Shown: one piece after another, positions 1-24,152 of the stretch
Numbering within the stretch: the stretch's first letter is position 1
How the letters are laid out: each line of letters begins with the position of its first letter
Source of the DNA: a virus
Length of the DNA: 24,152 nucleotides
IMG/VR virus record: IMGVR_UViG_3300013233_000745
Span: 1-24,152 of that record
Reading direction: 5' to 3' (one strand)
Translations under genes and position numbers: made by a program
Notes under the pieces: generated by a model
Databases searched by the model: none
Told to the model about the DNA's origin: nothing
What the model saw: only the letters and a program-made list of their open reading frames with translations

Positions 1-239
1 TGGTTGTCGCGACCGCCCGCGCTCCCCCCCGCTCGAGGCGGCGCTGTCGCCCTGCTCGGTACCAATGCACGCTGGAACGCCGCATATGGCACGGCCCCAG
101 ACGTGCCGGTGTACCCCATCGCGCGCGCAATGGCAGCACCCGCTGTCTTCCCGTGGCTTCGCGTCGGTGTCGAAACCGCCGCCCGGTACCTCGCCGGGTT
201 GCCTCTCGTCGATGATGCGGGCCATCCACTTGGGGGGCT
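1..239. repeat. Left arm of 239-bp terminal inverted repeat
   Basis: Bases 1-239 are the exact reverse complement of 23914-24152; identity stops at 240/23913. The repeat consists of the 5' part of the portal gene. Genuine terminal inverted repeats are not usual for phages with HK97-type heads, so a chimeric read or a folded-back assembly is a strong alternative. Confidence 0.95.
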
Positions 240-249
240 GGAGGTGTGA
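1..249 (+). pseudogene. Inverted partial copy of the portal gene 5' end
   Basis: The + strand reads the same first 79 or so codons as the portal gene at the right end (starting MSRPPALPPARGG), identical through DDAGHPLGGL. It then leaves the repeat and stops after Glu-Val at a TGA at 247-249. A portal of under 90 residues cannot work, so this is a truncated duplicate or a junction artefact. The reading frame is open to the edge of the window, so the codon at 4-6 (TTG) need not be a real start. The sequence after 239 belongs to whatever originally preceded the gene at 252. Confidence 0.85.
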
Positions 250-251
250 GG

Positions 252-629
252 ATGCAAGGAGGTGTGATATCCGGGGCGTCGACCGCATTGAGCACGACGA
301 AAGCCGTGATCGCCCTGACAGCGGGTGACGCCGCGCAAAACGGCGTGCGGCTAGAGCGGCTGCTCGGCAAAATCGACACCATTTCCGGCTGCGCTGTTGT
401 GCATTGGTACCTCGCGCGCGATGCCGCTGGCGACCATCCAGTGACGGCGCAAGCCGATACGTCGATCGTCACCGGCAAGACGACTGCTACCGACGGAGGA
501 ACGACGGAGGAACTGGGCTTTCGGTGGCAGACGTTATCCGGCGGGCTGGCCAAAACGGTCTATGTCGTCGTCTGGCTTGACGCGGGCACGTGCAACTTGC
601 TGCCCGAAGTCATCTGGACCACCGGATGA
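252..629 (+). CDS. Putative virion protein, 125 aa
   Basis: I do not recognise a family. The product is rich in Thr, Ala, Gly and Val with alternating hydrophobic stretches (TVYVVVWLDAG, AVVHWYLARD), as in a small beta-sandwich virion protein. The ATG at 252 is preceded by GAGG at 241-244 with good spacing; a GTG at 246 is the alternative start. The stop overlaps the next gene as ATGA (626-629), so the two are probably translated together. A role as a minor tail or decoration protein is inferred only from composition and from its position upstream of a second such gene and the lysis genes. Confidence 0.6.
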   Translation: MQGGVISGASTALSTTKAVIALTAGDAAQNGVRLERLLGKIDTISGCAVVHWYLARDAAGDHPVTAQADTSIVTGKTTATDGGTTEELGFRWQTLSGGLAKTVYVVVWLDAGTCNLLPEVIWTTG

Positions 630-1369
630 TGGGCAATAACGGGCTGCGGAACAGCGCAATGCGCGGTGAAGGGCGCCTGTGGGATTTGCTCGCGGCTGTC
701 GACTGGACCACCGTCGGCACCGCGGACCTAACCGGCGGCGGCACCATCGTCGCCGGAGGGTTGACGTGGACCGCCGAAAAGGGAAATAAATGCTCCACGT
801 TCGGCCCAGATGGCAGTACTGGGCTCCGTTTTGTGCAGACGAGTAGCGGTACGCCGCCGTCCAGTACGACCGCATTGCATACGCCGCTGTCTGGCGTTCC
901 GGGCACCATCGAAACAACGGATGCCCTGCTGGTGCAGATCCGTTTCACGCTCGGCAGCAATAGCGGAGGCATCGGTGCAATCCTGCGAAATGGCTCGTAT
1001 GGCGTCATGGGCGGCACACAGTGGATGACCACCCAGGATGAGGTGTACGCGTACGCGACAGCGACGCAGCAAACCGATTACTCGGCAGCACTGGGTGGCA
1101 CCTCCGACCGCGTGCTGCAGCTGCTGTACACTGCAGGCGCATTGCAGGTGTACAACTCCGGCGCTTGGAGCGGCGCCTGGCCTACGGCCCCGTCGGGCAC
1201 CATGGATGCAATGCAGGGCGAATCAGCGTCGTCGGCCAAAGCCGCGACGCTGGTGCCGCTCGCGGGCGAATCGACGACGCTGGGGCTGCTGTCACATCGA
1301 TCGGCGAATCCGTCGCCCGACCACACCATCATCGGCACACGCCTGTTGCGCCGTAGCCTGGCGCCGTAG
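626..1369 (+). CDS. Putative virion or tail-tip protein, 247 aa
   Basis: The start ATG at 626 overlaps the previous stop (ATGA); a second ATG follows directly. The product has a short charged N-terminus, then a long Gly/Ser/Thr-rich, Cys-poor body with segments such as TADLTGGGTIVAGGLTWT and LLVQIRFTLGSNSGG. These resemble concanavalin-like or other beta-sandwich folds of phage receptor-binding or decoration proteins. The last residues (LLRRSLAP) are basic. No domain is certain. The coupling to the 252 gene and the lysis genes downstream fit a tail-end structural role, but that is inference. Confidence 0.6.
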   Translation: MMGNNGLRNSAMRGEGRLWDLLAAVDWTTVGTADLTGGGTIVAGGLTWTAEKGNKCSTFGPDGSTGLRFVQTSSGTPPSSTTALHTPLSGVPGTIETTDALLVQIRFTLGSNSGGIGAILRNGSYGVMGGTQWMTTQDEVYAYATATQQTDYSAALGGTSDRVLQLLYTAGALQVYNSGAWSGAWPTAPSGTMDAMQGESASSAKAATLVPLAGESTTLGLLSHRSANPSPDHTIIGTRLLRRSLAP

Positions 1370-1542
1370 CCGTAGCCGCGCGTCCCGAAAGCGACGAGCC
1401 GGCCAACGTCGACCATGGCGAGCTCGAGAGGGTGGTGGGCGACCAGGGGCATGAGCTGCTGCGCCAGTTGTACCAGGACCACACACGTGCGGCGCCGATG
1501 CGTGGAGTGGATGGCCACCTGCGAACGGCGCACCGCTGGTAG
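1357..1542 (+). pseudogene. Possible remnant of an ISKra4-family transposase (N-terminal part)
   Basis: An open frame without any start codon runs from 1357 to a TAG at 1540-1542. It contains a stretch beginning HGELERVVGDQGHELLRQL, followed by YQDHTRAAP and by VDGHLRTAHR. From memory, ISKra4-type transposases carry near their N-terminus a block like 'LE..v..qG.ELlR.LlqdH', then a 'gaDG..RT..R' block, and this matches that order and spacing. Everything downstream of the block is missing and replaced by a non-coding stretch. It could instead be a chance open frame or the degraded 3' end of an unrelated gene. It follows the 626-1369 gene directly. Confidence 0.4.
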
Positions 1543-1825
1543 GCGTGCGCAGACTAGCGCCGGGTGCCAGCATGGGCTCGTAGTGGGCTCGTAGTGGGCC
1601 CTAGACGCGGTCGCCGCCGCCGCGAGCCGGATGACACGTAGACGACACCAGGTGCGCGTCTAGGGCCCACTACGGGGGTGTTTCACGCGCCTTTGCCCGC
1701 GCGTCATGAATTGCACCGGAGTTTCACGCCGACGAGCGGCGGCCGCTGAATCGGGCACATTCGTGCGCGGGGCGCCCACGGCGGCGTGTCCGTGCATGAG
1801 ACCCATAAATCCGGGAGAGTGGCGT
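1543..1825. other. Intergenic region with repeats, no gene seen
   Basis: This 283-base stretch lies between the transposase-like remnant and the putative lysin start. It holds a tandem 11-mer GGGCTCGTAGT (from 1574), a perfect 20-bp inverted repeat and a GC-rich loop. An open frame continuous with the lysin extends back to 1706, but it lacks a convincing ribosome binding site and looks unlike the mature protein. No clear sigma-70 promoter is visible. Confidence 0.5.
1590..1674. repeat. Perfect 20-bp inverted repeat with 45-base loop
   Basis: Arms 1590-1609 (CGTAGTGGGCCCTAGACGCG) and 1655-1674 are exact reverse complements, separated by 1610-1654. The left arm is preceded by a partial tandem copy of its own first bases. 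It could form a strong hairpin acting as a terminator for the 252-1369 operon, although there is no T-run. It could also be the pair of ends of a small non-autonomous mobile element or a protein-binding site. Confidence 0.8.
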
Positions 1826-2395
1826 ATGGACGCCGGCTATGAGGCCATCAGGGACATGGACGCGAGCCTACCGCAGCGGCTGCCATGCTGCTCATTCGTT
1901 GCGATCTGGACGCTGGCGGCCGCAGGATGGATCCCGCGAAACCGCGCGTCGATCGATGCGTGGGCCGCAATCGATGCGTCATGGTGGCGATGGGCGAATC
2001 TGCGCGGTCATCCTGACATACCGGCAGGTGACCCCAACCCCTGGGATGCCCTATGGGCGTGCCGGGCGCGGCTCGCGGCGGGCGGCATCAACGCCGACTG
2101 GCGTGGCGGATGGGCGTGCACGCGCGACACACCGCCGCCGCCGCTGACTGCCGGTAGCTGGCACATTGTGCAGCGATGGCGCGGCATCGACGAGGATACC
2201 ACAGGGCCGGAAAACGACGCGATTATTCCCGGTAGTCGCGGGCATACCTACCTTGTGCGCGCGCTCGAGGATGGCCGCGCGGAGGTACATCAATCATCGA
2301 CGACGCTAGGCTATCGCGTCTCTCGTGGTACCTGGTCGGGCCTGGTAGGCTATACTGTGGGCCTGATCCGGGTTGGCTTCGTGCGGCCCAAATAA
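1826..2395 (+). CDS. Putative lysin-type cysteine peptidase or amidase, 189 aa
   Basis: The ATG at 1826 follows GGGAG with about 8 bases spacing, so I prefer it to the upstream in-frame ATG at 1706. Near the N-terminus is LPCCSFVAIW (Cys21/Cys22), and about 118 residues later SRGHTYLVRA (His140). A Cys at the start of a helix and a later Gly-His followed by hydrophobic residues is the layout of NlpC/P60 and CHAP cell-wall hydrolases. Between them is TAGSWHIVQRW, a piece I associate with phage lysis-region proteins. The position just upstream of a holin-like gene supports a role in peptidoglycan cleavage at lysis. The enzyme class is inferred, not proven: the core sequence is divergent and the third catalytic residue was not identified. 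Confidence 0.6.
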   Translation: MDAGYEAIRDMDASLPQRLPCCSFVAIWTLAAAGWIPRNRASIDAWAAIDASWWRWANLRGHPDIPAGDPNPWDALWACRARLAAGGINADWRGGWACTRDTPPPPLTAGSWHIVQRWRGIDEDTTGPENDAIIPGSRGHTYLVRALEDGRAEVHQSSTTLGYRVSRGTWSGLVGYTVGLIRVGFVRPK

Positions 2396-2415
2396 CTACG
2401 TGTCTAGGGGGGCGC

Positions 2416-2658
2416 ATGATCGGCATTCGACCGGCACTTATTGTTCGCATGATCGGCCTGGCTGGCTGTATTGATCGCGCGTGTCGCAGCGATTCGCCCG
2501 CCGGCCGAAAGCTGTCGGCCGACGAGGCGCTTGACCTGCTTAGTGATGGTTTGGCCATCCTCGCGGACGTGATTGTGCCGGTTTGCGGCCCACATGCGGC
2601 TCACATTGTGCGCGCGGTGCTGAATGGGCTGTCGGACGAAATGGAAAGCGCAACATAA
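2416..2658 (+). CDS. Small unknown protein in the lysis cassette, 80 aa
   Basis: The ATG at 2416 follows AGGGGGG with good spacing, and the stop TAA overlaps the next start (TAATG at 2656-2660). The N-terminus (RPALIVRMIGLAGCI) is moderately hydrophobic but too broken by charge for a clear membrane span. The C-terminal half is predicted helical (ALDLLSDGLAILADVIVP). No family is recognised. Being wedged between a putative lysin and a holin-like gene suggests an accessory lysis role such as a regulator or second membrane-acting factor, but this rests on position only. Confidence 0.55.
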   Translation: MIGIRPALIVRMIGLAGCIDRACRSDSPAGRKLSADEALDLLSDGLAILADVIVPVCGPHAAHIVRAVLNGLSDEMESAT

Positions 2659-2951
2659 TGCCAACCGAGATCGCGCGCGAACTGTCGGCACTGCGCGCTG
2701 AAATTGATGATGTGCGCGCGGATGTAGCGGCGGTGCGCGCGATTGTGGCGCCGCTAACGGGGCTATTGCCGGCAATCAGGCGCGCCGAAAAAGAGCAAAT
2801 ACGCGCCGATATTCTCGCGGAAACCAGTGGATCGCGCCAACCATTATGGCGCGATCCAGACGGGCGAACGTGGGTTTTGGCGATCGTAACGCGGGCCGGC
2901 CTGGCCGCAGTAGCCTGCTGCCTAGCACTAGCCGGCGCCCTGGCCCCCTAG
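2658..2951 (+). CDS. Holin-like protein (coiled coil plus C-terminal membrane segment), 97 aa
   Basis: The start ATG at 2658 overlaps the previous stop as TAATG. Residues 1-55 form a charged heptad-like helix (ELSALRAEIDDVRADVAAV). A DGRTW turn follows, and residues about 72-95 are a hydrophobic segment (WVLAIVTRAGLAAVACCLAL) that ends at the C-terminus. An N-terminal coiled coil with one C-terminal membrane span matches XhlA-type haemolysin/holin proteins and several phage holins. Its place after the putative lysin supports a membrane-permeabilising role at lysis. The stop TAG shares the palindrome CTAG with the stop of the last gene of the convergent Gly-rich array. Confidence 0.6.
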   Translation: MPTEIARELSALRAEIDDVRADVAAVRAIVAPLTGLLPAIRRAEKEQIRADILAETSGSRQPLWRDPDGRTWVLAIVTRAGLAAVACCLALAGALAP

Positions 2952-3355
2952 CCTGCGCCGCCGCCGCGGCCATCGCCGCCGCCGTATCCGCGGCCCCCAG
3001 CGTATCCGCCGCCGTAGCCGCGGCCGAGCTCGTCGCCTACGCCCCAGCCGCCGCCGCGGCCGCGGCCGCGGCCGTAGCCATCGCCGCGGCCCCCAGCGTA
3101 TCCGCCGCCGTATCCGCGGCCCCCAGCGTATCCGCCGCCGTAGCTACCGCGGCCGTCACCGACGCCGTCGTCGCCGTAGCCGCGGGCGTATCCGTATCCG
3201 CCGCCGTCGCCGTCGCCGCTGCCGTATCCGTCGCCCCAGCCGTATCCGTCGCCGTAGCCGCCACCGGCGCCCGCGCCGAAGCCGTCGCCGTAGCCGCCGC
3301 TGCTGCCGCCGCCACCCGCAGCGCTGCCGCGGCCATCGTGGGGGCGGCTACTCAT
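2948..3355 (-). CDS. Gly-rich array protein 14 (last of array), 135 aa
   Basis: Starts MSSRPHDGRG at 3355, with an ATG inside the end of the preceding gene (ATGAGTAG, 8-base overlap). The body is built from Gly with Tyr, Asp and Arg. It contains a visible internal repeat GGGYAGGRGYGG that recurs three to four times, and a GVGDELGRGYGG module shared in part with other members. It ends GGDGRGGGAG. Function unknown. There is no Shine-Dalgarno site ahead of the start, which points to reinitiation by ribosomes finishing the upstream gene. Its stop meets the holin-like gene from the other strand. Confidence 0.65.
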   Translation of the reverse strand: MSSRPHDGRGSAAGGGGSSGGYGDGFGAGAGGGYGDGYGWGDGYGSGDGDGGGYGYARGYGDDGVGDGRGSYGGGYAGGRGYGGGYAGGRGDGYGRGRGRGGGWGVGDELGRGYGGGYAGGRGYGGGDGRGGGAG

Positions 3356-3665
3356 TGCCGCGGCCGTATCCGCGGCCGTATCCAGCGCCACGGCTCGAGC
3401 CGCCGCCGTATCCATCGCCGTATCCGCCCCAGGCGTCGCCCGCGCCCGCGCCCGCGATTGCGCCGGAGCCCCAGGCGGCGCCCCAACCCGTGCCGCCGCC
3501 GCCACTGCTGCCGCAGCCCGTGCCGTATCCGCCGCCGCTGCCGCTGCCGTCGCCGCGGCCGTAGTCGTCGCCGAAGCCCCAGGCGCCCCCGTCGCCGTCG
3601 CCGCGGCCGCGGGCGTATCCGTAGCCCGCAGCGCGGCCGCGGCCATCGTGGGTGCGGCTACTCAT
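3348..3665 (-). CDS. Gly-rich array protein 13, 105 aa
   Basis: Starts MSSRTHDGRG at 3665 in an ATGA overlap with the stop of the preceding gene. Compared with its neighbours it has more Ser, Ala and Trp (GTGWGAAWGSG, DAWGG) and a Cys in GTGCGSSGG. It ends GYGRGYGRGNE; the codons for Asn-Glu and the stop also contain the next gene's ATG. The function is unknown. Low-complexity sequence without predicted hydrophobic core suggests a disordered or structural filamentous protein. Confidence 0.65.
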   Translation of the reverse strand: MSSRTHDGRGRAAGYGYARGRGDGDGGAWGFGDDYGRGDGSGSGGGYGTGCGSSGGGGTGWGAAWGSGAIAGAGAGDAWGGYGDGYGGGSSRGAGYGRGYGRGNE

Positions 3666-4054
3666 CGCGCCCCCCAGGCGTAGCCATCGCGGTAGCCAGC
3701 GGCGTATCCGGCGCCGTCGCCGTCGCCGTCGTCGTCACCCCCACCCCCACCCCCGCCGAAGCCAAAGCCCGAGCCGAAGCCGCTACCGCCGTCGCCGGGA
3801 CCCTCGCCCCCGCCGTCGCCGTATCCGTCGCCGCCACCGGCGCCGGCGCCAGTGCTATCGCCGCCGCCGAAGCCGTGGCCGTTGCCGTGGCCGCCGCCGC
3901 CGTCAGCGCCGACGCCGGCGCCGTAGCCGTTTCCGCGCACATCGCCGCCGCCGCGGCCGTATCCGTATCCGTCGCCGTGGCCGTGCCCGAGCTCGTCGCC
4001 CGCGCCGCAGCCGTAGCCGCCGTCACCGCGGCCGTCGTGGGGGCGGCTATCCAT
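3662..4054 (-). CDS. Gly-rich array protein 12, 130 aa
   Basis: Starts MDSRPHDGRG at 4054 within an ATGGATAG overlap. It carries the GAGDELGHGHGDGYGYG module also seen in arrays 9 and 2, a GGGDVRG piece shared with array 11, and near its C-terminus GGGGGGGDDDGDGDGAG. The DDDGDGDG run resembles Asp-rich calcium-binding loops (DxDxDG), though no such activity is shown. The end, GYRDGYAWGAR, departs from the usual Gly pattern. Function unknown. Confidence 0.65.
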   Translation of the reverse strand: MDSRPHDGRGDGGYGCGAGDELGHGHGDGYGYGRGGGDVRGNGYGAGVGADGGGGHGNGHGFGGGDSTGAGAGGGDGYGDGGGEGPGDGGSGFGSGFGFGGGGGGGDDDGDGDGAGYAAGYRDGYAWGAR

Positions 4055-4355
4055 CGCCGCCGCCGTATCCGTCGCCGCAGCCCCAGCCGTAGCCGTAGCC
4101 GCGCACATCGCCGCCGCCACAGCCGTATCCGTAGCTGCCGCCGCCGTAGCCGTCGCCGTATCCGTCGCCGCGGCCGTATCCGTCACCGCCGCCGTCGCCG
4201 TCGCCGCGGCCGAAGCCGCCGCCCCAGCCGTATCCGTCGCCCCAGCCGTCGCCCGCGCCAGCGCCGCCGCCGAGGCCACTGCCATCGCCGTAGCCCGCAC
4301 CGCGGCGATCATCGCCGCAGCCGGCGACGGCGCCGAAGCCATCGTGGCTATTCAT
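4047..4355 (-). CDS. Gly-rich array protein 11, 102 aa
   Basis: Starts MNSHDGFG at 4355, a shortened form of the array signature. The start is placed immediately after the acidic tail codons of the preceding gene (ATGAATAG overlap). The body has GWGDGYGWGGGFGRGDGDGG and a Cys-containing stretch GYGCGGGDVRGYGYGWGCG, ending GDGYGGGDG. Three or four Cys residues spaced in Gly-rich sequence could bind metal or crosslink, but this is not testable here. Function unknown. Confidence 0.65.
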   Translation of the reverse strand: MNSHDGFGAVAGCGDDRRGAGYGDGSGLGGGAGAGDGWGDGYGWGGGFGRGDGDGGGDGYGRGDGYGDGYGGGSYGYGCGGGDVRGYGYGWGCGDGYGGGDG

Positions 4356-4707
4356 CGTCCTCGTCCTCGTCCTCATCGTCCTCATCCTCATCGTCCTCGT
4401 CCTCCCAGCAGCCGAGGCCGCCGGTGCCGTCGCCGGTGCCGTGGCCGTTGCCGAGGCCGCCGCCCCAGCCGCCGCCGCATCCGCCGCCCGCGCCGTATCC
4501 GTCGCCGTGGCCGTGCCCGAGCTCGTCGCCCGCGCCGCGGGCGTTGCCGCCGCCCGCGCCGTATCCGTCGCCGGCCGAGCCGTATCCGCAGCCGGCGACG
4601 GCGCCGCCGCCGTAGCCCGAGCCGCCGCCGAGGCCCGCGCCCGCGCCGAGGCCGGCGTAGCCGCGGCCAGCGCCGAGGCCGCTGCCATCGTGGCGGCGGC
4701 TATCCAT
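4348..4707 (-). CDS. Gly-rich array protein 10 with long acidic tail, 119 aa
   Basis: Starts MDSRRHDGSG at 4707 in an ATGGATAG overlap. Residues up to about 100 are Gly-rich, with LGAGRGYAGLGAGAGLGGG and the shared GAGDELGHGHGDGYG module. A Cys-Trp pair follows, and then eighteen consecutive Asp/Glu residues end the protein (4348-4401). Such acidic tails occur in DNA-mimic and histone-chaperone-like proteins and in proteins that bind basic partners. Here that is only a suggestion. Confidence 0.65.
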   Translation of the reverse strand: MDSRRHDGSGLGAGRGYAGLGAGAGLGGGSGYGGGAVAGCGYGSAGDGYGAGGGNARGAGDELGHGHGDGYGAGGGCGGGWGGGLGNGHGTGDGTGGLGCWEDEDDEDEDDEDEDEDDE

Positions 4708-4882
4708 TGCCGCGGCCGTCGCCGTCGCCGCATCCGCGGGCGTTGCCTCCGCCGTCACCGCGGCCGTCGCCAGCGCCAGCGCCGCGCGTGCCGCCGCCGC
4801 GGCCGTATCCGCCGCCGTATCCATCGGCGGCGCTGGCGCCGCCGTAGCCACCGCCGCTGCCGCGGCCATCGTGGCTATCCAT
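4700..4882 (-). CDS. Gly-rich array protein 9, short, 60 aa
   Basis: Starts MDSHDGRGSG at 4882 and is the shortest member of the array. Its start lies within the codons of the acidic tail end of the preceding gene (ATGGATAG overlap). It contains GGASAADGYGGGYGRGGG and two GDGRGDGG/GDGDGRG pieces rich in Arg and Asp. With one Cys and no hydrophobic core it is unlikely to fold independently. Function unknown. Confidence 0.6.
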   Translation of the reverse strand: MDSHDGRGSGGGYGGASAADGYGGGYGRGGGTRGAGAGDGRGDGGGNARGCGDGDGRGNG

Positions 4883-5177
4883 CCTCGTCCTCCTCCTCGT
4901 CCTCATCGTAGCCGCCGTCGCCGAAGCCGCGGCCGTATCCGCCGCCACAGCCGAAGCCGTCGCCGCGGGCGTCGCCCGCGCCAGCGCCGCTGCCGTCACC
5001 GTCACCGCCGTAGCCGTAGCCGCGGCCGTCGCCAGCGCCAGCGCCGCAATCGTATCCGCCGCCGCGGCCGTATCCGTCGCCGCGGCCGAAGCCGCCGCCG
5101 TCGCCGCGGCCGAAGCCGCCGCCGGCGGCTACGCCGCTGCCGTCGCCGCCGCCGTCGCCGTCGCCGCGGCTATCCAT
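4875..5177 (-). CDS. Gly-rich array protein 8 with acidic C-terminus, 100 aa
   Basis: Starts MDSRGDGDGG at 5177, the one full member whose N-terminus lacks the HDG triplet. It has a clear internal duplication GGGFGRGDGGGFGRGDGYG and a Cys in GGGYDCGAG. It ends GYDEDEEEDEDG, a shorter acidic tail than that of the protein starting at 4707. The stop codon is embedded in the next start (ATGGATAG). Function unknown. Confidence 0.62.
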   Translation of the reverse strand: MDSRGDGDGGGDGSGVAAGGGFGRGDGGGFGRGDGYGRGGGYDCGAGAGDGRGYGYGGDGDGSGAGAGDARGDGFGCGGGYGRGFGDGGYDEDEEEDEDG

Positions 5178-5511
5178 CGTAGCCACCGCCGCTGCCGCCG
5201 CCCGCTCCGGGGCCCGCGCCGCGGCCGCGGCCGCGACCGTCGTCGCCGCCGTAGCCCCAGCTGTCGCCGCCACCGTATCCATCGCCGTCGCCGCGGCCGG
5301 CGCCGTCGCCGCCGCCCCAGCCGGCGCCGTAGCCGCCGCCGTAGCCGTCGCCGATGCCGCGGCCGCGGCCGCGGCATCGGCCGCCGCCGTCGCCGCGGTC
5401 GCCGCTGCCGGCGCCCCCGCCGTCGCCGTAGCCGGCGCCGACGCCGCGGCTGGCGCCGCCGCCGGCGCCGGCGCCGTCGTGGCCACGGCCATCGTGTGTG
5501 GGGCTACTCAT
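5170..5511 (-). CDS. Gly-rich array protein 7, first of the third run, 113 aa
   Basis: Starts MSSPTHDGRGHDG at 5511, seven bases after the stop of the DUF6948-like gene, so it is not stop-start overlapped like the others. The HDG motif is doubled. The body has GGGRCRGRGRGIGDGYGGG and GDSWGYGGDDGRGRGRG, more Arg-rich than the other members, and ends GGSGGGYDG. Function unknown. It begins a run of eight coupled Gly-rich genes ending at 2948. Confidence 0.65.
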   Translation of the reverse strand: MSSPTHDGRGHDGAGAGGGASRGVGAGYGDGGGAGSGDRGDGGGRCRGRGRGIGDGYGGGYGAGWGGGDGAGRGDGDGYGGGDSWGYGGDDGRGRGRGAGPGAGGGSGGGYDG

Positions 5512-5518
5512 TGCCGCA

Positions 5519-5809
5519 TCACTCGCGCCCCGTCCACGGGTCGATCGCCGCGAATGCCGCGACGGCGGCGGCGGAGGCCTCAATGACCTCCGACACGCCG
5601 TACACGGTGACGGCGACCGGCACCGCGATTTTCCCACCGAGTGGACCAATGGCCGCTAGACCGGAACAGCTCCCGGCCCCCGACCATGAATACACCCGAC
5701 GGGCGTCCGTCATGCTGACGGACGCGAGATCGCCACAGATGGTCGGCGAACCGACCATAATACCGTACCACACACCGCTCTGCGAGGAGCGGCAGACCAC
5801 TGCCTTCAT
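5519..5809 (-). CDS. DUF6948-like protein, 96 aa
   Basis: The preferred start is the ATG at 5809 (MKAVVCRSSQSGVW), preceded by GGAGAG with six bases spacing; in-frame ATGs at 5842 and 5830 lie in GC-rich hairpins. The protein has an N-terminal beta-strand region, then ARRVYSWSGAGSCSGLAAIG. From memory the WSGA-x-S-x-x-x-LA motif is the hallmark of DUF6948, a short family of unknown function found in phages and bacteria. The rest alternates strands (KIAVPVAVTVYGVSEVIEA). It has normal amino-acid composition, unlike the Gly-rich genes on both sides. It is the second of two ordinary genes after the promoter-like repeat at 6.2 kb. Confidence 0.7.
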   Translation of the reverse strand: MKAVVCRSSQSGVWYGIMVGSPTICGDLASVSMTDARRVYSWSGAGSCSGLAAIGPLGGKIAVPVAVTVYGVSEVIEASAAAVAAFAAIDPWTGRE

Positions 5810-5814
5810 TTTCG

Positions 5815-5915
5815 TCTCTCCACGCCCCATCCCCAGGGGCATCCCCCATCAGCAGGGGGCGGGCGCCCCCATTATGGGGGCGTGCCGGGCGCTTTTGGCG
5901 CGCCCGTTGCCGTCG
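5815..5915 (-). promoter_or_regulatory. Cluster of GC-rich hairpins between two genes
   Basis: The 106-base gap between the 69-aa gene and the DUF6948-like gene is full of inverted repeats. 5864-5882 reads CGCCCCCATTATGGGGGCG, a perfect palindrome around a central T. 5887-5892 pairs with 5900-5905 (GGGCGC/GCGCCC). Further CCCC/GGGG pairings lie at 5824-5860. On the minus-strand mRNA these would fold just upstream of the ribosome binding site. They may stabilise or attenuate the transcript; no T-run marks them as ordinary terminators. Confidence 0.55.
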
Positions 5916-6125
5916 TCAGCCCCAGAGGGCTTCGGAAAGTTTGTCGGTGTCGATGTCGCCAAAGGCGACGTGCCACGCCTCGGCGAGGCTCATCCATCGG
6001 TGCAATTGGGGGTTGGCGCGGCCGAAGAGGCGAATCGCCTCTTGGGGGGAGATGGTCCCCCCTTCGTCGGCGGCGCGGGCGATCTCGGCGGCGCGGGCGA
6101 TGGTCTCTGTGGAAAAGTACATCAT
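5916..6125 (-). CDS. Small unknown helical protein, 69 aa
   Basis: Two adjacent ATGs (6125 and 6122) overlap the TGA of the upstream Gly-rich frame; GGGAG lies two and five bases ahead of them. The product begins MMYFSTETIARAAEIARAA and continues with ISPQEAIRLFGRANPQLHRW and LAEAWHVAFGDIDTDKLSEALWG. It is mostly helical, with ordinary composition and a Trp-rich C-terminus. The pattern could be a small helix-turn-helix-like protein (ISPQEAIRLFG), but I do not recognise a family. It is the first gene after the 6.2-kb promoter-like repeat. Confidence 0.65.
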   Translation of the reverse strand: MMYFSTETIARAAEIARAADEGGTISPQEAIRLFGRANPQLHRWMSLAEAWHVAFGDIDTDKLSEALWG

Positions 6126-6508
6126 GACTCCCATTCAAGGGGGCGGCTCATCCGCCCCACACAGACATTGTAGCGCGGGGGCCGAAAAAGGCAAGCCCCG
6201 GGGGGCGAAAATCCATCTTTTTTCTGCTCCCGTCGATTACCGGCGTTGGCCGGGCGATAGCCGCGGCCACGACCGAGCTCAACGCCCGCGCCGCCGCCGT
6301 AGCCACCGCCGCCGCCGCTGCCGCCGAAGCCCGAGCCCGAGCCGCCGCCAGCGCCATCGCCGTCGCCGCGGCCGTAGCTCGAGCCGCCGCCGAGGCCACT
6401 GCCATCGCCAGCGCCCACGCCGCCGCTCGAGCCGTAGCCGTAGCCCGCGCCGCTGCCGTAGCCCCAGCCGGCGGCGTAGCCGCGGCCGTCGTGGCAGCGC
6501 CTATCCAT
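6122..6508 (-). CDS. Gly-rich array protein 6, 128 aa
   Basis: Starts MDRRCHDGRGYAAGWGYG at 6508 in an ATGGATAG-type overlap. The Gly-rich part runs to about residue 80 and ends GAGVELGRGRGYRPANAG. The frame then enters the duplicated 160-base element, giving a basic segment NRREQKKDG and an unrelated tail up to a TGA at 6122. The second copy of the element reads a different frame after FSPP because of single-base indels. The last 25-30 residues may therefore not be selected, and the gene may overlap the promoter of the next unit. Confidence 0.58.
   Translation of the reverse strand: MDRRCHDGRGYAAGWGYGSGAGYGYGSSGGVGAGDGSGLGGGSSYGRGDGDGAGGGSGSGFGGSGGGGGYGGGAGVELGRGRGYRPANAGNRREQKKDGFSPPGACLFRPPRYNVCVGRMSRPLEWES
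6140..6158 (-). promoter_or_regulatory. 5' leader hairpin, copy 1
   Basis: Seven-base perfect arms (GGGGCGG and CCGCCCC) flank a five-base loop. It begins almost exactly at the predicted transcript start and sits about 15 bases ahead of the first start codons. Hairpins at the extreme 5' end can protect phage mRNAs from decay; it could equally be an operator. Confidence 0.6.
6167..6194 (-). promoter_or_regulatory. Predicted sigma-70-type promoter, copy 1
   Basis: On the minus strand, -35 TTGCCT (6194-6189) and -10 TACAAT (6172-6167) are separated by 16 bases. Transcription would start near 6160, two or so bases before the hairpin of 6140-6158, and read the 69-aa gene at 6125. Both hexamers and the spacing are conserved in the second copy at 7.4 kb. 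No start site has been measured. Confidence 0.5.
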
Positions 6509-6839
6509 CGCCACAGCCGCGTGCGTCGCCGACGCCCACATCACAGCCGTAGCCGTCGCCGCGGCCGTAGATCGAGCCGCCGCCGCCGCCGCAGCGGTAG
6601 CTGCCGCTGCCGCTGCCGCTGCCGTCGGCCCAGCCGCCGCCGCCGCTACAGCCGCCGCCGTCGCCGACACCGTAGCTGAGGCCGCCGCCGTCGTCGGCGC
6701 CGAAGCCGAAGCCGCCGCCCCAGGCGTCGCCCGCGCCCCAGCCGCCGCCGTCGCCAGCGCCCCCGCCGCCGTAGCCGCGGCCGTAGCCGCCGCCACCCGC
6801 AGCGCGGCCGCGGCCATCGTGGGGGCGGCCGCGGCTCAC
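6501..6839 (-). CDS. Gly-rich array protein 5, GTG start, 112 aa
   Basis: Begins at GTG 6839 as MSRGRPHDGRG, overlapping the TGA of the upstream gene as GTGA. The HDGRG signature is displaced by one or two residues compared with the others. The body contains GYGRGYGGGGAGDGGGWGAG and a Cys/Trp-containing middle (GGCSGGGGWADGSGSGSGS), and ends VGDARGCGDG, close to the end of array protein 3. The non-ATG start in the same overlap position supports reinitiation. Function unknown. Confidence 0.62.
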   Translation of the reverse strand: MSRGRPHDGRGRAAGGGGYGRGYGGGGAGDGGGWGAGDAWGGGFGFGADDGGGLSYGVGDGGGCSGGGGWADGSGSGSGSYRCGGGGGSIYGRGDGYGCDVGVGDARGCGDG

Positions 6840-7159
6840 CAGGCGGTGAGCCCGTCGCATCCGACGGGACGCCCGTCGGTGTCCCTCCGGAGCGGGCCGG
6901 GCGACATTACGTCGGCCCGCGCCGCCGCCGCGGCGACAATACCAGACACCACATACGTGGTGCCCGGCACCGGTGCGGGCAACCCCGTCGGGGCTCCCCG
7001 CTCTACCAGGGTCACCCGCACATGCGGATGGCCCGTCACGAACCCGGCATCCAGCCGGGCCTCCGCGACCCGCGCGGGGGTCGCGGAGGGTTCCAGGACG
7101 ATGGGCGCCCCATCGTCCCGGAATATCACCACTTGGTGTGGCGTCAGGTTGATCAGCAC
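6836..7159 (-). CDS. Small phage protein with INLTPH N-terminus, 107 aa
   Basis: Starts at GTG 7159 (MLINLTPHQVVIFRDDG), overlapping the upstream stop as GTGCTGA. The sequence continues APIVLEPSATPARVAEAR, then GLPAPVPGTTYVVSGIV, then ARADVMSPGPLRRDTDGR and ends VGCDGLTAW. I recognise this order (NLTPH..., a P-S/A-x-x-ARV block, GLPAP...YVVS, R-x-DV-x-x-PG) from small conserved proteins of unknown function in phages of high-GC bacteria. The longer open frame upstream is a shadow of the repeat element and should not be included. It forms a two-gene unit with the preceding 60-aa gene. Confidence 0.72.
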   Translation of the reverse strand: MLINLTPHQVVIFRDDGAPIVLEPSATPARVAEARLDAGFVTGHPHVRVTLVERGAPTGLPAPVPGTTYVVSGIVAAAAARADVMSPGPLRRDTDGRPVGCDGLTAW

Positions 7160-7335
7160 GTCGCCGTCGCCGCGGCCGAAGCCGCCTCCGCCTCCGCCTC
7201 GGTCGCCCGCAGCGGCACTTCCGCCACAGCCTGTCCTTCGAGGGCGGCGGCTTCGGCTTCGGCGCGGGTAAGGTGGGCGCTTACGGGCCCACCAGCTTCG
7301 TGGTGTCGGTCCACCACGACATATATTGTCATCAT
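7153..7335 (-). CDS. Small unknown protein, 60 aa
   Basis: Starts MMTIYVVVDRHHEAGG at 7335 (or 7332), with AAAGG five bases upstream. The N-terminal hydrophobic strand MTIYVVVD is followed by LTRAEAEAAALEGQAVAEV, an Ala/Glu-rich helix, and a low-complexity Ala/Glu/Thr tail ending with Cys. The composition is ordinary apart from the tail. The stop overlaps the start of the INLTPH gene by seven bases. No family recognised. It is the first gene behind the 7.4-kb promoter-like element. Confidence 0.62.
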   Translation of the reverse strand: MMTIYVVVDRHHEAGGPVSAHLTRAEAEAAALEGQAVAEVPLRATEAEAEAASAAATATC

Positions 7336-7343
7336 CGCTACCT

Positions 7344-7509
7344 TTAGGGGGGCGGCTCATCCGCCCCACACAGACATTGTAGCGCGGGGGCGAAAAAAGG
7401 CAAGCCCCGGGGGGGCGAAAATCCATCTTTTTTCTGCGACCGTCGATTACCGGCGTTGGCCGGGCGATAGCCGCGGCCACGACCGAGCTCAACGCCCGCG
7501 CCGCCGCCG
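7344..7509 (-). repeat. Duplicated 160-bp promoter-like element, copy 2
   Basis: Second copy of the element at 6138-6299. The stretch from the leader hairpin through AAGCCCC and the poly-A run to CGATAGCCGCGGCCACGA is almost base-for-base the same. The copies lie about 1.2 kb apart and both separate a run of Gly-rich genes from a pair of ordinary genes. Confidence 0.85.
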
Positions 7510-7547
7510 AAGCCGCTGCCACGGCCATCGTGGTGGGGGCTATCCAT
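7344..7547 (-). CDS. Gly-rich array protein 4, short with basic tail, 67 aa
   Basis: Starts MDSPHHDGRGSGFGGGAG at 7547 with an ATGGATAG overlap. Only about 25 Gly-rich residues follow before VELGRGRGYRPANAGNRR and QKKDGFSPP, which come from the duplicated element. The final 20 residues (Phe/Pro/Ala-rich) are in a different frame from the other copy. It may be a full member cut down by insertion of the promoter element. Function unknown. Confidence 0.55.
   Translation of the reverse strand: MDSPHHDGRGSGFGGGAGVELGRGRGYRPANAGNRRSQKKDGFSPPRGLPFFAPALQCLCGADEPPP
7376..7403 (-). promoter_or_regulatory. Predicted sigma-70-type promoter, copy 2
   Basis: Minus-strand -35 TTGCCT (7403-7398) and -10 TACAAT (7381-7376) with 16-base spacing, as in copy 1. 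Although the neighbouring homopolymers changed length, the spacing stayed at 16, which argues for selection on the promoter. Leader hairpin arms are 7349-7355 and 7361-7367. The first gene read would be the 60-aa protein at 7335. Confidence 0.5.
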
Positions 7548-7875
7548 CGCCACCGCCGCGGGCGTCGCCGCCGCCCACGCCCCAGCCGCCGCCGCATCCG
7601 AAGCCCGAGCCGTAGCCCGAGCCGCCGCCCCAGCTCGAGCCGCCGCCCCAGCCGTATCCGTCGCCCCAGCCGTCGCCAGCGCCAGCGCCGCCGCCGCCCG
7701 CGCCGCCGCCGTCGCGGTAGCCCCAGCCGGCACCGGCGCCCCAGCCGGAGCCGGTGCCGGTGCCGTCGCCGTAGCCGCGGCCGCAATCGTATCCAGCGCC
7801 GATGCCCACACCACCGCCGTCGCCGCAGCCCCAGCCGGCGGCGTAGCCGCTGCCGTCGTGGGGGTGCCTACTCAT
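7540..7875 (-). CDS. Gly-rich array protein 3, 111 aa
   Basis: Starts MSRHPHDGSGYAAGWGCG at 7875. The body includes DGTGTGSGWGAGAGWGYRDGG, GDGWGDGYGWGGG and a long stretch with Trp and Ser (GSSWGGGSGYGSGFGCGGG), ending GGGDARGGGDG. Trp rather than Tyr is the main aromatic residue, unlike proteins later in the array. Function unknown. It overlaps its neighbours at both ends by stop-start fusions. Confidence 0.65.
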   Translation of the reverse strand: MSRHPHDGSGYAAGWGCGDGGGVGIGAGYDCGRGYGDGTGTGSGWGAGAGWGYRDGGGAGGGGAGAGDGWGDGYGWGGGSSWGGGSGYGSGFGCGGGWGVGGGDARGGGDG

Positions 7876-8167
7876 CGTAGCCGCCGTATCCGTCACCGCG
7901 GCCGCCACCGGCGCCCGCGCCGAAGCCGTCGCCGCGGGCGTATCCGCGGCCGAAGCCCGAGCCGCCGCCGAAGCCGTTGCCGTTGCCGTCGCCGTAGCCC
8001 CAGCCGGTGCCGTGGCCGTGCCCGAGCTCGTCGCCCGCGCCGTATCCGTATCCGTAGCTGTCACCGGCGCCGCCGTCGCCGAAGCCGCCGCCGCCGCCGA
8101 AGCCCGCGCCGCTGCCGTAGCCCCAGCCGGCGGCGTAGCCGCGGCCATCGTGGGGGCGCCTACTCAT
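7868..8167 (-). CDS. Gly-rich array protein 2, 99 aa
   Basis: Starts MSRRPHDGRGYAAGWGYG at 8167, nearly the same first eighteen residues as array proteins 3 and 6, showing recent duplication of the 5' ends. It carries the GAGDELGHGHGTGWGYG module and GNGNGFGGGSGFGRGYARG, and ends GYGGYDE. Function unknown. The stop overlaps the next start as ATGAGTAG. Confidence 0.65.
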   Translation of the reverse strand: MSRRPHDGRGYAAGWGYGSGAGFGGGGGFGDGGAGDSYGYGYGAGDELGHGHGTGWGYGDGNGNGFGGGSGFGRGYARGDGFGAGAGGGRGDGYGGYDE

Positions 8168-8699
8168 TGCCGCCGCCGCGTGCGTCGCCGTCACCGCTGC
8201 CGTCGCCAGCGCCGCCGCCGCGGCCGTATCCGCGGCCGTATCCGCGGCCGCCGCCCGAGCCGCCGCCGAAGCCGTGGCCGTTGCCGTGGCCGGCGCCCCA
8301 GCCGGCGCCGCCACCGGCGCCGCCACCGGCGCCAAAGCCGTATCCATAGCTGTCACCGGCGCCGCCGCCCGCGCCGTCGCCCGCGCCGTCGCCCGAGCCG
8401 GAGCCCCAACCGTCGCCGTCGCCGTCGCCCGCGCCGTCGACGACCCCCAGGTGACGCCTACCATCATCGCGCGTCGCCAGCGGCAGCGCGGGCGGCGGCG
8501 CTGGCGACGGCGCTGGCGACGGCGGCGAATAGCAGCTAGCCGCCGCCAGCGCGGCGCGCACCCACGCGGCGCGGGTCGTGCCGGCGGCGGCGGCGGCGGC
8601 GCCGATCGCCGCCAGTAGCTGCGGCGGCATCGCCACGCGCGATAGGCGCGCGCCATATGCCGGGCGTCCACGACGGCGATGTGGTCGTACGCTCATCAT
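8160..8699 (-). CDS. Ribbon-helix-helix domain fused to a Gly-rich tail (array protein 1), 179 aa
   Basis: Two ATGs at 8699 and 8696 overlap the exonuclease stop as ATGA. Residues about 18-54 read RLSRVAMPPQLLAAIG then GTTRAAWVRAALAAA. This is a strand of alternating residues, a helix, a G-T-T turn and a second helix, as in Arc/CopG-type ribbon-helix-helix DNA-binding proteins. A Pro/Ser/Ala linker (about 58-72) leads into DGAGDGDGDGWGSG and a Gly-rich tail like that of the array, ending GDARGGGNE. The N-terminal MMSVRPHRRRG resembles a degenerate form of the array signature. The fusion suggests the Gly-rich tails can be attached to DNA-bound proteins; the cell target is unknown. Confidence 0.65.
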   Translation of the reverse strand: MMSVRPHRRRGRPAYGARLSRVAMPPQLLAAIGAAAAAAGTTRAAWVRAALAAASCYSPPSPAPSPAPPPALPLATRDDGRRHLGVVDGAGDGDGDGWGSGSGDGAGDGAGGGAGDSYGYGFGAGGGAGGGAGWGAGHGNGHGFGGGSGGGRGYGRGYGRGGGAGDGSGDGDARGGGNE

Positions 8700-9439
8700 T
8701 TCCCCTCGCCGTGCCAATGTGCCGCCAGATGTAGGGCTTCGAGGTCCATAATCGCGCGCATCAGCCACACGTCCTCGCGGACATGCTCATCAATCGCGAC
8801 GAGGTCATCGGCGGCCCATGCGTCCGCGATATCACCGCCGGTACCGGCATTTACGGCGAGCCCGTAGCTCTGTGCCACGCGCTGCAATCCCCATCCGCTG
8901 CGCCGGTCCATCGCGCGCGCAATGCATCGCTCGGACGGATCGTCGCACCGCACCGACGACCAATATGCCCTAGCGCCGCGAATTTCCGGCCGCACGAGCA
9001 TACCTAGCGGCTGTTGCAGCCGCTGTAGCCGCACGAGCCTACCACGCAGGTACGGAAAATCGAAAGACCCCCCGTTCCACGCCGACAATGCGACCACATT
9101 GTGCCGCTGTAGCCACTCATTCGCGCCGTCGATGACGCTCATTTCGTCACCGACCGCCGACCACACGTCGGCCGGCCCGGTACAGGGCGCATCGGCGACC
9201 GCCAGGCCGATCGCGACAATATGTGACGTATCGGGAGCGATCGTGCGATGTAGCAGCCACCGCCGACGCTGCTCCTCCCTCTTCGCGTCGCCGATCGTGC
9301 GCCACCATTTTGCGATCGCATCGGCGGAACGGTAGTTCCCCGGCGGCTTTACGCCGGCTGTAGCCTCGGCGGGCAAGTCGATCGGGCGGCCGCGCGCAAT
9401 CACGTCCGCCACACACTCCACGTCGATCAGCGCCCTCAT
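8696..9439 (-). CDS. DEDD-type 3'-5' exonuclease (DnaQ/PolB exonuclease-like), 247 aa
   Basis: Exo I motif D-x-E is in ALIDVEC (Asp6, Glu8). VKPPGNY and the following helix are typical of phage exonucleases of this group. TSHIVAIGLAVAD gives the next strand. Exo II is in SAWNGGSFDFPYLRGR (Asn and Asp), and Exo III is in HVREDVWLMRAI. In DEDDy enzymes the last motif is YxxxD; here His occupies the Tyr position with the same spacing. It would degrade DNA 3' to 5' with two metal ions, and beside an ERF protein it may prepare single strands for recombination. The ATG at 9439 overlaps the previous gene as ATGA. Confidence 0.8.
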   Translation of the reverse strand: MRALIDVECVADVIARGRPIDLPAEATAGVKPPGNYRSADAIAKWWRTIGDAKREEQRRRWLLHRTIAPDTSHIVAIGLAVADAPCTGPADVWSAVGDEMSVIDGANEWLQRHNVVALSAWNGGSFDFPYLRGRLVRLQRLQQPLGMLVRPEIRGARAYWSSVRCDDPSERCIARAMDRRSGWGLQRVAQSYGLAVNAGTGGDIADAWAADDLVAIDEHVREDVWLMRAIMDLEALHLAAHWHGEGK

Positions 9440-9627
9440 GGCGCTGCTCGCCGATCATGCGCCGCCGCCGCCGCATATGCCGCGGCGAGCCCCATTGCCA
9501 GCAGCGCGTTGGCGGCGCTCGCTGGATTCGGGCGCACCCCCGTGCGCGTGTACACCCATTCGCGATATTCGGCGATCCGCGCCTTGTTTGCCACGGTAAT
9601 CGCCAGTCGTTGTCGCGTGTGCGCCAT
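9436..9627 (-). CDS. Small putative DNA-binding protein, 63 aa
   Basis: Start ATG 9627 (MAHTRQRLAITVANKARI), preceded by AGGAGG with four bases spacing. The product has a short basic strand (RQRLAITV), a helix (NKARIAEYREWVYTRTG) and a second helix (PASAANALLAMGLAAAYAAA). That order fits a ribbon-helix-helix-like dimer that could regulate this divergent region, but the match is weak. It is the first gene of the leftward operon and overlaps the exonuclease start. Confidence 0.6.
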   Translation of the reverse strand: MAHTRQRLAITVANKARIAEYREWVYTRTGVRPNPASAANALLAMGLAAAYAAAAAHDRRAAP

Positions 9628-9772
9628 CGTACCTCCTGGCCCCCAGGTAGCCCGGGGGGCCGCCCGCGCGCCACCCATCCAGCGTACCCCCGGTATCCCC
9701 AGGGCGCCCCGACGGTGGCGGGTGGCGCGCGGGGGCCACCCGGGCTACGGGGGCCCAGGAGGTACGATGGCG
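9622..9772. repeat. Large inverted repeat holding divergent start sites
   Basis: Left arm 9622-9676 and right arm 9720-9772 are near-perfect reverse complements of about 53-55 bases, with only a few single-base gaps. The centre, 9677-9719, is unique. Each arm contains AGGAGGTACGATGGCG reading outward, so both divergent genes have the same leader, ribosome binding site, start codon and second codon (Met-Ala). No convincing -35/-10 pair is seen. The region is likely the shared control site of both operons. Confidence 0.85.
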
Positions 9773-10549
9773 GATGGGAGTGGGCCCATGAGTGGGCCCC
9801 TGATGGCGGTGTTGCGTGACGGATGCGCGATGTCCGCAGAATGTGGTGCATTGTTCGCCGCATTGGCGGCGGCGCAGGGGGACTTTCCGCCGCTTCAACG
9901 CGACCGTAACGTGCGCGTGCGGATGAAAAAGGGCGGGGAATACAGGTACAGGTACACCACGCTCGGCGCGCTGCAGCGCGCCACAAGGCCGATTCTGGCC
10001 GCTCACGAGCTGGCGCTCACGCAGCTCACCCATCGCGTACACGGCGCGGTCGGCGTAGTGACGATTCTCGGCCACGCCAGCGGACAATGGCTCGCCGCGC
10101 TGACAATGGTCGACGTGATGGATACGGACGCGCAAGTGCAGGGCGGCGGATACACCTATGCGCGGCGATACGGGTGGGCCGCGATACTCGGCGTCGCAAG
10201 CGAACAAGACACCGACGGTCCACCCCAAAGCGACGAAATATCACGCCATGTGGGCCCGTCGCCGCGGCCGGCGCCGACGCCTGCGCCCGCCCCGACGGGC
10301 GGGCACCACCCGTCGTGGAAGGCAGATCGCAAGCGCTTCTGCGCCGCGATAGCGCCGCTTGGCGGCTACGAAACGGTCGCGGCCTACTGTGAGCGGCGTG
10401 GTTGGGGCCGCCCGTCGGCGTGGGCGCAGGCGTGGCGCACCAAGTGGCTAGCCCGCCACGGCGATCTGCCGGCCGGCGTGTGGGCCGACATGCTGGAGAG
10501 CGTCGAAATGCACCCCGATAATGTCGGGGAAAACAAGGAGGAAGGATGA
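9767..10549 (+). CDS. ERF-family single-strand annealing recombinase, 260 aa
   Basis: Start ATG 9767 follows AGGAGG in the inverted repeat; the earlier in-frame ATG lies in the divergent gene and is rejected. The N-terminal half carries the ERF hallmarks: YRYRYTTLGALQRATRPIL, a strand GVVTILGHASGQWLAA, and QGGGYTYARRYGWAAILGV followed by acidic EQDTDG. A Pro/Ala-rich linker joins a C-terminal helical part (KRFCAAIAPLGGYETVAAY). ERF proteins anneal complementary single strands in phage recombination and genome circularisation. The divergent exonuclease is a natural partner. Confidence 0.85.
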   Translation: MADGSGPMSGPLMAVLRDGCAMSAECGALFAALAAAQGDFPPLQRDRNVRVRMKKGGEYRYRYTTLGALQRATRPILAAHELALTQLTHRVHGAVGVVTILGHASGQWLAALTMVDVMDTDAQVQGGGYTYARRYGWAAILGVASEQDTDGPPQSDEISRHVGPSPRPAPTPAPAPTGGHHPSWKADRKRFCAAIAPLGGYETVAAYCERRGWGRPSAWAQAWRTKWLARHGDLPAGVWADMLESVEMHPDNVGENKEEG

Positions 10550-10734
10550 CAATTAGGAATGTCGTTGGCTACCTGGTGCTGGGTAGCCTATGCTTTGCGG
10601 CGGGCGTGCTGCTCGTGCTCGCCGCATCGGAGCCAGCGCTGACGCCGCCGGAACCCATCGAGGCATGCCCGCAATGCGCATGCGTGGCCACGTGGCCTGC
10701 GCCATGCCCGCGATATGTACGGTGGGCGCCATGA
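10546..10734 (+). CDS. Small membrane protein with Cys-rich tail, 62 aa
   Basis: Overlaps the ERF stop as ATGA, with AAGGAGGAAGG ahead of it. Residues about 5-27 (NVVGYLVLGSLCFAAGVLLVL) form one membrane helix. A Pro-rich segment follows, with Cys residues in CPQCAC and PCPRY that could bind a metal or form disulphides outside the cytoplasm. No family recognised. Confidence 0.62.
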   Translation: MTIRNVVGYLVLGSLCFAAGVLLVLAASEPALTPPEPIEACPQCACVATWPAPCPRYVRWAP

Positions 10735-11183
10735 TATCGGCGTCTGATCGGCGCTGGGTCGTGCGGGCGCTGTACGGCCGGCGAAAGCGGTACGAGCCAC
10801 AGGCGATTGCCTGCGCGCTAGATGGCCTGCACTACATCCGCGCTGCTGGCGTCACCGATGTCGTGCAAAATGGCGCCGGCAACTACATTACCAGGCAATG
10901 GCCGCCCGGCCTGACAATGGCCGCCCTGCAGATGGTGCAGGACGAGGGCGACGCGCTGGACAGCCTAGCGGCGCGCGCGCGAAGCGCACCGTGGCTTGCG
11001 GAATGGACCGGTATCGGCTTGACGCGGCTGCGCCGATTGTGCCGCGCGATGTACGACGATGGGCTGGTAGATCATATACGGGTGGACGGCCATCCGGGAT
11101 GGGCCATCAGCGGCGTGGGCATCGCGTACCTGGCGGCACCCATTGGCATTGCACGCGACGAGGTGACGGTGGCGCGTGGCTGA
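10731..11183 (+). CDS. Putative winged-helix DNA-binding protein, 150 aa
   Basis: ATG 10731 overlaps the preceding stop as ATGA; the open frame upstream overlaps the previous gene and is not used. The C-terminal part reads WLAEWTGIGLTRLRRLCRAM, then YDDGLVDHIRVDGHPGWAIS and GVGIAYLAA. This is a helix-turn-helix with a recognition helix, the 'DGLVDxxxVDGxPGW' wing and a last helix, the layout of MarR/PadR-like winged helices. The N-terminal part (RKRYEPQAIACALDGLHYI) is helical and unassigned. It may regulate the divergent region or the recombination operon. Confidence 0.6.
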   Translation: MISASDRRWVVRALYGRRKRYEPQAIACALDGLHYIRAAGVTDVVQNGAGNYITRQWPPGLTMAALQMVQDEGDALDSLAARARSAPWLAEWTGIGLTRLRRLCRAMYDDGLVDHIRVDGHPGWAISGVGIAYLAAPIGIARDEVTVARG

Positions 11184-11556
11184 CGCCGACGGCCCGTCGG
11201 CGCGCGTGTGGCGTGGCATTGTGCGCGCACATCGCCGCCAAGTAGCCGGCCTGCACGCCGACTTACGCGTGCAGCGGGAGGCGCTGGCCATGGCGCGCGC
11301 CGAAGTGCAGCTATTGCGCGCCACGTTGCGCGCCCGCCCGATGGCGCCGGAGCCGGCGCCGATCGTGCGCGTGGCCTGGGAGGATGCCGCCGAAACGGCG
11401 CGGGTAATGGCCCTACAGGCGCACGTGGCGCGCCTGGAGGCTTGGGGGCGTGCGGTCGCGGCGGCGCTGCAGCAGGCGGGTGTACCCATGCGTAGCGGCC
11501 GCGTCGCGCCGGATACCCTGCTCGAGCGGCTGCGCGCCTGGCGCGCCGCGCCGTGA
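11176..11556 (+). CDS. Coiled-coil protein of unknown function, 126 aa
   Basis: GTG start at 11176 overlaps the winged-helix stop by eight bases (GTGGCTGA). Most of the protein is Ala/Arg/Glu-rich helix with heptad-like spacing (VAGLHADLRVQREALAMARAEV and MALQAHVARLEAWGRAVAAAL), interrupted by a Pro-rich turn (RPMAPEPAPIVRV). It resembles phage proteins that dimerise through coiled coils, with no identified activity. It belongs to the overlapping recombination operon. Confidence 0.6.
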   Translation: MADADGPSARVWRGIVRAHRRQVAGLHADLRVQREALAMARAEVQLLRATLRARPMAPEPAPIVRVAWEDAAETARVMALQAHVARLEAWGRAVAAALQQAGVPMRSGRVAPDTLLERLRAWRAAP

Positions 11557-11765
11557 GCGCCGAGCTCGTGCGCGGCGCGATGTATGTGGCGGGCTACGGC
11601 CACATACATTGGGCGGTGCGCGACGACGGCGCCGCCGTGCTGTGGGGTCCGCGCGGCGTGCTGGCTCGCGGGCGCGCCGCCGGATGCGCAATCGGTACTA
11701 CGAGCGGCGCACCGCAATGGGTCGCGCTGCTGCAGCGCGCATGGATGCTGTATTGGGCGCCGTAG
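11553..11765 (+). CDS. Small unknown protein, end of recombination operon, 70 aa
   Basis: GTG 11553 overlaps the previous stop as GTGA. The product starts MSAELVRGAMYVAGYGHIHW and continues VRDDGAAVLWGPRGVLARG, mostly beta-strand, ending LLQRAWMLYWAP. No family recognised. The DNA at 11580-11609 carries 10-base inverted arms within the coding sequence. Its stop is six bases from the stop of the convergent tail gene. Confidence 0.55.
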   Translation: MSAELVRGAMYVAGYGHIHWAVRDDGAAVLWGPRGVLARGRAAGCAIGTTSGAPQWVALLQRAWMLYWAP

Positions 11766-11771
11766 CCGCGC

Positions 11772-13310
11772 CTATTGGCCGCCATAGCCCTGCGCCACGG
11801 CGGGCACCCACAGCACGAGGCTGCACGACCAGCCGAGCCAGTCCGATTGCACGCCAGCGACCAGGGCTTGCCGGCCCGCTATCGGCCCATCCGCCCCGAC
11901 CAACGCCAGGTCTGGCAACTCGACGATGTCGCCTAGCGTAATTTCGGGATGGGGTCCAGCGAGCATCAGCGAGACCACCTGCGGCGCGCGAATTGTCCAC
12001 GGTTGCAGCCGCTCAACAATCTCTGTCGCTGTGTTGCTGGCGTTTGTGTAGATTGCAGGCCCACCATTGCTCGGCATGGCGCCGCCGCTGGCCGATAAAT
12101 CGACGCTGTAGGTACGGCGGGCCTGCAGCCCACGTAGTGGCGCCGTCGTCGATACCGTCGAAAGCGTCGGCGTCGTCAACGTGAGCCGCTGATAGTCCAG
12201 CCGCCATTCACGGCCCCATACCTCGGCGCGACACTGCACAATGCGTCCATCGCGTACGAGTAAATCGCCCATCATGATGGTCATGTCGGCCGAAAAACGC
12301 GGCTCATCCGTCAGGTCAGTGCGCACGCTCGAAAGCGTGCGCACAGTGATCGCACCGTGCCGCATAGTGACGTACCAACCGGCATATGCGGCCCATGTTT
12401 GCAGCGTTTCCCAGGTCAGCGCGGCCGCCGTCCAAAGCGCGCATCGTGATCCAGAAACCGCGTCGTACCTGGCTGCTTGCCCGCGCATATCGGCGATGTC
12501 GACGACAGTGGTAGGCAACAACATGCTCCACAATTCCGGCAGCGCGGCACCCGCGGCGGAAGTGAGCACATCTTCCAGCACTTTCGATGGATGGCCCTCC
12601 AGCAGCGCGTATTCCGTGACGGTGTCGCCAATGACCGCGGCTACCCTGGTCGTGCCGAATATGTCCGCGCCGCCGCCGGTAAATACGGTGGCTGTCGTTG
12701 TCGTGTACCGAAAAAAGAATGGGCTCCCCGTGCTCGGAGTCACCTGCACGAGCCCATCTACGCCCGCCGCCGTTGTATCGCGCGCGTCGAAATCGGCAGT
12801 GGATGACACCGTGAGAGTGCCGTCGCCAGGCGTATATCCGGCGGTTAGCGTCGTCGTCGAGCCGGCCGACGTGAACAGGTCGAGCGCTGTCGGATCGCTC
12901 GTCGCCCGGCTTTGCAGGCTGGTCAGGTCGCGAAATTCCAGGTCAACATACCACAATCCGCCGTCGTACGTAACGGTGGCGGTGTCCAACCATCCGCGCC
13001 AGATCACACCCTCGTGCTCACCCGCCACGCCTAGCAGCGCCCACGCCGAGCCGCGCCGCAAACCCGCAATGTCCACGTGGGCGGCGAGCAATCGCACCGT
13101 GAGCGCGCCGGTCGTGGCCACCCATTGCAGCGGCAAAATGCGGCGCATCGACATCGCGACCGACGCGATCGCGGCCGTGTACCCCGGTGTTGGGCGCGTT
13201 GACCATCGCTGGTTTACGTATGGTGCGCCCGCCAATAGCATTGGTGCGAGGCGCAATACCACGTCTGGCGAGCGGCTATTGATGCGTTCTACCCATGCGG
13301 AGTCGTACAT
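11772..13310 (-). CDS. Putative tail hub or baseplate protein, 512 aa
   Basis: The ATG at 13310 (MYDSAWVERINSRSPDVVLRL) lies one base after the stop of the previous gene; the longer open frame is a shadow. It follows the tape measure and a distal-tail-type gene, the usual place of the tail-associated hub protein. The body is strand-rich, with GVIWRGWLDTATVTYDGGLWY, two Thr-rich stretches and a domain with MGDLLVRDGRIVQCRAEVWG. The end (EITLGDIVELPDLALVGADG) resembles tail-hub domains of the gp27/gpP kind. Assignment is by position and composition. Confidence 0.55.
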   Translation of the reverse strand: MYDSAWVERINSRSPDVVLRLAPMLLAGAPYVNQRWSTRPTPGYTAAIASVAMSMRRILPLQWVATTGALTVRLLAAHVDIAGLRRGSAWALLGVAGEHEGVIWRGWLDTATVTYDGGLWYVDLEFRDLTSLQSRATSDPTALDLFTSAGSTTTLTAGYTPGDGTLTVSSTADFDARDTTAAGVDGLVQVTPSTGSPFFFRYTTTTATVFTGGGADIFGTTRVAAVIGDTVTEYALLEGHPSKVLEDVLTSAAGAALPELWSMLLPTTVVDIADMRGQAARYDAVSGSRCALWTAAALTWETLQTWAAYAGWYVTMRHGAITVRTLSSVRTDLTDEPRFSADMTIMMGDLLVRDGRIVQCRAEVWGREWRLDYQRLTLTTPTLSTVSTTAPLRGLQARRTYSVDLSASGGAMPSNGGPAIYTNASNTATEIVERLQPWTIRAPQVVSLMLAGPHPEITLGDIVELPDLALVGADGPIAGRQALVAGVQSDWLGWSCSLVLWVPAVAQGYGGQ

Positions 13311-13311
13311 G

Positions 13312-14070
13312 TCACACCGGCGGCGCGTACGGAGAGCCCGCCAATGACGTGGGCAGCCCAGAAGTGCCCGGCAAAAGCCCCGCATGCCGCAGCGCGTGTA
13401 AATCCTCCACCAGCGGCAGGGCGAGCCGCCAGGTGTGCTCAGCACGCGACGTCAACAGCGACGGCGACATGCGGTCCGACGGCCGCAATCGTAGCGCCGG
13501 CAATGTGTACTGCTCGCGCAGCAACACAGGCGCTTCGACGGCCGTTTGCATATTCTCCGACAACGTTACCATCGCCGCATAATCCGCATATATATCCAAG
13601 GATGACAGACTGTAGCGCCCGAGCTGACCGCGGTCGATGCCCTGCACCGCTACCACGTCGCTCGTGGTCAGCGTCGGTGACGATTGCCAATTGTACCAGG
13701 TCACGCCGGTGAAACTGATGCCCGATAAATCAGTGTTCGGCACGACTGCGGCAGAGCCGCGAAACGCAGCAAACGTCTTGGAATGATCGGCGGAGAACCC
13801 GATCAATCCGCCACGCCGCAGATGATTTACCATGCGTTCGATTTTGCGGACGACAGCTAGATCGGCGAGGCCATCGAAGATGATGTCGTAGCCGTGCGCC
13901 ACCCGCCACACCTGCACCGCTTCGCGGCCGGACAGCGACTCGCCGACAGAGAGCATTGGCTGCGGAATACGGTCGAGCGATCCGACGCGACGACCCATGT
14001 CAATCGCCGCCAGCGGAGCGCGGCCGCCTGGGAGGATTGCAGGGTAGTAGTAGAAGTAGGAGTTGCCCAT
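13312..14070 (-). CDS. Putative distal tail protein, 252 aa
   Basis: Start ATG 14070 (MGNSYFYYYPAILPGG) follows AGGGG at about four bases. It lies directly downstream of the tape measure, where many siphoviruses encode the distal tail (Dit) protein. Segments such as AHGYDIIFDGLADLAVVRKIERM and GISFTGVTWYNWQSSP fit a Dit-like beta-barrel plus jelly-roll plan, but I do not see a decisive motif. The stop is a few bases from the next start. Confidence 0.55.
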   Translation of the reverse strand: MGNSYFYYYPAILPGGRAPLAAIDMGRRVGSLDRIPQPMLSVGESLSGREAVQVWRVAHGYDIIFDGLADLAVVRKIERMVNHLRRGGLIGFSADHSKTFAAFRGSAAVVPNTDLSGISFTGVTWYNWQSSPTLTTSDVVAVQGIDRGQLGRYSLSSLDIYADYAAMVTLSENMQTAVEAPVLLREQYTLPALRLRPSDRMSPSLLTSRAEHTWRLALPLVEDLHALRHAGLLPGTSGLPTSLAGSPYAPPV

Positions 14071-14077
14071 AATGCCC

Positions 14078-15793
14078 CTAAAACCCCTGCAATCCGTTGC
14101 CGGTAAACCCCTGCCGCAGACGCAACAACGTCAGCAACTGATCGGCGGTATCGGGCCCGACGCCAACAAAGGTCGGATGAAGCGCTGGAACGTCGCCATA
14201 TCGCGGGAACAACCCCGCCTTCCGCGCTGGCATGACAACTTCTGGCTCTTCCTCCGCGACGCGAACGGTAGTGCCGTGGGTGCGCATGCCGCCGGCCTGA
14301 TACCCCGGTACCCCGGCGTCGTGGTTGCTGTCGATAACCGCCGTTGTAACCTGCTCAATGCGCGTTTGAAGACGCGCCGTTTTCTCAAGCGCGCCGATCC
14401 GATTCGGGTGCAGCGCATCCGCCAGTGCGCCGCCTAGCCTAGCCGGCAGATTGACGAGCAGATCAGGCAAGCCGGCAAGAAGCTGATACGGCGACGCGAT
14501 CAGGCTAGCCACGCCGCCCACGAATCCGGCAATGAGATTCGGCGCAAGATTGTCGAGGAGCAGATCGCCCAAATTGCCCACAAGGTCGCCTAGTCCGCCA
14601 ATAATCTGGCCTGGCAACGTGGCAATTGTGTCGACTAGCGCTTCCGCGAATGCGGGCAAACCCGTAAGGATATCCAGCATACCGGCGAGCATATCGCCGA
14701 TTATAGGTACCTTGCTTAGAGCTTGTTGTACGAGTCGCGTGCCTACCGCCTTGCCGCCGGTTGCGCCGGCTGCGATGGATTCCCGCAGCGCGGCTTCACG
14801 ATCCGCGCGCAATTCGGCCGTTAGCTCCTCGTTTGTACGGCCATAGTAAGTGAAGCCATCATTGATGTCCGCGCTAACCTGTTGCATCGATGCCACTATG
14901 CGCTGCAGCGTAACGTAGCCATTATCGCCGATCGGCGGCGTTGGCGCGGCCTTTTGACGCGTGTTGGCCTTCGGTGGCTGTGGCGCGCCACTATTCTCCG
15001 GCGGCATCGGGCCCACGAACTGGTATGGCTGCTCCTCAGGCGCTAATGGCGCCGCCAGACTGCCACCGAGATACGCCGCAATCGTGCCCAGGAAGGGCCC
15101 GCTCAGGGCCGTTACGCCGAGGCCCGCGACGGTGGCGCCGATTGTTTGCGGTGTGATCTGCTCGCTGAGCTGTTGCAGCAATGGCGATTCGGACAAGTTT
15201 GCGAGCCGGCTAAGCACGTTAGCGTACGCTGATACCGCTGGCGTCGACGCCGCGCCGACCGTGGCAGTCAGGCGCGCGACCGCCGAATCGGCCCGTTTAA
15301 GCTCCGTTTCGAGCTTGTCTAGCGACGCAATTGTAGCCTTCGATAGCAGATCCAGATCACCCAATTCGATCAATCGGTCGCGCGCTTGCACGGCGGCGCG
15401 TGCTAGATCGATCGACAACGACACCATTTTGCCGAGCACCACGGGCACGGCGATAGCGCCGAGTATACCTAGCACGCCAGCGATTCCGGCGGGCCCTAGC
15501 GCCTCCGCGGCCCCTTCTCCGGCATCGGCCATATCATCGATAGCCCCGGTAATTTGGCCGATGACGCCGCCGAATAGCTGACCCGAGCCACGGACGGCTT
15601 TGATCGAGCCGTCAAATTTGCGATTCGAGCGCGTTGCACCGTCACTTGCATGCTTTTGCCGTTTGAGCGCCATCGTCAAGTCGTCGACGCGCTTGGCGGT
15701 CTTTTCGCTCGCCGATGCGACGCGTGCTAACGCCCTGTCCGCTTGATCAGTGTCGCCGAAACGGAAGAGATATTCTACAATTTCGGTGGCCAT
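14078..15793 (-). CDS. Tail tape measure protein, 571 aa
   Basis: ATG 15793 (MATEIVEYLFRFG) follows GGAGGTCTG and shares a base with the stop of the chaperone (TGATG). The N-terminal helix region is rich in Ala, Lys and Gln. Central hydrophobic helices (IAGVLGILGAIAVPVVLGKMV) and repeated GDLVGNLGDLLLDNLAPNLIAG and LLAGLPDLLVNLPARLGG segments are typical of tape measures. The C-terminal part is GMRTHGTTVRVAEEEPEVV. From about 0.15 nm per residue it would give a tail near 85 nm. Confidence 0.85.
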   Translation of the reverse strand: MATEIVEYLFRFGDTDQADRALARVASASEKTAKRVDDLTMALKRQKHASDGATRSNRKFDGSIKAVRGSGQLFGGVIGQITGAIDDMADAGEGAAEALGPAGIAGVLGILGAIAVPVVLGKMVSLSIDLARAAVQARDRLIELGDLDLLSKATIASLDKLETELKRADSAVARLTATVGAASTPAVSAYANVLSRLANLSESPLLQQLSEQITPQTIGATVAGLGVTALSGPFLGTIAAYLGGSLAAPLAPEEQPYQFVGPMPPENSGAPQPPKANTRQKAAPTPPIGDNGYVTLQRIVASMQQVSADINDGFTYYGRTNEELTAELRADREAALRESIAAGATGGKAVGTRLVQQALSKVPIIGDMLAGMLDILTGLPAFAEALVDTIATLPGQIIGGLGDLVGNLGDLLLDNLAPNLIAGFVGGVASLIASPYQLLAGLPDLLVNLPARLGGALADALHPNRIGALEKTARLQTRIEQVTTAVIDSNHDAGVPGYQAGGMRTHGTTVRVAEEEPEVVMPARKAGLFPRYGDVPALHPTFVGVGPDTADQLLTLLRLRQGFTGNGLQGF

Positions 15794-15975
15794 CAGACCT
15801 CCACGACGGGGATCGCGCCGTCTGCCGCCTGCAGGCAATGTAGCGCAAGTGTGGCGTCCAGTTCAAGCGCCGCCGGATGCGCTGCGGGAATGCCCAATAG
15901 CGCCGATGGCCTGCAGCCGTAGCGCCTCGCCGTGAGGTCGAGCAACCTACCCGGGCCCGCCCGGAAAGCTGGCAT
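15793..15975 (-). CDS. Tail assembly chaperone, second frame (GT-like), 60 aa
   Basis: The ATG at 15975 lies inside the previous gene. The segment LLDLTARRYGCRPSALLGI, followed by HPAALELDATLALHC, matches the T-part of phage tail chaperones, with the RYG...PSALLG motif and a following helix. It ends at TGA 15795-15793, next to the tape measure start. It may be made alone or as a frameshift fusion with the 15947-16534 product (see the finding). The frame is +1 relative to that gene. Confidence 0.7.
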   Translation of the reverse strand: MPAFRAGPGRLLDLTARRYGCRPSALLGIPAAHPAALELDATLALHCLQAADGAIPVVEV

Positions 15976-16534
15976 CCAGGCCCGCTAGCCCCCGCCATTG
16001 CGCGGCCGTCGCGACCGCCGGCCAGTCGCCCGCGTAGCGGCCGGCGTAGATCACGGGCCCCACAGACGCGTCGACTACGGCCCCGTACGCGTCGTGCAGC
16101 ACGCCCGCAGCGTCCGGCCGTACCTCAGCGTCCCTCGCCGCGCAAAGCCGCACAGGGACCCATTTCAGGCCCGTCATGCGCTTGTCGGCGGCGTCGAGCT
16201 CGCCGGGGTCGCCGTCGACGACGCGTCGATCGGCGACGGCATCGACGGCAAGTATCGCCAGCGCCTCGTGCATTGCGGCGATCTCAATGGCCGCTCGAGG
16301 GTCGTTAGCGATTTGTGCTCGTAGCGCGATAAGGCGCTCTCGTCGCACGATCTCCGCATCTTCCGGTGCCGTCACCGTTGCGCCGGCGCTCTCGATGCGC
16401 AACAGCGCCCCCACAAAGCGCACGCGATCGACCACCGGAATGTCGTCGACGCCTAGTTTGCGCGCGCGCCAAACGACACGGCTGCGCGATCCGATGATGT
16501 AGGCGTAAGGGTCCTCACCCCAAAGGTCCAGCAT
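15947..16534 (-). CDS. Tail assembly chaperone, first frame (G-like), 195 aa
   Basis: Starts MLDLWGEDPYAYIIG at 16534 after AAAGG. It sits between the tail tube and tape measure genes, where siphoviruses encode the chaperone pair. The protein is mostly helical (RRERLIALRAQIANDPRAAI) with a strand domain (DPYAYIIGSRSRVVWRARK) near the start and PVRLCAARDAEVRPDAAGVL later. It ends FPGGPG just before an in-frame TAG, over which the second frame continues. It is expected to guide tail tube polymerisation round the tape measure. Confidence 0.7.
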   Translation of the reverse strand: MLDLWGEDPYAYIIGSRSRVVWRARKLGVDDIPVVDRVRFVGALLRIESAGATVTAPEDAEIVRRERLIALRAQIANDPRAAIEIAAMHEALAILAVDAVADRRVVDGDPGELDAADKRMTGLKWVPVRLCAARDAEVRPDAAGVLHDAYGAVVDASVGPVIYAGRYAGDWPAVATAAQWRGLAGLDASFPGGPG

Positions 16535-16552
16535 GTATCTGCCTTTTGCCGA

Positions 16553-17524
16553 TTAATTGGTCAGCGGATCAGATGCGTTGTTCGTCAGGGCAAACTTTAC
16601 CGGCGGATTGCTGCTGTCGCCGTAAAACTGCCACGTTACCGTTTCGATGACCTCGTTATTCCCCACATCTAGCGGTTTGGTGACCTTGGAGACAACGCCG
16701 TTGTACATGGTAATCGTGGCCGCGTAATTGCCGCTACCGGTGTAGGCAATCGTCATGGACGAATCGGTAGTGCCGGCACGGTGCGCCGTGTAAATAGCCC
16801 CGGTGCTACGCCGAATACGGGCTTCCAGCGTCACCACAAACGGCCCATTCTGGAACGGTTGCGACGTCGTCTTTTGACCGACGGCCGGCGCTGGCTGGGT
16901 CTGCCGCTCGCACCGCAATGTCCAGCCGATCAGCGTATCTTGATACGTCACGCCGTTAAACTCCACGCCGCCACACTGTGAGGCCAGCATGCGCGTAGTG
17001 ATCGGCGGATACGTGGCGGAGACCGCCGTTTCTTCGCCACCCGTCGACTCCCCTAGCCAGTCCACCGACAGCGTGAGGAACGGATTATCGGTGCCGTGGC
17101 TTTGTGTCATTTCCCACGACACCGCCTTCAGGCCGGCGCACTTTTCGCTGTAGTCATCGCCGCCCGTCTCCGTCAGTGACAGTCCAACGGGCGCATCGGC
17201 CAATGAATAGGTGTGCACGTATGGGGCCGTGCCCGTAGTCTGCGCAGCGCCGAAACAGTGGAGCAAAACGTAGGCGAAACCACCAGCTTGGTAGAATGCG
17301 TGGTACGACGTACGGCCCCGAAGTTCCACGGATTCCGTGACATGCTCTTCTGCGTACAATCCGCTGGCCCCTGGCCGGCCCATCGTGGGAACGGGCGTTA
17401 CGACCTGGTTTTCCAGCAGGTCAGACGACAGGAATGGAAGCCACGCGGCGGGCGTGACCCATGTAGCCCACGTCGTCTCGCTCGCGAATCCTTGGATCGA
17501 GCCCTGCGCCGTCCTCTGCGCCAT
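16553..17524 (-). CDS. Major tail tube protein, 323 aa
   Basis: Start MAQRTAQGSIQGFASETTWA at 17524 follows GAGG with about seven bases spacing. The protein is strand-rich and Thr/Gly-rich. GLYAEEHVTESVELRGRTSY is a region typical of tube proteins that align to a target length, and YTGSGNYAATITMYNGVVSKV comes near the end. The place upstream of the chaperone pair and tape measure is the standard place for the tail tube. It ends with TNNASDPLTN. Confidence 0.75.
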   Translation of the reverse strand: MAQRTAQGSIQGFASETTWATWVTPAAWLPFLSSDLLENQVVTPVPTMGRPGASGLYAEEHVTESVELRGRTSYHAFYQAGGFAYVLLHCFGAAQTTGTAPYVHTYSLADAPVGLSLTETGGDDYSEKCAGLKAVSWEMTQSHGTDNPFLTLSVDWLGESTGGEETAVSATYPPITTRMLASQCGGVEFNGVTYQDTLIGWTLRCERQTQPAPAVGQKTTSQPFQNGPFVVTLEARIRRSTGAIYTAHRAGTTDSSMTIAYTGSGNYAATITMYNGVVSKVTKPLDVGNNEVIETVTWQFYGDSSNPPVKFALTNNASDPLTN

Positions 17525-17538
17525 TGTGCACCTCTATC

Positions 17539-18372
17539 CTAGGTTTCGTCCGGATCATTAACCTTGAGCAGGAAACGCACCGGCTCTACCACTTGTTCGC
17601 TGTTATTCACGCTGGAATGGTCGAAACCGGTGACTAGCGTCGCCCAAACAGTATAGTCGGTGCCGTCGGTGCCAGCTTTTGCCAAAAGTCGCAGCAACAG
17701 CTCCCCCTGTTCGGTCTCCACCCATCGCTGTTTCGTCACATCGAGCATTGCAGCTTGTGCTGCGCCGCCCGTTTCAATCGTATATGTGGCGCCGTACGGC
17801 GCCGCGAGCCCTCGTACGCCATCGACCACGTGCGCGTTTAGAGGCAGTGCCGCATTCACTCGAATCCAGTAAAACACGGTTTCGGTGCTAGTTTTCGCGC
17901 GTTCGATGTCGACCAAAGTCGCGCCTGGCGGTGAGCGCCGCGCGTCGACATGCCACGCCGCCGAGCGCGGCACACCCGAATAGAGGTACCCGGTTTCAGC
18001 CGCGGTCAGCGCTACAGTGCCGGCGGCGCTACTGGCCGACGCATTACCATAGTACAACCACAACAATGCGCATGTTGTGGTGTCGATGAATGGGGCATCA
18101 TCAATTTCGATACCGCCATCCTTGCTCGCCGTCGACCATGCGCCCGTACCGGCGGCATCGGTCAGCTCATACGCGAGCTGTGTGTAGCCGTCACCGGCCG
18201 TTATCCTGATGCTGTTGGTGCTAGCCTCGCTGGTCAGCACGGCCCAAAGCGGATGCCAGGTAGGTACGGCGACGAACACGTCGTTCGTGCCGCTTGGCGA
18301 CACTGTGTGGGGCACGCTGATAGACGTACGAAAATCCCACCCATCAAGCCACCCGCCCACTCGTACCGTCAT
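17539..18372 (-). CDS. DUF2341-like domain protein in the tail module, 277 aa
   Basis: The ATG at 18372 (MTVRVGGWLDGWDFRTSISV) overlaps the preceding stop as ATGA. It reads GWDFRTSISVPHTVS early, then APFIDTTTCALLWLYYGNASAS, and then further strand-rich sequence. The 'LWLYYGN-A' piece with an upstream 'W-x-x-R-x-x-I-x-V' strand is characteristic of DUF2341, a lectin-like beta-sandwich domain found in secreted proteins. Within a phage structural operon it may be a decoration or carbohydrate-binding protein. It ends FLLKVNDPDET, fourteen bases from the tail tube start. Confidence 0.65.
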   Translation of the reverse strand: MTVRVGGWLDGWDFRTSISVPHTVSPSGTNDVFVAVPTWHPLWAVLTSEASTNSIRITAGDGYTQLAYELTDAAGTGAWSTASKDGGIEIDDAPFIDTTTCALLWLYYGNASASSAAGTVALTAAETGYLYSGVPRSAAWHVDARRSPPGATLVDIERAKTSTETVFYWIRVNAALPLNAHVVDGVRGLAAPYGATYTIETGGAAQAAMLDVTKQRWVETEQGELLLRLLAKAGTDGTDYTVWATLVTGFDHSSVNNSEQVVEPVRFLLKVNDPDET

Positions 18373-18824
18373 GCGCCGTCCCCCAGATATGTCACTGTTA
18401 TCGTACCAGTAACATATCCGCCGAACCCCTGGGATGATGGCGCCGCCGCGGTGCCCTGCACCCGACAATCGGCGGCCAACCCGCCTAAATCGCGGCGCTC
18501 CCCCGACACGCGCGTGCCCATTGCTCGCGCAATGTCGTCCAGCGCACCAAGCGCCGAGCGAATCGCGGCATGCTGCGTGGCGCCGACAGTGTAGCATTCC
18601 CAGTGCACGACTAACGTGATACGATTCGTCGAAAACTGGGGTTCCGGCGTCACTTCGACGCCCAACAGCAAAAGCGCGGGTGGGTTTGGAGGGGGCTCGG
18701 CGGGATCTTCCAGAAACCGGACGCGATCAGTCAGGTTAATCGTCCGATGTGCCCGGTCCAACCGGGACAATAGCGCGTCCAGGATCCGCGTGCTGGAGGT
18801 AGTACCTTCCGGTGTCGACCCCAT
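18369..18824 (-). CDS. Putative tail terminator or minor tail protein, 151 aa
   Basis: Start ATG 18824 (MGSTPEGTTSSTRILDALLSRL) shares bases with the TAA of the previous gene (TAATG). A first helix (RILDALLSRLDRAHRTIN) is followed by a strand-rich part (VEVTPEPQFSTNRITLVVHW) and a helix (AAIRSALGALDDIARAMG). It lies between the gp10-like gene and the tail tube, where tail-completion (gpU/gp17-like) proteins sit. It is assigned by position and pattern; no diagnostic motif is seen. Confidence 0.58.
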   Translation of the reverse strand: MGSTPEGTTSSTRILDALLSRLDRAHRTINLTDRVRFLEDPAEPPPNPPALLLLGVEVTPEPQFSTNRITLVVHWECYTVGATQHAAIRSALGALDDIARAMGTRVSGERRDLGGLAADCRVQGTAAAPSSQGFGGYVTGTITVTYLGDGA

Positions 18825-19324
18825 TATACGGCGCCTCCAATTGAGCGTAACAGCTGTGCCAGCCGTCGGCGAGCTGTAGCGATTGCGGGGCGTATGTAGG
18901 GTCGCGCCGGGATCGTTACACTTCGGCGCAACGCCCAAAGCGGCGTATCATCGCCGCCCTTCAGCGCTATCAGGTACGGCCCGCGGCGACCAGACAGCAC
19001 ACGATGCCGGCCGATATGGCGCGGCCACACGGTTTGGCCGCGCAATGGAATGGCGAGCCACGATACAGTGCGGGGGCGGATGGTGCCGCCGTACTCCTGG
19101 ATATGGGCGGCCGGATGTTCCGATACAATCGAGAATCCCAGCGTCTTTCGGTGATGGATGACCTGAATCGAGCGCTGCAGACCACCAGTGCGCACCGGGG
19201 CGCGCGCACGAACGTCCCTCATCGTCTCGTCGCCGACCTGGTGTACAATCTGCCGGATCTGCGCGATCAAGGCGTGCGTTCGCGTCCTAACGTCAACACC
19301 GAGCTCGCCGGGCGCGATCGACAT
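18824..19324 (-). CDS. HK97 gp10-like head-tail joining protein, 166 aa
   Basis: ATG 19324 overlaps the previous stop as TGATG; upstream in-frame ATGs are in the connector gene. It starts MSIAPGELGVDVRTRTHAL and contains ETMRDVRARAPVRTGGLQRSI, the 'APVRTG.L..S' motif common to the HK97 gp10 family. SEHPAAHIQEYGGTIRPRT follows, where the 'E-Y-G' loop is also typical. The C-terminus is basic (RPAIATARRRLAQLL). It would join neck and tail proteins in virion assembly. Confidence 0.75.
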   Translation of the reverse strand: MSIAPGELGVDVRTRTHALIAQIRQIVHQVGDETMRDVRARAPVRTGGLQRSIQVIHHRKTLGFSIVSEHPAAHIQEYGGTIRPRTVSWLAIPLRGQTVWPRHIGRHRVLSGRRGPYLIALKGGDDTPLWALRRSVTIPARPYIRPAIATARRRLAQLLRSIGGAV

Positions 19325-19953
19325 CACATTCCCGTCGCGCCGAGCCCGACACCCGCCGGCAGCCGATATGGCGCCAGGAGCTGCTGCACGTCGCGGGGCA
19401 TGCGTAGGGGCCGGTAGGCGGCCGTTTGTCCGCCGCGCGAGGCCGACTCCACGCGGGCGCCGCGCGGCGCCCTGTAGTGGTGCGCGGCGAGGCGTAGCAG
19501 CGCCTCTCGTAGGGCGTGCTCCATGGTCGCCGTCGTCCAGCCGGCGATGCACGTCACTTTTATGGCCCGCCGCGAAACTGACCAGGCGTGGGTCGCCGTG
19601 CCGGTGAGGCGCACCCGACCCTCGCGCCCGATCAGCGTGTATTGCGCGCTATCTACCAGCGTTGCCGACCCGTAAGCTTCCAACGCATCGTCGTAGATGC
19701 TGGTGATCGACGACACTGGATACAGCGGCAGCGCCAGCTCGCGAGCATCACCCCAGGCCGGCCCATCGAGATAGCATACGTGCGACGCCGATTCTACACT
19801 ACGGCGTGCGGTACCAACCGGTGGCCATCCGAGCCACTCTGCCGCCTGCGATTCCGCCGCATCAATGGCGCGCACGAGAGCTGCCGCATCTGTCGATGGG
19901 GCCGCTTCTGGCGTGTGCCGTTCGGTGACGTCTGCCGGCGTAATCAGGGCCAT
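19324..19953 (-). CDS. Head-tail connector protein (gp6-like), 209 aa
   Basis: Starts MALITPADVTERHTPEAAPS at 19953, twelve bases after the previous stop. It has an Ala-rich N-terminal helix (AALVRAIDAAESQAAEWLGW), then ARELALPLYPVSSITSIYDDAL. The 'ELPLYPV-x-S-x-S-x-Y-D' segment is characteristic of gp6/gp15-type connector proteins. It then has AIKVTCIAGW and a helix EHALREALLRLAAHHY. These form a ring below the portal. Confidence 0.75.
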   Translation of the reverse strand: MALITPADVTERHTPEAAPSTDAAALVRAIDAAESQAAEWLGWPPVGTARRSVESASHVCYLDGPAWGDARELALPLYPVSSITSIYDDALEAYGSATLVDSAQYTLIGREGRVRLTGTATHAWSVSRRAIKVTCIAGWTTATMEHALREALLRLAAHHYRAPRGARVESASRGGQTAAYRPLRMPRDVQQLLAPYRLPAGVGLGATGM

Positions 19954-19965
19954 GAACCACGGTTA

Positions 19966-20370
19966 TCAGGTGATGGTCATCTTTTCGACGACAACCGAGA
20001 AGGACCCGTCGAACGCGGTCGCCGCCGTGCCAGCCTCGTCGATGTTTACGAGAATGGAGCCTCCACCGACCACTTCCGCATTGCTATCAGTGATCGTCGG
20101 TTGGATTTTGTCGTTGACGACGTGGACGGTGTCGCCCGTCGCCGTCGACCATGATGCCATCGCCGTTCCCGGCGTTCCAGCCTCACCATCGGTCGCTTGC
20201 AGGGCGCAAGTCCAGTAGTTTGTCGCGTGCAAAGCGACGGCAGTTTCCGGCGTGAAGACGATGTCCGTCACACGCCAGCGGCCGACACCGGGTACCGGAA
20301 TGTAGCGGTCGGTATTTCCGCCACCCCCAGCAACGGTGACCTCCTTGCTGAGTACTTGCCTGTTCTGCAT
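19966..20370 (-). CDS. Small virion-type protein downstream of the capsid, 134 aa
   Basis: Start ATG 20370 (MQNRQVLSKEVTVAGGGG) follows GAGGAG with about seven bases spacing. The sequence is strand-rich and Gly/Thr/Val-rich (GVGRWRVTDIVFTPETAVALH, FDGSFSVVVEKMTIT), with a single Cys and Trp-Thr near the middle. A gene of this size between the capsid and connector genes is often a capsid decoration protein, but no motif confirms it. Confidence 0.6.
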   Translation of the reverse strand: MQNRQVLSKEVTVAGGGGNTDRYIPVPGVGRWRVTDIVFTPETAVALHATNYWTCALQATDGEAGTPGTAMASWSTATGDTVHVVNDKIQPTITDSNAEVVGGGSILVNIDEAGTAATAFDGSFSVVVEKMTIT

Positions 20371-20405
20371 TTGCTGACTCCTCGAGCCCGCTGTTCCCGG
20401 GCCTA

Positions 20406-22013
20406 TCAGCTGTTTGCAATGTCGATGCCATAGGCGACCGGCACCTCGGACGAGCCGCAAGTGTAGGTCAGCCCTTCGCGATCGCTGCCTACGACGTAGG
20501 TTACATGCTGTTCCGGTCGGACCGCAATCTCGGTGCGCGCGTCGCGCACTCGCGGACGCTTGATCTTGGCACGATTCGCCAGGACCATTCCAGTCTGCGT
20601 TTTCGTGCTGTTGTCGTAGATCCCGGCCGACGTCAATTCTGCCGACATGAAGCCAGAAATAATGATCGGAATGCCGCCATGCGATGCAAACTGGCCCGTC
20701 AGCACGGTCGCCAGCGGACCGACCTTGTCGACGGTGAGCAGATTGCTGTCCTTCAGCACGTGGTAAATTAGCGCCTCGATGGAGGTGATGTACACCAGGT
20801 CGGACAGCGCAAAGCCCGCCGTCAGCTTCCCGCGCAATCCGAGCATATCGTTGCTGATCGACCCGTCGTCGAAGTCGTCCGTTGCGCTGTCGTCCAGCGC
20901 GCGGTGCCGTAGCCCGATGACACCGCGCCGGTGATCGTCCGTGCCGCCATACACGCCCCATCGACCGTTGGCGGACCAGCCTGAAAGGCCGGTATCACCG
21001 TGTGATGCTGTGGTATCGCCGTTGAGGATCATGTCCTCGCGGGCGTCCTGCAGCGCCGCCGCGATGGCCGCCAGCGCAAAGGGCCCGAAAGCGACGATGG
21101 AGTCTTCCTCTGCATCGCGATTCGCGAGTGTCGACACAAGCAGCGTCGCCGTCGTGTAGGTCGTCGATGCCGTGGCGACTGTCGACTGCCGTGCATTCGC
21201 TGGGTTGACATCACCACTAGCCGGCTGCCCCGCCAAGAATGGCTGCAAACCGCTCGACAGGAATGGTGACGTCATGTTGTTTCGCGCGATCGGCACGACG
21301 TCGAAGAGCTGCGCTACTTCGCGCGGCAGCTGCATGTACTGCCCTAGCGTCGCGCCTGGCGTGTCAGGAATCCATTCGGCGCCTTCCGTCGCGTTGTCCG
21401 CAAACATTCGCGAAAAGCCGGGGAGCCGCCGAAACTTTCGCGTGATCTGGCGCGCAAGCGTGCCGTTACTGCGTGCGCCCATAGCGCGCGACAGCGACAG
21501 CAACTCTACCTGCTGCTGCAGATCACGCTGTGCGGGCGATCGCGGTGCGGGATCGTCGAGGTAGCCGGCGCGATAATCGCCGCATTCGTCGTACCCGCTC
21601 CACATTCGCACCGGGATGGAATCATTCGTCGCGAGAAGCGGCGTGCGATGCCCGATATGGTCGCCCGGCCGCATTTCGTCGAGTTGCAACACAGCGGAGC
21701 GCGTCGCGGTCGGCGACTGATACGCCTGCAGTGCCTCGGCGTCCGTGCCGGCCGGCATGGCGCGCTGCTGGGCCTCGAGTGCCAGCGCATGCACCGTATC
21801 TACGCGCTGCCGAATGTCCACGACGGCTCGTTCAAGGCCATCGCGGCTTTGCACGCCCTCGCGCACGGCGGTCGCGAGCGTGCCGAGGGTCGCCGACACT
21901 TCCTCGGTGATCGCCGCCGCCGACTGTCCGCGCGCCGCGGCAATCCGCGACTGGATAGCCATCGGCGTGTAGCGGTCGCCGGTAATGATGCTGTCGCTCT
22001 GACTATCGGGCAT
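20406..22013 (-). CDS. Major capsid protein, HK97 fold with N-terminal scaffold domain, 535 aa
   Basis: The preferred start is ATG 22013 (MPDSQSDSIITG), overlapping the protease stop by eleven bases and preceded by a G-run. ATG 22037 (MSKRGGG) is the alternative. The first 150 or so residues are helical (IAAARGQSAAAITEEVSATL, VDTVHALALEAQQRAM), as in capsid proteins with a fused scaffold (delta) domain. Later segments include QLPREVAQLFDVVPI and RAKIKRPRVRDARTEIAVRP, a C-terminal part typical of HK97-fold capsids. The adjacent protease probably removes the N-terminus. Confidence 0.82.
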   Translation of the reverse strand: MPDSQSDSIITGDRYTPMAIQSRIAAARGQSAAAITEEVSATLGTLATAVREGVQSRDGLERAVVDIRQRVDTVHALALEAQQRAMPAGTDAEALQAYQSPTATRSAVLQLDEMRPGDHIGHRTPLLATNDSIPVRMWSGYDECGDYRAGYLDDPAPRSPAQRDLQQQVELLSLSRAMGARSNGTLARQITRKFRRLPGFSRMFADNATEGAEWIPDTPGATLGQYMQLPREVAQLFDVVPIARNNMTSPFLSSGLQPFLAGQPASGDVNPANARQSTVATASTTYTTATLLVSTLANRDAEEDSIVAFGPFALAAIAAALQDAREDMILNGDTTASHGDTGLSGWSANGRWGVYGGTDDHRRGVIGLRHRALDDSATDDFDDGSISNDMLGLRGKLTAGFALSDLVYITSIEALIYHVLKDSNLLTVDKVGPLATVLTGQFASHGGIPIIISGFMSAELTSAGIYDNSTKTQTGMVLANRAKIKRPRVRDARTEIAVRPEQHVTYVVGSDREGLTYTCGSSEVPVAYGIDIANS

Positions 22014-22758
22014 TGGGCCCCCCCCACGCTTGCTCATCGATTCCGCATGCCGGCATGGAAAGCCGGCTTGCTTCCACCATTTCTGCCAGGACCTCACACA
22101 GCGCCGGGTCCCGGTCGCGCGCCATCCGCTGCAACGTAACGCGAATTTGATCGGCTGTCGGGACAGCCAAGCCAGCGCTACTGGAGCGTACGGGTATCGC
22201 GCCGCGATCAGATGGCATGACGACCTCGGAGAATTCCCGCAGCTCGGCACCACGATGGAGCTTCGGCATGCGCTCGACAGTGCCCCACGGATACGAAAGC
22301 TTGACCGGTTTATCACGATAAGCCGGGTGGTCCGCCGGCAATTCGTTCAGCGGAATCAGTTCTCGCGGCCGCCAGCGGACTGACACCGGCATCCGCACGC
22401 CGGCCTTGCGCAGCCGTCGCGCTTCATCGCCTGCCGCCGTAACGCCTTCCGGTAAATGCCGGTACCAGGCCCGCAATTCGCGCTTGTCGTTGTCGCGCTT
22501 GACGCGATGCGCGGTGCCAATGAGGCGGCTTGTGTCATGGTCGCGCAATACCGGGCCGCCACCGCTGCCAAGTAGTTTGCGATACCACCGTAGATCCCAC
22601 GTCGTCGCCTCGATGACGTCCCCATCGTCGGCGATAGCTTCGGTGCTAAGCACCACTTCGATCTCGTCGGTCTCCGCCGCGGCGGCGCGGGCGGACAGTG
22701 TGCCAAAGAGCGTGTAGCTACCGTCGTCGCGCGCGTAGAATTGCACCACGCCTCCCAT
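22003..22758 (-). CDS. Prohead maturation protease, 251 aa
   Basis: It lies between portal and capsid genes. A His in VLRDHDTSRLIGTAHRV and a later ELREFSEVVMPSDRGA (with the 'E-x-S-x-V-x-x-P-x-x-x-x-A' form) match the His and Ser of HK97-type prohead proteases (family S78). The ATG at 22758 is in the palindrome ATGCACGTGCAT. GTGs at 22749 and 22746, directly after GGGAGG, are alternative starts. The C-terminal part (ADQIRVTLQRMARDRDPALC) is helical and may help scaffold the head. Confidence 0.78.
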   Translation of the reverse strand: MGGVVQFYARDDGSYTLFGTLSARAAAAETDEIEVVLSTEAIADDGDVIEATTWDLRWYRKLLGSGGGPVLRDHDTSRLIGTAHRVKRDNDKRELRAWYRHLPEGVTAAGDEARRLRKAGVRMPVSVRWRPRELIPLNELPADHPAYRDKPVKLSYPWGTVERMPKLHRGAELREFSEVVMPSDRGAIPVRSSSAGLAVPTADQIRVTLQRMARDRDPALCEVLAEMVEASRLSMPACGIDEQAWGGPNAR

Positions 22759-22775
22759 GCACGTGCATACACTTG

Positions 22776-24152
22776 CTAGCGGCCGTTGTCAAACGACCGT
22801 AAATGGATCGCGCGTTCGCGCGCAAAAATGGCGCTCTTCGACACGCTTATGCCGCGTGCCGTCGCCGCGCGTACCGTCGCCTCTTGCAGTCGTGCTTCAT
22901 CCTCCGCTACCGACTTCGCCAGCGCCGGATGCAGGCCATCCACTAGGAGCGCCGCCCGAAGCGCCGTCGCTTCCGTTTCGCGATCGGTGACACCCAGTGT
23001 CCACCGTCGACCCGCGTCCGCCAACGCATCCGACAGCCGATCCTGCGGCTGCCCCTGGGGTCCGGGCGGCCGCCCCGACAATCCCGCGGCAGCATGGCGG
23101 CCCGCGCGGGCCGCGACATCGGATGGGTACCCTTGCGCGAGCATCGCATCTGACGGTGAGTACCCAAGCGGCGCAGATGCCATCGTCTTTGCGCGGTTCA
23201 AACGCTCCGTTTCCGCCGCTTGCAGCGCATCGATGTGGCGAAAATCATGCCTGATCGGACGCCCGTATACAGCCGACAGGAATGCGTCCATCGACTTTGA
23301 CCGCTCGCGATAATAGCCCCAGAACCCGCGCATCTGCTGGCGCGACTCGCCGTACCCCGCAGACGGAATGCCGGACATGACCGGAGGGATATGCATCAGC
23401 GCTAGCGCGGCGGCTTGCGCGCGCGATACCGCCGCTTGAAACTCCATATCGCGGAACGACATGGCGGCTGGTTTGAGCTCGAAGGCCTCGTCGAGCAGGA
23501 ACAGGCCCATTCCTGCGGTCGCCACCTTGTCCCATTCCGCGTACAACTTCGCCTTGACGCGGTCCGACAATCGCACCTGGTCATTTTTGGCGGTGCCGAT
23601 GTACGACACATGGCCGCGTTTCGCCGCTTTCGCGGACAGGCGGTCTACCGACCATTCAGTGTTCAACATCGCCTCGAGCGCCTTGACCGCCGACGTGCCG
23701 CGATTGTTTGGCGAGCCCGACAACGTCAGCCCTGCATGCCACTCGATAGGGGTCAGCACCTCACGGCCGTCAGGCGCCTGGTAGCCGATGGCGACGCCGT
23801 CTCGGACGAGACCTATCGCAGGATGCAGGTAGGAGCGTGATTGTCGGAGAGCCCACACCTCCTCGGCTACAATCTCGCTGACCCACCAGCCGAGCCTATC
23901 GCGCGTGCGAAGGAGCCCCCCAAGTGGATGGCCCGCATCATCGACGAGAGGCAACCCGGCGAGGTACCGGGCGGCGGTTTCGACACCGACGCGAAGCCAC
24001 GGGAAGACAGCGGGTGCTGCCATTGCGCGCGCGATGGGGTACACCGGCACGTCTGGGGCCGTGCCATATGCGGCGTTCCAGCGTGCATTGGTACCGAGCA
24101 GGGCGACAGCGCCGCCTCGAGCGGGGGGGAGCGCGGGCGGTCGCGACAACCA
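22776..24152 (-). CDS. Phage portal protein, partial at the window edge, at least 457 aa
   Basis: The reading frame is open through the right edge (24150-24152 is TGG), so the true start may lie outside the window or close to it. It contains YPIARAMAAPAVFPWLRVGV, GSPNNRGTSAVKALEAML, DRLSAKAAKRGHVSYIGTAK, GMGLFLLDEAFELKPAAMS and QQMRGFWGYYRERSKSM. These are typical of HK97-family portal proteins, which form the twelve-fold ring for DNA entry. Terminase should precede it. The last 239 bases are the right arm of the terminal inverted repeat. Confidence 0.8.
   Translation of the reverse strand, partial: WLSRPPALPPARGGAVALLGTNARWNAAYGTAPDVPVYPIARAMAAPAVFPWLRVGVETAARYLAGLPLVDDAGHPLGGLLRTRDRLGWWVSEIVAEEVWALRQSRSYLHPAIGLVRDGVAIGYQAPDGREVLTPIEWHAGLTLSGSPNNRGTSAVKALEAMLNTEWSVDRLSAKAAKRGHVSYIGTAKNDQVRLSDRVKAKLYAEWDKVATAGMGLFLLDEAFELKPAAMSFRDMEFQAAVSRAQAAALALMHIPPVMSGIPSAGYGESRQQMRGFWGYYRERSKSMDAFLSAVYGRPIRHDFRHIDALQAAETERLNRAKTMASAPLGYSPSDAMLAQGYPSDVAARAGRHAAAGLSGRPPGPQGQPQDRLSDALADAGRRWTLGVTDRETEATALRAALLVDGLHPALAKSVAEDEARLQEATVRAATARGISVSKSAIFARERAIHLRSFDNGR
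23914..24152. repeat. Right arm of 239-bp terminal inverted repeat
   Basis: Exact reverse complement of 1-239, and entirely inside the portal coding sequence. The arms diverge at 23913, where the portal reading frame continues (LLRTRDRLGWWV) while the left arm runs into non-portal sequence. Confidence 0.95.

Follow-up and report, generated by a model that had tools for sequence, protein, structure and literature searches.

A duplicated element within a glycine-rich gene chain

Why does a segment of 162-166 bp occur twice within one chain of phage genes, and what could each copy do for the genes that follow it? The DNA analysed here (the window, 24,152 bases in full) is an IMG/VR phage record from a small uncultured phage, in which a portal, a head-gene protein (phrog_617) and an ERF recombination gene can be identified; a terminase was not found among the proteins tested. 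On the minus strand, a single gene chain runs from 9627 to 2948, starting with a small RHH-like protein (9436-9627; a call made by eye, with no match in a family search) and an exonuclease-like protein (weak matches), and continuing with Gly-rich ORFs. About a dozen of these overlapping ORFs, housing both copies of the repeat, occupy 2948-8167 on the minus strand. Most of their junctions overlap by 8 or 4 nt, with the 8-base stop/start overlaps taking the form ATGRRTAG. The full-length ORFs have a Gly content of 35-52% and begin with an M-[SD]-[SR]-R-x-HDGRG-like motif, found nine times versus zero expected. The array is without a relative in the collections searched, and its start motif gave single matches only in viral and genome contigs, which were taken as chance. 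One member terminates at 4348-4420 (minus strand) in a Glu/Asp run (EDEDDEDEDDEDEDEDDE), unlike most of its neighbours.

The chain is broken by two blocks of ordinary, non-Gly genes. The two copies of the repeat lie immediately before these blocks, each within the 3' end of the Gly-rich ORF before it, and mark the two Gly-rich/non-Gly junctions inside the array. In the case of copy 1, the Gly-rich ORF spans 6122-6508 and its TGA overlaps the next ATG; 3' of the copy come a 69-aa gene (5916-6125), with a weak HTH_28 hint only, and a DUF6948 gene (5519-5809; PF22253, E 7e-12). In the case of copy 2, a short Gly-rich ORF lies at 7344-7547, followed by the first block, which is made up of a small gene at 7153-7335 (MMTIYVVVDRHH...) and a gene at 6836-7159 belonging to a functionally uncharacterised phage family (INLTPH..., phrog_21731, E 3e-18) with relatives in 8 phage records. 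All of these genes are on the minus strand. GC-rich hairpins are also seen at 5840-5916, between the 69-aa and DUF6948 genes, with a fold z of -3.9 versus shuffles.

An earlier note on this DNA had described near-identical direct copies at 6138-6299 and 7344-7509 (minus strand), and alignment confirms both sets of coordinates, with about four differences between the copies. These are a GA/TC difference, an additional C on the upstream side of the -35 box, another after the hairpin and a two-base spacer change that can be read as GG -> TC or as +T/-G. No third copy is present in the record, where no other stretch comes closer to the 55-bp core than 24 mismatches. Read 5' to 3', each copy consists of 70 identical Gly-rich coding bases, an AT-rich tract, TTGCCT, 16 bases, TACAAT, eight bases, the hairpin GGGGCGG-ATGAG-CCGCCCC, an SD-like stretch and the ATGATG of a non-Gly gene. 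Identity between the copies ends one or two bases 3' of the hairpin, and the SD-like/ATGATG segment differs in sequence with both motifs present in each.

The boxes, their spacing and the perfect hairpin are all found on the minus strand of both copies, as the earlier note had it. A sequence scan places the -35-like TTGCCT at 6189-6194 in copy 1 and 7398-7403 in copy 2, and the -10-like TACAAT lies at 6167-6172 and 7376-7381, giving predicted +1 positions of 6160 and 7369. Measured against the sigma-70 consensus, TTGCCT-16-TACAAT matches at 9 of 12 positions in both copies, TTGCCT accounting for four of its six. The AT-rich tracts 5' of the -35 boxes (6206-6229 and 7416-7437) are 30% GC, which puts them among the lowest-GC 20-mers of 2949-8700, and their position would suit an UP element. 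The hairpin (6140-6158 in copy 1; the same 19-bp palindrome at 7349-7367 in copy 2) has 7 GC pairs and a centroid energy of about -15 kcal/mol. It had been said to start a few bases from the transcript start, and it indeed begins at the predicted +3 and ends at +21, so that two unpaired 5' bases precede it if +1 is as predicted. Rfam and tRNA scans returned no match. The suggestion that a GCCCC/GGGGC stem and T-run just upstream might terminate the previous transcript was rejected: the stem is four (copy 1) or five (copy 2) pairs long, folding is no better than in shuffles (z +0.5 and +0.8), terminator-like matches are at chance level, and the supposed T-run is the -35/spacer.

A candidate internal promoter with a leader hairpin

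The repeat itself is real and probably has a function. Within 5.5-8.7 kb there are two promoter-like box pairs versus 0.19 expected, and the box pair combined with a 7-bp perfect hairpin occurs twice, whereas 500 local shuffles contained none and shuffles of the whole window averaged 0.05; because one copy duplicates the other, these promoter and hairpin counts represent one independent observation. Promoter boxes without the hairpin are near chance across the whole window. We lean, with somewhat more than even confidence, towards the repeat being a duplicated internal promoter cassette whose mRNA would begin with a hairpin. This reading is favoured because of the boxes, the AT-rich tract, the hairpin at +3, the SD and ATGATG, the placement before non-Gly genes and the recurrence of the layout in unrelated phages, which is taken up below. 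RNA polymerase would initiate on the minus strand near 6160 and near 7369, and the two pairs of ordinary small genes could then be expressed without relying on the preceding long, GC-rich message that encodes Gly. Each such RNA would carry about two unpaired bases and then the hairpin, a geometry known from other cases to hinder 5'-end-dependent decay. Hairpins at the 5' end are known to hinder RppH, and the B. subtilis RppH requires at least two unpaired bases (PMC3997798). The hairpin may also separate the ribosome site from upstream sequence, and the second copy would be a recent duplication within the repetitive array.

The earlier note had argued that promoter and leader are the selected function, pointing to homopolymers that differ in length around an unchanged spacing. 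A promoter with a leader hairpin remains the best reading, but the argument from homopolymers and spacing is too weak to establish selection. Given 3-5 events in 162 bp, the 31-bp core would escape all of them with a probability of 0.35-0.53; this pair of copies therefore does not allow selection on the promoter to be inferred, and the spacer difference, perhaps two substitutions, further weakens the case for preserved spacing.

Among described systems, the extended start-associated sequences (ESAS) that recur in cluster K mycobacteriophages come closest, each pairing a sigma-A-like promoter with an inverted repeat (PMC3203893, PMC11373665); the window element would be somewhat ESAS-like in its working but is not an ESAS. 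Both are repeats in the non-structural part of the genome in which -35/-10 boxes and an inverted repeat stand ahead of single small genes, and where ESAS come as several promoter-bearing copies before separate genes, the window has two. However, in Adephagia a 15-17 bp inverted repeat runs from the -35 to past the -10 (TTGACATGCATACAG...CTGTATGCATGTCAA) and is followed by the SAS, whereas the dyad of the window lies wholly downstream of the -10, starting 8 bases after it, and overlaps neither box. The 13-bp SAS itself (GGGATAGGAGCCC) has no match in the window with fewer than three mismatches, and its count is at chance. The element can also be likened to the 5'-terminal stem-loop stabilisers of the ompA/papA type (PMC3997798), since it too presents a stable hairpin almost at the predicted 5' end, preceded by few unpaired bases; the likeness is one of geometry, whereas those stabilisers rest on mRNA half-life measurements. 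A third comparison is with the SPBRE of SPbeta (PMC10516654), where one regulatory sequence likewise recurs ahead of several genes of the phage. SPBRE is a 15-bp site for the MrpR repressor, whereas a repressor of the window element is hypothetical.

A similar layout in an unrelated phage group

Searches for relatives were made at the level of both the element and the proteins around it. An exact 21-mer of the element has no match in IMG/VR. Searches with the portal, the capsid and the 69-aa protein returned only distant capsid/portal relatives (L003, L010 and others), and a capsid relative was not found in genome contigs. In the genome parts covered, these capsid/portal relatives have neither the Gly-rich array nor the element; the further copies that the earlier note proposed to look for in related phages did not appear there, and thus no true homologue of the element was found. 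A looser pattern (TACAAT, 4-10 bases, GGGGCGG, 3-8 bases, CCGCCCC) matched 30 IMG/VR stretches; several of these (L054, L058, L059, L064, L072, L074, L078 and L082) are T-run terminators and were dropped.

The most interesting part of the finding is the recurrence of the layout in seven records, G006-G012, of a different phage group (stretches L083, L085, L087, L090, L091, L093 and L094). A DnaB-like helicase, a portal and a major head protein were identified in the one record of this group that was tested, and the window proteins have zero matches in G006-G012. In these records GC hairpins precede many small genes, in several copies per record, and are followed by an SD and an ATG. Many of the hairpins are preceded by TTGNNN-17-TANNNT (TACAAT in several), and start at about -4 to +4. 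With strict box criteria, 1-3 per record pass versus 0-0.125 expected. Compared directly, the cassettes of this group (L083, L085, L087, L090 and L091) and those of the window share the box pair, GC hairpin, SD and ATG; they differ in a spacer of 17 rather than 16, in variable stems, in some hairpins being promoterless and in having no homologous proteins. The resemblance between the two sets of elements need not reflect a common origin. As far as the open-access literature extends, the occurrence of this promoter/hairpin layout in an unrelated, undescribed phage group is new.

Stem sequences in G006-G012 vary between copies while pairing is maintained. Stem pairs were counted by script in 25 elements, 23 from this group and 2 from the window, as a MAFFT alignment (A6) was out of structural register. 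The fifth pair from the loop is C-G in 14 of the 25 and G-C in 11, and the sixth is G-C in 17 and C-G in 8; one element has GGCA/TGCC where its counterparts show GGGA/TCCC. The elements were selected for having a hairpin, so these counts illustrate covariation rather than test it. Some leader hairpins of this second group have no recognisable promoter, a counterpoint to the promoter reading, and the hairpin may therefore act without a nearby start.

Taken more widely, promoters with a hairpin in the first transcript bases could form a recurrent and undescribed expression module of GC-rich phages, a proposal we offer tentatively and regard as rather doubtful. Each copy would give a small gene within a polycistron its own short, protected mRNA, with the hairpin acting by structure and not by sequence, and the module would have arisen or spread independently in unrelated phages. 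If right, this would supply a testable rule for small-gene expression in the long polycistrons of very GC-rich phage genomes, provide a recognisable module by which promoters, hard to predict in uncultured phages, could be located there, and lend itself naturally to comparison with the cluster K ESAS.

Alternative explanations

An explanation we hold to be unlikely, while giving it more weight than the others below, is that the palindrome serves as an operator at the DNA level. A repressor of the phage, bound to GGGGCGGATGAGCCGCCCC over the start site, would control both promoters jointly, and could perhaps be the 69-aa product encoded 3' of copy 1. The 19-bp palindrome is identical in both copies across +3 to +21, the repeated promoter elements of SPbeta turned out to be repressor sites (PMC10516654), and the 69-aa protein carries its weak HTH hint. 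That hint is below cut-off, however, and the fold model of the protein (pLDDT 68) is without a significant PDB match. In the unrelated group the stems vary within one genome (GGGGCGGGA, GGCGGGGA, GGCGGCGTG); since they differ yet stay paired, one sequence-specific repressor fits poorly there. The window stems, being identical in both copies, cannot decide between a hairpin acting as RNA and an operator.

Less probable again is that the repeat is a passive by-product of recombination, in which copying of a Gly-rich gene's end carried the junction along, and the resemblance to a promoter and hairpin has little function. Copy 2 does come after a short Gly-rich ORF, the copies are too alike for selection to be inferred, and hairpins arise easily in GC-rich sequence. 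Yet the combination of promoter and hairpin is missing from shuffles, identity halts at the hairpin with an SD and ATGATG next in both copies, and the layout recurs in unrelated phages. Very improbable is conservation of the protein, with two Gly-rich proteins sharing a C-terminal tail (GVELGRGRGYRPANAGNRR) and an incidental promoter look. In its favour, the ORFs remain open across the repeat and share their 70 identical coding bases, but the tail is absent from other Gly-rich ORFs and, as the earlier note had recognised from the length differences, the Gly-rich ORF shifts frame between copies after the indels, leaving different ends. The duplicated promoter with a leader hairpin thus remains the reading we prefer.

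Two further regions of the window deserve mention in their own right. An exact 239-bp inverted repeat is found at both ends (1-239 and 23914-24152), and the portal gene starts within it. In L003, a relative, genes matching the left end of the window sit directly before the portal, and the window ends look rearranged or mis-assembled. In a divergent start region at 9600-9790, inverted copies of GGGSCCAGGAGGTACGATGGC precede the ERF gene and the gene for the small RHH-like protein; a palindrome, CGGGTGGC-8-GCCACCCG, lies at 9719-9742.

What the first reader, a model, noticed from the sequence alone, without database searches (positions are those of the whole stretch)
9622..9772. Near-perfect 53-55-bp inverted repeat giving two divergent genes identical leaders, SD and start codons
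Seen in sequence: the arms 9622-9676 and 9720-9772 mirror each other, including AGGAGG, the spacer TACG, the ATG and the second codon GCG. Divergent operons often share operators, but mirroring of the translation start itself is unusual. It predicts that the two mRNAs have the same 5' region, so one RNA- or DNA-binding protein, or a complementary overlap between the divergent transcripts, could control both recombination genes at once. It could also form a cruciform.
Basis: partly seen in the sequence, partly recalled or inferred. Interest (0 to 1): 0.6.

Follow-up and report, generated by a model that had tools for sequence, protein, structure and literature searches.

The report
Mirrored gene starts in a phage
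In a GC-rich phage, the start region of a DNA-recombination gene has probably been copied in mirror image onto the neighbouring gene that runs the other way, and any RNA that spans both copies is predicted to fold up and hide the translation start.

Summary
Arms 9622-9685 and 9712-9772 match as inverted repeats: 57 of 60 ungapped columns, 4 short indels. The match includes AGGAGG, TACG, ATG and GCG. It exceeds every shuffle, also with SD-to-codon-2 left out. The divergent genes are an ERF annealing protein (+, 9767) and a 63-aa ORF (-, 9627) whose stop overlaps a weakly PolB-exonuclease-like gene.

Only one relative with this gene order was found (G001). It lacks the mirror although both genes are present with ordinary starts. 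Its ERF start resembles both window starts more than its own 104-aa gene's start does. My best reading is a lineage-specific inverted duplication of the ERF leader, by replication template switching.

Predicted consequence: transcripts starting about 145 nt or more upstream of either ATG hide SD and ATG; shorter ones leave them at least partly free. This resembles the RBS-occluding stem-loop of IS200 and could insulate both genes from read-through. Selection for that is unproven. A shared operator remains possible; no promoter or binding site was identified. Interest is moderate. A tandem array of overlapping glycine-rich ORFs next door may deserve its own look.

The parts
9622..9685 (-). left arm: leader, AGGAGG (9632-9637), TACG spacer, ATG (9625-9627) and codon 2 of the 63-aa gene
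9712..9772 (+). right arm: leader, AGGAGG (9757-9762), TACG spacer, ATG (9767-9769) and codon 2 of the ERF gene
9686..9711 (.). spacer between the extended arms; promoters unlocated
9767..10549 (+). ERF-family ssDNA annealing protein, 260 aa
   Evidence: PF04404 E 1.3e-13; phrog_2324 E 1.1e-24; 379 phage records with matches, all under 60% identity
9436..9627 (-). 63-aa ORF, no family found; stop overlaps the start of the next gene
   Evidence: single-sequence AF2 model of two helices, pLDDT 80
8696..9439 (-). putative 3'-5' exonuclease, weak PolB-exonuclease similarity
   Evidence: PF03104 E 0.0031, below cut-off; homologue in G001
8526..8696 (-). weak ribbon-helix-helix-like stretch downstream of the exonuclease gene; a candidate DNA-binding protein only
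   Evidence: RHH_1 12.9 bits in a search of this record, 13.5 bits, E 0.07 in Pfam; cut-off 20.5

Best explanation
The mirror is an inverted duplication (quasi-palindrome). The leader and start codon region of the ERF gene was copied in reverse complement onto the front of the divergent 63-aa/exonuclease operon, most likely by a template switch during replication in this phage lineage (inferred). Shown by computation: both genes now carry nearly the same leader and the same SD-spacer-ATG-GCG, and an RNA that covers both arms folds into a long hairpin that buries SD and ATG, whereas an RNA that starts between the arms leaves them at least partly free. Inferred: the region therefore acts as a two-way insulator, so that ERF and the 63-aa/exonuclease operon are translated from transcripts born inside the region and not from read-through RNA. 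That function is a consequence of the structure; selection for it is not shown.
For: Arms 57 of 60 ungapped columns identical, above all shuffles, also with the SD-start part left out. Symmetry ends sharply at codon 2. The one relative with the same divergent gene order, G001, shows no mirror: score 16 against shuffle mean 17.1, 65% of shuffles reach it. G001's ERF start (CCAGGAG, 5 nt, ATG) matches the window's ERF start in motif and spacing, while its 104-aa gene starts with GGGAGG, 7 nt, GTG; so the window's 63-aa start looks like an ERF start (n = 1). Folding with ViennaRNA: mean unpaired probability of SD and of ATG 0.0 for 5' ends 150-220 nt upstream in both directions; SD mean 0.27-0.82 for 5' ends 20-130 nt upstream; G001's two genes show no such all-or-none switch over 20-210 nt. 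Template switching as a source of inverted copies and RNA hairpins is described in PMC8794818 and PMC7202029 (abstracts and opening text seen).
Against: Only one relative with the locus was found, so direction and age of the copy rest on n = 1, and the intergenic regions do not align above shuffles. Two strong SDs would look partly alike anyway. No promoter was recognised, so transcripts born between the arms are assumed. Partial SD pairing is also predicted for some shorter ERF transcripts (0.33-0.40 at 80-100 nt, 0.27 at 130, 0.0 for the SD at 140). GC-rich sequence folds strongly anyway (shuffle mean -99.7 kcal/mol against -137.4).
Confidence: 0.5

Rival explanations
1. Shared operator: a DNA-binding protein (the 63-aa product, the weak RHH-like product at 8526-8696, or a host protein) binds the two mirrored arms and represses both promoters together.
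For: Divergent genes with a symmetric control region; a weak RHH_1 hit in the same operon.
Against: The 63-aa ORF matched no Pfam or PHROG family and its single-sequence model is two helices with no strand and no credible solved-structure match. An operator does not need mirrored SD, ATG and codon 2. G001 lacks the mirror. The RHH hit is below cut-off.
Confidence: 0.25
2. Cruciform or hairpin with a DNA-level role (replication origin, packaging or recombination site), the gene starts being carried along.
For: Very stable as single-stranded DNA, z -8.8, 0 of 200 shuffles as low; it sits beside recombination genes; GC skew changes sign near 9.5-10 kb.
Against: Skew changes are small and occur elsewhere too; the mirror is absent in G001; the symmetry runs through the start codons.
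Confidence: 0.1
3. Mobile palindromic element (REP- or MITE-like) inserted between the genes.
For: A related contig (L037) carries dispersed palindromes of that sort between genes.
Against: No other full copy in the window; the 5 viral contigs matches to an arm pattern share little beyond the searched core; best match in 50,697 phage records E 0.6 over 24 bases.
Confidence: 0.05
4. Assembly or amplification artefact.
For: The contig carries an exact 239-bp inverted repeat at its two ends, which looks like a chimera.
Against: The 9622-9772 arms differ by 3 substitutions and 4 indels and each sits in front of an open gene, unlike an exact chimera.
Confidence: 0.05

Closest known systems
Quasi-palindromes made by replication template switching (E. 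coli thyA, T4 rIIB hot spots; PMC7202029, PMC8794818)
   Same: An imperfect inverted repeat with a short spacer and long matching arms; a one-event origin is plausible.
   Different: The copied piece contains a whole translation start and serves a second, divergent gene; the ancestral state is known from one relative only.
IS200-type stem-loop that occludes the ribosome binding site, together with a stem-loop that ends impinging transcripts (as described in PMC3196728, passage seen); IS10 fold-back inhibition is recalled, no paper seen
   Same: RNA entering from outside would fold so that the RBS is hidden.
   Different: Here it would act in both directions on two phage genes, with no transposase involved and no experimental support.

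Membership tests
Template-switch quasi-palindrome | Two arms in inverted orientation, short spacer, above chance | tested here: met
Template-switch quasi-palindrome | Ancestor lacks the inverted copy | tested here: inconclusive
   G001 lacks it, but n = 1 and the intergenic regions do not align above shuffles
RBS-hiding fold-back against read-through RNA (IS200/IS10-like) | RBS hidden in transcripts entering from outside, free in own transcript | tested here: inconclusive
   Predicted by folding; transcript starts unknown
RBS-hiding fold-back against read-through RNA (IS200/IS10-like) | Reduced translation of read-through RNA shown by experiment | not testable with these tools
   needs reporter fusions
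Divergent shared operator | Regulator binds symmetric sites in the region | not testable with these tools
   no binding data; candidate regulators weak
ERF superfamily (PF04404) | Domain match above gathering score | tested here: met
   51.6 bits against 25
PolB-type exonuclease | Domain match above gathering score | tested here: not met
   17.4 bits against 23; named only as putative

The most novel reading that the evidence does not exclude
A two-way translational insulator: one inverted repeat holding two complete ribosome binding sites silences both divergent recombination genes in any RNA that crosses the region from either side, so that only transcripts born between the arms are translated.
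Probability: 0.2. Interest if true: 0.6.

Novelty: new variant of a known kind. Interest (0 to 1): 0.38.

Why it matters
If real, it shows how a single copying slip can hand a gene a ready-made translation start and at the same time create a two-way RNA switch over a phage recombination module. A whole-collection scan for paired starts (CCATNNNNCCTCCT, 100-130 nt, AGGAGGNNNNATGG) returned 2 stretches in 2.9 million viral contigs, neither with long arms; the window's own record, or near ones, may be left out of that scan, and the pattern fixes the SD, spacing and neighbouring bases, so it misses looser cases.

Tried and rejected
Relatives by protein: ERF, exonuclease and 63-aa queries each found none in viral contigs; the exonuclease alignment found only G001 again; the major-capsid candidate found 5 loci and an alignment of it found 22, one of them the same L009, none in genome contigs. 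Of the records searched, ERF was found in 2 of 5 and 1 of 22 (that one, G027, came in through a DNA pattern and not as a capsid relative), the exonuclease in 1 of 5 and 0 of 22 (no positive control); many are short fragments, so absence says little. Only G001 has both. Upstream of ERF in G002 and G027 I saw no divergent partner of this kind (by reading).

Rfam gave nothing at gathering level, no tRNA. Structures of the 63-aa ORF and of the G001 104-aa protein (pLDDT 50) from single sequences were uninformative; Foldseek best E 7.6; PDB sequence searches found nothing credible. I first suspected both small proteins of being ribbon-helix-helix from their sequences; the RHH_1 search did not support that for either. 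Literature searches brought no described case of a phage inverted repeat with mirrored translation starts; they cover open-licence papers only and a handful of term sets.

Full report
What is there. The window is a whole viral contig of 24,152 bases. Around 9.6-9.8 kb an ERF-family annealing protein gene (9767-10549, +; PF04404 E 1.3e-13; phrog_2324 E 1.1e-24) diverges from a 63-aa ORF (9436-9627, -). The 63-aa stop overlaps the ATG of a 247-aa gene (8696-9439, -) with weak similarity to PolB-type exonucleases (E 0.0031, below cut-off).

The repeat. Arms 9622-9685 and 9712-9772 align with 57 identities in 65 columns, 3 mismatches and 5 gap positions in 4 indels; score 91 against at most 66 in 2000 shuffles. 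With AGGAGG-to-GCG removed the rest scores 63 and 0 of 5000 shuffles reach it, though the best shuffle got 62. The symmetry stops after codon 2. The two 16-base start regions are identical and occur nowhere else in the window within 3 mismatches. In 36 other viral loci fetched, local inverted repeats at E <= 1e-6 were seen in one, L037, whose three largest, at 68 to 100 bits, approach the window's 109 bits; there they look like copies of one palindromic element between genes (by reading).

Relatives. One contig, IMGVR_UViG_3300025168_000814 (G001), has a 51%-identical capsid protein, an ERF gene and an exonuclease homologue in the same divergent order, with a 104-aa ORF in the place of the 63-aa one, also overlapping the exonuclease start. 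Its roughly 80-base gap shows no mirror (score 16, shuffle mean 17.1). Its ERF start reads CCAGGAG-5 nt-ATG, like both window starts; its 104-aa gene start reads GGGAGG-7 nt-GTG. I read this as the ERF start having been copied onto the other gene in the window's lineage. That rests on one relative, and the intergenic regions themselves do not align above shuffles.

What it could do. As RNA, 9610-9785 folds at -137.4 kcal/mol (shuffles -99.7, sd 5.0), as DNA z -8.8. For transcripts whose 5' end is 150-220 nt upstream of the ATG the mean unpaired probability of SD and of ATG is 0.0 for both genes. For 5' ends 20-130 nt upstream the SD mean is 0.27-0.77 (ERF) and 0.36-0.82 (63-aa gene). At 140 nt the SD is already hidden, the ATG not (0.72 and 0.40). 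In G001 the SD mean is 0.21-0.81 for ERF and 0.26-0.67 for the 104-aa gene over 20-220 nt, with no such switch except a drop at 220 nt for the latter. Read-through RNA would thus be poorly translatable at these starts, RNA born between the arms translatable. The resemblance is to IS200, described as having one stem-loop that ends impinging transcripts and one that occludes the RBS (passage in PMC3196728). No promoter was recognised, so whether transcripts are born there is open.

How it arose. Template switching makes inverted copies and can create or perfect hairpins in one event (abstracts and opening text of PMC8794818 and PMC7202029). A sharp boundary at codon 2, few substitutions between arms, and absence in G001 fit that. 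The same window holds other duplications (direct repeats 6134-6316 and 7343-7526).

Verdict. A real and unusual structure, probably lineage-specific, with a plausible ordinary origin and an untested regulatory consequence. Six literature searches brought no described equal; they cover open-licence papers only.

Noticed in passing
window 2948-8167, minus strand: Twelve glycine-rich ORFs sharing a start like M[SD]SRPHDGRG and GYGDG-type repeats. Many neighbours overlap by 8 nt at the same kind of stop/start junction (for example 7868-7875, 5170-5177, 4700-4707, 3348-3355). No Pfam match for 3 of 3 tried; no ORF over 38% glycine in any other locus examined. Possibly a more striking feature than the one given.
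   Followed up: partly
window 1-239 and 23914-24152: Exact 239-bp inverted terminal repeat containing the start of the portal gene. The gene order of G001 suggests a chimeric contig end more than a true terminus, but this was not settled.
   Followed up: partly
window 6134-6316 and 7343-7526: Direct repeats of mostly intergenic sequence, 90-94% identical.
   Followed up: no
window 10277-10310 and 10400-10433: Second inverted repeat, 34-nt arms 85% complementary, inside the ERF coding sequence after the ERF domain.
   Followed up: no
window 8526-8696, minus strand: Weak ribbon-helix-helix-like stretch after the exonuclease gene.
   Followed up: partly
L037 10-206, 3550-3664, 4588-4724: Three similar palindromic elements between genes of a capsid-related contig.
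   Followed up: no
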